Origin: Halioglobus sp.
GTDB lineage: Bacteria > Pseudomonadota > Gammaproteobacteria > Pseudomonadales > Halieaceae
DNA: 64,000 nucleotides
Assembly (NCBI GenBank): GCA_029246385.1
Contig: JAQWNG010000015.1
Coordinates: 186,001-250,000, forward strand
Direction: 5' to 3'
Shown here one piece after another: positions 1 through 64,000 of this stretch; the stretch's first letter is position 1; each line of letters starts with the position of its first letter. Below the pieces are notes generated by a model. It was given only the letters and a program-made list of their open reading frames with translations. It had not been told where the DNA came from and searched no databases. Made by a program: the position numbers and the translations under genes.

Positions 1-1
1 G

Positions 2-994
2 GCAGCGGCAGCACTTTACCCACAAGCACTTGCGACCAGCATCACGCTGCCGATGGAAATTCTTCAGGCGGCCAGTCAGATGGCGAGTGTCAGGAAACAT
101 GGCGCATCGCAAGTGCACTTCCTACTAGCCGCGGAGTCCAGTGAACCGATAACATTGAGTAGCGGTATCACTCTGCAGCCCGACAGATCCTTTGCTGATC
201 TTCCTCCGCTAGACCTATTATTACTGCCTGCAATTTGGCGCAATCCACTGCCCGCGGTCAATGCTGCTAGAGACTGGACCGGTCTATTGCAAGCAGAGGC
301 CGCTAAAGGAACGCGCATCTGCAGCGTCGGAACAGGTAGCTTTCTATTAGCAGAAGCGGACCTGCTAGACGGGAGGCCGGCAACCACTCATTGGAACTAC
401 TTCGCGCAGTTCAGCCGGCGATACCCTGCCGTAGACCTAAAGAATCATCACCTGATCACCCAGAGTGATAATATATACTGCGTGGGCAGTGTAAATTCCA
501 TTGCCGACCTAATGGTGCACATCGTAGAAGAGTGGTTTGGCAGTCCCATCGCTCGCGCCATAGAGAACCAATTTTCCCCGGAAATTCGTCGCAGCTTTCG
601 CGCTGCAGCCTACCAGAATGAAGCAGACAGTTCGCATCACGACGAGGACATTGCACAAGCGCAACAGTGGCTGCAGTCGCATCTCTGTTCCCCCATATCC
701 ATAGACCTGCTGGCAAACCACTTGCAGCTAAGCCCGCGGACGCTTAACCGACGGTTCAAACGCGCAACGGGTATGACACCTCTGTCTTACTTACAGAGCC
801 TGCGAATGGCATCTGCTAAAGACCTACTACGCCACAGCAACCTGACTGTGGGTGATATCGCTTGGCAGCAAGGGATACAGGACGTAAGCTATTTTTCCCA
901 GTTATTTCGCAAGCACTGTGGCGTAAGTCCGCTCAAATATCGCGCAGCCGCGCGCGGTAAGCTGTTTAACCCCGAAGTGCCGGGACGGCCTTGA
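2..994 (+). CDS. GlxA-type AraC-family transcriptional regulator (5' end outside window)
   Basis: The reading frame is already open at base 2 and encodes family-like sequence (ALYPQALATSITLPMEIL) before the first ATG at 53, so the true start lies upstream and the gene is partial. The N-terminal part is a DJ-1/PfpI-like amidase fold of the kind used as a sensor in GlxA/FtrA regulators (TRICSVGTGSFLLAEADLLDG region). The C-terminal hundred residues are a double helix-turn-helix AraC domain (LSPRTLNRRFKRATGMTPLS, then GIQDVSYFSQLFRKHCGVSP). It is expected to bind DNA as an activator or repressor of a nearby catabolic gene. Its target is not evident, because the gene just downstream is a ruined thiolase. 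Confidence 0.9.
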   Translation, partial: AAAALYPQALATSITLPMEILQAASQMASVRKHGASQVHFLLAAESSEPITLSSGITLQPDRSFADLPPLDLLLLPAIWRNPLPAVNAARDWTGLLQAEAAKGTRICSVGTGSFLLAEADLLDGRPATTHWNYFAQFSRRYPAVDLKNHHLITQSDNIYCVGSVNSIADLMVHIVEEWFGSPIARAIENQFSPEIRRSFRAAAYQNEADSSHHDEDIAQAQQWLQSHLCSPISIDLLANHLQLSPRTLNRRFKRATGMTPLSYLQSLRMASAKDLLRHSNLTVGDIAWQQGIQDVSYFSQLFRKHCGVSPLKYRAAARGKLFNPEVPGRP

Positions 995-1097
995 GAAAAA
1001 TCGCCTTCTATGGCTAAATTAGCGCCCCTTGACGACGGTGCAGAACATAGTTTTACCTTTCGCTGTCGCTTGCAATCGCAACAAAGGAACCATCATC

Positions 1098-1437
1098 ATG
1101 GCTAATGACTCGGTGGCCATTATTTACGGTGCACGCACGCCGATAGGCGGGGTATTTTGGGCGCTCTGGCTACGGTACCTGCACCTGTCTTGGCCGCCAC
1201 CGCAATCGCTGCAGCACTTGAGCGCAGCAATGTGAAGACATCTGATGTCAATGAAGTGTCCATGGGATGCGTATTGCCTGCAGCACTGAAGCAATGCCCC
1301 GCCCGCCAAGCGGCAATAGGTGCAGGAATTTCCGCGTCTGCAGGTGCAGGTACAGTCAACAAGGCATGCGGCGCGGTTTAGCTGCACTGTGCGTCGGTGG
1401 CGACGAGGCCACTGCTGTTGCCATTGAAATAGTATAA
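1098..1437 (+). pseudogene. Remnant of acetyl-CoA acetyltransferase: frameshift plus large internal deletion
   Basis: An ATG at 1098, preceded by AAAGGA, starts a thiolase N-terminus (MANDSVAIIYGARTPIGG). The frame breaks near 1152-1160 at a TTTT run. Restoring one T gives GGVFLGALATVPAPVL, the usual family sequence. The second frame then continues through the nucleophile motif VNKACG to about 1370. Thereafter a third frame (about 1369-1437) reads RRGLAALCVGGDEATAVAIE and stops, which is the extreme C-terminus of a thiolase. The middle of the protein, roughly 290 residues, is missing. The gene is therefore a deletion derivative with a one-base frameshift and cannot encode a working enzyme. 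A thiolase of this type would have made or cleaved acetoacetyl-CoA or 3-oxoacyl-CoA. Confidence 0.85.
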
Positions 1438-1517
1438 ATCATCGCAGCGACAAGCGACACACCCAGCAACACCATCACCGCGGCTCGATCCGCGATACGC
1501 CCACTGGAGGCAGCAAC

Positions 1518-2633
1518 ATGGCACTGAGTAGCGTTCCGGATATCCTTGACGACATACGCGCCGGCAAAATGGTGATTCTCATGGACGATGAGGATCGGGA
1601 AAATGAAGGCGATTTAATTATCGCTGCAGAATCGGTGACACCGGAAATTATCACCTTTTTTTCAAGTGAAGCCTGCGGCCTAATTTGCATGCCGATCACG
1701 GTAGAGCGCGCTCGCCAACTGCAGCTTCCACTGATGGTTAGAGACAACCGTTCTCAGCATGAAACTAACTTCACAGTCTCTATCGATGCTGCCGAACGCA
1801 AAGGACCCGGCATAAGCTCTATCCAACGCGCACACACGGTACTTCAGGCAGTTGCGCTCAGTGCGAAATCATCTGACATTGCACAGCCCGGTCACATCTT
1901 CCCGCTAGTCGCCAAGCCTGGCGGCGTGCTGCGACGAGCAGGACATACCGAGGCCGGTGTTGACCTCGCTCGCATGGCCGGTTTCGAACCCGCGGCGCTC
2001 ATCGTTGAAATCATGAACGAAGACGGCACCATGGCACGACGCCCGGAGTTGGAAGTATTTGCGCGAAAACATGATTTACGCATGGGCACCATCGCAGATC
2101 TAATCCAATACCGCGCGATGCATGAGCAATCTATCGAATTGCGTGATCAAAAAACGGTCATGACGGAGTTCGGTGAATTCGAATTACACACCTTCTTTGA
2201 TCTCATTGATGACACCGTGCACTATGCTCTCACCCGTGGTAAAATTACCGGAGCCACGGAAACGCTCGTGCGGGTGCAAACCATTAACACGCTGCGCGAC
2301 GTGCTTAGCACACGCATCGAGGGTGCAAGGCTTGGATGGACTTATCGCAGGGCTATGGAACGTATCGCAGCCGAGGAAAACGGCGCAGTAGTGCTCATCG
2401 GGCAAAATGTCAGCGGAGAGCAACAGCTGGCGGACGTACTGAAATTCCCTCAAACATCCAGCGTTACGGACCAGAATCGCTCCACCGGCGTGCAAAACTA
2501 CCGCCTCATTGGCACTGGCTCGCAAATCCTCAATCGACTCGGTATTGAAAAAATGCGACTGCTGTCGGCGCCAGTGCATTTTAACGCATTGTCGGGCTTT
2601 AATTTAGAAATCACCGAGTTTGTACAGCCCTAA
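1518..2633 (+). CDS. ribB: 3,4-dihydroxy-2-butanone-4-phosphate synthase with degenerate GTP cyclohydrolase II-like domain
   Basis: This 371-residue protein starts at an ATG seven bases after GGAGG. Residues 1 to about 200 are RibB, which makes the four-carbon unit of riboflavin from ribulose 5-phosphate. The acidic metal site DDEDRENEGD, the GHIFPL motif and the GHTEAGVDLARMAG segment are all present. The C-terminal part (about 205-371) aligns with the shape of GTP cyclohydrolase II but lacks the three zinc cysteines of RibA (no CxxGD or CGEQL). It is thus the RibBX type known from proteobacteria and would not open GTP. No other riboflavin gene is nearby, and I see no FMN riboswitch in the 80 bases between the thiolase remnant and this start. 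Confidence 0.9.
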   Translation: MALSSVPDILDDIRAGKMVILMDDEDRENEGDLIIAAESVTPEIITFFSSEACGLICMPITVERARQLQLPLMVRDNRSQHETNFTVSIDAAERKGPGISSIQRAHTVLQAVALSAKSSDIAQPGHIFPLVAKPGGVLRRAGHTEAGVDLARMAGFEPAALIVEIMNEDGTMARRPELEVFARKHDLRMGTIADLIQYRAMHEQSIELRDQKTVMTEFGEFELHTFFDLIDDTVHYALTRGKITGATETLVRVQTINTLRDVLSTRIEGARLGWTYRRAMERIAAEENGAVVLIGQNVSGEQQLADVLKFPQTSSVTDQNRSTGVQNYRLIGTGSQILNRLGIEKMRLLSAPVHFNALSGFNLEITEFVQP

Positions 2634-2713
2634 GACAACCCACTCTGCCTTAAACATATGCTGACTTGCACGCTAAAGGGCACCTCTGAACAGCCAGAAA
2701 GCGCCCCGGTCTT

Positions 2714-5221
2714 CTATTCAGGCGCGAATTCCAGTACCTGCTGGAAAGTGGGTCGATTAGTGCCTCGCATGGTATTGGAAATCAGACCGGGATCGAAACC
2801 GACTCTGGTCGCCACCGGGAGCCACGTATTGGGATCGTCGTTTCCAAACTCGATTGCGAGCCCATCGCTGACAGTGCCCACAATCAGCCAAAGCGACTCC
2901 CGACATCTATCAAGGTCACCGCCGCCGCAGTAGCGAAGATTGAATTGGCCTTGCACGTCTTTGCCCAATAGCGTGCTTAGGTCTGTCCGTATAAAGCTAC
3001 TGCCGTCATTCCCGCCGAGGTTGCGAATGCTATCGAGAGATCCTACCAGGTCACCAAAGACCGGACGCATAACCTCGGCCGCAAGAGGCTCCCACAATGC
3101 TTGCATAATGGCATAACCTGCATCTTCATTGAAGCCGTCATCGTCTGCGTCTAATCGCGGCGCGTCGTCTGCAACCCATGCATCCAGCACGTCAACCACT
3201 TCACCTGCCAGTTGACTGGGGGCCTCTGCTCCACGCAGCACCTCACTAACCACGGGCCAAGCCGGTGAGCGCACATCTTCAGTAGCAGACCGGTTCATAA
3301 TGCCAACCACGCCGGCGAGGTCAACACGGTCTGGCCACTGGTCGAACAGCTGAACCCGATGTGTTGAACCATAGGGCGTGCCATCACCGTGCATAAAACC
3401 CGGCGCGGATTGGTTATTCCAGTTCAATAGCCGTCCCGATGGGCCGCCGATCGAATGTGGGTGCTCGGCCTGACCGAGGAAACCCTGCCATTCATAGTCG
3501 CCGTTGCCGTTCGTCGGCAAAACCCGATCCAAGCCAGGCGCTCGCACCGGGAGGAACCCCGATGAAAAGAAGGCCGTATTGCTGCGCGACATATAGCCCC
3601 AGTTAAACGTAAAACCGAATTTATTAGCCGATTTGTAAAACTCTTCCGGGGTAGATGCGTCACCCTCGGTCATATCCTTCAGTCCCGCTAAGTTTAGAGC
3701 ATCACGTCCAAACGTCGACCGCTTGCGCGTAAGCGCAATGGGCTTGCCGTTGACGGTTGCGGTTCCAAGCATTGGTCCGTGCACGGATACCGGATATATG
3801 ACAGGGTCTCCGTTGAGGGTGCCTGCATCAAATATCTCGAAGGCAATGCACTCACCGTTAAATTCATAGTGCCGCGAATCGCGCGTGGGCTCACTGCCAT
3901 CAGGGTTGCATAGAGTTTCAGCGAAAACATCACGCACGTCGTGACTGGCCGACGTCAAACTCCACGCATAATCAGTGGTTCGTCCGAGAAGCAAGTACAT
4001 CGCAAGCCCTGGTACTGCCGCACCCTGCGCCTCGATACCGGGACCACTTAAATGAATCTGCATGACAATTTCAGGGTAGTAGTAACCGAGCTGTGGACCC
4101 ATCACGGCAAGGTTTGAACCACTCGCTGAAACTGAGCCGTCTGCAATCAGGAAGTTGGACGCCTCGCGGTCTGCCGGCTTATCGGTAGCCGGGACTATCG
4201 CCCCACTCGCGGCGGTGGACAGACTCCCTGAGTCGCCGGCTGGTACCACGCAATCCAGATTGACAATTGAGCCCTCGTCAATAGTGACAGAGCCGGTTAC
4301 CTCACCGCCCGTGAAACGGCCGTAGTCAAAGCGCGTATCGATCGTTGTGGGCGCGGCACCCTGATTAATCAACATCACATCATCAAAGGCCAACTGCGCC
4401 TGGCCGTCACCGAGGCCATTGATCAACTGTGATCGAAATTCTGAATTGGACGGTTCACTACCGCCACCGGCACCAAAAATTGATCCGATGAACGCTGTGA
4501 CTGCAAACACATCAGCAGCCTCATATGGACGTTCAGGGGCACCACCATTGACGACATGATAAGCGTTCATGCCATCCGCATAGGCCTGCGCTTCATCAAT
4601 GATCTGTTGCCCCTCCTCGCCGAAGACCTCACGTAGAAGGTCGGCCTGATCCGTAACCAATTTTTCAGTTGCAGCGCTGGGTATGAAGCTTTGTCCGCTG
4701 ACCACGAGACCAAAGGCATTAATACACGGCACATCAGCTACGGCGGCCCGCGCGGGGCCGCGGCCTAGTCCTATCAAAAGCTCCCGGTCGCGAACCGTTA
4801 CCCAGCCAGCACCAAAGGCCATATCTTCGCGTGTCTCACCGGTAATGTGGGCTATACCAAACTCGTCGTAAATAATAGTCGTGCCCGGACGCCCAGTGGT
4901 CACCTCGAAGGTTTCCCCAATCGGCTGAAAGTCCTCGGGCAAAAACAGCTGCTCGATATCTTCATCAGTGACATCACCGCGCAGCGGTGTCAGACCATCA
5001 TACAGCGGCAGTTGATCGAGCGAATTTTGCGTTGTGGGCAGGCCGCCATAGTTACCGGGCGGCAGAATATAGTATGCGCGATCTTCAGCGGGCGGGCCTA
5101 CCGGCGAGTTGTTACTATCCGTACCGTCGGAGCAGCTGGCCGTCATAAATGAAGCCAACACCACCAAAACGGACATAACTCTAAGGTTCACTCTTTTCGA
5201 TTTGAGCATCGATCTGACCAC
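2714..5221 (-). CDS. Penicillin acylase-family Ntn-hydrolase (secreted acylase)
   Basis: This 835-residue protein belongs to the penicillin/aculeacin/acyl-homoserine-lactone acylase family. A basic stretch and a hydrophobic segment precede Cys30 (MTASC), a weak lipobox, so it is exported and perhaps a lipoprotein. Linker and alpha-subunit sequence follow, including DEFGIAHITGETREDMAFGAG. The self-cleavage site is REASNF with Ser355 as the expected N-terminal nucleophile of the beta chain. The family does not read its substrate from sequence alone; amide-linked acyl chains are typical. The GTG at 5221 follows GAGGGGA by about eight bases, whereas an ATG four codons in lacks this spacing. It is convergent with ribB and separated by about 165 bases from the crotonase upstream, so probably has its own promoter. 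Confidence 0.9.
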   Translation of the reverse strand: MVRSMLKSKRVNLRVMSVLVVLASFMTASCSDGTDSNNSPVGPPAEDRAYYILPPGNYGGLPTTQNSLDQLPLYDGLTPLRGDVTDEDIEQLFLPEDFQPIGETFEVTTGRPGTTIIYDEFGIAHITGETREDMAFGAGWVTVRDRELLIGLGRGPARAAVADVPCINAFGLVVSGQSFIPSAATEKLVTDQADLLREVFGEEGQQIIDEAQAYADGMNAYHVVNGGAPERPYEAADVFAVTAFIGSIFGAGGGSEPSNSEFRSQLINGLGDGQAQLAFDDVMLINQGAAPTTIDTRFDYGRFTGGEVTGSVTIDEGSIVNLDCVVPAGDSGSLSTAASGAIVPATDKPADREASNFLIADGSVSASGSNLAVMGPQLGYYYPEIVMQIHLSGPGIEAQGAAVPGLAMYLLLGRTTDYAWSLTSASHDVRDVFAETLCNPDGSEPTRDSRHYEFNGECIAFEIFDAGTLNGDPVIYPVSVHGPMLGTATVNGKPIALTRKRSTFGRDALNLAGLKDMTEGDASTPEEFYKSANKFGFTFNWGYMSRSNTAFFSSGFLPVRAPGLDRVLPTNGNGDYEWQGFLGQAEHPHSIGGPSGRLLNWNNQSAPGFMHGDGTPYGSTHRVQLFDQWPDRVDLAGVVGIMNRSATEDVRSPAWPVVSEVLRGAEAPSQLAGEVVDVLDAWVADDAPRLDADDDGFNEDAGYAIMQALWEPLAAEVMRPVFGDLVGSLDSIRNLGGNDGSSFIRTDLSTLLGKDVQGQFNLRYCGGGDLDRCRESLWLIVGTVSDGLAIEFGNDDPNTWLPVATRVGFDPGLISNTMRGTNRPTFQQVLEFAPE

Positions 5222-5387
5222 AATACTTTCCCCTCGCTTACGTTATTAGGATAAATCTTCAGGCTTTAAACATCCCGCTGCGGACCCTGACGGCCAACCA
5301 ACCACATTCAACATACGCCAGACGTGGTTGCATCGGTGGTAACCGAGCGTCTCATTATAGTCTAAACACTCGCTGATTGAATAGACG

Positions 5388-6152
5388 TTACAAACCTCGA
5401 AAATTGGGTGCGCGCTTTTCAATAAACGCCGTGATTGCCTCGATGTTTTCGGGCGAACCCGCTTGCCGCGCCATGCCGGCCTGCTCGGCATTGATCGCGG
5501 TATCAATGGCATCGAGATGATGAAGGCGCAGAGAGCGCTTGATTTCGCGCAGCGAATTCATCGGCCATTGGGCAATTTCCTGCGCTTTAGACATTGCGTG
5601 GTCAAATAAATCGGCGTCGGGCAGCACATCGGCAGCGATACCCAAGTGAAGGGCCTTGTCCGCATTGACCCATTCGGCGGTATAAAATAATTCTGCGGCG
5701 CGCTGTGCGCCGATGTTAGCCTGCAACATATAGCTGCTGCCCCACTCCGGCACTAAACCGAGGTTGGCAAAGGGCAGGCGCAGACGCAAGCTTTCGCCGA
5801 CATAGACAATATCTGCATGAAACAGCACCGTTGCGCCGCCACCGATAGCAACGCCTTTAGCTGCTGCAACAATGGGCTTATCGAACTGGACTACTGCTCT
5901 CGCGGCCGACTCAAAAGGATGCTCTTCTCCGGCGGCCACTTCCCCAAAGCTAGACAGGTCGACGCCTGAGCAAAAATGCTCGCCGGCCCCGCACAACAAT
6001 ACAGAGACCACATCGTCATCCGCCGCAGCCGCTTTAAAAGTTTCTCTGATATCAATCCACATCTGTGTGTTGATCGCGTTCTTTTTGTCGGGACGATTCA
6101 ATGTCACAACTAGGACGCCATCACGGTTATCAGTAAGCACTAGATTAGTCAT
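5388..6152 (-). CDS. Crotonase-family protein, probably delta3,delta2-enoyl-CoA isomerase-like
   Basis: This 254-residue enoyl-CoA hydratase/isomerase superfamily member has the CoA-binding NRPDKKNAIN start, the oxyanion-hole stretch CGAGEHFCSGVDLSSF and GGGATVLFHAD. The segment GLVPEWGSS places a glutamate where peroxisomal-type enoyl-CoA isomerases carry their catalytic acid, so shifting of a double bond during unsaturated acyl-CoA breakdown is more likely than simple hydration. It is last in a minus-strand run that begins with the DUF35 genes near 12.7 kb. It lies 17 bases behind the nitroreductase gene. TAGGT lies seven bases before the ATG. Confidence 0.85.
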   Translation of the reverse strand: MTNLVLTDNRDGVLVVTLNRPDKKNAINTQMWIDIRETFKAAAADDDVVSVLLCGAGEHFCSGVDLSSFGEVAAGEEHPFESAARAVVQFDKPIVAAAKGVAIGGGATVLFHADIVYVGESLRLRLPFANLGLVPEWGSSYMLQANIGAQRAAELFYTAEWVNADKALHLGIAADVLPDADLFDHAMSKAQEIAQWPMNSLREIKRSLRLHHLDAIDTAINAEQAGMARQAGSPENIEAITAFIEKRAPNFRGL

Positions 6153-6169
6153 GCGAATACCTATTTAAA

Positions 6170-6856
6170 TTAAGAGTGGAAGGCTACTGCATCGCTAAGA
6201 CCTGCGCGATCAGTCACACAAGCATTGGCCGGAGCATCAGGGTCTGGATAGCCAAAAGACAACCCGAACAGCAATTTATTACTGGCCTCTATTCCCAACT
6301 CCTCGCGCACAAAGTCAGCTTGAAAACTGAGTGCCGTCTGAGGGCAACTACCCAAACCGTGAGCTGTGAGCGTTAACATCAATGTCTGCGCATACATGCC
6401 CAGATCTGCTGCCTCACGCAAACCAAACGGTTCAGGCAAAAATAAGAAAGCAACATGGGGCGCATCGAAAAACGTAAAGTTACGCATGAACTGTTTATTG
6501 CGGCCTTCCTTATCCTGACGGGTAATACTCACTGAATCATAAAGCGACTGTGCTGCGCCGTACTGCCGTTCCTTATAAACGCCTTCATAAACTCCATCGT
6601 AGGGGAAATCCATACTAAACTTACCCGCAATAAAACGCTCTGGCATGTCCGCTCGCAACGCCTGAACTTTTTGGCCGGACGCCACATGCACCACCCAAGG
6701 TTGTGTATTGCAGTTACTGGGTGCGTACTGGGCGACAGAAAATATTGTCGCAAGCGTATCGGCGTCCACTTGCTGGGGTAAAAATGCGCGCAGCGAATGA
6801 CGCGAGGCGACGATATTGTCAAAAGTTTTGGCTCTGTCGCTCATGATTCCTCTCAT
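6170..6856 (-). CDS. Nitroreductase-family FMN oxidoreductase
   Basis: This is a 228-residue protein of the FMN-dependent nitroreductase fold. It has the N-terminal SRHSLRAF phosphate-binding arginine motif, SVAQYAPSNCNTQPW around residues 50-60, and the C-terminal GLSFGYPD motif typical of the family. Such enzymes reduce nitro groups, quinones or enones with NAD(P)H. Inside this acyl-CoA operon a role on an unsaturated or ring intermediate is possible, but that is inference. A second in-frame ATG at 6844 follows AGAGGA closely and may be the actual start. Confidence 0.88.
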   Translation of the reverse strand: MRGIMSDRAKTFDNIVASRHSLRAFLPQQVDADTLATIFSVAQYAPSNCNTQPWVVHVASGQKVQALRADMPERFIAGKFSMDFPYDGVYEGVYKERQYGAAQSLYDSVSITRQDKEGRNKQFMRNFTFFDAPHVAFLFLPEPFGLREAADLGMYAQTLMLTLTAHGLGSCPQTALSFQADFVREELGIEASNKLLFGLSFGYPDPDAPANACVTDRAGLSDAVAFHS

Positions 6857-6950
6857 GTTCTCTTTTTAGACCGCCACGATCACCGGGGTTCGCACGAATC
6901 GAACGGTGCTAGGCTTGATACAGAGACATTTTTAATATCATCCCAATGAC

Positions 6951-7769
6951 CTAAACACCAGTGAACTTGGCCTTGCGCTTTTCCTTAAAAGCCCGCATCC
7001 CCTCTTTGGCATCCGCCGAGGCAAACACCGGATTCGCCAACTCGTCAGAAGCCAGCATCGCATCCTCCTCCGACATGCACTCCTGATGCTCACGCAGTGA
7101 ACGGGTCACGGCGCGCACGGCGAGCGGCCCATTACCACAAATCTTGGCGGCATATTCCTTAGCCACTTCTAATGTTTTACCTGCGGGGACGATCTTATTT
7201 ATCAGCCCAAAATCCAGCGCCTGCTGCGCGGTAATATGGTCACCACACAATAATATTTCTGCCGCCAGACAGTAGGGAATTTGGCGGCGAAGGCGAATCG
7301 TAGAACCGGACATGGGGTACAGTCCCCGTGCGACCTCGGTGACGCCAAAAATAGAGTTCTCCGCACCAATACGGATGTCCGTACCCTGTAAAATTTCGGT
7401 GCCACCCGCTAAGGCATAACCTTCTACGGCGAGGATCAGGGGTTTGTTAGGCCTATTGTCACGCAATAAGGCCTGCCAGTGTATGTTCGGCACGGTCCCC
7501 ATCAGTTCCATAAATTCCTCTGTGGAGCGGTGCTCACCGTCTGCCCCAGCCTTGAGATCCATTCCCGCGCAAAAAGTATCGCCGTTGGCTGTAAGGATGG
7601 CACACATCAGCGAGTCGTCCTCATCCAGTCGACGCCAGGCTTTGTACATGCCTAGCAACATTTCAGGACTGAAGGCGTTCTTGGCCTCGGGGCGGTTCAA
7701 TGTCACAATCAGGATACTGCCTTCTTGCTCTACGATGCAGTTTTTAGTGCTGATATCGAGTTCTGCCAT
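6951..7769 (-). CDS. Enoyl-CoA hydratase/isomerase family protein
   Basis: This 272-residue crotonase-fold protein shows NRPEAKNAFSPEML, GDTFCAGMDLKAG (oxyanion hole), LAGGTEIL and FGVTEVARGLYPMSGS. The first catalytic glutamate region (TEV) is kept, but the second position carries PMSG in place of the usual PGGGG or PE. Many degradative crotonases of unknown substrate have this pattern. It lies between the nitroreductase and the acyl-CoA synthetase, and the 119-base and 94-base gaps are long enough to allow internal promoters. The exact reaction cannot be assigned from sequence. Confidence 0.85.
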   Translation of the reverse strand: MAELDISTKNCIVEQEGSILIVTLNRPEAKNAFSPEMLLGMYKAWRRLDEDDSLMCAILTANGDTFCAGMDLKAGADGEHRSTEEFMELMGTVPNIHWQALLRDNRPNKPLILAVEGYALAGGTEILQGTDIRIGAENSIFGVTEVARGLYPMSGSTIRLRRQIPYCLAAEILLCGDHITAQQALDFGLINKIVPAGKTLEVAKEYAAKICGNGPLAVRAVTRSLREHQECMSEEDAMLASDELANPVFASADAKEGMRAFKEKRKAKFTGV

Positions 7770-7888
7770 GGTTTCACTACTCTTAATGATTCATTACGTC
7801 AGTGCGTCTCGCGTGAGAGGATTGATGTGCCAGTACCAGTGTCAGCACAGCATAATTCATAGTCTTTCTGACCTCTACACCGCAACAA

Positions 7889-9523
7889 TCACACAGCTTT
7901 AAATTCACCCGACAGGGCAATTTCCTTGGCCTTCGGATACGCCGGCTTGCCACTGGGCGCGCGCGGAATTTCCGCCACGATGTGCAGTTCGCGCGGCACC
8001 TTGTAACCGGCCACATGCTTGCGTGTCTCTTGCTGAATCGCGTCGAGGCTAATAATGCAATCATTGCGTGTGGCTACGACGGCTGTCACTTTACTGCCGA
8101 AACGTTCATCTGGCGTGTCGATAACCAAACAGTCGAACACATCAGGGTGCGCCTTGATGGCTTCTTCCACTTCTTCTGGAAAAATTTTCTCACCACCGGA
8201 GTTAATGCAGTTAGAGCCACGACCGTATACTGTGATCGAGCCGTCCTTTTCAAGTCGTGCTTCATCCCCAGTCAACAACCAAATTTTGCCATCTATGGTG
8301 ACAAATGTTTTGGCGGTTTTGATCGGGTCGTTGTAGTACCCCACAGGAATATAGCCAGAGCGAGCGAAAATTCCGGTTTCACCAGGCTGCACCTGAATGT
8401 GAGGTTCGCCTTCTCTATCGGTAATCACATCCATAAAGTCAGACTGCACGACATTGCCTAGCCCTTTGGTATCTGACTTTTTCTCACCGCTATCAAACCC
8501 CATGTTACCCGCCTCAGACGAGCCAAATGAGTTCATGATCATAACGTTTGGAAAACGCTGTTTAAACTCCTCCTGTTTAGAGGCAGAAAAGACTGCTCCA
8601 CCAGACCCAACACTGAACAGACTACTCAAGTCCCAACGATCGGGGTTATCGCGCAAAGCGTCCAGCAACGGAATCCCCATTGCATCGCCAACGATGGAGA
8701 GAGAGTTGACCTTCTCTCTCTCCACGATATCCCACACTTGACTGCCGTCCAGTGAGCGATGAGGATTGAGTACCACGCAGTTACCACCCAACATCTGGAT
8801 AATGGCATACCACCAGCATGCGCCGTGCATTAATGGTGCCAGCGCCATACCGACGATGGCGAAATCGCCCACACGCCCGGCGATCTGGTCCGGCTCAGTA
8901 ATCGCGCCATCCGGATGAAACCAGCCACCGCCGCCCAATGCGGCGTAAAATAGGTTCTTGTGTGGCCACATCACACCCTTGGGCATGCCCGTAGTACCGC
9001 CTGTGTAGAGCAAGAACAGGTCATCGTCGGCTCGCTCACCAAAATCACGCGCAGCGGACTGACCCTCCATCGATGCCTCATACTCAATGCTACCGATCGA
9101 TGCCGGATCGCACCCTGACGCGTCCGTCACGCAGATGAACGTTTCGAGGTCAGGCGCCGATGCACGCACTTCATCAATGTGTGGAATGAACTCCTGATTG
9201 TGAATACAGGCAACCATGTCAGCGTTGTCAAAGATATACAGCAGTTCTTCCTGCACATAACGATAATTAACGTTAATTGGCACCGCACGGATTTTGAAAC
9301 AGGCCAACATACCCTCAAGATACTCGTTACAGTTGTAGAGATACAGACCGACGTGGTCGCCTGACTTAACGCCTTGAGACGCAAGATAGTGCGCTAACTT
9401 ATTTGCCCTTTGATCCAGTTCCTTGAACGTGGCGCGCTGATCGCCACACACCAGAGCACTTCGAGCCGGCACCTTGTCCGCCACTAATTCATATAGATCC
9501 GCGATATTGTAATGCATAGTCAT
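7889..9523 (-). CDS. Acyl-CoA synthetase (AMP-forming), FadD19/FadD17-like
   Basis: This adenylate-forming ligase has about 544 residues. The P-loop-like motif LYTGGTTGMPKGVMW, the adenine-binding NSFGSSEAGNMG, LLTGDEARLEKDGSITVYGRG and the C-terminal lysine motif SGKPAYPKAKE are all present. The GGTTGMPKGVMW variant recalls actinobacterial FadD19/FadD17 ligases that activate steroid side chains, which suits the Ltp-type thiolases upstream. The frame is open further 5', but that part lies inside the preceding thiolase gene. The ATG at 9523, seven bases after AGAGG, is the sensible start; a second ATG lies at 9517. It converts a carboxylic acid, ATP and CoA to acyl-CoA. Confidence 0.9.
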   Translation of the reverse strand: MTMHYNIADLYELVADKVPARSALVCGDQRATFKELDQRANKLAHYLASQGVKSGDHVGLYLYNCNEYLEGMLACFKIRAVPINVNYRYVQEELLYIFDNADMVACIHNQEFIPHIDEVRASAPDLETFICVTDASGCDPASIGSIEYEASMEGQSAARDFGERADDDLFLLYTGGTTGMPKGVMWPHKNLFYAALGGGGWFHPDGAITEPDQIAGRVGDFAIVGMALAPLMHGACWWYAIIQMLGGNCVVLNPHRSLDGSQVWDIVEREKVNSLSIVGDAMGIPLLDALRDNPDRWDLSSLFSVGSGGAVFSASKQEEFKQRFPNVMIMNSFGSSEAGNMGFDSGEKKSDTKGLGNVVQSDFMDVITDREGEPHIQVQPGETGIFARSGYIPVGYYNDPIKTAKTFVTIDGKIWLLTGDEARLEKDGSITVYGRGSNCINSGGEKIFPEEVEEAIKAHPDVFDCLVIDTPDERFGSKVTAVVATRNDCIISLDAIQQETRKHVAGYKVPRELHIVAEIPRAPSGKPAYPKAKEIALSGEFKAV

Positions 9524-9545
9524 AGTCGTACCTCTACCGTATCTC

Positions 9546-10709
9546 TTAAGGCTTTTCGGAGCCGACAACCCACATCGCGAAGAATTGTGCGCCGCCGCCA
9601 TAGGCATGGCCCAGCGCCAGCTTTGCACCCTCGACCTGATGATCTCCGGCATCTCCGCGAACCTGTCGTGCCGCTTCGGCAAACCGAATCATACCCGATG
9701 CACCGATGGCGTTAGAGGACAGTACACCACCGGAGCAATTCCAAGGGATGTCGCCACCTTCATCCAAAGACGTAGCGCCCTCCATCGTCAATTTCCAGCC
9801 TTCACCCACGGGCGCAAAGCCCAAGTTTTCCAACCACATTGGCTCATACCAACTAAAGGGCACATAGACCTCAGCGCAGTCTAGGTCTTTGCGTGGGTTC
9901 GTGATGCCGGCTTGCTTATAGACGTCTGCCGCACAATCGCGGCCTGCCTGCGGATTCACTTCATCACGACCGGCGAACGTTGTCGGCTCTGAGCGCATCG
10001 CAACACCGCGAATCCATGCGGGCTGTTTAACCGCCTGATCCGCTAACTCTTCATTAGCAATTACCATGGCACAGGCGCCATCAGAAGAGGGACATGCCTC
10101 AAGAAAACGAATCGGGTCCCACAACATAAACGATTCCTCGACTTCCTGCATCGTGATATCCGGCTTCTGGAGATGTGCCAGAGGATTGCGCGCACCATGT
10201 AAACGATCCTTCACTGCTACCTTGATACCCACGTCCTTTGGTGCGTTTGAGCGACGCATATACTCGCGAATAATGGGCGCAAAATAACCGCCAGCCCCAG
10301 CGTTCAAATGCGTCGAGAAGGGCTGCGGATTGGATAAAGCCCACATCGCGTTAGATTCCGACTGTTTCTCAAATGACACGGTCAGCACCCGCTTGAAGGT
10401 TCCGCTTTGGACATGCGATGCCGCAACTATGGCCGTAGATCCACCCACAGAGCCAGCAGTATGCACTCGAATCATCGGCTTGCCATTACAGCCCAGCGCA
10501 TCCGTTAAATAGACTTCCGGCATGATCACGCCCTCGAACATATCAGGAGCTTTACCAAGTATCACCGCGTCGATATCATCCCAGCCTAAATCTGCGTCCT
10601 GCAGCGCGTTAACCGCGGCCTCGCGCACTAAACCGGCAATAGAGACATCCTGCCGTTTGGTGGTGTACCTAGTCTGACCAATGCCAACCACCGCTGCCAA
10701 ATTCGCCAT
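9546..10709 (-). CDS. SCP-x/Ltp-type thiolase-superfamily protein (putative retro-aldolase)
   Basis: This 387-residue protein has the thiolase fold but no nucleophile cysteine: the equivalent stretch reads VHTAGSVGGS, with Ser87 aligning where Cys normally sits. The C-terminus LGHAYGGGAQFFAMWVVG and the tyrosine-rich YVPFSWYEPMW resemble Ltp2-type aldolases, which work with a DUF35 partner and cleave the steroid side chain by retro-aldol chemistry. Two DUF35 genes lie just upstream. The start codon overlaps the stop of the other thiolase (TAATG), so the two are translationally coupled. The exact substrate is inferred by analogy only. Confidence 0.85.
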   Translation of the reverse strand: MANLAAVVGIGQTRYTTKRQDVSIAGLVREAAVNALQDADLGWDDIDAVILGKAPDMFEGVIMPEVYLTDALGCNGKPMIRVHTAGSVGGSTAIVAASHVQSGTFKRVLTVSFEKQSESNAMWALSNPQPFSTHLNAGAGGYFAPIIREYMRRSNAPKDVGIKVAVKDRLHGARNPLAHLQKPDITMQEVEESFMLWDPIRFLEACPSSDGACAMVIANEELADQAVKQPAWIRGVAMRSEPTTFAGRDEVNPQAGRDCAADVYKQAGITNPRKDLDCAEVYVPFSWYEPMWLENLGFAPVGEGWKLTMEGATSLDEGGDIPWNCSGGVLSSNAIGASGMIRFAEAARQVRGDAGDHQVEGAKLALGHAYGGGAQFFAMWVVGSEKP

Positions 10710-11767
10710 TACGCTTTCTCCAATACGGTTACAAGGTTGTGCTGTAAGCAGGGTCCGGATGTTGTATGGGCGACACCACGCTGAGCCTCGCCACCAACAA
10801 TCCGATTGAACACTTCACCAATCCGCGACAAACCCGAGGCCATCATCAGATTTCCTGCCAGCACCCCACCACTGGGATTGATGCTGGTCTCAGCACCGAG
10901 CCCGAGCGCACGAGTGAGAATAATTTCCTGGTGACTAAACGGTGCGTATAGTTCCGCCACATCCACTCTGCCGTCCTGCATGCCAGCATGTTTTGCTGCA
11001 GTGCGAGTAGACACCGAATCAGTAAGATCACGCATCCCCAAGTTGTGCGTCTCGATGCGATGGTCAATGCCACTGATGATGGCATACGGCAGGCCCCACT
11101 CTCTGGCCTTTTCCACAGTCGCAATGACCACGGCACTGGCGCCATCCGATACTGGACAACAATCCGCTTTGCGTAATGGAGACAGATAGGTCGCCTGCGC
11201 CAAAACATCTTCAGGTGACACATCACCAGCAAGCTGCGCATGCGGATTAGACATAGCATTGCGCCGCGACCGAGAAACGACCTCTGCCATATCACGCTCC
11301 GTAATCAAACCCTGATCCAGCATCAGGCGCGCCTGCATCGCCGCAAGTGAAATACTGTCTATCCACTGGGGCGCCAAATAATAAGGATCCAACTGCTGCG
11401 ACAACACGATCGGTAGTTCTCCTGGAGAGGACTTACCAAATCCATAGATTAATGCCGACTCTGCATGCCCCATGCGGATTTTGAGTATCGATTCGTAAAG
11501 CGCCCAAGCCGCGTCCATCTCTACATGCGACTCCTTGATGGGAGGGACAGCACCCAGCGCATCCACACCGGCCACAAAGGCAAACGCTGCCCCCTGTAAA
11601 TAATCGCAGCTCCCTGAGCAGACAAAGTCTACATCCTGTGCGCTGCCGAGTCGCGCCTGCGTGAAGGTGCGTTCCAGCACAGGCATGATCAACTCAACCT
11701 CATTGACTGCGCCGGCATCAGAAACGCCATCGGACTGCTGATAAGCCACTATAGCAATATCTTTCAT
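10709..11767 (-). CDS. Thiolase-superfamily protein, second Ltp-like partner
   Basis: This 352-residue thiolase-fold protein is shorter than and distinct from its neighbour. The nucleophile region reads HVEMDAAWALYES, so the usual cysteine is absent; the C-terminal GPCLQHNLVTVLE keeps one cysteine near the position of the second catalytic cysteine. It probably pairs with the downstream homologue and with the DUF35 proteins, as in Ltp3/Ltp4-like sets. CAGGAGGG sits before the ATG, and the stop of the DUF35 gene is three bases away. The tandem arrangement suggests a heteromeric complex, but this is not proven by sequence. Confidence 0.85.
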   Translation of the reverse strand: MKDIAIVAYQQSDGVSDAGAVNEVELIMPVLERTFTQARLGSAQDVDFVCSGSCDYLQGAAFAFVAGVDALGAVPPIKESHVEMDAAWALYESILKIRMGHAESALIYGFGKSSPGELPIVLSQQLDPYYLAPQWIDSISLAAMQARLMLDQGLITERDMAEVVSRSRRNAMSNPHAQLAGDVSPEDVLAQATYLSPLRKADCCPVSDGASAVVIATVEKAREWGLPYAIISGIDHRIETHNLGMRDLTDSVSTRTAAKHAGMQDGRVDVAELYAPFSHQEIILTRALGLGAETSINPSGGVLAGNLMMASGLSRIGEVFNRIVGGEAQRGVAHTTSGPCLQHNLVTVLEKA

Positions 11768-11770
11768 TTA

Positions 11771-12289
11771 TTAGCCCTCCTGACCCGTGACCGACAATTT
11801 ACCAATTTTCTCAACAGGGACATCGGGCTCATCAATAGGTTTAAAGTACTTGATGTTGTCCATAGAATAATCCCATTCCTCTTCAGGCTTCCAAACCGCC
11901 TGCACACGCTGACCAATGTGCACCTCAGAGTTGTCGCAATCACTCATCAAATGGATAAAAGAGATGTTTGCGCCATCAGCCACCAGATTGGCCACTACAA
12001 AAGGTGGTTCAATGACGTTCCCAGGGATCGGGATATATACAATGGTGAAGGACTGCACCGTTGCCTTATCTGACAGCTCCACTTCTTGCTCCGTAGGTCT
12101 ACCGGATGCTGGACAAGACCCACGCGGAGGACTATACACGGGCGCCTCTGGCTCAGCGCGGCGCTGCCCCGTTAACTTTCCTTTTTTCAATTGGGCGAGA
12201 AAACGCGCAGGTGCCGCACCCGCAGTAAAATTATACTGCAAGTAAACTGGGGCATTGACGACGGTCACTACTTCCTGTTCTTCACTCAT
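11771..12289 (-). CDS. DUF35 OB-fold protein with degraded zinc ribbon
   Basis: This 172-residue DUF35 (OB-fold, acyl-CoA-associated) protein normally partners a thiolase or aldolase. The family usually has a four-cysteine rubredoxin-like zinc ribbon followed by an OB fold. Here the first CxxC is replaced by GQRRAEPE and only Cys59 survives in the second (GSCPASG), so zinc binding is unlikely. The OB-fold half (VQSFTIVYIP, FVVANLVADGANISFIHL, GQRVQAVWKP) looks intact. TAGGAGAG stands seven bases before the ATG. Its gene directly precedes the two Ltp-like thiolases, suggesting a scaffold or CoA-binding subunit for them. Confidence 0.87.
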   Translation of the reverse strand: MSEEQEVVTVVNAPVYLQYNFTAGAAPARFLAQLKKGKLTGQRRAEPEAPVYSPPRGSCPASGRPTEQEVELSDKATVQSFTIVYIPIPGNVIEPPFVVANLVADGANISFIHLMSDCDNSEVHIGQRVQAVWKPEEEWDYSMDNIKYFKPIDEPDVPVEKIGKLSVTGQEG

Positions 12290-12300
12290 AACGGGCTCTC

Positions 12301-12747
12301 CTAGACTAATTTGAAGCAGCGAATATCGGTAATGTAGCCGATCGTTTCATCGGCCCATACGGCCTGAACACGAGCGCCGGTCGCGATAGCATCTTCGCTG
12401 GCAGCAGCGACACAGTGAACCATTGCCACGTCCGCACCGTCGAGTTTGATCATGGCCCAAGCAAATGGCACATCCATAGGGTGGGCTGCGCGAGGCTCCT
12501 TAACCCAAGCAAAACTGACAATTTCCCCCTGCTGGCCCACCGCTACGAACTCACTGAGCTCTTCAGCGGTATCAGGGTCGTACTCCATTGGCGGCACCAC
12601 CACCCTGCCATCACTAGCCTTGATCCCAACGATATTGCGATTTCTAAGCTCAGTGAAAAATCGGCCAATCACGGGTCCGGTGGAGCGGGTATAGGTATAT
12701 CCAAGCTCAAACGCTTGGTTGAGAACTTCTGGTTGCGACACAGTCAC
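12301..12747 (-). CDS. DUF35 OB-fold protein lacking zinc ribbon
   Basis: This second, smaller DUF35 protein has 148 residues. The ribbon region (NIVGIKASDGRVVVPPMEYD) has no cysteines at all, while the OB-fold half (GEIVSFAWVKEP, FAWAMIKLDGADVAMVHCV, GARVQAVWAD) is typical. Two different zinc-less DUF35 proteins next to two different thiolases suggest matched pairs. The start is a GTG at 12747 or, with better spacing from AAGGAGGG, the GTG at 12741. As first gene of the minus-strand run it faces the extradiol dioxygenase across 243 bases, where promoters for both directions should lie. Confidence 0.85.
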   Translation of the reverse strand: MTVSQPEVLNQAFELGYTYTRSTGPVIGRFFTELRNRNIVGIKASDGRVVVPPMEYDPDTAEELSEFVAVGQQGEIVSFAWVKEPRAAHPMDVPFAWAMIKLDGADVAMVHCVAAASEDAIATGARVQAVWADETIGYITDIRCFKLV

Positions 12748-12820
12748 AGCCCTCCTTGATGGGGATGAATACAGCGCTCAGTATCAGTGAGCTACCCTTG
12801 CTTCTCAATGACGCAAAGGA

Positions 12821-12866
12821 TCATGTGAATATGACATTTCAGATCATCGGATCGCTTTTCACGTGA
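12821..12866. promoter_or_regulatory. Candidate operator: imperfect inverted repeat between divergent operons
   Basis: TCATGTGAA (12821-12829) and TTCACGTGA (12858-12866) are inverted with one mismatch, 28 bases apart, in the space shared by the DUF35/thiolase operon and the dioxygenase gene. Paired half-sites in such a place are typical of a repressor or activator site. I cannot name the protein, and no regulator gene adjoins the region. Confidence 0.3.
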
Positions 12867-12990
12867 TAAGGTTGCTCTACGCATACCAGCGCAATCAAAA
12901 TATCGGTATCTGCTGTTCCAATAATGAGAAATCGTCGATACTACCGCTTGGAGCCTCAACTAACCAACCAGACAAACTAGGAGCATCACT

Positions 12991-13896
12991 ATGTCAGTCT
13001 CAGCAGCAGGCTATTTGAGAATTGCGTCAACAGACACTGCCGCATGGATGGTTTTCGGTACTGAGGTGCTGGGCCTGATGGATGCCCAGATTGAGGATAC
13101 CGCCGGCGCCCAGTTCCTGCGGATGGACGACCACCCGTTTCGCTTCATGATTGAATCAAGCGATACGGACAGCCTGATCGCCACCGGTTTGGAATACCCA
13201 TCAGAAGCGGCATGGCGAGCTGCGCTTGATACCCTCGCTACCGCAGGGCATGACATTATTTTAGGCTCTGCCGAAGAGGCTCAGCGCCGCTGCGTGAGTG
13301 CATTTGCAACTGTTCAAGATCCTGCTGACAATACGTTAGAACTTTACTGGGGCCGAAACCTGGACTACGTTCCGCTGGCCTCTCCCACCGGCGTCTCTGG
13401 CTTTGTTACCACTTACCAGCAGACAGGCGATATGGGCTTCGGCCACTGTGTCCTACCCGCTCCTAATATTGATGCAGTAACGGATTTTTATACGCAATTG
13501 ATTGGCACTGGCCTAACCGATACGTTGTATCCGCCTGGGATGGGCGGACTCAAAATTAACTTTATGCACGCCAATAATCCACGTCAGCATTCTGTCGCCC
13601 TGTTTGGCGGACCGCACCCTTTGGGCGTTGTGCATATTATGGTTGAGGCACAGACGCTAGATGATGTGGGCGCCACCTTAGATCGCGCAAAAAAAGCTGG
13701 TTGTCACTTTTTGGCAACGCTAGGTCGACATGTCAACGACAATATGTGCTCTGCTTATATTCTCGCGCCCGGAGGCATTGCTGTTGAATATGGTTGCGAT
13801 GGGATACTCATTGATTGGGAAAACTATGTGCCTACTGTTAGTGTTGAAGGCGACCTATGGGGCCACGAATACCACTTCCCGAGTATGGATGAATAA
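12991..13896 (+). CDS. Type I extradiol ring-cleavage dioxygenase (BphC/HsaC-like, VOC fold)
   Basis: This 301-residue protein has two VOC modules, the size of biphenyl-2,3-diol dioxygenases. In the C-terminal module the iron ligands can be read as His152 (GFGHCVL), His215 (GVVHIMV) and Glu266 (AVEYG). The catalytic set is also there: His200 (NPRQHSVAL) and the LGRHVNDNM signature with a following tyrosine (Tyr256). It should open a catechol ring next to the hydroxyls using Fe(II) and O2. AGGAG lies seven bases before the ATG. It is divergent from the Ltp/DUF35 operon, which suggests that a steroid or other polycyclic ring may be the shared substrate. Confidence 0.88.
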   Translation: MSVSAAGYLRIASTDTAAWMVFGTEVLGLMDAQIEDTAGAQFLRMDDHPFRFMIESSDTDSLIATGLEYPSEAAWRAALDTLATAGHDIILGSAEEAQRRCVSAFATVQDPADNTLELYWGRNLDYVPLASPTGVSGFVTTYQQTGDMGFGHCVLPAPNIDAVTDFYTQLIGTGLTDTLYPPGMGGLKINFMHANNPRQHSVALFGGPHPLGVVHIMVEAQTLDDVGATLDRAKKAGCHFLATLGRHVNDNMCSAYILAPGGIAVEYGCDGILIDWENYVPTVSVEGDLWGHEYHFPSMDE

Positions 13897-13953
13897 ACAG
13901 TATAACCTAGGCATTATCGCGCCCAGCCTCCACCTCTAGTTCAGGCATTGACT

Positions 13954-15012
13954 TCAGCGCTTACCTAGATAGCGGTTAAGCGTTTTCTGCCAATCGCTAC
14001 CACCGGTATCAGCCAGCAGAGTCTGGTTAAGCTTTTCCTGATGCGCAAAACTCGACCTCATGCCAAAAGCATAGTACTGCATTTCAATAGACTGTCTCAG
14101 AACCTGAATCTCAGGCCCTGCATCTTTCAACAGGTAGAGCAGCAGAGCTTCGTCGTAAACCAGAGCATCCGCTTTATCCTCTCTTAGCAAGGCTAACCCG
14201 TCCTGAGCCGTCGCGACCGATTGCATGCGGATACCGCTTTCGCGCAAAAACCGCTCGCCGGTCGAGCCACTCACTGCAATCGACCTTACATTATGCAGGT
14301 CATCAACGCCGCGTACCAAAGTATTAAGCTGGCTAACGGTCAACGATGCCGCAATACTGGCGGTAAGGCCAGCAATCATGATCAGGCTAGCAAACATCCA
14401 GATTGTGGCTAGCACCCGACCAATCAAAGTTACCGGTGCCTTGTCACCATAGCCTACCGTCGTCATTGTCACTAACGACCACCAGAAACCGCTGCCGATG
14501 CCTTGCGCGAACGAACCACCAAATTCCTGTGGGTTGCGCCTGCGCTCAGCCATCCACAGCAACGCGCCCACTGCCAACAACAACAGCAGTAACGCAGCAA
14601 CCGTGCTCAAAAACGTTGACGACAACAGCTCTCTCCACAAACCTCGCCAGTCGCCATATTGCGCGGGGGTGGCGATAGCAAGATGCGTAGAATAAAAAGG
14701 GGCACTGAAATTCATCAACACTTCACGCTCTTGCGTCATCGATAGTGCTCCGATTGCGATATCAATGCTGCCCGCGTCCAATGCTTTGATCTGCGCCTCG
14801 GAGCTATTCATAACTACCCACTCGGTCTCCCACCCAAGACTCACCGCGATACGCTGCCAAAGTTCTACTGAAATTCCGGTCCAGTCACCTTCCCCGTCTT
14901 GCATGGCAAATGGCGGCACTGACTTGACACCAACACGCAGCGTCTCCGCCGGCGCCAGCACTGGCAAGAGCAGTAACATCAGCCCAAGATAAACGTGTAT
15001 TCTCACAACCAT
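13954..15012 (-). CDS. GluR0-like ligand-gated potassium channel
   Basis: The protein combines a secreted periplasmic-binding-protein domain with an ion pore. After a signal peptide (IHVYLGLMLLLLPVLAPA), the ligand domain S1 starts (ETLRVGVKSVPPFAM) and contains the ligand-binding arginine motif TQER. A membrane helix follows (about residues 132-154), then a pore loop with the potassium selectivity filter TVGYGD (about 185-190). The last helix contains TASIAASLTV, reminiscent of the iGluR gating motif. The second half of the ligand domain (S2) closes the chain. An amino acid probably opens the channel. GGGAGA touches the ATG at 15012; a GTG at 15006 has better spacing. Confidence 0.88.
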   Translation of the reverse strand: MVVRIHVYLGLMLLLLPVLAPAETLRVGVKSVPPFAMQDGEGDWTGISVELWQRIAVSLGWETEWVVMNSSEAQIKALDAGSIDIAIGALSMTQEREVLMNFSAPFYSTHLAIATPAQYGDWRGLWRELLSSTFLSTVAALLLLLLAVGALLWMAERRRNPQEFGGSFAQGIGSGFWWSLVTMTTVGYGDKAPVTLIGRVLATIWMFASLIMIAGLTASIAASLTVSQLNTLVRGVDDLHNVRSIAVSGSTGERFLRESGIRMQSVATAQDGLALLREDKADALVYDEALLLYLLKDAGPEIQVLRQSIEMQYYAFGMRSSFAHQEKLNQTLLADTGGSDWQKTLNRYLGKR

Positions 15013-15028
15013 TCTCCCAGGCAGATCG

Positions 15029-15286
15029 TTAACTACCAAATACCTTTAATATCATAATGCCAATTGACACATCGATGCCATTAGATCCGTCGCTGGCGAG
15101 TAACAACCTGATGCCCGGACCCAGCGATATTCCGTTACTGTAATCACGCTCGGCTGACAATTCCAGTGCATGCAGCCCCTCTTCCTCGATAGTGACGCCC
15201 GCAAACATTACCAACTTATCGTTGACAATAAGGTTGCCGCCGACTAGCCCAGAAAAATCGAACGAAGAGAAAGCTACCAGTCAGGC
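15029..15286 (-). pseudogene. Possible C-terminal remnant of an outer-membrane beta-barrel-like protein
   Basis: An open stretch without a plausible 5' portion encodes alternating polar and hydrophobic strands joined by short loops (FDFSGLVGGNLIV, then DGSNGIDVSIGIMILKVFG), like the end of a small barrel. Upstream bases contain stops in this frame, while other frames read hydrophobic sequence that might be its broken signal peptide. There is no family match I recognise, and chance coding is possible. Confidence 0.3.
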
Positions 15287-15599
15287 TAAAGGAAACCAGG
15301 CATTTTAGTGCGGATAGTGTCAGGGTACGAACTCTAATAGTTCTCGCTTAGCTTGGATAAGACACCACAAACCGCAACATTTTTAACTGAGGACAATTAT
15401 TAATGGGTACTAGCCCAATGTTGATCTTTTTATGACAAAAACATATGTCTCAATGGAAGTGACGAGTGCGCCAGACACAGCCATTTATGGTCAACAGACA
15501 ACGATAGCACGCATTTATTGCGACACGCACAGGCCCAAAGATTCGGGCAGTAGACCTTAATTTATTGATTAACTACAGATCCCTCTTAAGACTCGGGTT
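15287..15599. other. Non-coding stretch with no recognisable element
   Basis: About 310 AT-rich bases separate the barrel-like remnant from the kinase-like gene. I see no convincing gene, terminator, RNA or repeat. Both flanking genes run on the minus strand, so it could hold the promoter of the remnant's former gene and the 3' untranslated region of the kinase gene. Confidence 0.5.
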
Positions 15600-16640
15600 C
15601 TAAACAGCATCTCGAATTGCATCTACTGAACCGAGGAGCTCCATCGCCGAGTGCAGGCGCTCCAGCGACGCCAACATATAATTCACAGGCTGCCACGCAT
15701 CGCCCATCGCTAGAGTCACTGCCGACCCGACCCAGACATACGCTGCATGCCACTGATATTGCTGCCGCAGTGCCCGCGCAGATGGCGCTGGCGCACCCAG
15801 TGCTAGCAGTTGCTCTCGATAGTAATTAAGCATGTCCGGACCCCACGCTTGCTGATCTGCTGGCGCCAATACGCCTGCCAGAAAATAACTGATATCACGC
15901 ATAGCCGGAGCCTTCGCTACAAGCGCCCAATCGAGAAAACCAGGCCCACCCGCGTCAAAAAATAAGTTCCCGTCGTGCACGTCACCGTGAATCAGCGTTG
16001 GCTCACCGCGATTCCACAGTTGATGGATATCATCGGTCTGGTTCAAATACAGCTCACCCATATCCCGAAAGACCGACGGCATACTAGCGGCATACGCCTG
16101 CAAAGCCTTTTCGACGAGAGGCAGCGCAATTTCGTGCTGCACCGGAGGCTGCACCCAAGCGAGGTCAGAATCAAAGCGTGGTGACGCCCAATACGCGACA
16201 TGAAGGCGTGCAAACGCCGCAAGCACTTGACGAACATAATTTTCGGAATAGCGTGTTCTCGTGTTTCTGAATGTACAGCCACTATCCTCCAAGTGTTCCA
16301 GCAACATAATGTAGTCTTCACCCACATCATCGCTCACCGCGAAGTAGCAGCGCGGCACGCGCACCGGAACCTCAGTCGCGAGGGTCATGTAAAATCGCGT
16401 CTCTCGTTGACCCATGCCGCTTGATGTCACAAAGGCTCGCTGCTCGTCGTCCGCGGGAGGTAGTTTCATGAACAATCGAGAGGGAAGGCTCAACGGCTTT
16501 TCATATTCTAGCTCTAGCACAGCGCGACCGGTGGTACCTGTGTGAGTGTCTACCACGGTAAAACCCGAGACCGGAGCGTCCAGCGCATAAGCTAGCCACT
16601 CACATGACAGATCGTGTACGTTTTTCGGTGTCAACAACAT
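15600..16640 (-). CDS. APH/EcKL-like small-molecule kinase homologue
   Basis: This 346-residue aminoglycoside-phosphotransferase-fold protein, close in style to ecdysteroid-kinase-like proteins, is counted from the ATG at 16640, which follows GGAG. The Brenner motif HGDVHDGN (residues 218-225, catalytic Asp220) and the metal-binding FLDWAL (Asp237) are present, as is a candidate ATP lysine in LFMKLPP. Such proteins phosphorylate hydroxyl groups of small molecules; the substrate is unknown. The gene ends the minus-strand pair that begins with the solute-binding protein, 52 bases upstream. In a catabolic region it may act on a hydroxylated lipid or steroid, which is a guess. Confidence 0.82.
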   Translation of the reverse strand: MLLTPKNVHDLSCEWLAYALDAPVSGFTVVDTHTGTTGRAVLELEYEKPLSLPSRLFMKLPPADDEQRAFVTSSGMGQRETRFYMTLATEVPVRVPRCYFAVSDDVGEDYIMLLEHLEDSGCTFRNTRTRYSENYVRQVLAAFARLHVAYWASPRFDSDLAWVQPPVQHEIALPLVEKALQAYAASMPSVFRDMGELYLNQTDDIHQLWNRGEPTLIHGDVHDGNLFFDAGGPGFLDWALVAKAPAMRDISYFLAGVLAPADQQAWGPDMLNYYREQLLALGAPAPSARALRQQYQWHAAYVWVGSAVTLAMGDAWQPVNYMLASLERLHSAMELLGSVDAIRDAV

Positions 16641-16692
16641 CAAACTCCGCTTTTTCCGAGCGCTGAAAGGTGCATCCAAAAGCAGTGGCTGC

Positions 16693-17439
16693 TCAGCGCA
16701 CCTCAACCGTCACGGGTATCCAGCGATTGAGGATATAGCGCAGGCTGCCATTGCCTTTCATTACTTGCAGAGCGGCATTAAGCGATTGTGCCAAGCGCTC
16801 ATCGCCTTTTCGCACAGCCCACGCTAACTGTTCATCGGTCAGCGGTGAATACAGACTGAGTAGGTCCTCATTGTCGGGCGACGTTGCAAGCTGCCAACTG
16901 GTGGGCGCATCATGAACGTAGAGGTCAATTTCATCACTGCGCAAGCCGTCAAAGGCGGCGGATGGATTACTAAAATAGCTAATCTGGGCTTCCTTGAGTT
17001 TAATCTTGGCAAATTCTGCACCAGTGGTACCTGGTTCCACGCCTACCCGCACACCCTTTCGATAGATCGACCAAGGCTGGGAAAACTGTCCCGCGTCATC
17101 CATCAGCATTATGGCCATTTGGCCAATCTCCATATAAGGCTCAGCAAATATGACCTCCTCGCCACGCGCCGCCGTCACGCTCATACCAGACATTATCACA
17201 TCAATTTCGCCAGCCTGTAGAGCCGGAATTAACTTTTCGAATGGCATTTCCATCAATGTCATTTTCTGGCCAAGAATCGCACCCACGGCCGTGGCATTAT
17301 CGGCCTCGATACCAACGATGCGTCCTTCCTGTTTGTAGGCCAATGGCGGATAATCTGGCGAAATGCCAACCTTGAGGCCAGCTGCTGCGGCTACTGCAGG
17401 TGTCACGCAAAAAATCAACAGAAGTAGGAGCTTACGCAA
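16693..17439 (-). CDS. Periplasmic solute-binding protein (family 3, amino-acid type)
   Basis: This 248-residue exported protein has a clear signal peptide (MRKLLLLLIFCVTPAVAAAA) followed by the family 3 binding fold (LKVGISPDYPPLAY, the carboxylate-binding TAAR motif, GVEPGTTGAEF, DLYVHDAPTSW). It should bind a polar amino acid or similar ligand in the periplasm. No ABC permease or ATPase is near, so it may serve a distant transporter or act as a sensor. It shares its fold with the ligand domain of the channel gene 1.7 kb downstream, and the two may be responses to similar ligands. Confidence 0.85.
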   Translation of the reverse strand: MRKLLLLLIFCVTPAVAAAAGLKVGISPDYPPLAYKQEGRIVGIEADNATAVGAILGQKMTLMEMPFEKLIPALQAGEIDVIMSGMSVTAARGEEVIFAEPYMEIGQMAIMLMDDAGQFSQPWSIYRKGVRVGVEPGTTGAEFAKIKLKEAQISYFSNPSAAFDGLRSDEIDLYVHDAPTSWQLATSPDNEDLLSLYSPLTDEQLAWAVRKGDERLAQSLNAALQVMKGNGSLRYILNRWIPVTVEVR

Positions 17440-17527
17440 TATGAAATTCCTTCTTTAACCGCCGAAACCGATAACCTAGTGAGGCGATAATGTAACATTG
17501 CCCAATACTTTGATGGAAGCAATCGGG

Positions 17528-18331
17528 ATGGTCGCGACTATGCAACTGATATTTAATCACAAGACAGCACTGGTAACTGGCGCTGACCGCAACACCGGCG
17601 CGGTGATCGCGCGCACGCTTTCTCGCAATGGCGTCTCTGTCATTATACATAGTAATCAGTGTGACGGGAGCGCTGCCGCAGCTGCACACGCGTTAGAAAA
17701 CAGTTTTTTTGTAGAGGGTGATATCGCCACCGAAGGCGGCTGTCAGGCTGTGCTGGCACAACTGCAATCACAGGCACTCAACGTAGACATATTAGTAAAC
17801 AACTACGGCACCGCCTCTTTTGCAAAGTGGGATTCTGCAAGCACTGAAGAGTGGCTGGACATGTATCAGAAGAATGTCCTGTCCGCGGCTCGATTAGTGC
17901 AGGGTATCGTACCGTCAATGAAACAACGCGCCTGGGGGCGGATCGTGAATCTCGGTACGATAGGTTCGCATCGACCCGGGAAGATCATGCCTCATTACTA
18001 TGCCTCTAAGAGTGCGCTAGCCAATCTGGGGGTTAGTTTGACGCAAGAGCTGGCAGGCACGGGAATCACCGTAAATACGGTGTCGCCTGGGCTGATTCAC
18101 ACGCCAGAGCTGGAAGCAGCCTATCGCGTCAAAGCGCGCAAAAAAGGCTGGGGGAACGACTGGAAAGATATTGTGTCCCACATTGTCTCAGAAGAATTCC
18201 CCAACCCTTGCGGCCGACTCGCCACTCGTGAGGAAGTTGCTGACCTAGTAACTTTTTTATGCAGCAATAACGCAGGGTATATTAATGGCCAAAACATACG
18301 CATCGATGGTGGTGCCATATCTCATGTGTGA
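17528..18331 (+). CDS. Short-chain dehydrogenase/reductase
   Basis: This is a classical SDR with the nucleotide-binding TGADRNTGAVIA glycine motif, NNYG, the catalytic YYASK and a C-terminal GGAISHV. The serine position reads NLGTIGS, a small departure from NISS. The start is uncertain: ATG 17528 follows GGAAG by eight bases, ATG 17540 is also possible, and the frame is open slightly upstream. It is divergent from the solute-binding gene. It probably oxidises a secondary alcohol or reduces a ketone with NAD(P); the substrate is unknown. Confidence 0.85.
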   Translation: MVATMQLIFNHKTALVTGADRNTGAVIARTLSRNGVSVIIHSNQCDGSAAAAAHALENSFFVEGDIATEGGCQAVLAQLQSQALNVDILVNNYGTASFAKWDSASTEEWLDMYQKNVLSAARLVQGIVPSMKQRAWGRIVNLGTIGSHRPGKIMPHYYASKSALANLGVSLTQELAGTGITVNTVSPGLIHTPELEAAYRVKARKKGWGNDWKDIVSHIVSEEFPNPCGRLATREEVADLVTFLCSNNAGYINGQNIRIDGGAISHV

Positions 18332-18428
18332 TTGATATCTAAACCTCACCACAAGACTTGACGCTTTATAAGGTATTTGCGATGCTCACAAGCGGAAAAG
18401 ATAGTCCATCTAACAAAGGATTCAAACT

Positions 18429-19004
18429 ATGAAAAACTTGATTAAAGCAACGATCGCATTTGTGCTATTGAGCGTGGCGAGTATCACAGCGCAGGCAGAT
18501 GCATACTCTGAAGCGATAGAAACCTTCAGAAATGCAGGAGAAAGCGGTACTTTTTTTGATAAAAGCGTTGGCTACGCCGTGTTTCCCACTATCGGAAAAG
18601 GTGGAATCGGCATTGGCGGAGCATACGGTGAGGGGCGAGTCTATCGAGACGGCGTCGCCATTGGCACCTCTGATATGGCTCAGGTGACCATCGGTTTACA
18701 ATTTGGCGGGCAGGCCTTTAGCCAAATTATATTTTTCGAAAACGAAAATGCGCTGATAAACTTTATCTCGGGAAACTTTGAATTCAGCGCAGACGCCAGT
18801 GCCGTAGCCATAACGGCGGGGGCTTCGGCGGGCGCCAACACGGGCGGGGGCGCTTCAGCGGGTCTTAGTGGTGGCAAGAACGATGCCGACACAACATCGC
18901 TCGGCGGCTTCCGCAAGGGAATGGCTATTTTCACTATCGCTAAAGGCGGCCTGATGTATCAAGCAACGCTGGGCGGGCAGAAGTATAGCTATACCGCTCT
19001 GTAG
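18429..19004 (+). CDS. SYLF/Ysc84-domain lipid-binding protein, secreted
   Basis: This 191-residue protein has an N-terminal signal peptide ending at ITAQADA. A SYLF domain follows (SVGYAVFPTIGKGGIGIGGAYG, then VTIGLQFGGQAFSQIIFF), which binds phosphoinositides in eukaryotes and is of uncertain role in bacteria, where it is exported. A glycine/alanine-rich stretch (about 125-150) interrupts the domain. AAAGGA is eight bases before the ATG, and a strong terminator follows the stop, so the gene is probably monocistronic. Confidence 0.88.
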   Translation: MKNLIKATIAFVLLSVASITAQADAYSEAIETFRNAGESGTFFDKSVGYAVFPTIGKGGIGIGGAYGEGRVYRDGVAIGTSDMAQVTIGLQFGGQAFSQIIFFENENALINFISGNFEFSADASAVAITAGASAGANTGGGASAGLSGGKNDADTTSLGGFRKGMAIFTIAKGGLMYQATLGGQKYSYTAL

Positions 19005-19025
19005 CGTCTGAAAGCGTTTAGAGCA

Positions 19026-19055
19026 GGCCGCAACGACAAGGTTGCGGCCTTTTTT
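19026..19055 (+). terminator. Rho-independent terminator of the SYLF gene
   Basis: A perfect nine-base stem (GGCCGCAAC at 19026-19034 with GTTGCGGCC at 19041-19049), a six-base loop and a run of six T residues lie about 20 bases after the stop codon. Confidence 0.92.
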
Positions 19056-19248
19056 ATTGCACGAAACCGATTTTTTTCAAACTACCAAACTAACCCAAGC
19101 GGCGGCATTCCGGCATCAAAGATTCAACCCGCAGACAGTGTGGTACACAAAAACACTCAGAGCACTTACGCCAACGCTTGGCAATCTTCCCCGCCATAGC
19201 TGATGCAGCACCTCGATTCGGCGCCGGCCATCACGCAATATGGGACGC

Positions 19249-21612
19249 TTACAGGCGCTGTACAGTGCCTTTGTCGCCGTCCAGCCGAACCCGATCCCCG
19301 GTATGCAAAAATCGGGTTCCCTCGCGGGAGTTGACGATACACGGCAGCCCATATTCTCTGGCGATTACGGCGCCATGAGACACTGAGCTTCCAAGGTCTG
19401 TCACCAGACCGCCAATCAAACTAAAGTAGGGTGTCCAGCCGATATCGGTAATCGGTGTAATCAGAATTTCTCCTGGCTGCAACTCGGCCGCTTCCGCCAA
19501 TGTTATCGCTACACGTGCGATACCCTCGACAATGCCGCGCGATGCGGGACGACCCTGCAAAACACCGTCAGTAATAGTCGACGGGCGCGCCTCCATTGGC
19601 TGTGGCAAACCGACCGAAATCTCCGGAAATTCAAATTGTTGTTGATAAGCTAGCGCCTCTCGTCGCGCAATGGCTCGGTCTACTGCGGCAGGCTCAGGAC
19701 GTGCGACAAAGCCCGGCAACTCCTTCACACTGAAAAAGTTCACGAGGTCAGCGTCAGGCAATATGCCCTCCTCTTGCAACAGCTTGCCGAGATGTCGAAA
19801 AGCGGACTTAAACCGATGAGCAACCTCTACCAATTGAGACTTAGTGTGCTCCCGCCGCCGAATGGCATTGTGTGCCTTGGGCAATACCCAACGGAGGCCG
19901 CGACTCAAACTGGATAAATCAATGTTAGCTGTGGCCAGGGACTTTCGTCCCCCTGTTACAAACCGGGCATGCACGGACGCCTGCATACTTTGGACAAGTG
20001 GCGAGGGATCATCGCGCCATGCCGGATCACGCATACAAAGTTCACGGTATCCTCGATGTCCATTGTCAGACAGGAAAGTCGCGAACCTCGGTGCCAATGC
20101 CGGTTCGTTTCGCAACCAGGACAGCGCATCAACCACCGTTGCCTGCTGAAAAGCTTCCTGCGCCTCAGGATGATCGACCACGCAGTCAATTAGACTGTCC
20201 AGCTGCTCTAGCATCACCGCACTCTCCACTCCGGTGGCACCGGCCAACAAACGCACCGCCTCACCCTGTTCTTCGCTGGTGCTATCATTGGATTTACTAG
20301 ACACCATATTCTCAACGATTGTGCACAGAAAGCCCGATAATGCTGACGACTGAATGTGCACCGCCATGGAGTGCTCAAAAAATTCAGACTTTCCCTCCAA
20401 CTCACGCCACATCGACTTGCTGTCGATTTCATTATGAATAACAAATGCGTCGAGCGCTTCACCGAATCGGTCAACGACTGCAGGAGCGCGCAGGCAATAG
20501 GCCAGAAGTTTCCCCGTATTTATCACCCGACGTAAAAACGGCTGTGGGGGAAAGGCCTTCAGCTCCGGAATGATGCGCCCACACAGCGCCTGCCCTGTTT
20601 GCTCGACAGTAGAGCCGAGCACGGCCGAAGACATTACAGCACTACCCGACATATTCAGAAGTAGATGCCCATAAGCCCAGGCCGTCACTTGCCAGTCCCT
20701 GTGAATACTCGGCCTAGCGCCCACAATCACCTGCATGTGCTGCAGACCGTAATCGATACCCCACCCAGTGAAGGACCCTGTCAAAGGACAGACCGCTCCG
20801 GGCATCATCTCGCTCACGTTGCTAATCGTTAGCACATCATCTGGACGCGGCAACACGGTATCAAATTCGTTGAGATCTTCGGGTAGCGTGGTAATGGGCC
20901 TCGCCTGCAACCAGTATAAGGTGCCATCTTGGTCTATTGCCCATTCTAGATCCAATGGCTGACCTTCATGCGCTGCCGCCGCTCGGGCGCCCTTCGCTAT
21001 CAACAATATTTCCTCATCGCTAAGCAAGGGGGTCGTTGCTGTCAACTGCCGCCGCACGATGTGGCCATTGCTATGCACTCCGTAGTGATCGGGGGTGGCC
21101 TCACCACTCACCAAAGCCTCTCCCAAGCCGGCAACAGCATCAATCACCAACAGATCACGCCTAGCGCTTACCGGGTCTGCGGTAAATACGACGCCAGCTG
21201 CCCTGGCGTTCACCATCGCCTGCACCACAATATTCATTGCGGCCTTGTCACTACCCGTCTGGTCCTGCAGATAACTGCGGGCACGTTCATTAGAGACAGA
21301 GGCCACGCAGCGCTGAATTGCTGCTCGCAATTCCTCCAAACCCCGCACATTCAACACGGTGTCGTACTGACCGGCAAACGATGCTTCAGTGCCATCCTCG
21401 CCAAGAGCAGATGAGCGCACAGCGACTGCCTCCATGCCGAGATCGCGATAAGCCTGGTCGAGCTTATCAGGAAAGGCGTCAGCGCAAGCATTGCGCAGCA
21501 CAAAGGCAGGCGGCACAGGCAAACCCATCGCTAACAGTCTCGCAAGTCCATAGGCCTTCCCGCCGGCACTAGCGTCAGTTATCTCTGTCAGTGTACAAAT
21601 TTCTGTCGTCAC
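19249..21612 (-). CDS. PEP-synthase/rifampin-phosphotransferase-like protein
   Basis: This 787-residue three-part protein starts with an ATP-grasp PEP/pyruvate-binding domain (about 1-260: GGKAYGLARL, VRSSALGEDG, FAGQYDTVLNV, GVVFTADPV, LQARPIT). A long middle region of unassigned fold follows, then a C-terminal swivelling domain with the phosphohistidine motif SSVSHGA (His746). The domain order is that of rifampin phosphotransferase and related antibiotic or phenol phosphorylating enzymes, not of standard PpsA, which places the histidine between two catalytic domains. It could phosphorylate a hydroxylated compound using ATP. It stands alone, with a glutathione transferase gene 58 bases upstream. 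Confidence 0.82.
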   Translation of the reverse strand: MTTEICTLTEITDASAGGKAYGLARLLAMGLPVPPAFVLRNACADAFPDKLDQAYRDLGMEAVAVRSSALGEDGTEASFAGQYDTVLNVRGLEELRAAIQRCVASVSNERARSYLQDQTGSDKAAMNIVVQAMVNARAAGVVFTADPVSARRDLLVIDAVAGLGEALVSGEATPDHYGVHSNGHIVRRQLTATTPLLSDEEILLIAKGARAAAAHEGQPLDLEWAIDQDGTLYWLQARPITTLPEDLNEFDTVLPRPDDVLTISNVSEMMPGAVCPLTGSFTGWGIDYGLQHMQVIVGARPSIHRDWQVTAWAYGHLLLNMSGSAVMSSAVLGSTVEQTGQALCGRIIPELKAFPPQPFLRRVINTGKLLAYCLRAPAVVDRFGEALDAFVIHNEIDSKSMWRELEGKSEFFEHSMAVHIQSSALSGFLCTIVENMVSSKSNDSTSEEQGEAVRLLAGATGVESAVMLEQLDSLIDCVVDHPEAQEAFQQATVVDALSWLRNEPALAPRFATFLSDNGHRGYRELCMRDPAWRDDPSPLVQSMQASVHARFVTGGRKSLATANIDLSSLSRGLRWVLPKAHNAIRRREHTKSQLVEVAHRFKSAFRHLGKLLQEEGILPDADLVNFFSVKELPGFVARPEPAAVDRAIARREALAYQQQFEFPEISVGLPQPMEARPSTITDGVLQGRPASRGIVEGIARVAITLAEAAELQPGEILITPITDIGWTPYFSLIGGLVTDLGSSVSHGAVIAREYGLPCIVNSREGTRFLHTGDRVRLDGDKGTVQRL

Positions 21613-21670
21613 AATCGTTATGGCCTCTGGTTCGAAGGGTATAGTTTCAATAGAAAAAGGAGGATGCTTG

Positions 21671-22312
21671 TCAGCTACGTCCCATCAAAGCAACTTCTGC
21701 GACTAGTATCTGATTTACAACAGGATGAGATGTTACTCTTCCTACAAAGTTGGAGAAAGCCGGCCAACGTGCGCTATCAATTTCATATCCGGCATAGCCT
21801 GCATTCACAAAAGGACTCATCAGGCTGACATCTGCAATCATAAAATCGCCAAAAATAAAGCCTTCTTCAGGTACTTGTGACTCAAGGTAATCAAGGATTG
21901 GCGGCAGCTGCTTGTCGATAATTCTTTTAACCAGCTCCTCGTCCGTCTCCTGCTTGAGCACCATCGGACGCATAAAGCGTTGGAAAAAAATCCCTGCTGC
22001 CAGTTCCGCCACTCGAGTACCACCTAATTCCTCATACCAGCGAGCCCTTGCCTTATGGACAGCATTATCTGGATATAGTGCTGACCGAGGATAGGCGTCC
22101 TCCAGGTACTCACAAATAACCGTTGAATCACAAATTGTAAGCTCTCCGTCTTGCAGTGTCGGTATCTTCTCCAACGGATTGAGATTCCGATAAACCGGAT
22201 CCCTAGTGAACGGAATTTGCTGAATTTGCTCAAAAGGCAGGTCCTTAAGTGCCAATGCAACCAATACTTTCCGCACAAACGGTGACGCGGACGCGCCGTG
22301 CAAGATAATCAC
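21671..22312 (-). CDS. Glutathione S-transferase family protein
   Basis: This 213-residue GST has an N-terminal thioredoxin-like half (ILHGASASPFVRKVLVAL with a probable catalytic serine, then PLEKIPTLQDG and DSTVICEYLED, the glutathione-binding segment) and a helical C-terminal half. It should conjugate or reduce electrophiles with glutathione. The GTG start is supported by GGAGCTG six bases before. It lies just upstream of the PEP-synthase-like gene on the same strand and may be cotranscribed with it. Confidence 0.88.
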   Translation of the reverse strand: MIILHGASASPFVRKVLVALALKDLPFEQIQQIPFTRDPVYRNLNPLEKIPTLQDGELTICDSTVICEYLEDAYPRSALYPDNAVHKARARWYEELGGTRVAELAAGIFFQRFMRPMVLKQETDEELVKRIIDKQLPPILDYLESQVPEEGFIFGDFMIADVSLMSPFVNAGYAGYEIDSARWPAFSNFVGRVTSHPVVNQILVAEVALMGRS

Positions 22313-22496
22313 AAGGCAGCTCCATCATCCAGCAGACCCAACAACCGTCGCACGGCTTGCCTAAACGAAACTGCGCCAACACGCGTTCTCTGTATCGGCG
22401 TGCACTCATTTTCATCAAGTATACAAATTAAAATCGTAATCAGTCCCTGTAAAACACTCATAGAATAAAACATCAAAGTCTGGCCTTATTATCTAC

Positions 22497-23951
22497 CTAT
22501 TTAAACCTTAGCACCGTGTCGGTCAGGGGTCTAAAGCGTAAGTTGATAAAGTCTATTATGAAGTTCTGATAAACACGCCACGGTAGCTTTTTACCTTGCT
22601 TTGGAAACTCCTCAGCAGCCCGCAAGATATAGCCCGAGCTAAAATCGAGCATTGGCTCCTCTTCTAGGTCGGCACAGCCAACCTTCGGCACTGCCATCAT
22701 GGTTCCTGTGTTTCGCATATGATTTAGCAGACGACAAACATACTGGGCCGTAAGGTCAGACTTGAGTGTCCAAGAGGCATTTGTGTAGCCAAATACCTGA
22801 ACTAGATTAGGAATATTAGACAACATCATTCCCCGGTAGACATAAAGCGCAGAAGGATCCACAGCCGCTCCATCCACAATTAACCTTATGCCCCCTATAA
22901 ACTTCATCGTCAATCCCGTGGCTAAGACGATAATATCGGCATCAAGGTGTCTGCCAGATTTAAGGTGAATCCCCGTTTGCGTGAAATGGTCTACAGTGTC
23001 AGTCACCACCTCCACACGCTCTTCAGCAATAGCCGCAAATAAATCTCCCTCGGGCACTGCGCAAAGGCGTTGATCCCACGGATCATAATTCGGGGTGAAA
23101 TGCGTTTGAATGTCATAATCAGCGCCGAGGGCTTCGCGCACCTGCCCCAGCAACAGATTCTTCACCATCTGCGGCCGCTTACGCGAAAGATTGAACACCC
23201 CTATTTGCAGCAAGATGCGTTTCCACCGAATGATGCGGTAGACCCATGAGGCCGGCAGAACCCCGCTCAAACGCTTTGACCATGAATCCTCTTCCGGAAC
23301 CGAAGCGATATAGGTGGGTGAGCGCTGTAACATAAAAGTCTGCGCGGCGGTTTTGGCCAACTCAGGCACCAATGTGACGGCAGTGGCACCACTGCCAATG
23401 ACGATGATTTTCTTCGATGCATAGTCTAAATCTTCAGGCCAATGCTGCGCGTGAATCACCGATCCTTCAAAATCAGCACGACCAGAAAACTCTGGCGTAT
23501 GACCCTGCTCGTAGTCGTAATACCCTCCGCACATCATAAGGAAGCTACATTCGAACTCTGTAATGCTATCCCCATCGGAACACTGCACATCTACCATCCA
23601 TTTCGAAGACTCAGACGACCAGCTGGCGCTTACTACCTTATGGCCATAACGGATGTGCTGGTCCACGCCAGTTTCTGCGGCTGTCTCTTGAAGATATTTC
23701 AGTATTGAAGGACCGTCTGCGAGTGACTTAGTTTCTAGCCAAGGCTTAAAGGTATAACCCAGTGTATACATGTCGCTGTCGGAACGTATTCCGGGGTACC
23801 TAAATAAATCCCAGGTCCCCCCTAGACTTTCTCTAGATTCTAGCAGGGCAAACGTGCGATCTGGGCAGTCACGTTGAAGATGCCGAGCACTGCCAATACC
23901 CGAGAGCCCTGCACCCACTATTATGACGTCCAAAACATTTCTACTACTCAT
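22497..23951 (-). CDS. Flavin-containing monooxygenase, Baeyer-Villiger type
   Basis: This protein of about 484 residues has two Rossmann motifs (IIVGAGLSGIGSA for FAD and IVIGSGATAVTL for NADPH) and, between them, the Baeyer-Villiger fingerprint FEGSVIHAQHWPE (FxGxxxHxxxWP). It should insert oxygen next to a ketone, giving an ester or lactone, using NADPH and O2. The ATG at 23951 follows AGAGGA by seven bases; the open frame extends 5' but lacks this support. The hydrolase-like MBL gene immediately upstream could open such an ester, although the 131-base gap leaves cotranscription open. Confidence 0.88.
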   Translation of the reverse strand: MSSRNVLDVIIVGAGLSGIGSARHLQRDCPDRTFALLESRESLGGTWDLFRYPGIRSDSDMYTLGYTFKPWLETKSLADGPSILKYLQETAAETGVDQHIRYGHKVVSASWSSESSKWMVDVQCSDGDSITEFECSFLMMCGGYYDYEQGHTPEFSGRADFEGSVIHAQHWPEDLDYASKKIIVIGSGATAVTLVPELAKTAAQTFMLQRSPTYIASVPEEDSWSKRLSGVLPASWVYRIIRWKRILLQIGVFNLSRKRPQMVKNLLLGQVREALGADYDIQTHFTPNYDPWDQRLCAVPEGDLFAAIAEERVEVVTDTVDHFTQTGIHLKSGRHLDADIIVLATGLTMKFIGGIRLIVDGAAVDPSALYVYRGMMLSNIPNLVQVFGYTNASWTLKSDLTAQYVCRLLNHMRNTGTMMAVPKVGCADLEEEPMLDFSSGYILRAAEEFPKQGKKLPWRVYQNFIIDFINLRFRPLTDTVLRFK

Positions 23952-24082
23952 AATACGATCCTCTGTCAAAACACAAGGGCCCTTGTCTGGATAATTTCGC
24001 GCCGCACTGTGAACCAATATGCAACCGCCTTCAATAGCGGGGCATATTACCATCCGCGGGATCACTTAAGTGACCAGCGCGG

Positions 24083-25018
24083 TCAAGTACTTTGTAAGCC
24101 TTCCTGCCACACGCACAAACCCTGCGCGTTGAGCTGCAGGTCAAACTCAAGCCGGGCGCGCAGCTCACTCTCATCTTGGTGCCCACCCAATTGCTGCACT
24201 AACGCCATTGCATAATCACTCAGTTGCAGCGCTAGACGTGCTTCATCGCTGGCGTCAGCTGCGGCAAACGTGGAATAGGCTTCGATTTGCTGCGCCAGCA
24301 AGTGTGCCTTCTCATGCGAATACTCCAGTTCACCATAATGTGTGAGATACAGTCGTTGCGGTACATAACTGCCCAACAGCTGAATCGAGGCAAGATAAGC
24401 CTCAGGGTCAAACTGACTCGGTGTGGTCGACGGCATAACGAAATCGCCACCGGACAGTCGGCACCAGGAATAAGAAACACCGAACATATCTCCACTAAAC
24501 CAGCCCTGGCTCACCTCATCCCAAATGCAGAAGTGGTGCTCAGCATGTCCCCGCGTGTGGCGAAATTCAAGCGGCCTCCCTGCTAAAGACACTCTTTCAC
24601 CATCGTGCATCTGACGAATGCGATCAGCGTCAACAGGCTGAATGTCACCATAGAGTCGTCGAAACAGTTCCGATCCATACACCCGCGTAGCCGCGGCGAT
24701 AAGCCGCCGGGGATCGACCAAATGCCGAGCACCGCGCGGATGGATTAGCAACTGCGCCGCAGGAAATGCCGCCATCATAGCACCTGCACCCCCTGCATGA
24801 TCTAGATGCACGTGTGTGGGGATTACATATCGAACCTGCTCCACTCCAATACCCTGATCCAACAAAAGCTGCTCAAGAGCAGGAACACTGTGACAGGTGC
24901 CCGTCTCCAGCACCGCACATTCATCGCCCTCCTGCATCAGGTAAAAACAGGCCATGCCCTGCTCTACATAATTAGCATCAATGCAGGTAATACCAAAACC
25001 GAGGGAGGAATAAGCCAA
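24083..25018 (-). CDS. Metallo-beta-lactamase-fold hydrolase
   Basis: This protein of about 312 residues has the zinc motif THVHLDHAG, further ligands in RGHAEHHFCIW and GWFSGDMFG, and LYLTHYGE near the end. It is probably a thioester, lactone or ester hydrolase; the family covers many reactions. A TTG at 25018 seems the start, since GGGATAGGG precedes it. The frame reads further 5' only inside the stop region of the preceding dehydrogenase gene, which ends at 25024, so translation is probably coupled. Confidence 0.85.
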   Translation of the reverse strand: MAYSSLGFGITCIDANYVEQGMACFYLMQEGDECAVLETGTCHSVPALEQLLLDQGIGVEQVRYVIPTHVHLDHAGGAGAMMAAFPAAQLLIHPRGARHLVDPRRLIAAATRVYGSELFRRLYGDIQPVDADRIRQMHDGERVSLAGRPLEFRHTRGHAEHHFCIWDEVSQGWFSGDMFGVSYSWCRLSGGDFVMPSTTPSQFDPEAYLASIQLLGSYVPQRLYLTHYGELEYSHEKAHLLAQQIEAYSTFAAADASDEARLALQLSDYAMALVQQLGGHQDESELRARLEFDLQLNAQGLCVWQEGLQST

Positions 25019-25023
25019 CAGCC

Positions 25024-25794
25024 CTATCCCGAGGCAGCAACGGCGCCGCCGTCTAAAGCAATGGTCTGGCCGGTTAGCCAAGAGGACGCGCGGGCGCTCA
25101 AATAAATAGCCGTGCCCGCCACGTCCTTCGCATTACCAAGACGACCACAGGGAAACATTGCACCCATTTCGGCCTCATGATCTAACAGGTGAGCCGTCAT
25201 TTTGCTGGGGAAAAACCCAGGGGCAATAGCGTTGACGTTGATCCCCTGAGGGGCAAGGTCCGCGCCGAGATGCCGCGTCAGATGATGCACCGCCGCTTTG
25301 CTGGCGGAATAAGCATAATTATTCATATGCGGGTGAGTTAGGCCGTTGATGGAGCCGATGTTGATTACGCGCGCGGGGTCGTCTTTTACACTCGCTGAGC
25401 GCAGGGCAGGCAAAAATTGTTGGGTAAGGAAAAACAATGATTTGACATTGAGGTCCATGGTTTTATCCCAGCCACTCTCAGGGAAAACATCGATATCCGC
25501 ACCCCAAGTAGTGCCCGCATTATTGACCAGAATATGTACCTTTTCTTCAACGGCGCTGACAGCTGCCGCAAACGCAGTCACACCCTCCATCGTCGAGAGA
25601 TCAGAGGACATAGCGATGCACGGCCCTATTTTGGCCAACTCACTGACCGTAGCCTGCAGCTCTTCTTCCTTGCGAGCCGTGATATACGTCTTCACACCAT
25701 TCTCAACAAAACCGCGTGCAATCATAGCGCCAATGCCACGGGAACCGCCTGTAACGACCGCTACTTTTCCGTTTACATTAAAAAGATTCTTCAT
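25024..25794 (-). CDS. Short-chain dehydrogenase/reductase
   Basis: This 256-residue SDR has TGGSRGIGAMIA, NNAGTTWG, the serine INIGSINGL, and the catalytic YSASK. The start at the ATG at 25794 is favoured by AGAGGA a few bases before; the frame is open a little further upstream. It is next to last in the operon that begins with the acyl-CoA dehydrogenase near 33.3 kb. A role in oxidising a beta-hydroxyacyl-CoA or related alcohol is reasonable. Confidence 0.85.
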   Translation of the reverse strand: MKNLFNVNGKVAVVTGGSRGIGAMIARGFVENGVKTYITARKEEELQATVSELAKIGPCIAMSSDLSTMEGVTAFAAAVSAVEEKVHILVNNAGTTWGADIDVFPESGWDKTMDLNVKSLFFLTQQFLPALRSASVKDDPARVINIGSINGLTHPHMNNYAYSASKAAVHHLTRHLGADLAPQGINVNAIAPGFFPSKMTAHLLDHEAEMGAMFPCGRLGNAKDVAGTAIYLSARASSWLTGQTIALDGGAVAASG

Positions 25795-25838
25795 ATTTTC
25801 CTCTCCGTGGTTCACGATTAATACAAAATGCAACTCAT

Positions 25839-26858
25839 TCACTCGTCACTGCGCTGTCGATATTCCGTGGGAGCACAGCCACACCAAGACTTGAACGCGT
25901 TTGAGAAAGACGCCTGGTCAGAGTAACCAAGCAACAGCGCGATCTCAGTAACCGCCAATCGCGGATCATCGAGATAGCGTCGAGACTGCTCTTCACGCAC
26001 ATCCTGTAGCATGATTTTAAAGCTTGACTGCAGTGCACTGAGACGGCGCTGCAGCGTTCGCCGAGACACGCTTAATTCTAATGCCAAGCTGTCGATAGTC
26101 AACATACCTCCGGGCAAAGCGCGGCGAATGGCGACACGCGTGTCGCGCAAAAAAGGATCAACCGTTAGAGGTTCAGTAAACACTGAGCGAGGGCCAGCCC
26201 AAAAATCTATCCCCAGTTCAAAGCCGACGTCAATGAGCGGATAGTGCACCACCTCTCGAGAAAAATACAGACAGCTCACTTCGCAACCAAACTTCAGATT
26301 AGCGCCAAAGGTTCGTTTCAGCGCACGCGTATCATCGGGTGCAGGATAAGAGAATTCGGCGGCGCGCACGGGAACAGGTAAAGCACAAATGGCACTCACA
26401 ATCTCAGCGGATGACTTCAGCATCTCATCAACCAGTGGCCGCCACGTAGCTGTTTCCTCATCGAGCGGATGCCACTCGAGTCGGATAAATTCTCCTTGAG
26501 GACGGACCAACACTCGCCCAGTGTCACCTCTTATTCGAATGGCGCTGGGGATGACATTGAAATATTCCTTCAAATTACGGCAGATCGTTGTCATATACAG
26601 GTGTAGGTTCATACCCGTGAAGTAAACGATATGCCCGACATACAAGCCAATGTCCGGATCACCACTGCGCTCAGCGGCCATGCGATAAAGGGCCATATAA
26701 CTTGCCAGCGGAATGCGCTCTGCCGGAGCACTGAGCAGATCCTGGCTGATACCTGCATCGCGCAGCAGCGCCGCACTATCCACCCCTAACGCGCTGGCCG
26801 CTTGGACGACGGCTTTTGGGCACAGCACATAAACGCTGCCGCCGCCCACCACTGACAT
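25839..26858 (-). CDS. AraC-family regulator with arabinose-binding-like N-terminus
   Basis: This 339-residue regulator has an N-terminal sensor of the PF12625 type (AALLRDAGISQDLLSAPAER) and a C-terminal AraC DNA-binding domain (VSRRTLQRRLSALQSSFK, EIALLLGYSDQASFSNAFKS). The ATG overlaps the stop of the carboxyltransferase gene (GTGATG), so the regulator is translated as part of the operon that it most likely controls. The same architecture occurs at 34.6 kb. Confidence 0.9.
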   Translation of the reverse strand: MSVVGGGSVYVLCPKAVVQAASALGVDSAALLRDAGISQDLLSAPAERIPLASYMALYRMAAERSGDPDIGLYVGHIVYFTGMNLHLYMTTICRNLKEYFNVIPSAIRIRGDTGRVLVRPQGEFIRLEWHPLDEETATWRPLVDEMLKSSAEIVSAICALPVPVRAAEFSYPAPDDTRALKRTFGANLKFGCEVSCLYFSREVVHYPLIDVGFELGIDFWAGPRSVFTEPLTVDPFLRDTRVAIRRALPGGMLTIDSLALELSVSRRTLQRRLSALQSSFKIMLQDVREEQSRRYLDDPRLAVTEIALLLGYSDQASFSNAFKSWCGCAPTEYRQRSDE

Positions 26859-28387
26859 CACGCGATCCTTGCTGCGGCTAGTGCTCGCAATACCACTGCG
26901 CGCGTATCAGCAGGATCAATAACTGCATCCACTTCCAGATAAGAGGCCGCCTCCGACGCTTTACCCACCTCATACATGCGCGCAACCAACTGCTGAAAAA
27001 GCTTTTCACGCTCCACTAGGTCATCGAGTGCTTCCAACTCTTTTTTAAAGCCCAGCCTGACGGCACCCTCTAGCCCCATGCCACCTACCTCACCCGTTGG
27101 CCAAGCAGCGGCATACACCGGAGCGACAAAACTTCCCCCAGTCATTGCCATTGCACCGAGACCATAGGCCTTACGTAAAAATATCGCTACCATGGGAACT
27201 TGCAGTTTTGCGCCCGCCAGGAATAAAGAAGACATGCGTCGCACCGCACCCTGCTCCTCGCTATCGGGGCCCACCATAAATCCTGGGGTATCGGTAAGCG
27301 ATAACACGGGCAGGGAGAATGCATCGCAAATTTGCAAAAATCGCGCGGCTTTTTCGGAGGCTGTTGCATCCACCGCGCCACCGAGCTGCTGGCAGTCATT
27401 AGCGATGAGAGCAACGGGCTTGCCTTCAAGCCGAATGAATCCGGTGATAATACTTCGGCCGTAAATACGCTGTAGTTCTAAAAACGTTCCGGTGTCCGCG
27501 ATAGTTTTGATAATATCGCGCACTGGATAACTCCAGCGTCTGTCATCAGGGATGGCACCACGCAGCGCTTCCTGCGGTACGGTGTCCCATTGAGGTAGCG
27601 CGCCCTGAAAGTAGGACAGCAGTTGTTGCGCCAAAGCAGTAGCATGCGCTTCATCGTCAGCGACAATATCGACAACGCCATTTTTTTCCTGCACATCGAT
27701 GGGGCCGATTGCGGTGGGCTCGTACTTACCAAGGCCGCCGCCTTCGATCATGGCTGGACCCGCCATACCAATCCATGAACAGCGCGTAGCGATACAAAAA
27801 TCGGCACAGCCAAATAAGGCTGCGTTTCCGGCAAAGCAATATCCATTGTTCACGGCAATACGTGGTACCTTGCCGCTAAGCGCGGCCCAGGTACTGAACG
27901 ACTTGATATTAAGCCCGGCAATTTGAGTCGTCACGTCAATATCTCCCGGGCGACCTCCGCCACCCTCGGTATACATCACCAAAGGCAATGACTGCTCACG
28001 GGCCAACTCACAGATGCGATCCAACTTCTGATGATGAAAAAAACCCTGCGTGCCGGCCAGCACCGAGTAATCATTAACGATAATGCCGGCCCGTGCGCGA
28101 TCTGGCCCAACCAAGCCCGCGTTGATGGTGCAGGTCCCTGTGATAACTCCATCTGCAGCAGTATTGGTCTGCAAATCCTCATACTCTCGCCGACTGCGCT
28201 GCGCCGCTACGGCAAGTTGTCCGTATTCCTGAAAAGTCTCCTCGTCGGCAAGGTCTGCCACATTCTCTCGCGCGGTGCGGTATCCCTTAGCGTGCCGCTT
28301 GGCGCGCGCCCCTGTTCTAGCTGAATCCAGCGTGCGTTCTGTACGATCTCGCAGCGCTTGCAGTTCAGGCCTTATCTCACCGTCCAT
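26858..28387 (-). CDS. Acyl-CoA carboxylase carboxyltransferase (beta-type) subunit
   Basis: This 509-residue carboxyltransferase has two crotonase-like halves (YTEGGGGRPGD, GKVPRIAVNNGYCFAGNA, then DTPGFMVGPDSEEQGAVRRM, KAYGLGAMAMTGGSF and WPTGEVGGMGLEGAV). It would transfer CO2 from carboxybiotin to an acyl-CoA. No biotin carboxylase or biotin carrier gene occurs anywhere in the window, so the partner must be encoded elsewhere, or this protein works alone in another reaction such as decarboxylation. It is within the acyl-CoA operon, 76 bases from the crotonase gene. Confidence 0.88.
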   Translation of the reverse strand: MDGEIRPELQALRDRTERTLDSARTGARAKRHAKGYRTARENVADLADEETFQEYGQLAVAAQRSRREYEDLQTNTAADGVITGTCTINAGLVGPDRARAGIIVNDYSVLAGTQGFFHHQKLDRICELAREQSLPLVMYTEGGGGRPGDIDVTTQIAGLNIKSFSTWAALSGKVPRIAVNNGYCFAGNAALFGCADFCIATRCSWIGMAGPAMIEGGGLGKYEPTAIGPIDVQEKNGVVDIVADDEAHATALAQQLLSYFQGALPQWDTVPQEALRGAIPDDRRWSYPVRDIIKTIADTGTFLELQRIYGRSIITGFIRLEGKPVALIANDCQQLGGAVDATASEKAARFLQICDAFSLPVLSLTDTPGFMVGPDSEEQGAVRRMSSLFLAGAKLQVPMVAIFLRKAYGLGAMAMTGGSFVAPVYAAAWPTGEVGGMGLEGAVRLGFKKELEALDDLVEREKLFQQLVARMYEVGKASEAASYLEVDAVIDPADTRAVVLRALAAARIA

Positions 28388-28463
28388 CGATTTCCCCGCT
28401 TCGATACTGGTGCCATATTATAACGCGGATGGCCACTGCTTGAGGACTAAGCCACTGGCTGGA

Positions 28464-29234
28464 TTACTGCTTTTTACCGCGCTGCTGCACACTGGACCGA
28501 CGATTAGCGATAGCGTCGCCCGATACGCGTTGGTTGACATCAGTCATCACGGCACGCTCCATAGCCAGCCCAGCGGCTAGCTCTGTCTGCAAGCCTTCGT
28601 TAACCATCTGCTTGTAGACCTTCACTGTTTCGGGCACGCAGCTAGTAATATCCGTTGCGACTTGGCGACATTCGTCCAGCAGATCCCCGGGTGCCACAAC
28701 ACGACTTACTAAACCCCACGCTTCCGCCTGCTGCGCAGATATGAAGTTACCGGTGAAATGCGCCTCGCGCGCTCTACTTGGTCCAATAATACGTGCCAGC
28801 TTCTGAGACAGGCCCCATCCCGGCGCCAACCCGACGCGGCAGTGTGTGTCGGCAAAGCGCGCACCCGAAGACGCGAGCAAAATGTCACCCATCAGTGCAA
28901 GCTCGAAACCGCCGGTGGCTGCAACGCCGTTCACCCCGACTATAATAGGTCGATCAAAAGCAGCCATGGCTGCGGTAATATCGTGTTGCGCATGAATGGC
29001 ATACACGCCAAGGCCGGATTTATCCTCCGCCATTGCCTTGAGATCCAGGCCTGCACAAAACGCCGTACCTGCGCCTGTTAGAATCGCAGCGTGAATATCA
29101 CTATCGTTTTGCAACTGGCGGAAGGCGTCGCACAGGTCAAGCAGTAATTTTGGGGATAGCGCATTCCTGGCGTCGGGACGGTTGAGCGTTAAAATAGCGA
29201 CACCGTCTTCTCGTTGCAGCAGCAGGTCTGCCAT
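28464..29234 (-). CDS. Crotonase-family protein without both catalytic glutamates
   Basis: This 256-residue crotonase-fold protein has NRPDARNALSPKL, GTAFCAGLDLKAM, GVAATGGFELAL. At the catalytic sites it reads FADTHCRVGLAPGWGLS, so both glutamates of hydratases are replaced. Such members act as isomerases, hydrolases or C-C lyases. The C-terminus is basic (VQQRGKKQ). It lies between the carboxyltransferase and another crotonase with short spacing. Confidence 0.84.
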   Translation of the reverse strand: MADLLLQREDGVAILTLNRPDARNALSPKLLLDLCDAFRQLQNDSDIHAAILTGAGTAFCAGLDLKAMAEDKSGLGVYAIHAQHDITAAMAAFDRPIIVGVNGVAATGGFELALMGDILLASSGARFADTHCRVGLAPGWGLSQKLARIIGPSRAREAHFTGNFISAQQAEAWGLVSRVVAPGDLLDECRQVATDITSCVPETVKVYKQMVNEGLQTELAAGLAMERAVMTDVNQRVSGDAIANRRSSVQQRGKKQ

Positions 29235-29256
29235 TTAACTCTCCTTGCGGGACGCT

Positions 29257-30045
29257 TTAGCGCCCCTGCCAAACAGGTTTACGTTTCTGCAAAAAGGCCG
29301 TTACGCCCTCCTGCGCATCCTCGCTATTCATGCAAACATGTTGCAATTTCGCCTCACCAGAAATGGTGTCACTAACAGACTCTTCTATCGCCGCATTGAG
29401 CGCCTGTTTAGCATAGCGCAGAGACAAAGGCGCTTTGCCAGCGATCTCCTGCGCCCAAGCGAGACTGTCTTCCAGCAGCTTATCGGCCGGAACCACTCGA
29501 TTGCACAGGCCCCACTGTAAACATTTATCAGCACAAATTTTCTCGCCAGTGACAATCACCTCATAGGCGCGCTTGCGACCCAGTGTGCGCGCCAAGTGCC
29601 ATGTGGCACCGCCATCCGGAATCAGGCTGATGGCGGCGAAAGCCTGATAGATGAACGCATCTTCTGCCATCACTGTCAGATCGCAGACCATACCCAAGGC
29701 GCTTCCAATGCCAGCGCAGGCGCCATTGATCGCGCTGATCCAAGGCTTTTGCGCCTCGTGAATTTCCATCAGCACTGGCTTGTACTCGCCATTAAGCTGA
29801 TCCTCAACCCGAAACGTCAATGCATCCTCCGGGACGTCTGCTAGATCAGCGCCCGCACTAAAAACACGACCCACGCCGGTCACCACGACCACACGCACGC
29901 TGTTATCGTCATTGACTTCGCGCACCGCTAACAACAGGTCACGACGCAGGGTTTTGTTGAAACTATTAAGGTTGTCGGGGCGGTTCAGGCTGACTACCGC
30001 GACAGAACCGTGACGTTCTATCAGGACCGTTTCATACGTACTCAT
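29257..30045 (-). CDS. Crotonase-family protein with PaaG-like active site
   Basis: This 262-residue crotonase-fold protein starts at the ATG at 30045, six bases after AAGGGTG. The motif ISLIPDGGATW places an aspartate where PaaG-type and some enoyl-CoA isomerases have their catalytic acid, while the first glutamate position is absent (YQAFAAI). An isomerase in the breakdown of a cyclic or unsaturated acyl-CoA is plausible. It lies 22 bases upstream of the preceding crotonase gene, in the same operon. Confidence 0.85.
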   Translation of the reverse strand: MSTYETVLIERHGSVAVVSLNRPDNLNSFNKTLRRDLLLAVREVNDDNSVRVVVVTGVGRVFSAGADLADVPEDALTFRVEDQLNGEYKPVLMEIHEAQKPWISAINGACAGIGSALGMVCDLTVMAEDAFIYQAFAAISLIPDGGATWHLARTLGRKRAYEVIVTGEKICADKCLQWGLCNRVVPADKLLEDSLAWAQEIAGKAPLSLRYAKQALNAAIEESVSDTISGEAKLQHVCMNSEDAQEGVTAFLQKRKPVWQGR

Positions 30046-30071
30046 GGTGCACACCCTTTAGCTGATTATCA

Positions 30072-31196
30072 TCATACGATTGAGCCGGCAGCCCTGAGGT
30101 CTGCCAACTCCTGTTCACCGAACCCCATCTCCATAAGCACAGCATCGGTATCCTGCCCAACTTCATGTCCGCCGTGTCGAACCTCTGAGGGTGTGCGACC
30201 AAAACGCGGCGCTGGCGCAGGCTGCACTAACCCATCTACTTCTACATAGGTGTTACGCGCAATATTTGCTGGATGTTTTGGCGCATCCAAAAAACTTAGC
30301 ACAGGCGCAAAGCAGACATCTGTGCCTTCCATAATCTCAGACCATTGTGCCTGTGTTTTTTGTTTGAACACAGCAGTTAACTTTTCCTTCATCGCTGACC
30401 ATTGCGACTGATCGTTCTGAGCACCAAAATCTTCCTCAGCCAATCCTGCTCGCTCTTTTAACAATGCATAGAACTGCGGCTCGATAGAGCCTATAGAAAT
30501 ATACTCGCCGTCGGCACATTCATACGTATCGTAAAAATGCGCCCCACCGTCCAGCATATTAGATTCTCGTTTAGTCGCATCCCACAGGCCCATCGCCTCG
30601 AAACTATGAAACATCCACATGAGCTGAGCCGCGCCATCCACCATTGCCACATCAATCACTTGGCCCTTGCCAGAGTTCGCAGTTTCCAGCAACGCTGCCA
30701 GCACGCCATTTACCAGCAGCATACCGCCGCCGCCCATATCGCCGACGAGATTCAGAGGTGGCACCGGCTTTTCGCCTTTGCGACCCATCGCGTACAGAGC
30801 GCCCGTAATAGAGATGTAGTTAATATCGTGTCCCGCGCTTTGTGCGAGCGGCCCTTCCTGCCCCCAACCCGTCATGCGCGCAAAAATAAGTTTAGGGTTG
30901 CGAGCGAGACAGGCAGAGGGGCCAATGCCCAGCTTTTCGCAAACACCCGGACGGTACGGATCGATAAGAACATCTGCGTTATCTACCATACGGAGTAACG
31001 TTTCCAGACCATTTGAATCCTTAAGGTTGACCACCACTGATTTCTTGCCCCGAGTGCTAACGTCCTTCATCACCATCGCACCGGCTCGGTCGATACGAAT
31101 GACTTCCGCACCCATGTCGGCAAGCATCATACCGCCCATCGGGGCCGGCCCAATACCTGCAAGCTCAATCACTGTATAACCATTTAGTGGACCCAT
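30072..31196 (-). CDS. Class III CoA-transferase family, alpha-methylacyl-CoA racemase-like
   Basis: This 374-residue CaiB/BaiF-family protein has the AMACR-style N-terminus VIELAGIGPAPMGGMMLADMG. The racemase pair is visible as His123 (AGHDINYISITG) and Asp153 (NLVGDMGGGG). An AMACR inverts the 2-methyl centre of branched acyl-CoAs, so that dehydrogenases can act, as in steroid side chains or pristanic acid. This fits the acyl-CoA dehydrogenase and HSD10-like gene in front of it. A CoA transferase function is the alternative, but the His/Asp pair favours the racemase. Confidence 0.87.
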   Translation of the reverse strand: MGPLNGYTVIELAGIGPAPMGGMMLADMGAEVIRIDRAGAMVMKDVSTRGKKSVVVNLKDSNGLETLLRMVDNADVLIDPYRPGVCEKLGIGPSACLARNPKLIFARMTGWGQEGPLAQSAGHDINYISITGALYAMGRKGEKPVPPLNLVGDMGGGGMLLVNGVLAALLETANSGKGQVIDVAMVDGAAQLMWMFHSFEAMGLWDATKRESNMLDGGAHFYDTYECADGEYISIGSIEPQFYALLKERAGLAEEDFGAQNDQSQWSAMKEKLTAVFKQKTQAQWSEIMEGTDVCFAPVLSFLDAPKHPANIARNTYVEVDGLVQPAPAPRFGRTPSEVRHGGHEVGQDTDAVLMEMGFGEQELADLRAAGSIV

Positions 31197-31265
31197 TGGT
31201 CATCCCCCATACTTAAATATTGAAGCGTCCCGGCAAAGCTGCCGGCACGCGACGAAATCAACCTC

Positions 31266-32057
31266 TTACTTAGGCTGCATTCGAATACCGCCATCCATGC
31301 GAATACATTCGCCATTGATATAATCGTTCTCCACTAACTGCTGCGCTAACTGCGCGATCTCATCTGCCTTACCCAAACGCTGGGGATACAACACCTGGCT
31401 GGCTAACGGCTTAAGAAACTCTGCGATTTCAGGCGACATTTCTTCGGCACCACCCATCATCAGTGGCGTCGCAATTAGTCCTGGCACAATAGTATTTACC
31501 CTAATCCCCAAGACGGCCAGATCACGTGCTATCGGCAGGGTCATGCCGACCACGCCGCCCTTAGACGCCGAGTACGCCGCTTGTCCGATCTGGCCCTCAT
31601 AGGCTGCAATCGACGCGGTATTAATAATAACGCCCCGACCTCCGTCTTCATTGAGAACGTCGTTGGTGGACATTTTTTCCGCGCACAGGCGCAGTACATT
31701 AAACGTGCCCACCAAATTGATCTGGATAATGCGATTGAACTCGTCAAGCGGGAACGGGCCTTTCTTGCCCATCGTGCGCTTTGCATTGCCTGTGCCGGCA
31801 AAGTTACAGCAGATGTGAATCGCGCCAAATGCCTCAATTGTAGAGGCGATACCGGCAGCGACCGACTCCTCACTGGTAACATTTACGTTGCAGAAAATCA
31901 CCATGCCAGGATATTCCGCCACCAGTTGATTGCCCTTTTCCTCATTCATGTCGAAGATGGCGGCCTTGCCTCCATTCGCAACGAAACGTCTGAGCGTTGC
32001 GCGACCGAGGCCAGAGGCTCCACCGGTAATAACGGCTACTTTATCTTTTAAGTCCAT
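31266..32057 (-). CDS. HSD10-like 3-hydroxyacyl-CoA dehydrogenase (SDR)
   Basis: This 263-residue SDR resembles human HSD17B10 and bacterial 3-hydroxyacyl-CoA dehydrogenase type II: VITGGASGLGRATLR, CNFAGTGNAKRT, a long insert before FNRIIQINLVG, NTASIAAYEGQIGQAAYSASKGG, and VNTIVPGLIATPLM. It would oxidise 3-hydroxy-(2-methyl)acyl-CoA with NAD. Its gene is between the acyl-CoA dehydrogenase and AMACR-like genes, the order expected for methyl-branched beta-oxidation. Confidence 0.88.
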   Translation of the reverse strand: MDLKDKVAVITGGASGLGRATLRRFVANGGKAAIFDMNEEKGNQLVAEYPGMVIFCNVNVTSEESVAAGIASTIEAFGAIHICCNFAGTGNAKRTMGKKGPFPLDEFNRIIQINLVGTFNVLRLCAEKMSTNDVLNEDGGRGVIINTASIAAYEGQIGQAAYSASKGGVVGMTLPIARDLAVLGIRVNTIVPGLIATPLMMGGAEEMSPEIAEFLKPLASQVLYPQRLGKADEIAQLAQQLVENDYINGECIRMDGGIRMQPK

Positions 32058-32103
32058 ATAAATTCTCCTAAGTTGAGTGAGTTAATTGTGATGTATTGAA
32101 AAC

Positions 32104-33279
32104 CTAAAAATTACGCGTGTTAAAGGGTGTGTAATCTTCTGAGAGGCAATCTCGGCTGATGATAATTTTCATCACCTCAGAACTGCCAGCGTAAATAGTT
32201 GTAATTCTTGCGTCAGTATACTGCCTACTTATGGGGTACTCATCCATATAGCCGGCGCCACCATGCAGCTGCACACCCAAGTCAGCAACTGCAATCGACA
32301 GTTCACTGGTAACCAACTTTGCCTTAGCAGCATCCACAGCTGTCAGCTGGCCTGCTGCGAAAGCCCGAACGCACTGATCGACATAACTCTGAGCAATATC
32401 AAGTTGCATGCGCATTTCAGCCAACTTAAATTGGGTATTCTGAAAGGCCGCCAGAGGCTTGCTAAATGCCTTGCGTTGCTTAACATACTCCGCGGTGAGG
32501 TCCCAGGACAACTGGGCAGAGGCAATATACCCGGCAGCACCAATCAAGCGCTCCTCTCCCAACCCTTCCATCAGATAAATAAATCCTTTTCCTGGCTCTC
32601 CCAGCACATTGGCTTTGGGCACTTTCACGTCGTTAAAAAACAGCTCAGCTGTATCCTGAGCTTTCATACCCATTTTTTCCAAGTTGCGTCCGCGTTCAAA
32701 ACCCTCCATCCCGCGCTCGACGAGAAATAGTGTCATGGCGTGCGGGTTATTTTCCGGGTCAGTTTTCGCCGCGACGATCACCAGGTCAGCGTTGATGCCG
32801 TTAGAAATATACGTTTTTGATCCGTTCAGCACCCAGTGGTCATCGTTTTCAACTGCCGTAGACCGCATTCCAGCCAAGTCGCTACCGGCATCCGGCTCAG
32901 TCATCGCAATCGCCAGAATAATGTCGCCACGGACGCAACCCGGCAGAAATCTCTGGCACTGTTCCTCGCTACCAAAACGGGTGAGATATGGCCCAACTAA
33001 ACGACTGTGCAGAGAATTGTACCAGTCGCCAACTCGCGCATAGGCCGTCTCTTCTATGATAATTTGCTCAAAACGAAAATCGGGGTCGCCCATGCCACCG
33101 TACTTCTCGTCCGGCCAGACCATCAAAAAACCCTGATCACCGGCCCTGCGAAAGGCGCCACGATCAACAATTCCAGCCTCACGCCAAGCCTCCATTTGTG
33201 GCACAATCTCTGTCGCGAGAAATTTCCGATAGGCATCTCGAAACATGTGCTGCTCTTCAGTGAATTCTCGTTGCAACAT
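32104..33279 (-). CDS. Acyl-CoA dehydrogenase
   Basis: This 391-residue flavoprotein has the acyl-CoA dehydrogenase signatures AMTEPDAGSDLAGMRST and WVLNGSKTYISNG, the C-terminal QLHGGAGYMDEYPISRQYTDARI and YAGSSEVMK. It introduces the alpha-beta double bond. The ATG at 33279 follows CAGGAG by eight bases; the open frame runs on 5' without support. It is the first gene of a nine-gene minus-strand operon ending at the MBL hydrolase and faces the diguanylate cyclase gene across about 135 bases. Confidence 0.9.
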   Translation of the reverse strand: MLQREFTEEQHMFRDAYRKFLATEIVPQMEAWREAGIVDRGAFRRAGDQGFLMVWPDEKYGGMGDPDFRFEQIIIEETAYARVGDWYNSLHSRLVGPYLTRFGSEEQCQRFLPGCVRGDIILAIAMTEPDAGSDLAGMRSTAVENDDHWVLNGSKTYISNGINADLVIVAAKTDPENNPHAMTLFLVERGMEGFERGRNLEKMGMKAQDTAELFFNDVKVPKANVLGEPGKGFIYLMEGLGEERLIGAAGYIASAQLSWDLTAEYVKQRKAFSKPLAAFQNTQFKLAEMRMQLDIAQSYVDQCVRAFAAGQLTAVDAAKAKLVTSELSIAVADLGVQLHGGAGYMDEYPISRQYTDARITTIYAGSSEVMKIIISRDCLSEDYTPFNTRNF

Positions 33280-33414
33280 AGCATCCAGCTCCTGTGCGGA
33301 AAAATGAAAGGACGCTAGTATGGTGAGCGGTCGGCAGGCCAACAATGACCTGCCCCTACAAATAAATTGACAATAAATTACAAGCTGAGATTACAGGCTG
33401 AAACTGGAAAAATC

Positions 33415-34584
33415 ATGCAGCAGATTCATCCGGAAAACTGGACCATCATATACTTTGGCTTAATCTTCGTGGTTGCCTGCGTGCAAATGGCCATTGCCTA
33501 TACACTCAGCAACGCTAGTAACCCGATGCCCGGACTAGGACTTTACACCGTATATTTTATGGCCACACTGTTAGGTTTAATCGCTTTTGCACTGCAGTAC
33601 AGCTCAAGCGCACCAATGCGGATGGACATTTTTTCAACGGCATCAATTATCTACAGTTATCTGCTATTTGCGGCGGCGGGGCAGCGGGCACAAATAAAGA
33701 GGGGGCGTATCGTGCTGGGCATCATCTGCTTAGCCACCTGTATCAGTGTATTTTTTCTAGAGCCACAGGACATATTTGGCGTGCAAATGTCTACCACTAC
33801 ACTATTTTTTGCTTGCGCGGGGTTACTATGCGGCTGGCGCAGCTGGGCTCACCGCAACATAGGCGACGCTATCACGGCCGCCGCGCTGATGACGATCGTC
33901 GGTACCCTAATAGGGATTTACGTCTGGCAAATCGATGGCGACTCTGGTCAAGTCCAAACAGCGGGCTTTGGTCTTTACAGCTCAGCATATGTATTGGTGG
34001 CAATAGGTTTTCTCACCAGTGTGCTCATCGAAAATCAACAGAGGCTGTCTCACATATCCACACAAGACCCACTGACCATGTTATTAAACCGCCATGGCTT
34101 GGAACAAACACTGCACGTGACCCTCGCACAGGCTGCCCGCCAGCAGCTACCCACATCAGCTATCATGGTTGATATCGATCACTTTAAAGAAATAAATGAC
34201 AACTTCGGTAACAAGGCCGGCGACCAGGTACTCAAGCAGGTCTCTGACACCCTTCAGCGCATAAGCCGCGCCAGCGATCTAGTGGCCCGCGTCGGCGGTG
34301 AGGAATACCTGCTGATTTTGCCCAGTACCGACCTAGAGGACGCCCGCACTCTGGCCGAGCGCATTCGCATAGATATTGCCGAGTCTGCCCTCCTCATCAA
34401 TCGACAGCAGATCGCCATTACCGCAAGCCTTGGCGTCGCGGGCGCGCTTGGCGCAATAGAACTTAACAAACTGTCGAGTGAGGCCGAGCGAGCGCTGCAC
34501 CTAGCGAAACGGGGTGGCCGCAATCAGGTGGCCTCGGTGGAAAATAAACCTATTCTCCTAAGCACACACGTTAATCAGGCCTGA
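33415..34584 (+). CDS. Membrane-bound diguanylate cyclase (GGDEF domain)
   Basis: The N-terminal 210 residues contain about six hydrophobic helices, a 7TM-like membrane sensor. The C-terminal part is a GGDEF domain: DPLTMLLNRHG, MVDIDHFKEINDNFG, the active-site GGEEY (about residues 294-298) and, five residues before, the RASD inhibitory site. It should make cyclic di-GMP and be feedback-inhibited. The ATG at 33415 follows GGAA by about eight bases and precedes the first helix; the frame is open upstream. The AraC gene starts seven bases after its stop, so the two are coexpressed. Confidence 0.9.
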   Translation: MQQIHPENWTIIYFGLIFVVACVQMAIAYTLSNASNPMPGLGLYTVYFMATLLGLIAFALQYSSSAPMRMDIFSTASIIYSYLLFAAAGQRAQIKRGRIVLGIICLATCISVFFLEPQDIFGVQMSTTTLFFACAGLLCGWRSWAHRNIGDAITAAALMTIVGTLIGIYVWQIDGDSGQVQTAGFGLYSSAYVLVAIGFLTSVLIENQQRLSHISTQDPLTMLLNRHGLEQTLHVTLAQAARQQLPTSAIMVDIDHFKEINDNFGNKAGDQVLKQVSDTLQRISRASDLVARVGGEEYLLILPSTDLEDARTLAERIRIDIAESALLINRQQIAITASLGVAGALGAIELNKLSSEAERALHLAKRGGRNQVASVENKPILLSTHVNQA

Positions 34585-34591
34585 GAAACGC

Positions 34592-35593
34592 ATGCGCGAC
34601 TTATCAATCTCTGTCTATTTTGCGCGCTCAGTCTTAAAAAATGCGGTTGCACATGGCCTAGATCCTATTAGCCTGCTGCGCAAAAACCGCGTCTCTCCAC
34701 GATTGATGCTAGAAAGCAACGCGCGAATATCGATAGAACGCTTCGCCGATCTGCAGGTCGCCACGATGCAGGCCATGAATGATGAGACGCTTGGGTATGG
34801 GACCCGACCCATGCCTCTGGGCTGCTGGTCGATGATGTGCCATGCCGTTATTGGTTGCGAAACACTAGTCGAGGCGTTAAGTCGATCGTGCCGCTTCTAT
34901 CAATTGTTTGAATTAGGCGTGCACCCGCTGCTGGAAGCAGACGGAGAATCTGCTGCGATCCGGCTGGTACAGCAGGACGTTGTCACGCCGTCAAATCCCT
35001 TTTTGCACGAATTACTGCTGTTCAATCTGCATCGCTTTGCCAGTTGGCTAGTGCAGGAGCACCTGCCGATTCAGATCGTACAATTAAACTACCAACCCCT
35101 GGCACCGGCGCTGGATTACCGTCACATGTTCCTCGGTAATCCAGTGGAGTTCGAACAGACGCACTCACAGCTGTTACTGTCTAAGGGCGTGCTGAGCAAG
35201 CGGATCACACAAAATGAAGCATCATTGCGCCGCTTTTTGCGGCATCCGGCACTCATCATGCTCACACAAAACTACGCTATTAATAGCTGGACATCACAGG
35301 TAAGAGAAATTGTGCGCCGCCAACTACGCAATGTATCGGAACTCAATGATGTCGCCGTCACTTTGAAGGTTCACCCGCAAACGCTAAGAAGGCGCCTCGC
35401 AGCGGAAGGAACCACCTTTAAGGAAATCAAAAATCAGATGCGTCGGGATACGGCCCTCCACTTCCTAGGAAAACAGGGGCTCAGCATTGAGGAGATAGCA
35501 CACCGGGCGGGATTTTCAGAATCCAGCGCATTTATACGGGCGTTTAAGGGTTGGACCGGCGTAACGCCTTATACCTATCGCAAGGGGCTGTGA
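34592..35593 (+). CDS. AraC-family regulator with arabinose-binding-like N-terminus
   Basis: This 333-residue regulator has the same architecture as the one at 25.8 kb: an N-terminal ligand-sensing domain (ISLLRKNRVSPRLMLESNARISIERF) and a C-terminal double helix-turn-helix (VHPQTLRRRLAAEGTTFKEIK, IEEIAHRAGFSESSAFIRAFKGWTG). It is cotranscribed with the diguanylate cyclase. A candidate target is one of the flanking acyl-CoA operons. Confidence 0.9.
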   Translation: MRDLSISVYFARSVLKNAVAHGLDPISLLRKNRVSPRLMLESNARISIERFADLQVATMQAMNDETLGYGTRPMPLGCWSMMCHAVIGCETLVEALSRSCRFYQLFELGVHPLLEADGESAAIRLVQQDVVTPSNPFLHELLLFNLHRFASWLVQEHLPIQIVQLNYQPLAPALDYRHMFLGNPVEFEQTHSQLLLSKGVLSKRITQNEASLRRFLRHPALIMLTQNYAINSWTSQVREIVRRQLRNVSELNDVAVTLKVHPQTLRRRLAAEGTTFKEIKNQMRRDTALHFLGKQGLSIEEIAHRAGFSESSAFIRAFKGWTGVTPYTYRKGL

Positions 35594-35647
35594 GTGCAGA
35601 CTAAGCTTTCAACTGGGCAGCAGGCCTGCTTTGCACGGATATAGCAA

Positions 35648-36211
35648 TCAGGACAAGTAGACCAGACGACCATCGCAGGTAACACACTGATAACGGACTC
35701 TGCCGCGCCGTATGCGGTTATGGCGGGTCGTGGACACTTCATGTAATTGGCAGCCGCAGTGGTAGCGGTGTTTAGCCTGCCGACGCTGAGGCACTCCTTC
35801 TAAATCAAAGTTGAAGGTCACACCTGGGTCAGCATCAAAACGCGCCATAAGGGCTCGCCACTCAGGGCCATGGGGCTTTACACCGCGTCTGGGGTAGACC
35901 TCATGCACGATAAAGTGTGCCACCTCATGGGGTACGGTATCGCGCAGATTTTCCTCAAAATACTTAGAAAAAATCCAAGGGTTATAACGAATCAGACGCT
36001 GCATGCCAATGGTTTTGAACATACCCGCGGTCTGTCCTTTCAGGTCGAAAAGCACCGGAATACGATCGAAAGGTCGACCGAAAATAGCCTCCGCCCTACA
36101 GATATAGTCTTCTGTCGTCTTCTCTACACGACATTGCTGCGAACTCCCGATGGGGTGGACCACGCTGGATATTTCCTCGTTAATTCGCATTAATCCATAG
36201 TCAAACAGCAA
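35648..36211 (-). CDS. sprT: SprT-family zinc metalloprotease-like protein
   Basis: This 187-residue SprT protein has the metal motif HEVAH (residues 95-99) with a further histidine in HGPEW (His114), and a C-terminal zinc ribbon with Cys152, Cys154, Cys176 and Cys179. The SprT family is related to eukaryotic Spartan; the bacterial role is not settled. A second in-frame ATG at 36190 (MRINEEIS) is a possible start. It is convergent with the AraC gene. Confidence 0.88.
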   Translation of the reverse strand: MLFDYGLMRINEEISSVVHPIGSSQQCRVEKTTEDYICRAEAIFGRPFDRIPVLFDLKGQTAGMFKTIGMQRLIRYNPWIFSKYFEENLRDTVPHEVAHFIVHEVYPRRGVKPHGPEWRALMARFDADPGVTFNFDLEGVPQRRQAKHRYHCGCQLHEVSTTRHNRIRRGRVRYQCVTCDGRLVYLS

Positions 36212-36421
36212 ATCTCAGGTCACGACGCACCATAGAATTGCTAAACTGTGCTGATAACCGGTAGCATAGCGTTCACGGTGACGCGACTCAATAAATACTC
36301 AACGTCTGTAACTTCCGGTACACTTAACTGTTGTGAGCTGCCATTGCTAGCGGGGCAACAGCAACACACACTTTGCGACGACTTACATGACACTCCTTTA
36401 CATCCATGGTGAAAAAGGCAT

Positions 36422-37444
36422 ATGACCACACAAACCCTAGACGTCCAAAAGCTCAGCGACTATTTGACGCTGCATATCACAGGATTCAAGGCACCCCTCA
36501 GTGCAGAAAAATTTGCAGGGGGTCAATCCAACCCTACCTTCAAACTGACCACTGCAGGCGGCAAGGACTATGTACTGCGGCGCAAGCCACCTGGCGAGTT
36601 ACTGAAATCGGCCCACGCAGTCGATAGAGAATTTCGCGTCATCAGCGCTCTGCGTGACACAGATGTGCCCGTACCGAAAACATTTGTGCTGTGCGAAGAC
36701 GAGACTATCATCGGCTCTATGTTTTATGTCATGGAATATAAGGAAGGTCGCATCTTATGGGATCCCCTACTTCCCGAGGCCGCCAACAACGTTGAGCGCG
36801 GTGACATCTACGATGCGATGAACCAAACCATGGCCGCCCTGCATAATGTCGATATAGAGGCTGTGGGTCTGACCACCTTCGGTCGACCAGGTAACTACTT
36901 TGAGCGTCAGTTGGGCCGCTGGAGTACACAGTATCGCGCCTCTGAAACCCGTCACATCGCGTCGATGGAGTCATTGATGACCTGGCTTGTAGCCAACATG
37001 CCTGAGGATGACGGCACGGTAACGCTGGTGCACGGTGATTACCGCCTTGACAACATGATGTTCCATCCTACAGAACCACGCGTCATTGCACTGTTAGACT
37101 GGGAGTTATCTACTTTGGGCCACCCCCTAGCGGACCTGGCTAATCAATGTATGGCTTGGATGCTACCCCGGCAGGGCCGCATCAAGGGTCTAGGAGGCGT
37201 AAACCGCGCATCACTGGGCATTCCCAGTGATGAAGAGTACATCGCTCGCTATTGTGAGCGCACTGGCCGCGACGGCATTGAGAACTGGAACTTCTATTTG
37301 GTGTTTTCACTGTTTCGTCTCGCTGCCATTATGCAAGGCATTGTCAAGCGTGCACAAATAGGAACGGCTTCCAGCACGGAAGCAGATTCGCAGGGTGAAG
37401 CCGTTACGCAACTGGCTGACCTGGCGATGTTATTGACTGATTAA
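36422..37444 (+). CDS. ACAD10-type phosphotransferase family protein
   Basis: This 340-residue APH-fold protein is of the kind fused to acyl-CoA dehydrogenase in human ACAD10/11. It carries GGQSNPTFKL, DYVLRRKPPGELLKSAHAVDREF, the catalytic VHGDYRLDNMMFH and LLDWELSTLGHPLADLA. In this family the kinase domain phosphorylates 4-hydroxyacyl-CoA, which is then eliminated by an acyl-CoA dehydrogenase. Here a separate acyl-CoA dehydrogenase gene lies three genes downstream in the same direction, with a crotonase and a thiolase between. AAAAAGG precedes the ATG. Confidence 0.87.
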   Translation: MTTQTLDVQKLSDYLTLHITGFKAPLSAEKFAGGQSNPTFKLTTAGGKDYVLRRKPPGELLKSAHAVDREFRVISALRDTDVPVPKTFVLCEDETIIGSMFYVMEYKEGRILWDPLLPEAANNVERGDIYDAMNQTMAALHNVDIEAVGLTTFGRPGNYFERQLGRWSTQYRASETRHIASMESLMTWLVANMPEDDGTVTLVHGDYRLDNMMFHPTEPRVIALLDWELSTLGHPLADLANQCMAWMLPRQGRIKGLGGVNRASLGIPSDEEYIARYCERTGRDGIENWNFYLVFSLFRLAAIMQGIVKRAQIGTASSTEADSQGEAVTQLADLAMLLTD

Positions 37445-37513
37445 CAGGCTGCTCAACACACGGGCGCCACGGCGCCATCGACTTTTTAACGTTCACTAAC
37501 GAGGATTAGAATA

Positions 37514-38278
37514 ATGGCTGAAGAAGTATTAACGGATGTAAATGACGGTATTTTGACCGTCACACTTAACCGCCCAAAAGCTAGAAATGCCGCCAACAAA
37601 GCGCTCGCCGAAGGGGTCGCGGCTGCCATGGACAGACTTGACAGCGATGATAGCCTTCGCGTCGCAATTCTGACCGGTGCTGGCGGCACTTTCTGTTCTG
37701 GTATGGATTTAAAAGCGTTTGTCACCGGCGAAACGCCAAATATTGAGGGCCGTGGATTTGCTGGCCTGACTGAGGCATCACCGCGCAAACCGCTTATCGC
37801 CGCGATTGAGGGCTATGCCCTAGCCGGAGGTCTCGAACTCGCCATCTCCTGTGATCTTATCGTTACTGCCGATGACGCTAAATTTGGCATCCCGGAAGTC
37901 AAACGCGGTCTTGCCGCTGCGGCCGGCGGACTCATCAAACTTCCCCGACAAATACCAAAGCGACTGGCGATGGAACTGGCCTTGACCGGCGACTTTATCA
38001 GTGCCCAGCGCGCCTATGATATTGGCCTTGTCAATGAAGTGGTGCCTGCAGGAACCGCGCTTGACGCTGCGAAAGCGCTTGCTGAAAAGATTGTTGCCAA
38101 TGGGCCACTGGCTGTCGCGATCAGTAAGCAGATTGTATTACAATCGGAAGATTGGTCCGCCGAAGAGATGTGGCAGAAGCAGCAGGAGTTAGCAATGCCG
38201 GTGTTCACAAGCGAGGACGCGATCGAAGGGTCAGTCGCTTTCGCTGAAAAACGCGCCCCTAACTGGAAAGGCAAATAA
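37514..38278 (+). CDS. Enoyl-CoA hydratase family protein
   Basis: This 254-residue crotonase has NRPKARNAANKALAEG, GGTFCSGMDLKAF, GYALAGGLELAIS and FGIPEVKRGLAAAAGG. The first catalytic glutamate (PEV) is kept and the second is replaced by AAAAGG. It would hydrate or isomerise an unsaturated acyl-CoA. The gene is 11 bases before the thiolase, suggesting a transcriptional unit with it and the two genes after it. Confidence 0.86.
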   Translation: MAEEVLTDVNDGILTVTLNRPKARNAANKALAEGVAAAMDRLDSDDSLRVAILTGAGGTFCSGMDLKAFVTGETPNIEGRGFAGLTEASPRKPLIAAIEGYALAGGLELAISCDLIVTADDAKFGIPEVKRGLAAAAGGLIKLPRQIPKRLAMELALTGDFISAQRAYDIGLVNEVVPAGTALDAAKALAEKIVANGPLAVAISKQIVLQSEDWSAEEMWQKQQELAMPVFTSEDAIEGSVAFAEKRAPNWKGK

Positions 38279-38289
38279 GGAGTAACACT

Positions 38290-39525
38290 ATGACAGACGC
38301 ATGGATTATCGATGCCTGCCGCACACCACGTGGTATTGGCAAGAAGGGAAAAGGCGCGCTTGCAGAACAACACCCACAACATCTTGGCGCCACAGTGCTT
38401 AAAGCTATCGCTGAGCGCAATGACCTGAACACCGCCGATGTTGACGATGTGATCTTTGGCACTAGCTCCCAGAGAGGACGCCAAAGTGGCGACCTCGCTC
38501 GCATGTCTGCACTGGAGGCAGGTTATGATATTCGCTCCAGCGGCATGACATTAGACCGCTTCTGCGGCTCGGGCATCACCTCCGTAAACCTCGCGGCCAT
38601 GAGTATCATGTCTGGAACAGAGGACTTGGTGATCGGCGGCGGCGCAGAAATGATGTCAATATATGGCGAAGAAGGAGCAACCCCTACCCCGTTTCTGGAT
38701 AATGGCAACCTGGCCTTAAGAGCCTTGCATCCGCAACCGCATCAGGGCGTCTGCGCCGATGCAATCGCCACGATCGAGGGGATCGATAGGGAAGCGCTGG
38801 ATGCGTTAGCTTACGTCTCGCAGCAACGGGCAGCTAATGCAATTAACAACGGCTACTTCGACAACAGCTTGGTGCCGGTCTACTCTACCGACGGCACATT
38901 GGCGCTGGACAAGGAGCAATTCCCTCGCCCTCAAACGACTCTCGAGGGCCTCGCAGAATTGAAGGCTTCATTTGCGCCGATGGCAGATTATCCGCTCGAT
39001 GAAAGTGGCCTGACCTATCGCAGTATGTTGTTGCAAAAATATCCGGGACTGGAAATCTCTCATATGCACCATGCGGGTAACTCTTCCGGCGTGGTCGATG
39101 GCGCGGGCGCAGTGTTATTGGCCTCTCCCGAGTACGCAAAGGCACACGGCATGAAACCTCGTGCCCGTATTAAAGCGATGTGCAACATGGGTGACTGCCC
39201 TACTTTGATGCTGAACGCTCCGGTGCCCGCGGCTAGAAAAGTACTCGCGAAAGCGGGCTTGTCTATCGAAGACATCGACCTGTTTGAGATCAATGAGGCT
39301 TTTTCTGTGGTGCCTGAAAAATTTATCCGTGACCTGAATCTCAACCGCGACAAGGTCAATGTCAACGGTGGCGCAATGGCATTGGGCCATCCGATAGGCG
39401 CAACCGGCGCACTGTTAATTGGTACCGTGCTGGATGAATTGGAGCGTCGTGATCAGCAGTTTGGCCTTATCACCATGTGCGCAGCCGGCGGTATGGCACC
39501 TGCGATCATCATCGAGCGCATCTAG
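38290..39525 (+). CDS. Acetyl-CoA acetyltransferase (thiolase)
   Basis: This complete, catalytic-looking thiolase has 411 residues. The nucleophile is Cys92 (LDRFCGSGITS), the histidine motif is GGAMALGHPIGATG, and the second cysteine is in ITMCAAGGMAP. It cleaves 3-oxoacyl-CoA to acetyl-CoA and a shortened acyl-CoA or works in reverse. It is the only thiolase homologue in the window with all three catalytic residues; the others lack the cysteine or are broken. AAGGAG lies before its ATG, and a perfect hairpin follows its stop. Confidence 0.9.
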   Translation: MTDAWIIDACRTPRGIGKKGKGALAEQHPQHLGATVLKAIAERNDLNTADVDDVIFGTSSQRGRQSGDLARMSALEAGYDIRSSGMTLDRFCGSGITSVNLAAMSIMSGTEDLVIGGGAEMMSIYGEEGATPTPFLDNGNLALRALHPQPHQGVCADAIATIEGIDREALDALAYVSQQRAANAINNGYFDNSLVPVYSTDGTLALDKEQFPRPQTTLEGLAELKASFAPMADYPLDESGLTYRSMLLQKYPGLEISHMHHAGNSSGVVDGAGAVLLASPEYAKAHGMKPRARIKAMCNMGDCPTLMLNAPVPAARKVLAKAGLSIEDIDLFEINEAFSVVPEKFIRDLNLNRDKVNVNGGAMALGHPIGATGALLIGTVLDELERRDQQFGLITMCAAGGMAPAIIIERI

Positions 39526-39535
39526 CGCATCCAAA

Positions 39536-39563
39536 CACGTGGCGATAATTCTATCGCCACGTG
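39536..39563. other. Perfect 12-base-pair hairpin between thiolase and dehydrogenase genes
   Basis: CACGTGGCGATA (39536-39547) is followed by ATTC and by its exact reverse complement TATCGCCACGTG (39552-39563). There is no T run after it, so it is not a standard intrinsic terminator. It lies in the 62-base intercistronic gap and may be an mRNA processing or stability element or a protein-binding site. Confidence 0.75.
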
Positions 39564-39587
39564 ACACCACCAACTGCGGAGCACCGC

Positions 39588-40814
39588 ATGTTCGATTTCA
39601 GTGAAAAATCTCGCAGGTATCAATATCAATTGGACGCGTTTATGGCGCAGAACATCTACCCTCGAGAAGAAGAATACACCGCCCAATTGCACGCAGCAGA
39701 CAGTCGTTATGGGTACTTACCCATCATGCATGAACTTAAGGCTAAGGCACAGGAGCAAGGTCTGTGGAATTTGTTCATTCCACCTTCTCTCGCCGAGTTC
39801 AGCGATCACGGTGGACTGAGCAATTTCGACTATGCGCCACTGGCCGAAACCATGGGCCGCGTATTGTGGTCTCCCGAAGTATTCAATTGCAATGCGCCGG
39901 ACACAGGCAACATGGAAGTCTTTATGAAATACGGGACATCCGCGCAACAGGAACAGTGGCTAACCCCGCTATTAGCCGGCGAGATTCGATCATCTTATGC
40001 CATGACAGAACCACAGGTCGCGTCGTCAGATGCCACTAATGTGGAGCTTAGTATCGTGGCTGACGGCGATCAGTGGGTATTAAACGGCCGCAAATGGTTT
40101 ATTACCGGGGCCCTGTATGAGCGCACACGGATATTTATCGTCATGGGGAAATCAGACCCCCACAACACCAATCGTCACAAACAGCAGACCCAAGTGTTGG
40201 TGCCCAAGGGCACACCTGGATTACAACTGATACGCCCACTAACCACCCTTGGTTATGACGACGCACCTATCGGACATGCCGAGATAGTCTTTGATAATGT
40301 CCGGGTACCGCTGGACAACGTATTATTAGGCCCAGGCCGAGGTTTTGAGATCGCCCAAGGTCGACTCGGTCCGGGCCGCATTCACCACTGCATGCGACTG
40401 ATTGGCGCCGCACAACGTTCACTTGAACTGGCTTGCAAACGCGTTACATCGCGTACCACTTTTGGACGCACTCTCAGCCAGCATCAGTCCGTCCGTGAAG
40501 ATATCGCCCGTTGTTTTTCAGAAATCGAAATGGCGCGCCTGCTGGTACTGAAAACCTGCAAGAAAATGGATGACAAGGGTGCCACAGGCGCACTGGATAT
40601 GATCGCGGCCAGTAAAACTACGGTGCCACTGATGGTGCAAAATATAATCGACAGGTGCATGCAAATGCACGGCGCTGCGGGCTTAACGGCAGATTACTGC
40701 ATGGCGGATGCATTTAACTATGCCCGCTGGTGTCGCCAGGCAGACGGTCCTGACCAGGTGCACCAAATGGCCTTAGGCAAGATGGTAATTACGCACTATT
40801 CTCAAAATGAATAA
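39588..40814 (+). CDS. Acyl-CoA dehydrogenase (ACAD10/11-like)
   Basis: This 408-residue flavoprotein starts at the ATG at 39588, seven bases after GGAG. It has AMTEPQVASSDATNVELSI, WVLNGRKWFITG, the long-chain style LGPGRGFEIAQGRLGPGRIHHCMR, and MQMHGAAGLTADYCMA. The motifs resemble the dehydrogenase half of ACAD10/11. The kinase-like half is encoded at 36422. It oxidises an acyl-CoA or eliminates a phosphate from a phosphorylated 4-hydroxyacyl-CoA. Confidence 0.9.
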   Translation: MFDFSEKSRRYQYQLDAFMAQNIYPREEEYTAQLHAADSRYGYLPIMHELKAKAQEQGLWNLFIPPSLAEFSDHGGLSNFDYAPLAETMGRVLWSPEVFNCNAPDTGNMEVFMKYGTSAQQEQWLTPLLAGEIRSSYAMTEPQVASSDATNVELSIVADGDQWVLNGRKWFITGALYERTRIFIVMGKSDPHNTNRHKQQTQVLVPKGTPGLQLIRPLTTLGYDDAPIGHAEIVFDNVRVPLDNVLLGPGRGFEIAQGRLGPGRIHHCMRLIGAAQRSLELACKRVTSRTTFGRTLSQHQSVREDIARCFSEIEMARLLVLKTCKKMDDKGATGALDMIAASKTTVPLMVQNIIDRCMQMHGAAGLTADYCMADAFNYARWCRQADGPDQVHQMALGKMVITHYSQNE

Positions 40815-40926
40815 GCAACAGCATTCACAAGCACTGTACTGCAACGCGAAGCCTAGCCCTCCACGAGGCATCATGCGCATCAGCAAATCGCTCCGATTAA
40901 ATTTGAGAGTCAACTAGGTTACTCGC

Positions 40927-41727
40927 GTGGATTTAAAAGTGCTTGCCCTGCCTCTTTTCGCTCTGCTAATTCTAACTGAGGCAATCGTCACCGGCTTGCG
41001 CGGCAGCAATGCCTACGCGTGGCAGGACTTCGGCGGCTCCATGTCCCAGCTAGGTATGAATATCGTCGTTAAGCTCGGTTTCGACATCTTGGTAGTCGCA
41101 CTGTATTTCTTCCTTTACCAGTACCGGCTATTCGACATCCCCAACGGTCCACTGCAATGGTTTTTCACGCTGTTGGTGCTTGATTTCCTGTTTTATTGGT
41201 ACCACCGCGCCTCGCATCGTGTCCGCTTTCTGTGGTGCGCTCATGTGGTACATCATTCCAGTGAACATATGAACTTTGGTACAGCGTTGCGTCAGTCCCC
41301 CACCGGACCACTAACGATAGTCCTTTTCTACTGGCCTCTACCCCTCCTAGGTTTTCATCCGCTAGTGATTGCCAGTGCTGGCGCGATTGCCACCATCTAC
41401 GGCTTCTGGACGCACACCGAAACAGTAAAAAAACTGTGGTGGCCTCTAGAATGGCTATTTGTCACGCCCTCTCACCACCGAGCGCACCACGGATCCAACC
41501 CTGAGTACATCGACAAAAACTACGCCAACCTACTGATTATTTGGGATCGTTTATTTGGAACATTCGAACCCGAGGTGGCGCCGGTACGCTATGGGCTTAC
41601 CAATAACATCCACACCTACAATCCGTTCAAAATAGCCTTTACCGAATGGCACAAATTGCTCCAGGATACGGTGCGTGCTAAATCTGTCACGTCGGCAAGA
41701 CGGCTGTGGACAGCACCCCCAGACTAA
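40927..41727 (+). CDS. Sterol desaturase/fatty acid hydroxylase family di-iron membrane enzyme
   Basis: This 266-residue integral membrane protein has hydrophobic helices (about 5-25, 45-66, 78-92, 130-160) and the three histidine boxes of the family: HRASH (93-97), HVVHHSSEH (106-114) and HHRAHHGS (183-190). These bind two irons that activate O2 to hydroxylate or desaturate a lipid. The start is a GTG. It follows the acyl-CoA dehydrogenase gene by about 110 bases and faces the patatin gene tail to tail. Confidence 0.88.
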   Translation: MDLKVLALPLFALLILTEAIVTGLRGSNAYAWQDFGGSMSQLGMNIVVKLGFDILVVALYFFLYQYRLFDIPNGPLQWFFTLLVLDFLFYWYHRASHRVRFLWCAHVVHHSSEHMNFGTALRQSPTGPLTIVLFYWPLPLLGFHPLVIASAGAIATIYGFWTHTETVKKLWWPLEWLFVTPSHHRAHHGSNPEYIDKNYANLLIIWDRLFGTFEPEVAPVRYGLTNNIHTYNPFKIAFTEWHKLLQDTVRAKSVTSARRLWTAPPD

Positions 41728-41751
41728 GCCTTGAATGCAGCAGCGTGAGTG

Positions 41752-43422
41752 CTATGCCGTCCGTCGAGCGCGGCTGCCCTCCTGTGCTGCGGTTTTATCA
41801 GAAGTTGCCAACTTTGATGTCGGCGCACCCCTTTTTCGCGCGGTAGACTTTTGCTTCGTTACCATCTTTTTCACCGGGTCAGGCTGCAGTCGCTGCTTAG
41901 GCGAGGCATTCCGGTCGGCCTTTGTAGGTGATGGACGGCGCCGCGAGGTGCGCGGACGATGGTATTCAGACGCGTTAGGCCGCAGGTCACCCTGCTCAAA
42001 GCGCGTCAAAATCTCCTCCATAGTGCGGCTGATTCTAGTACAGACGCGAACTGCCTCTACGGCGGAAAACGTGGAGTTTTCGCCACCTTCCATTAAGTCT
42101 ACAAGATCTTCCTCAGATAGATGGGATAACAACTTGGCGGGGTTGTACCAGCTAAAATTGGGGGTGATATTGATATCGCCACTATACTGCTGGTCTATTA
42201 AACCGTGCATACTGCTAACGAACATATTGACCCGTGGCCAAGTGTCGCCGCGCTTCTGTGCAATCCCCCGATAAAGATTAAGAATTTCGCGACCAACACC
42301 AATACCCATGGTGCCTAAGGCTGCACCCAATGGACTGCGCTCTCCGTTCTTGTTCAAAAAAGGTATGGCTATCGGATTTACCATGCTCACAATAAAGTGA
42401 TTGGCGCTGTAGAGCCGCTGTAAGCGTTTTGCGGGCAGGTCGTCGGCAATGGAGCCATCCACCCATTTTTGGTTGGGCAAATAGGGCTGCGCCTCTCCAT
42501 GCTGATTCTTCGCCATCAACATCACTGGAGGGAACACTCCCGGTACTGCACAGGAGGCCATTACCGCGGCGCGCACATAGACATTGGGTGACGTGATAGC
42601 ATTCAACAAGCGCGACTGCTGGTGCAGTTCTGCCGGCGCGATTGAGATACTGATCTGCCGTCCGCTCTGCTCATAGGCCTCATGGAAGGTTAAATCAGGG
42701 ACCATGCGCGCGACCATCTTCTCAAGGTCACCCACATCTATACGCGGGTTAGCGCCAAAGAACATTTTAGAAAATGCGCTTGCCTCCTGTTCCGCTTCAG
42801 AGACTACATTGGCAGGGTCGTAAAAATACTCAAGTTCTTCATCGGTGTGCGTGCCGATGACTGCCGCCACCAGTGCACCGGCGCTAGAACCGGAAATAAC
42901 ACGTGGCAGCAATCCTTCATTTAACAGCGTCTTGACCACGCCCATATGGTAAAAGCCCAGCACGCCGCCACCGCTTAGCATAAGCGCAGAGCGGCCAAAA
43001 CAGATATTGGCACGATAAAAAAAGTCGAGCTTTTGCTGGGTCGTAATCTCGTCGCACTTCAGCTCCGCAAGGAAGCGCAGCGAGTCATCGACCTCATCAA
43101 CATACTGCTCTATCAAGGTTTTAGTGCCAAATTTTGCACGACTATAGAGACTATGGCGCCCCATACCGCCTAAGTTTCCATGAATACCCTCGTTGAGCGT
43201 AAACAAAAGGCCTTGGTAATCCTGCCGCGCGCGCAAATAACGCAATTTATCCAGGCGCAGCCGAATCTGGGCGTAGTCGTATTGACTGGTCTTATCTATT
43301 CTGCGCCAGCGTTTCTGACCAGATATTTCATCGTGCTGCTGAGCAGCCTCGCTCCACTGTTGATAAGTGACAGCCTGATCCATCTGCTTCTGAAGATTTT
43401 TTAACTTGCGTGCATTCAACAA
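41752..43422 (-). CDS. Patatin-like phospholipase with DUF3336 and basic C-terminal tail
   Basis: This 556-residue protein has an N-terminal DUF3336 domain (about 1-140), the patatin oxyanion motif SGGGVLG (150-156), the nucleophile GSSAG with Ser180, and the partner aspartate in WVDGSIADDLPA. It would be a triacylglycerol or phospholipid hydrolase. The last 75 residues are rich in Arg, Lys, Ser, Thr and Pro and lack obvious folding, an unusual tail that might bind membrane, polyester granules or nucleic acid. The start at 43422 begins with a lysine-rich helix typical of the family. Confidence 0.9.
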   Translation of the reverse strand: MLNARKLKNLQKQMDQAVTYQQWSEAAQQHDEISGQKRWRRIDKTSQYDYAQIRLRLDKLRYLRARQDYQGLLFTLNEGIHGNLGGMGRHSLYSRAKFGTKTLIEQYVDEVDDSLRFLAELKCDEITTQQKLDFFYRANICFGRSALMLSGGGVLGFYHMGVVKTLLNEGLLPRVISGSSAGALVAAVIGTHTDEELEYFYDPANVVSEAEQEASAFSKMFFGANPRIDVGDLEKMVARMVPDLTFHEAYEQSGRQISISIAPAELHQQSRLLNAITSPNVYVRAAVMASCAVPGVFPPVMLMAKNQHGEAQPYLPNQKWVDGSIADDLPAKRLQRLYSANHFIVSMVNPIAIPFLNKNGERSPLGAALGTMGIGVGREILNLYRGIAQKRGDTWPRVNMFVSSMHGLIDQQYSGDINITPNFSWYNPAKLLSHLSEEDLVDLMEGGENSTFSAVEAVRVCTRISRTMEEILTRFEQGDLRPNASEYHRPRTSRRRPSPTKADRNASPKQRLQPDPVKKMVTKQKSTARKRGAPTSKLATSDKTAAQEGSRARRTA

Positions 43423-43940
43423 TGAGATACCTATAAAATTTAGCGCAGCTATTTACGCGTTCAGACGGTAGCATAAGGGAAATAGGTACTAAGGCATAGC
43501 ACCCAATAAGCGATGATCTAAGGTGTTCACGCTCGTCGTGCCAGACTGGTTAAATTTCCACCGATTCACCACTTAGAGCAAAAGCTTTTGGCACAATTTG
43601 GCCGGTGCTGGGGGCCGCGGCACAATAAAACAGCTTCCGAAGTTCAGTCAGCGTCTCGCTCAGCGTGCCACTATCAATTTTTGGTGCAGCCACGCCGATC
43701 GCCTTAGGTTTCGCCACACTGAATATCTACACCCAGATTTGCCTACTGACATTAATAGGCCCGATCAGCAGACATCTCACTTTATCGTAGCGTTTTTCAA
43801 CAAACCCACCTTGCAGTGTATGAACCGCCGCAACACAATACTTCTGAAGGCAGCGGTTACTCACAGCAACAGACATATTTAGGCATCAGCCCCACACTAG
43901 GGTATATTTGAGCAATACCGCTTATGATAAGGCCTTAGCT
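43423..43940. other. Non-coding stretch between patatin and alcohol dehydrogenase genes
   Basis: About 520 bases between two divergent genes. A 94-codon open frame at 43598-43882 has no family resemblance or ribosome-binding site, and I see no RNA structure, repeat or terminator. Promoters of both neighbours must lie here. Confidence 0.5.
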
Positions 43941-45143
43941 ATGACCGCAATTCACAAAAAACTCTATTTTCGGCTTCGCCAATCCTTGGCCAGCACACTC
44001 TTCCTCAAACCGCAGCCAAAACCACTAGTATTCACCGGAGAGGATTCCACTGTGCAATTGAGCAAAGCGATTGGGCGCTTTGGCTTAGGTAAAATTTTAG
44101 TGGTAACTGATAAACCTCTATACGATTTAGGGATTATCAATACCACATTGGAAGCGTTACATCAGGCTGGCGTAAAAACAGCCATTTTCGATGGCGTACT
44201 GCCAGACCCCACAGCGCAGATAGTCGATGATGGTATCGACCGCTATCACCAAGAGAGCTGTGACTCCGTATTGGCATTTGGCGGAGGTTCTTCTATTGAT
44301 GCCGCTAAAGTGATTGCATTGGGAGCCGCCAATCATTGCGATGCAGCAGGCTGCTTGGGGATCAACCAGTGCAAACTTCCAGCCGCGCCCTTTTTTGCTG
44401 TGCCTACGACCGCCGGCACAGGCTCTGAAGCCACATTTATCGCCGTGATTTCTAATAACGAAACGCATGCAAAAGACGCCGTAGTAGATTCCTGCCTCAT
44501 CCCGAAGGCGGCAGCGTTGGACCCGGAAATAATGCGTGGACTGCCAACACATATTACGGCCGCAACCGGCATGGATGCCCTCACTCATGCAATAGAATCT
44601 TATATCGGACGATGGGAGACAGACGATACAAACTATTATGGGCTCGCAGCCTGTCGCCTCGTATTCGACAATCTCGCAGAAGCCTGCCGTAATGGCGACA
44701 ATTTGCAAGCTCGCGAGTCAATGGCGCTGGCCTCACACTACGGCGGACTGGCCATTACCAACGCACTGGTTGGATATGTGCATGCGATTTCTCACAATCT
44801 GGGCGCCAAGTATGGCGTGCCACACGGGCTGGGCAATGCGTTGCTCCTGCCGCATATATTAGAACTTCTTAAAGACGACGCGGCGGAGAAGCTTGCCGAT
44901 ATTGCCGTCTACTGCGGCATCGGCGAACGCTCTGAATCACCCATCGCGCTAGCTCGCAAATTAATTGACCGAGTTTGGGCTCTTAATGATGAGATCGGGA
45001 TTCCAAGAACGACTGATGTCATTCGCAAAGAAGACATTGAAGAGCTAGTTACAGCAGCCCTGACCGAAGGCGGGAATTATCCTTCGCCGCGATTCATTAC
45101 AAAAAATGAGTGCCGCGCGGCGTTAATGGCAATCAGCGCCTGA
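43941..45143 (+). CDS. Iron-containing alcohol dehydrogenase
   Basis: This group III alcohol dehydrogenase has about 400 residues. The nucleotide motif GGGSSIDAAK, PTTAGTGSEAT, and the metal region with histidines HAISHNLGAKYGVPHGLGNA are present. It oxidises an alcohol or reduces an aldehyde with NAD(P). The ATG at 43941 follows AAGG by about eight bases; a TTG at 43908 after AGGG is the alternative. It stands alone, convergent with the AMP-ligase. Confidence 0.88.
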   Translation: MTAIHKKLYFRLRQSLASTLFLKPQPKPLVFTGEDSTVQLSKAIGRFGLGKILVVTDKPLYDLGIINTTLEALHQAGVKTAIFDGVLPDPTAQIVDDGIDRYHQESCDSVLAFGGGSSIDAAKVIALGAANHCDAAGCLGINQCKLPAAPFFAVPTTAGTGSEATFIAVISNNETHAKDAVVDSCLIPKAAALDPEIMRGLPTHITAATGMDALTHAIESYIGRWETDDTNYYGLAACRLVFDNLAEACRNGDNLQARESMALASHYGGLAITNALVGYVHAISHNLGAKYGVPHGLGNALLLPHILELLKDDAAEKLADIAVYCGIGERSESPIALARKLIDRVWALNDEIGIPRTTDVIRKEDIEELVTAALTEGGNYPSPRFITKNECRAALMAISA

Positions 45144-45255
45144 GGTGGATGCACTATTGTCCACAGAGGTCGTCTCTACAGCGCTCTCTAATGTCTTCGA
45201 TATTAGGGTGTGTCCTTTAAATCGGACGCGTTTTTACCGAATTAGTCCTCTAGGC

Positions 45256-46830
45256 TTAAGGTAGATTTGATTCAGCGGGTTTCGTGTTAGCGTCATCAAG
45301 TACCGTGGCGCGATATTCTTCTACCAAGTGACGTTTATACAGCTTTCCATTGTCCATTCGCGGCAGCTTAGGATGAAAGTCTACTGAGCGTGGCATCTTG
45401 ATACTGGAGATACGTTCGCGCAGCCATTCCATAATCTCTACGGCTGTTTCATCGGTGGCGTCTGCCCAGTTCATCGGCTCGATGACCGCTTTGACCTCTT
45501 CCCCAAATTCCTCATTCGGAATACCAAACACTGCCACATCAGCCACTTTTTCATGAACAGCCAGAATATTTTCAACCTCCTGCGGATAGATATTCACGCC
45601 ACCGCTGATGATAGTGAAATTCTTACGGTCGGTAAGATAAAGATAGCCCTCTTCATCCACATAGCCAACGTCGCCGGTTGTAGCCCAGCCTTTGTCATTA
45701 TAGGCCTCCTCTGTTTTTGTAGGCTCATTGTGGTAATGGAAACTTCTTTGCTGGCCACCGAAATAGACTGTCCCTATTTCTCCCTGCGGTTGCTCGGCGC
45801 CGTCATCATCAACAATGTGCAGTTCGCCCACTAGCGTGACTCCGACAGAACCTTTGTGGGTAAGCCAGCTGGCAGAATCGATAAGGGTAAAGCCGATGCC
45901 CTCGCTGGCAGCATAATACTCCATGATGATCTCACCCCACCACTCGATCATCTTCTCTTTCACCTCGACAGGACAGGGTGCGGCAGCATGAATCGCCATT
46001 TGCATGGAACTCACGTCGTAACGCTGGCGAACATCCTCGGGGAGTTTGAGCAAGCGATTAAACATAATGGGAACCCATTGACTGTGGGTGACGCGATGCT
46101 CCTCGATCAGCTTTAGCGACAACTCGGGTTCAAACTTTTCCATGATCACCGACGTGCCGCCGTTGTAAGTCGTCATCATGTTGTAGTGCAATGGTGCCGC
46201 ATGGTAAAGAGGCGCGGGCGACAAATAAACGGTCTCCTCACCAAAACCGAACAGTACACCTAAGGTCGGTGCTGCCCAAGGTGGGGTGTTGACGTCTTTC
46301 GCATAATCACTGACGAAAACGCCTTTGGGCTGCCCTGTCGTTCCCGATGAGTAAAGCATAGGGACACCGTTACTCTCATCTTCTATCGGGGTATCCGGCT
46401 GCCCAGCTGTCGCCTCTTCCCACGACTCGAAGCCGGGCTTGATGCCACCCACCATATAATAGTGCTCAACGCCAGTGGACTCTGCCAACAGCTGTTCTGC
46501 GACGTCCGAAAGCGCCAGTGAGCCGATAAACATTTTCGCCCCGCAATTTTGCAAAATGTAGGCTGTTTCTGATTTTTTTAAGTGCGTACTGACCGGTGTA
46601 AATACCAACCCGCTGCGCTGCGCCGCCCAGACGATTTCCAAGAACTGTCGGTTATTTTCCAGCATCATGCCAATATGGTCGCCCGACTTAAGGCCGAGTG
46701 AGCGAAACAATTGCGCTGCCTGATTGGAACGCTCGTCGAGCTCGCGGTAGGTCACGATCTCGCCCGTCGATCCCATGATAATGGCGGGTTTATAGGGGTA
46801 AGTTTTCGCGGTAATACTAGGATGCGGCAT
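45256..46830 (-). CDS. Acyl-CoA synthetase (AMP-forming)
   Basis: This 524-residue adenylate-forming ligase has LYSSGTTGQPKGVFV, YAASEGIGFTLID, WATTGDVGYVDEEGYLYLTDRKNF and the C-terminal catalytic lysine segment MDNGKLYKRHL. It activates a carboxylic acid as CoA thioester. There is no DNA-level hint of the substrate. It is upstream of the convergent alcohol dehydrogenase and 69 bases downstream of tesB, and shares a strand with it. Confidence 0.9.
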   Translation of the reverse strand: MPHPSITAKTYPYKPAIIMGSTGEIVTYRELDERSNQAAQLFRSLGLKSGDHIGMMLENNRQFLEIVWAAQRSGLVFTPVSTHLKKSETAYILQNCGAKMFIGSLALSDVAEQLLAESTGVEHYYMVGGIKPGFESWEEATAGQPDTPIEDESNGVPMLYSSGTTGQPKGVFVSDYAKDVNTPPWAAPTLGVLFGFGEETVYLSPAPLYHAAPLHYNMMTTYNGGTSVIMEKFEPELSLKLIEEHRVTHSQWVPIMFNRLLKLPEDVRQRYDVSSMQMAIHAAAPCPVEVKEKMIEWWGEIIMEYYAASEGIGFTLIDSASWLTHKGSVGVTLVGELHIVDDDGAEQPQGEIGTVYFGGQQRSFHYHNEPTKTEEAYNDKGWATTGDVGYVDEEGYLYLTDRKNFTIISGGVNIYPQEVENILAVHEKVADVAVFGIPNEEFGEEVKAVIEPMNWADATDETAVEIMEWLRERISSIKMPRSVDFHPKLPRMDNGKLYKRHLVEEYRATVLDDANTKPAESNLP

Positions 46831-46899
46831 AGTGGTTCCTCACTCGTTTAGCGTGCTGATACAGTACTATAGAAGTTTCCAAGACAAAGTGACAGCGGC

Positions 46900-47739
46900 C
46901 TAACGAAACCGCATCACGCCCTGCTGCATTGTGGTTGCTACCAGGCGTCCCTCCCGCGTATAGAAACTGCCGCTGGCTAGACCCCGACCGCCACCGATGC
47001 GCTCAGCCTTGACGGTATGTAACAACCATTCATCAGCACGGAAATCCTCGTGAAACCAGAGCGCGTGGTCTAGACTCGCAACCTGAAAACCAACATGCGC
47101 AAAATGTCGTCCATGTGCTATCAAGCAAACGTCAAGAAGGACTGCGTCAGACAAATACGCAAGTACCGCCTGATGCAGCCCGAGTTGATCCGGCATCGGG
47201 CCAACTGTCTTCATCCACGCTTGTAAGACAGGTTTTCGTGCCACCGGGTTATCCCAGTCTACGGGCTCGACAAGACGAATATCCAAGTCTTCTCCGTTAG
47301 TGATCATAAAATTTTCATCCAAATTATCGCGTTCCAGGCTTAGCTGGCGCTCACTGGGGAGTGCATCTGGAGGAGCCACCAGCGGCATATCAGGCTGATA
47401 GTCATCACCGGTCGAGGGCATCTGGAATGACAGCGAACTGACCAGAATAGGCTTGCCTCCCTGCAGCGCGACCACACGGCGGGAACTGAAACTCAGACCG
47501 TCTCGGGCAACTTCTACTTCAAATATAATGGGTTTAGTCGGATCGCCTGGGCGCAGAAAATATGCATGCTGAGAATGCACAATACGGTCGGGCGCAACGG
47601 TTGCCACTGCAGCACTGACGCACTGCGCCAATACCTGACCGCCATAAACCCTAAAAGCAGCAGGATGCATGTTGCCAGCACTAAATTTATGCTCGCCCAG
47701 AGACTGAGGCGTTAGTACGTCGAGAAGTGTATTGAGCAC
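46900..47739 (-). CDS. tesB: Acyl-CoA thioesterase II
   Basis: This double hotdog TesB-type thioesterase has about 279 residues. The N-terminal half starts like TesB (LNTLLDVLTPQSLGEHKFSA, then YGGQVLAQ), and the C-terminal hotdog has LDHALWFHEDFRADEWLL and GRLVATTMQQGVMR with the catalytic glutamine. It hydrolyses acyl-CoA to free acid and CoA. The start is uncertain. A GTG at 47739 gives the family's N-terminal length, but the GTG at 47820 is preceded by AAGGGA. The open frame continues further 5' into the divergent DUF1445 gene. Confidence 0.88.
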   Translation of the reverse strand: MLNTLLDVLTPQSLGEHKFSAGNMHPAAFRVYGGQVLAQCVSAAVATVAPDRIVHSQHAYFLRPGDPTKPIIFEVEVARDGLSFSSRRVVALQGGKPILVSSLSFQMPSTGDDYQPDMPLVAPPDALPSERQLSLERDNLDENFMITNGEDLDIRLVEPVDWDNPVARKPVLQAWMKTVGPMPDQLGLHQAVLAYLSDAVLLDVCLIAHGRHFAHVGFQVASLDHALWFHEDFRADEWLLHTVKAERIGGGRGLASGSFYTREGRLVATTMQQGVMRFR

Positions 47740-47897
47740 GATTGCTACCAGATTGTTAATTGGGGCGTTATTATCCAGATTTGTGGCGCAATGCCAAATC
47801 TCGTTTGTCGACAGCTGCACGAGGCAATATCCCTTACGGTCGATATATTTGATATTCTTCACCCTGCACGCACTAGTGACCGAGACAAGGAAGGGCC

Positions 47898-48677
47898 ATG
47901 GACAGCACAGTAACGCCGCAAGCGCTGCGCCGCGCGATATGTTCAGGAACTTATACTGACAACACGTCGGGCATGGCAGCGGGTTTCGTACAATGCAATG
48001 TGGTAATTCTCCCTGCCGAAAATGCCATGGACTTTCTCCGTTTTTGCCAGATAAATCCCAAGCCTTGCCCACTCATTGCCTTAGGGGACCCAGACGTCAC
48101 AGCGTTACCGGGGCTGGGAGATATCGATATCTGCACCGATCTGCCGCGTTATCGGGTATTCCGCCAAGGTAACGTTACGGAAGAAGTCACGGACATCGCA
48201 GCACTGTGGCGCGGTGATCTAGTGACTTTTGCGCTGGGTTGTTTGTTTTCTTTTGAAGACGCGCTGCTGGCCGATGGGCTGGAGGTACGTAACGTGAGTC
48301 AGAGGCTAAACGTCCTCATGTACCAGACCGATATTCACTGTGCTGACTCAGGAGACCTTTTTCGAGTAAAATGGTGGTCAGCATGCGTCCGTTCAACGCC
48401 AGCGATGCCATTCGCGCTATTCAAATTTGCACCCGGTTTCCCGCAGTGCACCCTAGTTCACTTGGGCGACCCGAGGTTAATAGGCATTGAGGATCTGGAG
48501 CGACCGGATTATGGTGATGCCGTGCAGATATATGAGGCTGAAATTCCGCTCTTCTGGGCCTGCGGTGTCACTCCACAAGTGGCTCTGGCTGCAGCCCGAC
48601 TGCCTTTTGCCATCACCCACAGTCCGGGATGTATGCTGATCACTGACATGCACAACAGCCAATTGGCAGTGCTATAA
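47898..48677 (+). CDS. DUF1445 (DGLUCY N-terminal-type) protein with double frameshift
   Basis: This 259-residue member of the putative hydro-lyase family DUF1445 has the hallmark segments [49 protein letters not shown] and [11 protein letters not shown]. In mammals this domain is the N-terminal half of D-glutamate cyclase. Residues 157-186 do not match the family. The +2 frame over 48368-48460 reads [19 protein letters not shown] and then ICTRFPAVH, the conserved family sequence. One base is thus missing near 48366 (GTAAAA for GGTAAAA) and frame is regained near 48455. AAGGAAGG precedes the ATG. It is the first gene of the D-glutamate operon. Confidence 0.85.
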
Positions 48678-48692
48678 AAACAGGGAAAATCG

Positions 48693-49424
48693 ATGCAACT
48701 CAACTGTGATCTAGGCGAAAGCTATGGCAGCTGGAATAATGGACATGATGCTGCCGTAATGCCCTATATTGACCAAGCAAGTATTGCTTGCGGCTTTCAC
48801 GCAGGCGACCCACTCACTATGCGTAATACGCTGGCAATAGCTGCAAAATACGACGTCGCAATCGGTGCCCATCCCGCCTACCCCGATATTGTCGGTTTTG
48901 GTCGTCGCAGCATGGCGCTCAGCCGCGATGAAATCATTACCTGCCTGCACTATCAAGTGTCAGCACTGGAGGGCATGGCCCAGAGTCAGGGGTTAGCGCT
49001 CGCCTACGTCAAACCGCACGGTGCCTTGTATCACGACATGATGGCGCAGGAGGACGTACGCGCAGCCGTTTTCGATGCGATGGCCAGCCACCATCAACCA
49101 CTGGCACTCATACTGCAGTCCACGCAGCGGATCGATAGCCACAGAGAGGAAGCGAAGCTCGCCGGCATAAAAGTATTATTCGAAGCGTTTGCCGATCGCT
49201 GCTATGCCGACAACGGCGGCCTCGTCCACAGAAGCCAGCCAGGCGCGTTACTCGACCGTGAGCGCATGTTAGCGCAAGTGCAGCAATTGCAGCAAGATAG
49301 CACTATAACCAGCTTGAGTGGCCAGCGCATTGCTCTCCAAGTCGACACCCTTTGCGTTCACGGTGACAACCCAGAAGGCGTAAAGTCCATCGCAGCGATT
49401 CGTGCGTTGGTGGACGCGGACTAA
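48693..49424 (+). CDS. pxpA: 5-oxoprolinase subunit A (LamB/YcsF family)
   Basis: This 243-residue PxpA has LNCDLGESYGSW, ACGFHAGDPLTMRNT, GAHPAYPD, YVKPHGALYHDM and VDTLCVHGDNPEG, all typical of the LamB/YcsF family. PxpA, with PxpBC, opens 5-oxoproline to glutamate at the cost of ATP. The gene begins 15 bases after DUF1445 and is six bases before pxpB. Confidence 0.93.
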   Translation: MQLNCDLGESYGSWNNGHDAAVMPYIDQASIACGFHAGDPLTMRNTLAIAAKYDVAIGAHPAYPDIVGFGRRSMALSRDEIITCLHYQVSALEGMAQSQGLALAYVKPHGALYHDMMAQEDVRAAVFDAMASHHQPLALILQSTQRIDSHREEAKLAGIKVLFEAFADRCYADNGGLVHRSQPGALLDRERMLAQVQQLQQDSTITSLSGQRIALQVDTLCVHGDNPEGVKSIAAIRALVDAD

Positions 49425-49430
49425 ACCACT

Positions 49431-50111
49431 GTGAAACTACGCATAGCGGGCGAAGATGCCCTAATGGTCTATTTTGGAGACGTCATGAATGCTCAGACTT
49501 CTGCTCGCATTCAGGCCGCAACCAGCGCCATCGAACATGCCATGGGCGAGGACCTTATCGATTTGGTCCCCTCCTATGCTTCCGTCTTGATTCTCTACAA
49601 CCCCTTACGTACCAACCACGTAAGTGTCGCAAGACGCGTGCGCAGCGCCCTTGCCACTGCCTCCGCGCCCATTGCCGCAGAGCATCGCACTATCGTGCTG
49701 CCAGTTTACTATGCCACTGAGGCAGGTATAGATCTCGAGCCTTTGGCCGCACGCGCGGGCTTATCAATTAATACAGTCATCGAGCTCCACACACGCGCTG
49801 AATACAGGGTCTACGCGATTGGTTTCGCGCCTGGCTTTGCCTACCTGGGGGAAGTAGATGAACGCATTGCAGCACCGCGTTTGCACACGCCCAGAGCCGT
49901 TGTCCCCGGTGGCTCAGTTGCCATAGCCGATCGACAAACTGCCGTTTACCCCTCCGCTTCGCCCGGTGGCTGGAATCTGATCGGCCGCTGCCCAGTGACA
50001 ATGTTTGACCCCAACATCCAGCCCTGCATGCCTGTGTCCGTTGGTGACACGGTGCGCTTTGAAGCGATCAGTCGCGAACACTTTCTGACCCTAGGAGGCA
50101 ATCTGGCATGA
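49431..50111 (+). CDS. pxpB: 5-oxoprolinase subunit B
   Basis: This 226-residue PxpB (KipI-like fold) starts at a GTG. It contains YRVYAIGFAPGFAYLG and PRAVVPGGSVAIADRQTAVYP, the kinase-like active region of the PxpB-PxpC complex, which phosphorylates 5-oxoproline. Its stop overlaps the start of pxpC by four bases (ATGA), so the two subunits are translationally coupled. Confidence 0.92.
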   Translation: MKLRIAGEDALMVYFGDVMNAQTSARIQAATSAIEHAMGEDLIDLVPSYASVLILYNPLRTNHVSVARRVRSALATASAPIAAEHRTIVLPVYYATEAGIDLEPLAARAGLSINTVIELHTRAEYRVYAIGFAPGFAYLGEVDERIAAPRLHTPRAVVPGGSVAIADRQTAVYPSASPGGWNLIGRCPVTMFDPNIQPCMPVSVGDTVRFEAISREHFLTLGGNLA

Positions 50112-51043
50112 CTATGCGCGTGGTACAATCTGGCGTGCTCAGCTTGCTGCAGGATAGTGGACGGCAGGGTCAGCACCGCATCGGCCTGAGCAATGGCGGG
50201 CCAATGGATAGAGAGGCCTTTCACTACTGCAATCGTCTACTGGAAAACGCGCCCGCTAGCACTGTCATCGAAATCAGTGTTGGTGGTCTGCAACTGAAAA
50301 CCCTAGTCGATACTTATATTTGCCTTACCGGTGCGACCATGCCACTCAGTATTAACGGTCATGAGAAAGCGTTATGGGCGGTGCAACGCGTGTGCGCTGG
50401 CGACATCATAGACGTCGGCTTCGCGAAGTCCGGCTGCCGCAGTTATTTTGGCGTGGCAGATGGCTTTACCATTAAAGCCAGTTTTGGCAGCACTGCAACA
50501 GTAGTCAGAGAAAATATTGGGGGCCTGCAGGGCCATAGCTTACACGTTGGCGATGAACTGCCCTGCCCCACTGTCACTGCGCGCAAACAGTATTATTTGG
50601 CCGACAGGGATCAGCCCCGCTATCAGAATACGCTCACTGTCCGCGTTATCCCGGGCTATCAGCAGCGCCATTTCAACCGCGTCGAGCAACGTCGCTTTTT
50701 TGGCAGCACCTATCGCATATCCGAGCGCTGCGATCGCATGGGCTATCGACTAGAGGGCCCTGTTATAGCATGCGATATTCAGGGTGTGCTATCCGAAGGC
50801 ATCTGCTTTGGTTCAATCCAATTGCCACCGGATGGGCAACCCATAGTATTGCTCAATGATCGCCAAACCATCGGAGGATACCCGAAAATTGGCGCAGCGT
50901 TGTCGCTGGATGTCGCACGTATGACCCAGTTAGTGCCGGGGAACAGCGTGCACTTTGCACCCATAACTCACCACACCGCCCGCAAGGCCGTTGAGTGGGC
51001 TCAGCTTTTTACGCTGCGCAAGGCGTTGCAGGAGCACCGATAA
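50108..51043 (+). CDS. pxpC: 5-oxoprolinase subunit C
   Basis: This 311-residue PxpC (KipA/urea amidolyase C-terminal-like) has LLQDSGRQGQHRIGLSNGGPMD, YFGVADGF and LPPDGQPIVLLNDRQTIGGYP. It pairs with PxpB. The start overlaps pxpB, and the stop overlaps the ATG of DUF4392 (TAATG), showing tight operon packing. Confidence 0.92.
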   Translation: MTMRVVQSGVLSLLQDSGRQGQHRIGLSNGGPMDREAFHYCNRLLENAPASTVIEISVGGLQLKTLVDTYICLTGATMPLSINGHEKALWAVQRVCAGDIIDVGFAKSGCRSYFGVADGFTIKASFGSTATVVRENIGGLQGHSLHVGDELPCPTVTARKQYYLADRDQPRYQNTLTVRVIPGYQQRHFNRVEQRRFFGSTYRISERCDRMGYRLEGPVIACDIQGVLSEGICFGSIQLPPDGQPIVLLNDRQTIGGYPKIGAALSLDVARMTQLVPGNSVHFAPITHHTARKAVEWAQLFTLRKALQEHR

Positions 51044-51891
51044 TGCAGGAGCAGCAACTCAGCGAGTCGATTGAAAAGCTGTTGGTGTCGAGCAATCCGC
51101 GACATATGGCCGTCGCTAAAGCAGCGCTCAAGCCTAGCTATTATCTGCGCGGTGCAAGACATCTGCGAGACATCACCGGCTCGGTTATCATTGGTACTGG
51201 CTTTCCGGTGTCTGACACTTTTGAAACCGATGGACCGGTTCGCGCCATGGCACTTTATCAAGCTTTAGAGACTCTGGGTGCATGCCCCTATATCGCATGC
51301 GGAGCATCGCTGGCCCACGCACTCGCGACTGACTATCGCATAGTGCAGTTAACCGCACGTGACCAACAAGCGGCATGCCTGGAAGCGACGGCTCAACTAT
51401 TAGCCTTGCAACCAAAGGCTATCGTCGCGATCGAATGTCCAGGAATCGCTGCAGATAGTCGTTATTATAATATGCGGGGGAAAGACATTACCGCCGAATG
51501 TTTTTATTTCGACCCCTTCATCAACCAAGCCAATTGCCCTACCATTGCAATTGGGGACGGTGGCAATGAAATCGGTATGGGTAATATAGCCAAAACGCTG
51601 GCAGGTCTCGACATCACCGCCTCGATGGCCTGCTGCCGCGAACTACTGGTAGCGGATGTCTCTAACTGGGGCGCCTATGGCCTAATCGCTTTTTTGGGCT
51701 TATGGTCGCAGCAAGATTTGTTGGCGAATATCTCGTCAGAGGAGTTATTTAACTATCTCTCTGCCCGCGGCAGCGTTGACGGCATAACCGGAAAAAATAC
51801 GCTCACTGAAGACGGGCTGCCGTCCTTTAAGGGAGCCAGAATTATTGAGAAATTGCGCGTGCTCACACATTTTTCGCCGCGCACAACATAG
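51043..51891 (+). CDS. DUF4392 protein (DGLUCY C-terminal-type, D-glutamate cyclase domain)
   Basis: This 282-residue protein is of the DUF4392 family, the C-terminal half of mammalian D-glutamate cyclase (DGLUCY), which turns D-glutamate into 5-oxo-D-proline. The hallmark GDGGNEIGMG (residues 171-180), the ETDGPVRAMALYQAL segment and the IVAIECPGIAADSRYYNMRG region are clear. The ATG overlaps pxpC. In mammals this domain is fused to DUF1445; here it is separate and on the other side of pxpABC, within the same operon. Confidence 0.88.
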   Translation: MQEQQLSESIEKLLVSSNPRHMAVAKAALKPSYYLRGARHLRDITGSVIIGTGFPVSDTFETDGPVRAMALYQALETLGACPYIACGASLAHALATDYRIVQLTARDQQAACLEATAQLLALQPKAIVAIECPGIAADSRYYNMRGKDITAECFYFDPFINQANCPTIAIGDGGNEIGMGNIAKTLAGLDITASMACCRELLVADVSNWGAYGLIAFLGLWSQQDLLANISSEELFNYLSARGSVDGITGKNTLTEDGLPSFKGARIIEKLRVLTHFSPRTT

Positions 51892-51921
51892 CGAGATTGC
51901 AGTGAACCAGCAGGTACATGA

Positions 51922-52779
51922 ATGAGTATTGTTTATCTAAACGGCAATTATATACCGATGAATGAAGCCCGCATCTCGCCCATGGATCGCGGCTTCTTAT
52001 TCGGTGACGGCATCTATGAGGTGATCCCCTCCTATGACGGAAAACTTGTTGGCTTGGCTCTGCATTTGAAGCGCATGCAGGACGGGTTGAACGCAATAGA
52101 AATTGACCTGCAAATAGATTACGAGCGTTGGCAGGACATTGCGTTACAACTAATTGCGCGCAATGGCAGTGGCAACCTCGGGCTGTATTTTCAAATCAGT
52201 CGCGGCGCTGACACGAAGCGCGACCACGCCTATCCTGATAAAGTGCAACCGACTGTCTTTGTTTTCGCCTATGAAATTCCGCCCGCATCGAAGGCAGACA
52301 AAAATTCTGCCATACCCTTATCTGTCGTAACGGCTAAGGACTTGCGCTGGCAACGTTGTAATATTAAATCGACATCGCTGTTGGGCAATGTTATGCACTA
52401 TCAACAAAGCCAGCCCGGCGGACACAGCGAAACGATTTTGTATAACGATGCGCATGAAATCACAGAAGCCTCAAAAAGCAACGTGTATGTCATTAAAAAT
52501 GGCATAGTTGCCACGCCGCTATTAGACAACCAAAAGTTACCCGGTGTTACGCGGAAAACCCTACTTGAGATTTTATATCGCGATGGCAATATAGCAGTTG
52601 AAGAGCGCATAGTAGCACTCGCTGAATTGAAAGACGCAGATGAGGTCTGGCTTTCCAATTCCACTCGAGGCCTTATTCCGGTGACCGCAGTAAACGAGAA
52701 ACCCGTCGCTGACGGAAAAATTGGCGATGTCTGGCTGGCAGCGCAAACACTCTATGCCACCCATAAGTTTGACCTCTAA
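51922..52779 (+). CDS. D-amino-acid transaminase
   Basis: This 285-residue fold-type IV PLP enzyme has MDRGFLFGDGIYEVIPSYDG, the RGxxxRxH D-amino-acid motif (Arg94, Arg100, His102) and the PLP lysine Lys149 in CNIKSTSLLGN. The RxH pair binds the alpha-carboxylate and marks D-amino-acid transaminases rather than branched-chain ones. It exchanges the amino group between D-alanine and 2-oxoglutarate, giving pyruvate and D-glutamate or the reverse. The ATG follows the DUF4392 stop by 30 bases; its own stop overlaps alr. Confidence 0.9.
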   Translation: MSIVYLNGNYIPMNEARISPMDRGFLFGDGIYEVIPSYDGKLVGLALHLKRMQDGLNAIEIDLQIDYERWQDIALQLIARNGSGNLGLYFQISRGADTKRDHAYPDKVQPTVFVFAYEIPPASKADKNSAIPLSVVTAKDLRWQRCNIKSTSLLGNVMHYQQSQPGGHSETILYNDAHEITEASKSNVYVIKNGIVATPLLDNQKLPGVTRKTLLEILYRDGNIAVEERIVALAELKDADEVWLSNSTRGLIPVTAVNEKPVADGKIGDVWLAAQTLYATHKFDL

Positions 52780-53858
52780 TGACCCGACCCACTCAAGCGA
52801 AACTTAATCTTAGCGCGTTACGCCATAATGTCAGTGTGGCGCGCGAGCTAGCGCCACAGTCCAAAGTGATGGCCGTTGTTAAAGCTAATGCCTATGGCCA
52901 CGGCGCAGCAATCATTGCCGGCGCACTCCAATCCCATGCGGATGCTTTTGCTGTTGCCAGTATCGAAGAAGCCGCTGCACTTCGTGGTTCCGGCATTACA
53001 CGGCCCATACTCCTTTTGGAGGGTCTGTTCGATGAATCCGAATTAGGCATTGCAGCCCAACTTGACGTCTGGCTAAGCATCCACAACCAGCAGCAACTGC
53101 AGTGGCTTGAAGGTGCAGAATTGTCCGACCCCCTGACCTGCTGGCTTAAGATCGACACTGGCATGAATCGTCTTGGCGTCACGCCGGATAACGCATTGCA
53201 CTATCATCAGCGGCTAGTGAACACGCCTAATGCTACTGATGGCACCGTCGCCTATACGCATTTCGCTGCCGCAGATGATGTGCAGAATTTGCAAACACAG
53301 CGACAGATCGATGCCTTCGATAACTTAACTTTTAACGTCACACGCAGCGCAGCAAATTCTGCAGCAGTGCTCGCTTGGCCGTTGACGCATTACGACTGGG
53401 TGCGACCGGGCTATATGCTGTATGGCAATTCGCCCATGACACAGGACCACCCCAATGCTCGAACACTGAAACCAGTCATGACACTGACTTCCGCTGTGAT
53501 CGCCTTGCACGACGTTGCTGCCGGTGAATCTGTTGGATACGGCGGCACTTGGGTTGCGCAGCGCCCTTCTGTCATTGCCACAGTCACTATCGGCTATGGC
53601 GATGGCTACCCCCGCGAAGCACCCAACGGGACGCCGATACTTGTCAACGGTCAACGCGCCGCACTCGCAGGTCGCGTCTCCATGGACATGATTACTGTCG
53701 ATGTCACAGACCTCGAACACGTTCAGCTTGGGAGCGAGGTCGTGCTGTGGGGCTCAGGCCTGCCACTGGGAGAAGTGGCTCGCTGGGCCAACACTATCGG
53801 TTACGAGCTCACCACACGAATGCCGCAGCGCACACTCAGGGTTGTCGTCAATGCGTAG
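52779..53858 (+). CDS. alr: Alanine racemase
   Basis: This 359-residue racemase has the PLP lysine Lys35 in VVKANAYGHG, the tyrosine in GYGGTW, RVSMDMITVDVTD and a C-terminal VVLWG motif. It interconverts L- and D-alanine. The ATG overlaps the stop of the transaminase (TAATG), so the two are translationally coupled. It is likely to be a catabolic racemase given its partners, though a cell-wall role cannot be excluded. Confidence 0.93.
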   Translation: MTRPTQAKLNLSALRHNVSVARELAPQSKVMAVVKANAYGHGAAIIAGALQSHADAFAVASIEEAAALRGSGITRPILLLEGLFDESELGIAAQLDVWLSIHNQQQLQWLEGAELSDPLTCWLKIDTGMNRLGVTPDNALHYHQRLVNTPNATDGTVAYTHFAAADDVQNLQTQRQIDAFDNLTFNVTRSAANSAAVLAWPLTHYDWVRPGYMLYGNSPMTQDHPNARTLKPVMTLTSAVIALHDVAAGESVGYGGTWVAQRPSVIATVTIGYGDGYPREAPNGTPILVNGQRAALAGRVSMDMITVDVTDLEHVQLGSEVVLWGSGLPLGEVARWANTIGYELTTRMPQRTLRVVVNA

Positions 53859-53923
53859 CCACAGACTATCTGCCTATTCACTATGGTCGATACGTCAGGC
53901 AGACACCCATCAACGAGGTCAAT

Positions 53924-55450
53924 ATGCCGTCCAATGAGCAGGCGAGCACGCTGCTGCACCATTTAATCGAACGACATGCCGGCGCAGAACCCGACAGCGT
54001 CGCGCTATGGTGGCGCGGTAACGCGATCAACTACGCCAGTCTTTACCGCAGTGCCATGTCTGTGGGGACACGCTTGGCCGCAAGCGGCATAGCAGGCGAT
54101 CGCATAGCCATACTGTCATGGAACTGCCCCCAATTTGTAGAGCTGATTTACGGTGCCACTGCCGCCGGTAGGATTCTGGTGCCACTGAACGCGAGACTTG
54201 CGCCCGCAGAGTTAATCTATCAGCTGAACTCTGCCGGCGTGACTATGCTATTCGGTGATCGGGAATTACTGCAACCGGTACTCGCACACACGAACTTTGC
54301 ATCGGCTACTCAGACTGTTTATCTGGACGAGGACTATCTCAATTGGCGCGATTCTGGTCCTCACGCACAACTGCCGGCGACTAAAACAGAGGATCCGGCA
54401 TTGATACTGTTTACCTCTGGCTCCACTGGTCGGCCCAAGGGGGCAATGCTAAGCCATCGTTCATTGATGGCAGGATTACGCTCAGCGGCACTGCCGCGAC
54501 CGGTGCGGCCATCCGACAAATACTATTACCCATTCCCGTTATTTCACGTATCCGCTCACAATGTCCTGCTACAACATTTGTACGGTGCCGCAGTTGTACT
54601 GGCGCGCTCATTCGATGCCACTGACACTCTCACCGCCTGCAGTGAACTACAGGTGACGACAATGTCCCTCGCGCCCACCATGATCGCGCTATTACTGGAT
54701 CATCCCAGCTTCACTCCAGCGCATCTGACCTCAGTGCGTACCATTGGTTACGGTGCCTCAGCAATGCCGCGAACACTGTTGCAGAGGCTGCTGACCGACA
54801 CCGATGTAGGCCTGTGCCAAAGTTACGGCATGACAGAACTGGCCGGGAGTGTGTCATTCCTCACGGTAGAGGATCATCAAAAAGCTGCTCTAGATCAACC
54901 AGAGTTACTGCAATCGGTAGGCCGCCCCCTCGCCACGGCACAACTCAAATTGATCGACGAGCAAGGACGTGAATGTGCCACAGGTGCAGCCGGTGAGATT
55001 CTGGTCAAGGCCGCACAGTGCATGATCGGATATTGGGGTGATGATGCCGCCACTGCACTGGCAATGGATGATGGTTGGTTGCTCACCGGAGACATTGGCC
55101 GCTTTGATGACGACGGTTACCTGTACATTGTCGACCGCAAAAAAGACATGATTATCAGTGGCGGGGAAAATATTGCGTCCCGAGAAGTCGAGGAAGTTTT
55201 GCGCCAACACGCGTCAGTCAGAGATTGCGCGATCATCGCCTTGCCACACCCCAAATGGGGCGAAACTCCCTGCGCAGTAGTTCGGCTCACGAATGATGTC
55301 AGCGACACGGAGCTCCGCACTCACTGCCGTGCACGCTTAGCCCGTTACAAAATCCCCGGACAATGGATACGCGTCGACGACCTGCCTCTCAACGCCTCTG
55401 GAAAGATCGACAAACCCCTCCTCAGGCGACTCTATGCAACCTCGAGCTAG
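53924..55450 (+). CDS. Acyl-CoA synthetase (AMP-forming)
   Basis: This 508-residue adenylate-forming ligase has ILFTSGSTGRPKGAMLSH, YGMTELAGSVSFL, GWLLTGDIGRFDDDGYLYIVDRKKDMIISGG (read in pieces) and LNASGKIDKPLLRRL. It activates an unidentified acid. The ATG at 53924 has GAGG six bases before; the frame extends further 5' into alr, which is not coding in that frame. It follows alr by 65 bases in the D-glutamate operon, an odd companion for amino-acid enzymes. Confidence 0.9.
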   Translation: MPSNEQASTLLHHLIERHAGAEPDSVALWWRGNAINYASLYRSAMSVGTRLAASGIAGDRIAILSWNCPQFVELIYGATAAGRILVPLNARLAPAELIYQLNSAGVTMLFGDRELLQPVLAHTNFASATQTVYLDEDYLNWRDSGPHAQLPATKTEDPALILFTSGSTGRPKGAMLSHRSLMAGLRSAALPRPVRPSDKYYYPFPLFHVSAHNVLLQHLYGAAVVLARSFDATDTLTACSELQVTTMSLAPTMIALLLDHPSFTPAHLTSVRTIGYGASAMPRTLLQRLLTDTDVGLCQSYGMTELAGSVSFLTVEDHQKAALDQPELLQSVGRPLATAQLKLIDEQGRECATGAAGEILVKAAQCMIGYWGDDAATALAMDDGWLLTGDIGRFDDDGYLYIVDRKKDMIISGGENIASREVEEVLRQHASVRDCAIIALPHPKWGETPCAVVRLTNDVSDTELRTHCRARLARYKIPGQWIRVDDLPLNASGKIDKPLLRRLYATSS

Positions 55451-56529
55451 CAGTTGTCCTGTGAATCAAGAAAATCGGAAAACGCAGTCTCGTAGAGTTT
55501 GAACAACACCAACGCGAGCGAAAATACGAGGGGACCATAAATAAGACCGATCAATCCGAACACCTGAAGGCCTCCTATAATCGAGAAAAAAACCACCACA
55601 GTGCTCATACTCGCACCCTGCATTAACAGAGGGCGTAAAAAGTTATCGATTGACCCCGTCACTACGACGCCCCACACCACCAAAAATCCGGCCCAGCCCA
55701 TTTCACCGGTGAACGCCAAATACAGCGCAGCCGGAACCCAAATCAATGCTGTGCCCACCAATGGTATCAGCGAGGCAAACGCCATCACCGCACCCCAGAA
55801 AAGGCCAGGAAACCCAGCAAGCCACAAACCAAACCCGCCAACAACCCCCTGAGCTACGGCCGTCAAAAAAGAGCCCATCAGGGCAGATTTGCTGACCGTT
55901 TGCACCTCATCAAACAGCGTATCTTCCGCGCTACGTGACAACGGTAGAGCGCGATGCATAAAAGCGATTAGTATTTCACGGTCCCGCAACACAAAAAATA
56001 ATACAAACAGCAACAACATGAAATGCACAACGAACAGGGTCATACTGCCCAATATCGATGTCGATATTGAAGCAAGATGGCTCCCCATCGCGCCCGCGGC
56101 TGCTAGCGCCTTAGCACGAATATTATCGGGGTCGAGTGCGCCCTCTGGCAGAATCTGCGTCACCCGCAATTGCGCTTCATGCAACCAGGGATGCGACATA
56201 ACCTGATGTATATTATCTGAGGTTGCCCATTCCCGAACGACCACAGAATAGCTAATACCCTGCTTAAGGACAGCGACCAGTAACACTAGTGTGGGCAACA
56301 AAATTATCAATAAAAGCGCAAGACAGCTAATAAGCGAGGCGATGGTTTCACGCCCTCGCAGTAGGGAAACCAGGCGCTCATGAGCCGGATATGCCAATAA
56401 GCCAATCAATATGGCCATAATAATGGGCTGTAAGAAGGGTTTGACCATCCAGTAACAGCCATATAACGCGACCCCAAGAAAAATTAACAGCACCACGCGA
56501 TGGGCGCTACCCTCAAGCTGAGACTGCAT
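55447..56529 (-). CDS. AI-2E family transporter
   Basis: This 360-residue integral membrane protein of the AI-2E exporter (PerM/YdiK/TqsA) family has about eight hydrophobic segments, including FVVHFMLLLFVLFFVLRD and LVVWGVVVTGSIDNFLRPLLMQG. The conserved FWGAVMAFASLIPLVGT loop of the family is present. The substrate is unknown; members export signals or act as sodium/proton antiporters. The gene is convergent with and overlaps the ligase gene by four bases. Confidence 0.88.
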   Translation of the reverse strand: MQSQLEGSAHRVVLLIFLGVALYGCYWMVKPFLQPIIMAILIGLLAYPAHERLVSLLRGRETIASLISCLALLLIILLPTLVLLVAVLKQGISYSVVVREWATSDNIHQVMSHPWLHEAQLRVTQILPEGALDPDNIRAKALAAAGAMGSHLASISTSILGSMTLFVVHFMLLLFVLFFVLRDREILIAFMHRALPLSRSAEDTLFDEVQTVSKSALMGSFLTAVAQGVVGGFGLWLAGFPGLFWGAVMAFASLIPLVGTALIWVPAALYLAFTGEMGWAGFLVVWGVVVTGSIDNFLRPLLMQGASMSTVVVFFSIIGGLQVFGLIGLIYGPLVFSLALVLFKLYETAFSDFLDSQDNC

Positions 56530-56731
56530 AGATGTTTTCTCTCTTTAGGGAAAATGGCATCAGAGCTAACATAGAGCTTTTTCAGAAAAAATCAACGCCA
56601 ACGAGTGCATTTTAAGGCATACCGGATCGATTGCGTTACAAGCACATAATTAATCATTGGCTGGATTTTTCTGCTGATCCTGTTTATGTTGTTGCGACAA
56701 TTAAATTCCCTATCGGACACAAAAAGACATT

Positions 56732-58252
56732 ATGCATATTCCAGACAACACGCCCGTCATCATCGGTACTGGACAAAAAACTTGGCATTCAACGGATGTG
56801 AGCAGAACACCCCTAGACGCAATCTACGCCGCTGCAACAGCGGCTCTTGATGACGCGGGGAACAATAGCTTAACGTCCGCCATCGATACCATCGCTATGA
56901 TCAGATTTATCGCCGACACGACCCCCGGCACCGGCGCACTATTCCCTCGAAATCCTGGCAGACAGTTAAGCCATCGCCTAGGCATTACTGATGCGAAAAT
57001 TTTTCAAGGTACGATCGGTGGCAACACGCCACAATACCTCATCAATCATTTCGCCGGGAAACTGGCGCGCGGCGAACACAACGTCGTCTTACTCGTTGGC
57101 GCAGAACTGCTGGCGACGCTGTTTTCAGCACTGCGCTCTGGAGAGGATATTTCGGCCTGGAGCGGAGAGACAGAAGCCCAGCCCACAACGGTGGGGCAAG
57201 AACGAGAGGGGCACAACGCGATAGAAATGGCGCATGGACTCTATGAGCCAATCAATACGTACCCCCTGTTTGAGAATAGCCTGAGACATCAGCTTGGCAC
57301 CAGCCAAGAAGATCACACGGCTCACATCGCCGAGGTCTGCAGCCGCATGAGCCTTGTGGCTGCGGGCAACCCTCATGCTTGGAAACAGCAATTCCAGAGC
57401 GCTGAAGAGATCAGCACTGTCGCACAAAAGAATCGTTATATTGGATACCCCTACACACGCGCCATGAACCCGATTCTGGAGGTCGACATGGCTGCCGCGG
57501 TAATCATGACTACTGCCGGCAAGGCACGCCAGATGGGCATCGATCCAAACGCCCAGATCTACTTGCGCGGCGGTGCTGACGTGAACGATATCTGGCATGT
57601 TAGCGAGCGACCTAATCTGCACAGTTCCCCGGCCATCAAGACGGCATGGGAGTCTGTATCAGCACGCGCAGGCATCGCTTTAGATGAAATTTCAAGCTTC
57701 GATATCTACAGTTGTTTCCCCAGTGCGGTAGAGGTCGCGTGCAACGAAATTGGCTTATCGCCGCTGGACAACCGCGGGGTCACTGTCACTGGCGGCCTGC
57801 CCTTCTTCGGTGGTCCCGGCAACAACTACTCTCTGCATGCAATTGCACAAATGATCACGTCGCTGCGTAGTACCGGTGGCGGGCATGGACTGGTCACCGC
57901 CAACGGCATGTACCTCACGAAGCACTCACTAGGCATATACTCGACGGAGCCCCCCACTGAAGCCTGGCGAGACATAGACAGTAAGGCACTGCAACAGCAT
58001 ATAGATGCAGCTCCGCGACTGTCAGTGGCCTCCGACCCCTCCGGTACCGCCACCATAGAGACCTACACTGTGAGCTTTGGCCGACAGGGGCCCAAACGAG
58101 GGATTGTCATCGGGCGCAATCAAGCGGGCGAGCGGGTTGTTGCCAACACCGGCACCGATGTCGACACACTGAATCAGCTGATAGCGCAGGACCCGATTGG
58201 GCACAGCGGCAGCGTGCGCGTCGAAGACGGAATTAGTCTCTTCGAACTGTAA
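56732..58252 (+). CDS. Thiolase-superfamily protein lacking the active-site cysteine
   Basis: This 506-residue protein of the acetyl-CoA acetyltransferase-like family has a thiolase fold and an extra C-terminal domain (about 430-506). At the nucleophile site it reads GTIGGNTPQYL in place of a cysteine motif, and the C-terminal part has GGLPFFGGPGNNYSLHAI. It is therefore probably not a thiolytic enzyme; related proteins bind acyl-CoA or act with DUF35-like domains. The extra domain may be such an OB fold. It is divergent from the AI-2E gene. Confidence 0.82.
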   Translation: MHIPDNTPVIIGTGQKTWHSTDVSRTPLDAIYAAATAALDDAGNNSLTSAIDTIAMIRFIADTTPGTGALFPRNPGRQLSHRLGITDAKIFQGTIGGNTPQYLINHFAGKLARGEHNVVLLVGAELLATLFSALRSGEDISAWSGETEAQPTTVGQEREGHNAIEMAHGLYEPINTYPLFENSLRHQLGTSQEDHTAHIAEVCSRMSLVAAGNPHAWKQQFQSAEEISTVAQKNRYIGYPYTRAMNPILEVDMAAAVIMTTAGKARQMGIDPNAQIYLRGGADVNDIWHVSERPNLHSSPAIKTAWESVSARAGIALDEISSFDIYSCFPSAVEVACNEIGLSPLDNRGVTVTGGLPFFGGPGNNYSLHAIAQMITSLRSTGGGHGLVTANGMYLTKHSLGIYSTEPPTEAWRDIDSKALQQHIDAAPRLSVASDPSGTATIETYTVSFGRQGPKRGIVIGRNQAGERVVANTGTDVDTLNQLIAQDPIGHSGSVRVEDGISLFEL

Positions 58253-58394
58253 GTGTGCGCCCTAGGAAAAGGGTCACTATGCTTCAACTGACAATGCTGC
58301 GGTATATGCTCACAACTGAAGCAGAAGCAGAAGCAGCATCAACTATGGTTATCCTTTATACTGATAGATGAAATGTCTAAATAGGTAGCTCACT

Positions 58395-61070
58395 GTGACT
58401 TTATCTTTAAACTCTTTCGACACGCTTTCAACGCTGGACGTTAACGGCAAAATCTATCAGTACTTCGCTGTCAATGGTGGCGCGTTGGCGACACACAGTG
58501 CAGTGGCCCGCCTTCCGGTGTGCAGCAAGATTCTTCTCGAAAACCTGTTGCGCCACGAAGATGGCATGAGCTGCTCACGCGAGGATATCGAGACTCTGGC
58601 GGGTAGTGTAGGAAATGGCTCTGATCAGGAAATCGCCTACCACCCCACGCGCGTATTGATGCAAGATTTTACGGGCGTGCCAGCCGTGGTGGACCTAGCA
58701 GCCATGCGCGATGCTCTAGTCAAACGGGGTATCGATCCAAAGAGAATAAACCCGCTATCACCCGTCGACCTCGTCATCGATCACTCAGTGAGCATTGACA
58801 AGTTTGGTAGTAAAAATGCCTTCGAACAAAACGTGGCTATAGAAATGCAGCGCAACCATGAACGCTATGAATTCCTGAAATGGGGTCAGGGTGCTTTCGA
58901 CGATTTTAGAGTGGTGCCGCCCGGTACCGGTATCTGTCATCAGGTCAATCTAGAATACCTTGCCCAGGTTGTGCGGCACCAAACCACCGATAGCACACCC
59001 CTTGCCTGTCCCGACACACTGGTAGGCACAGACAGCCACACCACAATGATTAATGGCCTAGGTGTTCTCGGCTGGGGCGTTGGCGGCATCGAAGCTGAAG
59101 CCGCGATGCTGGGACAACCGATCTCAATGCTGATACCGGACGTTGTCGGTTTTGAGCTTACTGGCCAGATGCGCGAAGGCATTACCGCAACCGATCTAGT
59201 ATTGCAGGTAGTGCAAATGCTGCGGGAACAGGGTGTGGTTGGCAAGTTTGTAGAGTTTTACGGCAGCGGACTTGACCACCTGCCGCTGTCTGATCGCGCC
59301 ACTATTGCCAATATGTCGCCAGAGTATGGCGCCACCTGTGGCTTCTTTCCTGTCGATGCCCAGACACTCACCTATCTACGACTCACAGGGCGTGATGAAG
59401 ACGCTGTGTGTCTGGTGGAGGCATACTGTAAAGCACAGGGCATGTGGCGTGACCACAACTACATCACACCCAATTTCGCCGCCACGCTGCAGTTGGACAT
59501 GTCCACGGTCGAACCCAATCTCGCCGGCCCCAGGCGTCCACAGGACCGCGTCACGGTGCGAGCTTTGCGCAAAGCCGTCGATCAGTTCATTGAACTGGAT
59601 GGTAAATCCGACCAGCAAGATATGGCCTTCCCGCTCGCCGACACCACAGAGTCAATGCACCACGGTGATGTCGTCATTGCTGCCATTACCTCGTGTACCA
59701 ACACCTCCAATCCAGCGGTGATGATTGGTGCTGGACTGGTAGCGCAAAAGGCGCTCGCACTCGGTTTACAACGCAAGCCATGGGTAAAGTCTTCACTGGC
59801 ACCTGGATCAAAAGTGGTCACAGACTACCTAAAGAAGGCGGGACTGCAGGGCTCATTAGATGCGCTAGGTTTCAATCTGGTGGGCTATGGCTGCACCACC
59901 TGCATCGGAAACTCGGGGCCACTTCCAGATGTCGTGGAAGAGACCATCGCGGCCAATGATCTGATAGCTTGCTCAGTACTCTCGGGGAACCGCAACTTTG
60001 AAGGGCGTATTCACCCACTGGTAAAAGCCAACTGGCTAGCGTCTCCACCGCTTGTCGTGGCCTATGCTTTAGCCGGTACTACTCGTATCGATCTGAGCCA
60101 GGAACCACTGGGAGATGACACAGCTGGTAATCCGGTATACCTGCGAGACATCTGGCCCAGTAACGCCGAGATTACAGATCTGGTTCAGACCGTGCATACC
60201 GACATGTTCAAAAAGGAGTACGGTGCTGTATTCGACGGTGATCAGACATGGCAGTCTATAAAGACTAGCGACGGTGCCACCTATGCTTTCTCAGAAGATT
60301 CCACCTATATTCAGCTACCGCCCTTCTTTGAAGAACAGTATCAAGGAAACCAACACAATATTTTGGCTGCGCCCATGCTGGCGATGCTGGGTGACTCCGT
60401 CACCACTGATCACATATCGCCGGCTGGGGCGATTCCACTAGACAGTCCTGCGGCGAAATATCTGCGTACTCACGGTGTCAACGAAACCGACTTCAACTCC
60501 TACGGCTCACGTCGCGGCAACCACCAAGTGATGATGCGCGGCACCTTCGGAAATATCCGTATCCGCAATGAAATGACGCCATCGCTAGAAGGCGGCTACA
60601 CCCGCCTCAATGGCGCGGCCGAACCGATGTTCATTTACGATGCTGCGATGGACTACCAGTCTCGAGGCATCAGCACAGTAGTTGTTGCGGGCAGCGAATA
60701 CGGCACCGGATCCAGTCGCGACTGGGCGGCAAAAGGGACTCTTCTCCTCGGCGTTAAGGCTGTTATCGTAGAAAGCTTCGAACGCATACACCGCTCCAAT
60801 CTTGTCGGAATGGGTGTCCTTCCGCTACAGTTTATGCTTGGAGACACACGCAAAACGCTGGCATTGCAGGGCGATGAGTGCTTCGACATTCTTGACCTTG
60901 AGGGCGACCTGGTGCCACAGCAGCTGTTATCAGCAGTTATTCACTACCCGTCTGGGGAGCGTCGCGAAATACAGCTGCAGTCCCGACTCGACACTGCGGT
61001 GGAAATAGAGTATTACCGGGCCGGCGGTGTATTGACCTATGTGCTGAACCGGATTGCCAGTCAGCCCTGA
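58395..61070 (+). CDS. acnA: Aconitate hydratase A
   Basis: This 891-residue AcnA/IRP-type aconitase has the [4Fe-4S] cysteines Cys434 (SCTNTSNP) and Cys500, Cys503 (GCTTCIGN), with the C-terminal domain 4 signatures GDSVTTDHISPAG and GSRRGNHQVMMRG. It isomerises citrate to isocitrate and, without the cluster, can bind mRNA. The start is a GTG. Thirteen bases separate the stop from fumC, so the two TCA genes are an operon. Confidence 0.95.
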   Translation: MTLSLNSFDTLSTLDVNGKIYQYFAVNGGALATHSAVARLPVCSKILLENLLRHEDGMSCSREDIETLAGSVGNGSDQEIAYHPTRVLMQDFTGVPAVVDLAAMRDALVKRGIDPKRINPLSPVDLVIDHSVSIDKFGSKNAFEQNVAIEMQRNHERYEFLKWGQGAFDDFRVVPPGTGICHQVNLEYLAQVVRHQTTDSTPLACPDTLVGTDSHTTMINGLGVLGWGVGGIEAEAAMLGQPISMLIPDVVGFELTGQMREGITATDLVLQVVQMLREQGVVGKFVEFYGSGLDHLPLSDRATIANMSPEYGATCGFFPVDAQTLTYLRLTGRDEDAVCLVEAYCKAQGMWRDHNYITPNFAATLQLDMSTVEPNLAGPRRPQDRVTVRALRKAVDQFIELDGKSDQQDMAFPLADTTESMHHGDVVIAAITSCTNTSNPAVMIGAGLVAQKALALGLQRKPWVKSSLAPGSKVVTDYLKKAGLQGSLDALGFNLVGYGCTTCIGNSGPLPDVVEETIAANDLIACSVLSGNRNFEGRIHPLVKANWLASPPLVVAYALAGTTRIDLSQEPLGDDTAGNPVYLRDIWPSNAEITDLVQTVHTDMFKKEYGAVFDGDQTWQSIKTSDGATYAFSEDSTYIQLPPFFEEQYQGNQHNILAAPMLAMLGDSVTTDHISPAGAIPLDSPAAKYLRTHGVNETDFNSYGSRRGNHQVMMRGTFGNIRIRNEMTPSLEGGYTRLNGAAEPMFIYDAAMDYQSRGISTVVVAGSEYGTGSSRDWAAKGTLLLGVKAVIVESFERIHRSNLVGMGVLPLQFMLGDTRKTLALQGDECFDILDLEGDLVPQQLLSAVIHYPSGERREIQLQSRLDTAVEIEYYRAGGVLTYVLNRIASQP

Positions 61071-61083
61071 CAGGAGTAACGCC

Positions 61084-62448
61084 ATGGTTAACATGCGCAT
61101 CGAGAAAGACAGTATGGGTGAGGTACAGGTGCCTGCCACAGCACTGTACGGTGCGCAGACCCAAAGGGCCGTCGATAATTTCCGCATTAGCGGCACCACC
61201 ATGCCAGCACATTTCATTTGTACGCTCGGACTTATCAAAGCCGCCGCCGCCCGCGCCAATATCGAACTCGGCATACTGGATACCACTCTGGCAGGAAGCA
61301 TTATCGATGCCGCCACCGCCATCGGACAAGGGCAGTATCAAGATCAATTTCCTATCGACATATTCCAGACAGGTTCCGGCACCAGCACTAACATGAATGC
61401 CAACGAGGTCATCGCCAGTCTCGCCAGTCAGCAACTGGGTGAAGCCGTGCATCCCAACGACCACGTCAACTGTAGTCAAAGTAGTAACGATGTCATCCCC
61501 ACAGCGATTCACGTTAGCGCCGAACTGGCACTTGCCAACCTACTGCTACCGGCACTGCAACGTCTGATCGAGACTATTGCGTCGCGCGAGGAATCACTGA
61601 CCGACAGCATAAAAACGGGGCGTACCCACTTAATGGATGCCATGCCATTAAGTCTGGCGCAGGAACTGTCAGGCTGGCGCGCACAACTGTTACAAGCAGA
61701 ACAGCGGATCAACGATTGTCGCTCACAGCTGCGCCAGTTGGCACAAGGCGGCACGGCAGTGGGCACAGGAGTCAACGCCGACCCTAAATTCGCTGCATGT
61801 TTTTGTTTTCATCTTAACGCATCGAGCGGGCAGGCCTTCGAGCCTGCAGACAATTTTTTTGCGGCCCTTGCGAGTCAAGATGTGGCAGTAGCGCTTTCAG
61901 GCCAACTCAAGGCACTGGCAGTCGCTCTCATGAAGATTGCCAACGACTTGCGGTGGATGAACAGCGGCCCCTTGTGCGGACTGGGTGAAATCAGCCTCAA
62001 GCCTCTGCAACCGGGCAGCAGCATCATGCCCGGCAAGGTTAATCCGGTCATCCCGGAGGCAGTGGCTATGGCATCGGCACAAGTCATCGGCAATGACAGC
62101 ACGATCACGATAGCCGGCCAGTCAGGTAACTTTCAGCTTAATGTGATGCTACCCGTAATAGCCTGCAATTTATTGCAAAGTATCAACTTAATGGCCAACA
62201 GTTGCACTGCAATGGTCGACAAATGCTTGGCAGACTTCGTCGTGAATCAGGACTCGATCACCGCTAATCTGGCTAAAAATCCGATCTTGGTAACTGCGCT
62301 AAATGGGTTAGTGGGGTATAGCAAAGCGGCCCAAATTGCCAAACGCGCGTATCAGGAAGGACGGCCCGTGCTTGAGGTCGCTGTCGAAATGACGGAAATT
62401 TCTCGCGAGGAACTCACCACCTTGCTCGATCCAAAAAAGCTTGTCTAA
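61084..62448 (+). CDS. fumC: Fumarate hydratase class II
   Basis: This 454-residue class II fumarase has SGTSTNMNANEV, SQSSNDVIPTA, the catalytic-loop signature GSSIMPGKVNP and the C-terminal LDPKKLV. It hydrates fumarate to malate without a metal cluster. The ATG at 61084 lies seven bases after AGGAG; the frame runs upstream into acnA without a better start. It follows acnA as second gene of a TCA operon, an arrangement often useful under oxidative stress or iron limitation. Confidence 0.94.
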   Translation: MVNMRIEKDSMGEVQVPATALYGAQTQRAVDNFRISGTTMPAHFICTLGLIKAAAARANIELGILDTTLAGSIIDAATAIGQGQYQDQFPIDIFQTGSGTSTNMNANEVIASLASQQLGEAVHPNDHVNCSQSSNDVIPTAIHVSAELALANLLLPALQRLIETIASREESLTDSIKTGRTHLMDAMPLSLAQELSGWRAQLLQAEQRINDCRSQLRQLAQGGTAVGTGVNADPKFAACFCFHLNASSGQAFEPADNFFAALASQDVAVALSGQLKALAVALMKIANDLRWMNSGPLCGLGEISLKPLQPGSSIMPGKVNPVIPEAVAMASAQVIGNDSTITIAGQSGNFQLNVMLPVIACNLLQSINLMANSCTAMVDKCLADFVVNQDSITANLAKNPILVTALNGLVGYSKAAQIAKRAYQEGRPVLEVAVEMTEISREELTTLLDPKKLV

Positions 62449-62486
62449 TACGCACCAAGCAGACTCACCACCAAAGCTGTTTGCGG

Positions 62487-62504
62487 GCGCGGTAACACCC
62501 GCGC
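62487..62504. other. Hairpin in the convergent fumC/glycine-zipper gap
   Basis: GCGCGG (62487-62492) and CCGCGC (62499-62504) pair around a six-base loop within the 118-base gap. Neither strand has a T run after it, so it is at best a weak terminator for either gene. Confidence 0.35.
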
Positions 62505-62566
62505 TCTGGTCGTAGCGGATAGTTAAAAGCCACCGAAAGCTGCACCAAAGTGGCACCACTGGATCT

Positions 62567-63124
62567 TTAGTTACCCCTCACGGTGCTGCCCGCAGGGGCG
62601 CGAGCCGTTACCACTTTTCCATCTGTTAACCGAATAGTATCGCCTGGATCGTGATCCATCCGAACTTCACCCGCCGTATCGCCGATTTGGTATTTGACGT
62701 CATAAGCCACGGTGCGCTCGCTGACATCGTCCACCGTCTTGCAAACACGCTCAGTCGTTTGATAAGTGTCATTCTTCTGCATTTCGCCCTGCGCCTTGTT
62801 GCCCGCATAACCGCCTGCTGCAGCGCCGACAATTTTTGCCGCCGTATTTTTGCCGCCGCCACCAATCGCATTCCCGAGCAACCCCCCTGCTACCGCCCCA
62901 ATGACAGAACCGGCGATTTTATGGGTATCCTTGACCGGTTCTTGCCGCGTCACCACCTGATCGCCGCACTCTTGCCGCGGCGTGCGAACGGTCTCAGTGA
63001 CAGGCGTCGCTGACAACACCTGAGCATACTCGGCTCCGCTCAGCATACGGTATCCGGCAAAACCACCGAACGCAGTCGCGATACCGGCGCCAAATACAAC
63101 ACCAACCAAAACTGACTTATTCAT
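62567..63124 (-). CDS. Glycine-zipper 2TM domain protein
   Basis: This 185-residue protein has a short hydrophobic N-terminus (VGVVFGAGIATAFGGFAG) and a glycine-zipper segment (VIGAVAGGLLGNAIGGGGKNTAAKIVGAAAGGYAGN, read in pieces) with paired small-residue helices. Two conserved basic-hydrophobic stretches surround it. It belongs to the 17 kDa-antigen-like/SmpA-related outer-membrane family. The role is unknown but probably concerns the cell envelope. It is convergent with fumC. Confidence 0.85.
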   Translation of the reverse strand: MNKSVLVGVVFGAGIATAFGGFAGYRMLSGAEYAQVLSATPVTETVRTPRQECGDQVVTRQEPVKDTHKIAGSVIGAVAGGLLGNAIGGGGKNTAAKIVGAAAGGYAGNKAQGEMQKNDTYQTTERVCKTVDDVSERTVAYDVKYQIGDTAGEVRMDHDPGDTIRLTDGKVVTARAPAGSTVRGN

Positions 63125-63428
63125 ATCTGATCCTCTTACGCAGCCGTTAGCATAACGCTAAACCACTTAGGCTACCTTAAGATGAAAACAACGACTAGCG
63201 CAATACAACAAGATTCCCAATATCCATAAGAATAATCGACAGGAAACCATTTGCGCCCTGTCGCCTAAATCTTATTTTAGTGATCAATATGCGGTTGATC
63301 GGACGTTGCCCGGGGAAAATATTCATGCTCTCGCTGCAATGACATTCTGAAAGTGTGTTAGCACGTTTTGTCTATGTGGCAACTTAGCGTAACATAGACG
63401 AGCGTGCCTAAGCTAAATGGTATCCCGC
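63125..63428. other. Intergenic stretch between divergent genes
   Basis: About 300 AT-rich bases lie between the glycine-zipper gene and the DUF3604 gene and must contain their promoters. I saw no repeat, RNA or clear promoter hexamers. Confidence 0.5.
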
Positions 63429-64000
63429 ATGAAGCACCTGCTCAGATATACGCTATACACCATTCTGGCCATCGTATTGGTGGCCGGTGGGTTGCTAGTT
63501 TGGCTGCGCTTTGAATTCGAGCGGGTGCAGCAGGATTCCGCTGCTCTACCTACTTGGGATCAGGTGGCAGTGCAGATTCTTCAAGAGAGCCCCCAGATAC
63601 AGCAGCCCTGCTTGCACTCTTATCCCGAAAAAAAAGCTTTCTTTGGCGACTTACATGTTCACACTGCCGCATCTTATGACGCTACTTCATTCGGTGTCAC
63701 CACCACGGTCGATGAAGCGTATAGCTTTGCCCGTGGCACGCCTATGCCTCTGCGCCTGCTCGGAGATCCGCCAGACTACCAACCACCGATGCTAACTATT
63801 GCTACACCACTAGATTTCGCAGCGGTCACCGACCATGCCGAGGCGCTCGGAGAAACCCGGTTGTGCTACACCACCGATCATCCGGCATATGCCAGTCTAG
63901 TCTGCCGCCTCTATCGAGGTGACCTGAGACTACCGGTGGATGAAAAGATGCAATCCCTCATGCGCCTTGCTAGTTTTGCCATCTTTGGGCAGGACCGCTC
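63429..64000 (+). CDS. Membrane-anchored DUF3604 protein (3' end outside window)
   Basis: The frame from the ATG at 63429 runs off the window. A single N-terminal membrane segment (about residues 8-26) is followed by a PHP-like metal motif FFGDLHVHTAASYDA (residues 71-85) and AAVTDHAEALGE, the DUF3604 family signature. The domain would sit outside the inner membrane. Enzymatic activity is unproven; histidines and aspartates suggest a metal-dependent hydrolase. The rest of the gene, several hundred codons, lies beyond position 64000. Confidence 0.85.
   Translation, partial: MKHLLRYTLYTILAIVLVAGGLLVWLRFEFERVQQDSAALPTWDQVAVQILQESPQIQQPCLHSYPEKKAFFGDLHVHTAASYDATSFGVTTTVDEAYSFARGTPMPLRLLGDPPDYQPPMLTIATPLDFAAVTDHAEALGETRLCYTTDHPAYASLVCRLYRGDLRLPVDEKMQSLMRLASFAIFGQDR

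Follow-up and report, generated by a model that had tools for sequence, protein, structure and literature searches.

A candidate D-glutamate homeostasis operon that would make D-glutamate without MurI in Gammaproteobacteria

Eight plus-strand genes at 47898-55450 of the window (a 64,000-nucleotide stretch of a Halioglobus sp. contig) are read here as containing an operon for D-glutamate homeostasis, in Gammaproteobacteria that would make D-glutamate without the racemase MurI, a reading whose chances we put at about even. The parts belong to known families and the combination seems to be undescribed; as an earlier note on this DNA had supposed, no such operon was found in the literature searched.

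All eight genes are present and each carries a named domain above the Pfam cut-off (D-Glu_cyclase PF07286, LamB_YcsF, CT_C_D, CT_A_B, GLUCM-like_C PF14336, Aminotran_4, Ala_racemase N and C, AMP-binding). Frames and domains thus bear out the earlier description of tightly spaced genes of named families, and genes and linkage support its view of a chemically coherent set around D-alanine, D-glutamate and 5-oxoproline. The first gene encodes a DUF1445 protein (47898-48677; PF07286, 141.9 bits against a cut-off of 25). It is followed by those for 5-oxoprolinase subunits, all three of which score above cut-off: PxpA of the LamB/YcsF family (48693-49424; gap of 15 bases; NF003816, 313.7 bits against 213), PxpB (49431-50111; gap of 6; GTG start; TIGR00370, 172.4 bits against 145.55) and a PxpC-type subunit placed by tree in an operon-specific subfamily (50108-51043; overlap of 4; TIGR00724, 240.1 against 230.2). 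A DUF4392 protein (51043-51891; overlap of 1; PF14336, 191 bits against 27.9), a class IV aminotransferase resembling D-amino-acid transaminase, here DAT (51922-52779; gap of 30; Pfam 175.2 bits), the alanine racemase Alr (52779-53858; overlap of 1; TIGR00492, 373.6 bits against 168) and an AMP-dependent ligase (53921-55450; gap of 62) complete the set. The DUF4392 gene most likely starts at ATG 51043, within a TAATG that gives the one-base overlap with PxpC. The ligase most likely starts at 53921, as judged from its domain, with the open frame extending further back into Alr. Within the core, DUF1445-PxpA-PxpB-PxpC-DUF4392-DAT-Alr, genes are separated by 30 bases or less or overlap by 1-4 bases. 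This spacing, together with conservation, suggests one transcription unit; scans for consensus promoters and terminators over 47500-55700 gave no excess over shuffled sequences (7 against 7.1 and 8 against 7.9, respectively).

No match to MurI (TIGR00067), nor to the whole Asp/Glu racemase family (PF01177), was found in this genome; the controls gave matches in 10 of 14. Among 140 Halieaceae genomes, MurI exceeded the cut-off in one, a MAG, with weak matches only in nine others, while DAT was found at E < 1e-40 in 128 of 140 and in 77 of the 78 most complete. A sample of 195 genomes across the taxonomic order shows the same exchange: DAT occurs in 46 of 55 genomes lacking MurI (G213 and G300, which hold cut MurI pieces, being counted among the 55) against 23 of 140 bearing it (p = 1.4e-18), where DAT was called at 100 bits or more, a threshold set after viewing the list, with the next match at 96 bits. 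The exchange is also seen when stratified by family (p = 2e-4; six informative families) and by family majority (14/15 against 4/28, p = 5e-7). The absence of MurI, overlooked in the earlier note, is a likely reason for the operon.

The best solved relatives of DAT are D-amino acid aminotransferases, and the protein combines the class IV fold with the lysine and the carboxylate-trap residues. Y32, R100 and K149, the last of which we take to be the catalytic lysine, are invariant among 22 relatives, and H102 is nearly so. The DAT residues were equated by motif with the carboxylate trap of D-amino acid transaminase, Y31/R98/H100 (PMC10003956). The enzyme is named DAT-like because it falls below the NCBIfam score for D-amino-acid transaminase (TIGR01121; 206.6 against 277.45). 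The operon copy of Alr is the single match in the genome. Since MurI is missing and DAT-Alr outlasts the rest of the block, wall D-glutamate and D-alanine seem to come from DAT and this single Alr. A supply of wall D-glutamate by Alr and DAT is well supported, each catalytic step in this organism being presumed.

The nearest named relatives are Halieaceae; throughout this family and outside it, this set of genes is found again with its order kept, which makes the operon more than a chance arrangement. Lack of joint conservation in relatives had been named in the earlier note as a point on which its proposal could fail, and the outcome favours the proposal: order was consistent at every one of 143 loci (141 of them informative), a tally whose component sets overlap in organisms and into which, of L093-L097 (genomes other than the DUF4392-less ones; L095 has broken frames and L094 is cut), only L096 and L097 entered. 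At 13 informative loci of DUF4392-less genomes, a count that leaves out L092 and L090 where the sequence ends at DAT, DAT-Alr is kept and the rest is absent from the site; in 12 of the 13, DAT-Alr directly adjoins the ligase that otherwise flanks DUF1445. The modules are thus separable and, to judge from these sites, the accessory block is lost as one unit. The block was seen without DAT in 8 of 80 named loci, within the stretch examined per locus. The AMP ligase 3' of Alr was present in 12/12 loci of the own genus and 0/28 other Halieaceae loci of the same set; it is therefore an own-genus add-on outside the conserved core and was rejected as a member of the system. TesB and a second, divergent AMP ligase upstream were set aside as neighbourhood, as this ligase flanks the site with or without the block. 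Operons without pxpBC were rejected as proof that PxpBC is dispensable, PxpC being encoded elsewhere in 5/5 such genomes (G001, G004, G141, G181 and G258), and the second DUF4392 gene that G036 and G229 each carry was dropped as a lead, its neighbours being unrelated.

DUF4392 is tied to DAT and not significantly to MurI loss. In the order sample, DAT is present in all 29 DUF4392-bearing genomes; MurI is lacking in 23 of them and present in six, one of these a stray DUF4392 alone. Among genomes with DAT, the association of DUF4392 with MurI loss is not significant (p = 0.073), and 23 or more genomes of the sample that carry DAT and no MurI also lack DUF4392. Outside these counts, MurI exceeded the cut-off in 6 of 31 further operon-bearing genomes and did not in 25, the loci for this check (28 of 80 named) being hand-picked. 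DUF4392 as a hidden racemase giving D-glutamate was rejected, as MurI-less genomes without it exist.

DUF1445 and DUF4392 are homologues of the N- and C-terminal halves, respectively, of mammalian DGLUCY. Here they are not one protein, pxpABC sitting between their separate genes. DUF1445 narrowly misses NCBIfam NF003969 (302.7 against 324), and its solved relatives are 3db9 and 2pif (UPF0317). A structure model of it (pLDDT 87.9) gave, outside its own family, only the NrpR-like domain 3nek in Foldseek (E 3e-5, TM 0.39), too weak a match for the fold to serve as a clue to chemistry. For DUF4392, six acidic metal ligands (E77, D79, E147, D188, E192 and D273) match those of TON_0340 and are invariant in 20 sequences, having been placed by alignment onto residues given in an excerpt of PMC5132392. 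DUF4392 is thus a candidate metal-dependent D-glutamate cyclase. A Thermococcus DUF4392 protein is described in that excerpt as a weak Mn phosphatase when assayed, and no activity of any bacterial DUF1445 or DUF4392 protein was reported in the literature searched. In three relatives (L227, L236 and L238) PxpC and DUF4392 are fused. Two families of disputed function hereby gain a bacterial context that would predict their substrate and partners, and which includes physical fusion with 5-oxoprolinase.

The operon PxpABC is, on sequence grounds, a distinct subfamily. Its PxpA, PxpB and PxpC share 37, 40 and 32% identity with those of E. coli, and PxpC falls short of the PxpC equivalog NF045499 (209.8 against 500). 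In trees of 59 hand-picked loci the operon proteins branch separately from E. coli PxpABC, and one genome (G268) carries both kinds. The PxpC fork that divides off the operon proteins together with L149, L154 and L157 has support of 99/94; the key PxpA fork has 80/80, its bootstrap being unsettled.

In the model that we propose, Alr would make D-alanine, and DAT would shift its amino group onto 2-oxoglutarate to give the D-glutamate required by MurD, this supply arm being the essential part. Surplus or recycled D-glutamate would be converted to 5-oxo-D-proline by DUF4392, as a two-metal enzyme, with DUF1445 as its partner, a presumed division of labour. The operon-specific PxpABC would then reopen the lactam with ATP and return glutamate. 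Two one-way arms under common control would thereby stand in place of the reversible, regulated MurI. How PxpABC treats the two enantiomers, and where inversion to L-glutamate would occur, are matters of conjecture; if the D form left PxpABC with its configuration unchanged, removal would amount to a futile cycle. A bolder form can be put forward only tentatively, as possible and somewhat improbable: an ATP-driven, one-way deracemisation cycle replacing MurI, in which DAT and Alr would give D-glutamate, to be returned to L-glutamate by DUF4392/DUF1445 together with PxpABC, the latter either accepting 5-oxo-D-proline or epimerising it. Such a cycle would be the first D-glutamate cyclase system in bacteria, and would serve as a control valve for wall precursor supply.

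The earlier note had proposed a salvage route from D-alanine to L-glutamate; its gene set and linkage stand, while salvage in one direction is less supported, given that MurI is missing and DAT-Alr persists. By this route D-alanine and D-glutamate from peptidoglycan turnover or food would pass through DAT, the cyclase and PxpABC to L-glutamate, Alr feeding in. It uses the same enzymes; LysR-type regulators in or beside the operon (30 named loci) and Lrp/AsnC-type ones (11) would fit inducible catabolism, and wall turnover would be in keeping with a gene for an SLT (lytic transglycosylase) domain protein that directly precedes the operon at 5 of 77 named loci. We nevertheless consider salvage with stereo-inversion, although a serious rival, rather unlikely, since the only Alr of the genome is involved, DAT-Alr outlives the rest of the block, DAT accompanies MurI loss and no uptake transporter was among the neighbours recurring in at least five named loci. 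Moreover, with DAT and Alr present, D-glutamate could be transaminated to 2-oxoglutarate, bypassing the cyclase route.

Two further readings turn on the accessory block. PxpABC might simply mend spontaneous 5-oxo-L-proline as in Bacillus subtilis, with DUF1445 as usual companion, DUF4392 as a small-molecule phosphatase or accessory, and DAT and Alr co-located only through glutamate. B. subtilis indeed carries ycsI, presumably of the DUF1445 family, in its pxpABC operon. DUF4392 goes unmentioned in the excerpt on that operon (PMC10448178), and the Mn-dependent phosphatase activity cited above (PMC5132392) would agree. Plain repair appears improbable in view of the PxpC-DUF4392 fusions, the constant company of DAT and the separate branching of the operon Pxp proteins beside the ordinary kind in G268. 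A second synthetic route, in which DUF1445/DUF4392 would epimerise 5-oxo-L-proline and open it to D-glutamate, bypassing MurI, would suit the predominance of the block in MurI-less genomes. It is highly improbable: MurI-less genomes without DUF4392 retain DAT, every DUF4392 genome already has DAT, and lactam opening without ATP is uphill.

The homeostasis model has its closest parallel in mammalian DGLUCY (C14orf159/9030617O03Rik), which has the same DUF1445 and DUF4392 domains and converts D-glutamate to 5-oxo-D-proline, the product identified for the mouse enzyme (excerpt of PMC5339696). DGLUCY is a single mitochondrial protein without a PxpABC, DAT or Alr partner, whereas the operon has two genes flanking pxpABC. 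A survey table lists for the human protein six split and no full-length gut-bacterial homologues, with no function given in the excerpt (PMC12547972). The PxpABC work found in the literature searched concerns 5-oxo-L-proline, and the C. glutamicum cluster pxpTABC, unlike the operon, includes a transporter (excerpt of PMC13274462). That cluster, B. subtilis ycsF-ycsG-ycsI-kipIAR and E. coli pxpBCA have the same three subunits and lack DUF4392, DAT and Alr, all of which the operon has; the E. coli genes have only ybgI and nei as neighbours in the stretch read. DgcN-DgcA D-glutamate catabolism in marine Proteobacteria shares with the operon the setting of marine D-glutamate metabolism and reportedly, in work attributed to Yu in 2023, proceeds by N-acetylation and racemisation with other enzymes. 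Chlamydia DapF and Xanthomonas MurD2-MurL also provide peptidoglycan D-glutamate without MurI, by enzymes that differ from those of the operon (excerpts of PMC5885031 and PMC8788868), and no Halieaceae are named in the published MurL list as excerpted (PMC8788868). The textbook statement is that Gram-negatives use MurI (so worded in the excerpt of PMC5885031); a whole family of common marine Gram-negatives seems to make wall D-glutamate by transamination. D-amino acid aminotransferase is an accepted alternative to MurI as a D-glutamate source (excerpt of PMC8788868). The operon DAT keeps the canonical residues of that enzyme, and differs in its link to a putative disposal module and in its presumed role as the only source of D-glutamate throughout a Gram-negative family.

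All eight plus-strand genes that the earlier note had placed at 47898-55450 are present there, and Pfam assigns them, in order, to DUF1445/D-Glu_cyclase, PxpA, PxpB, PxpC, DUF4392/GLUCM-like_C, a class IV aminotransferase resembling D-amino-acid transaminase (DAT), alanine racemase (Alr) and an AMP ligase. Three junctions of the seven core genes have gaps of 15, 6 and 30 bases and the other three are overlaps of 4, 1 and 1, with the AMP ligase gene following 62 bases after Alr. A scan for promoter- and terminator-like sites at the operon of the window showed no excess over shuffled sequence. The AMP ligase (53921-55450) is located behind alr in 12/12 loci fetched from the same genus and in none of the other Halieaceae loci of the set; it is a recent addition to the operon.

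The order DUF1445-pxpABC-DUF4392-dat-alr, for which the earlier note had recommended a search of other genomes, was the same in all of the 143 loci tallied, none having its present genes arranged differently; these sets share organisms, a contig end truncates several of the loci, and DUF4392 stands alone in two. PF14336 was identified in 114 of 140 Halieaceae genomes (27 of 28 genera). All seven core genes occur in window order in 36 of the 42 loci tallied from this family, the remainder being three without DUF1445 (one cut by a contig end), two without pxpB and pxpC, and one stray DUF4392 copy. Other families of the order have the full set in 15 of 21 loci, and 80 named loci include 30 with all seven genes and 28 with all except Alr; carriers include Halioglobus, Parahaliea, Kineobactrum, Amphritea, Marinobacterium, Oceanospirillum, Colwellia, Rheinheimera, Thiothrix and Sedimenticola. 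DUF4392 is rare beyond the order (3/376 other genomes of a class-wide sample, all of one genus). At loci L227, L236 and L238, PxpC and DUF4392 form a single protein of 594-621 residues possessing both Pfam domains. Genomes G036 (L053:6373-7389) and G229 (L144:6625-7578) each have an additional, distant DUF4392 copy (identities of 28 and 36%) with no pxp operon around it, and one of these copies adjoins MFS and TonB-dependent receptor genes. Several operon genes of contig G112:C8 (locus L095) are in broken frames, reflecting sequencing errors or decay.

Twenty-six Halieaceae genomes lack DUF4392; the alr locus was fetched for 15 of them, and 13 of these loci were informative. All 13 keep DAT-Alr and lack DUF1445-pxpABC-DUF4392 (the block) at this position, and in 12 the divergent ligase otherwise flanking DUF1445 adjoins DAT. 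Such a pattern would be expected of an indispensable DAT-Alr arm combined with a dispensable block whose genes act together. Elsewhere in the DUF4392-less genomes checked, PxpC occurs as one gene in G058, G060, G071, G072 and G041 and as two pieces in G070; this PxpC is of the operon type in G041 and of another type in the first four.

Profile searches of the host genome identified no glutamate racemase (MurI) and no match to the whole Asp/Glu racemase family PF01177. MurI exceeds the cut-off in one of 140 Halieaceae genomes, and below-cut-off TIGR00067 matches are weak; some other PF01177 member is present in 15 of 36 genomes tested. The sole genome with MurI over cut-off (G138:C53; loci L072 and L093) is a MAG, and as this consists of 420 contigs its MurI possibly stems from contamination. 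Alr is over cut-off in 128/140 Halieaceae genomes, the host copy being single and within the operon. DAT matches below 1e-40 were found in 128/140. Of the 78 most complete genomes, 77 have such a match; in the remaining one, G084, Alr lies at the edge of a contig. In G025 (C1:3387585-3388435) DAT is in two overlapping-frame pieces, through sequencing errors or decay.

Across 195 genomes of the order, DAT is present in 46/55 MurI-less versus 23/140 MurI-bearing genomes (p = 1.4e-18). Kinship is not enough to account for this relation, as the same trend appears with stratification by family (p = 2e-4, from 6 informative families) and in counts by family majority (14/15 versus 4/28). Nine MurI-less genomes in this sample also lack DAT, five of them from family f37, in which 5/7 genomes (G175, G205, G231, G275 and G313) have neither MurI nor a DAT match of 100 bits. 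DUF4392 occurs in 23/55 MurI-less versus 6/140 MurI genomes (p = 6e-10; within families p = 0.007). DAT accompanies it in 29/29 genomes, and among DAT genomes DUF4392 has no clear tie to MurI loss (p = 0.073); the block therefore goes with DAT and not with the loss of MurI in itself. MurI over cut-off is missing from 25 of another 31 genomes that carry the operon.

The earlier note had read the operon as a D-Glu salvage or stereo-inversion system; its gene observation holds, its interpretation is supported in part, and the proposed role is shifted to D-Glu homeostasis. Alr would supply D-Ala, from which DAT would supply D-Glu. DAT flux is set by D-Ala and 2-oxoglutarate, without MurI's own control, and a sink for D-Glu would be useful for this reason. 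DUF4392 with DUF1445 may form this sink by cyclising D-Glu to 5-oxo-D-proline, which PxpABC would reopen at ATP cost. If the PxpABC product were L-Glu, an inversion would be required, perhaps through DUF1445; if it were D-Glu, the PxpABC step would be repair, not disposal. A gene with an SLT domain (lytic transglycosylase) lies just upstream of the block in 5/77 named loci (L201, L205, L214, L232 and L238, all of the SAR92/Porticoccaceae group), linking the operon to wall turnover, which is compatible with homeostasis and salvage alike. LysR-type (30 named loci) and Lrp-type (11) regulators beside the operon are compatible with amino-acid-responsive regulation. Neighbours seen in at least five named loci include no uptake transporter. 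An AcrB-type efflux gene approximately 2.6 kb upstream in 9 named loci was regarded as a chance neighbour. A literature search, with most subscription papers outside its reach, found no published description of this operon. Novelty lies in the arrangement of already known enzyme families, for which the proposed role is concrete and testable.

The predicted DUF1445 model (pLDDT 87.9) has good structural matches to its own family only. A weak Foldseek match to the NrpR-like domain 3nek of Methanocaldococcus (E 3e-5) was also seen; as NrpR is a 2-oxoglutarate sensor, DUF1445 might bind a dicarboxylate. The carboxylate trap described for canonical D-amino-acid transaminase (PMC10003956), made up of a tyrosine, an arginine and a histidine, is retained in DAT, which scores under the NCBIfam equivalog threshold. 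The two-domain mouse protein (DUF1445 and DUF4392 in one chain) converts D-Glu to 5-oxo-D-proline (PMC5339696). DUF4392 of the window keeps the same six metal ligands as Thermococcus TON_0340, which is reported to be a weak Mn phosphatase whose natural substrate is given as unknown (PMC5132392). Operon PxpA and PxpC branch apart from E. coli and stand-alone copies, with good support for PxpC (99/94) and modest support for PxpA (80/80), and G268 encodes both operon-type and other-type Pxp. Such a subfamily, separate in the trees from the E. coli proteins, would allow for another substrate or enantiomer.
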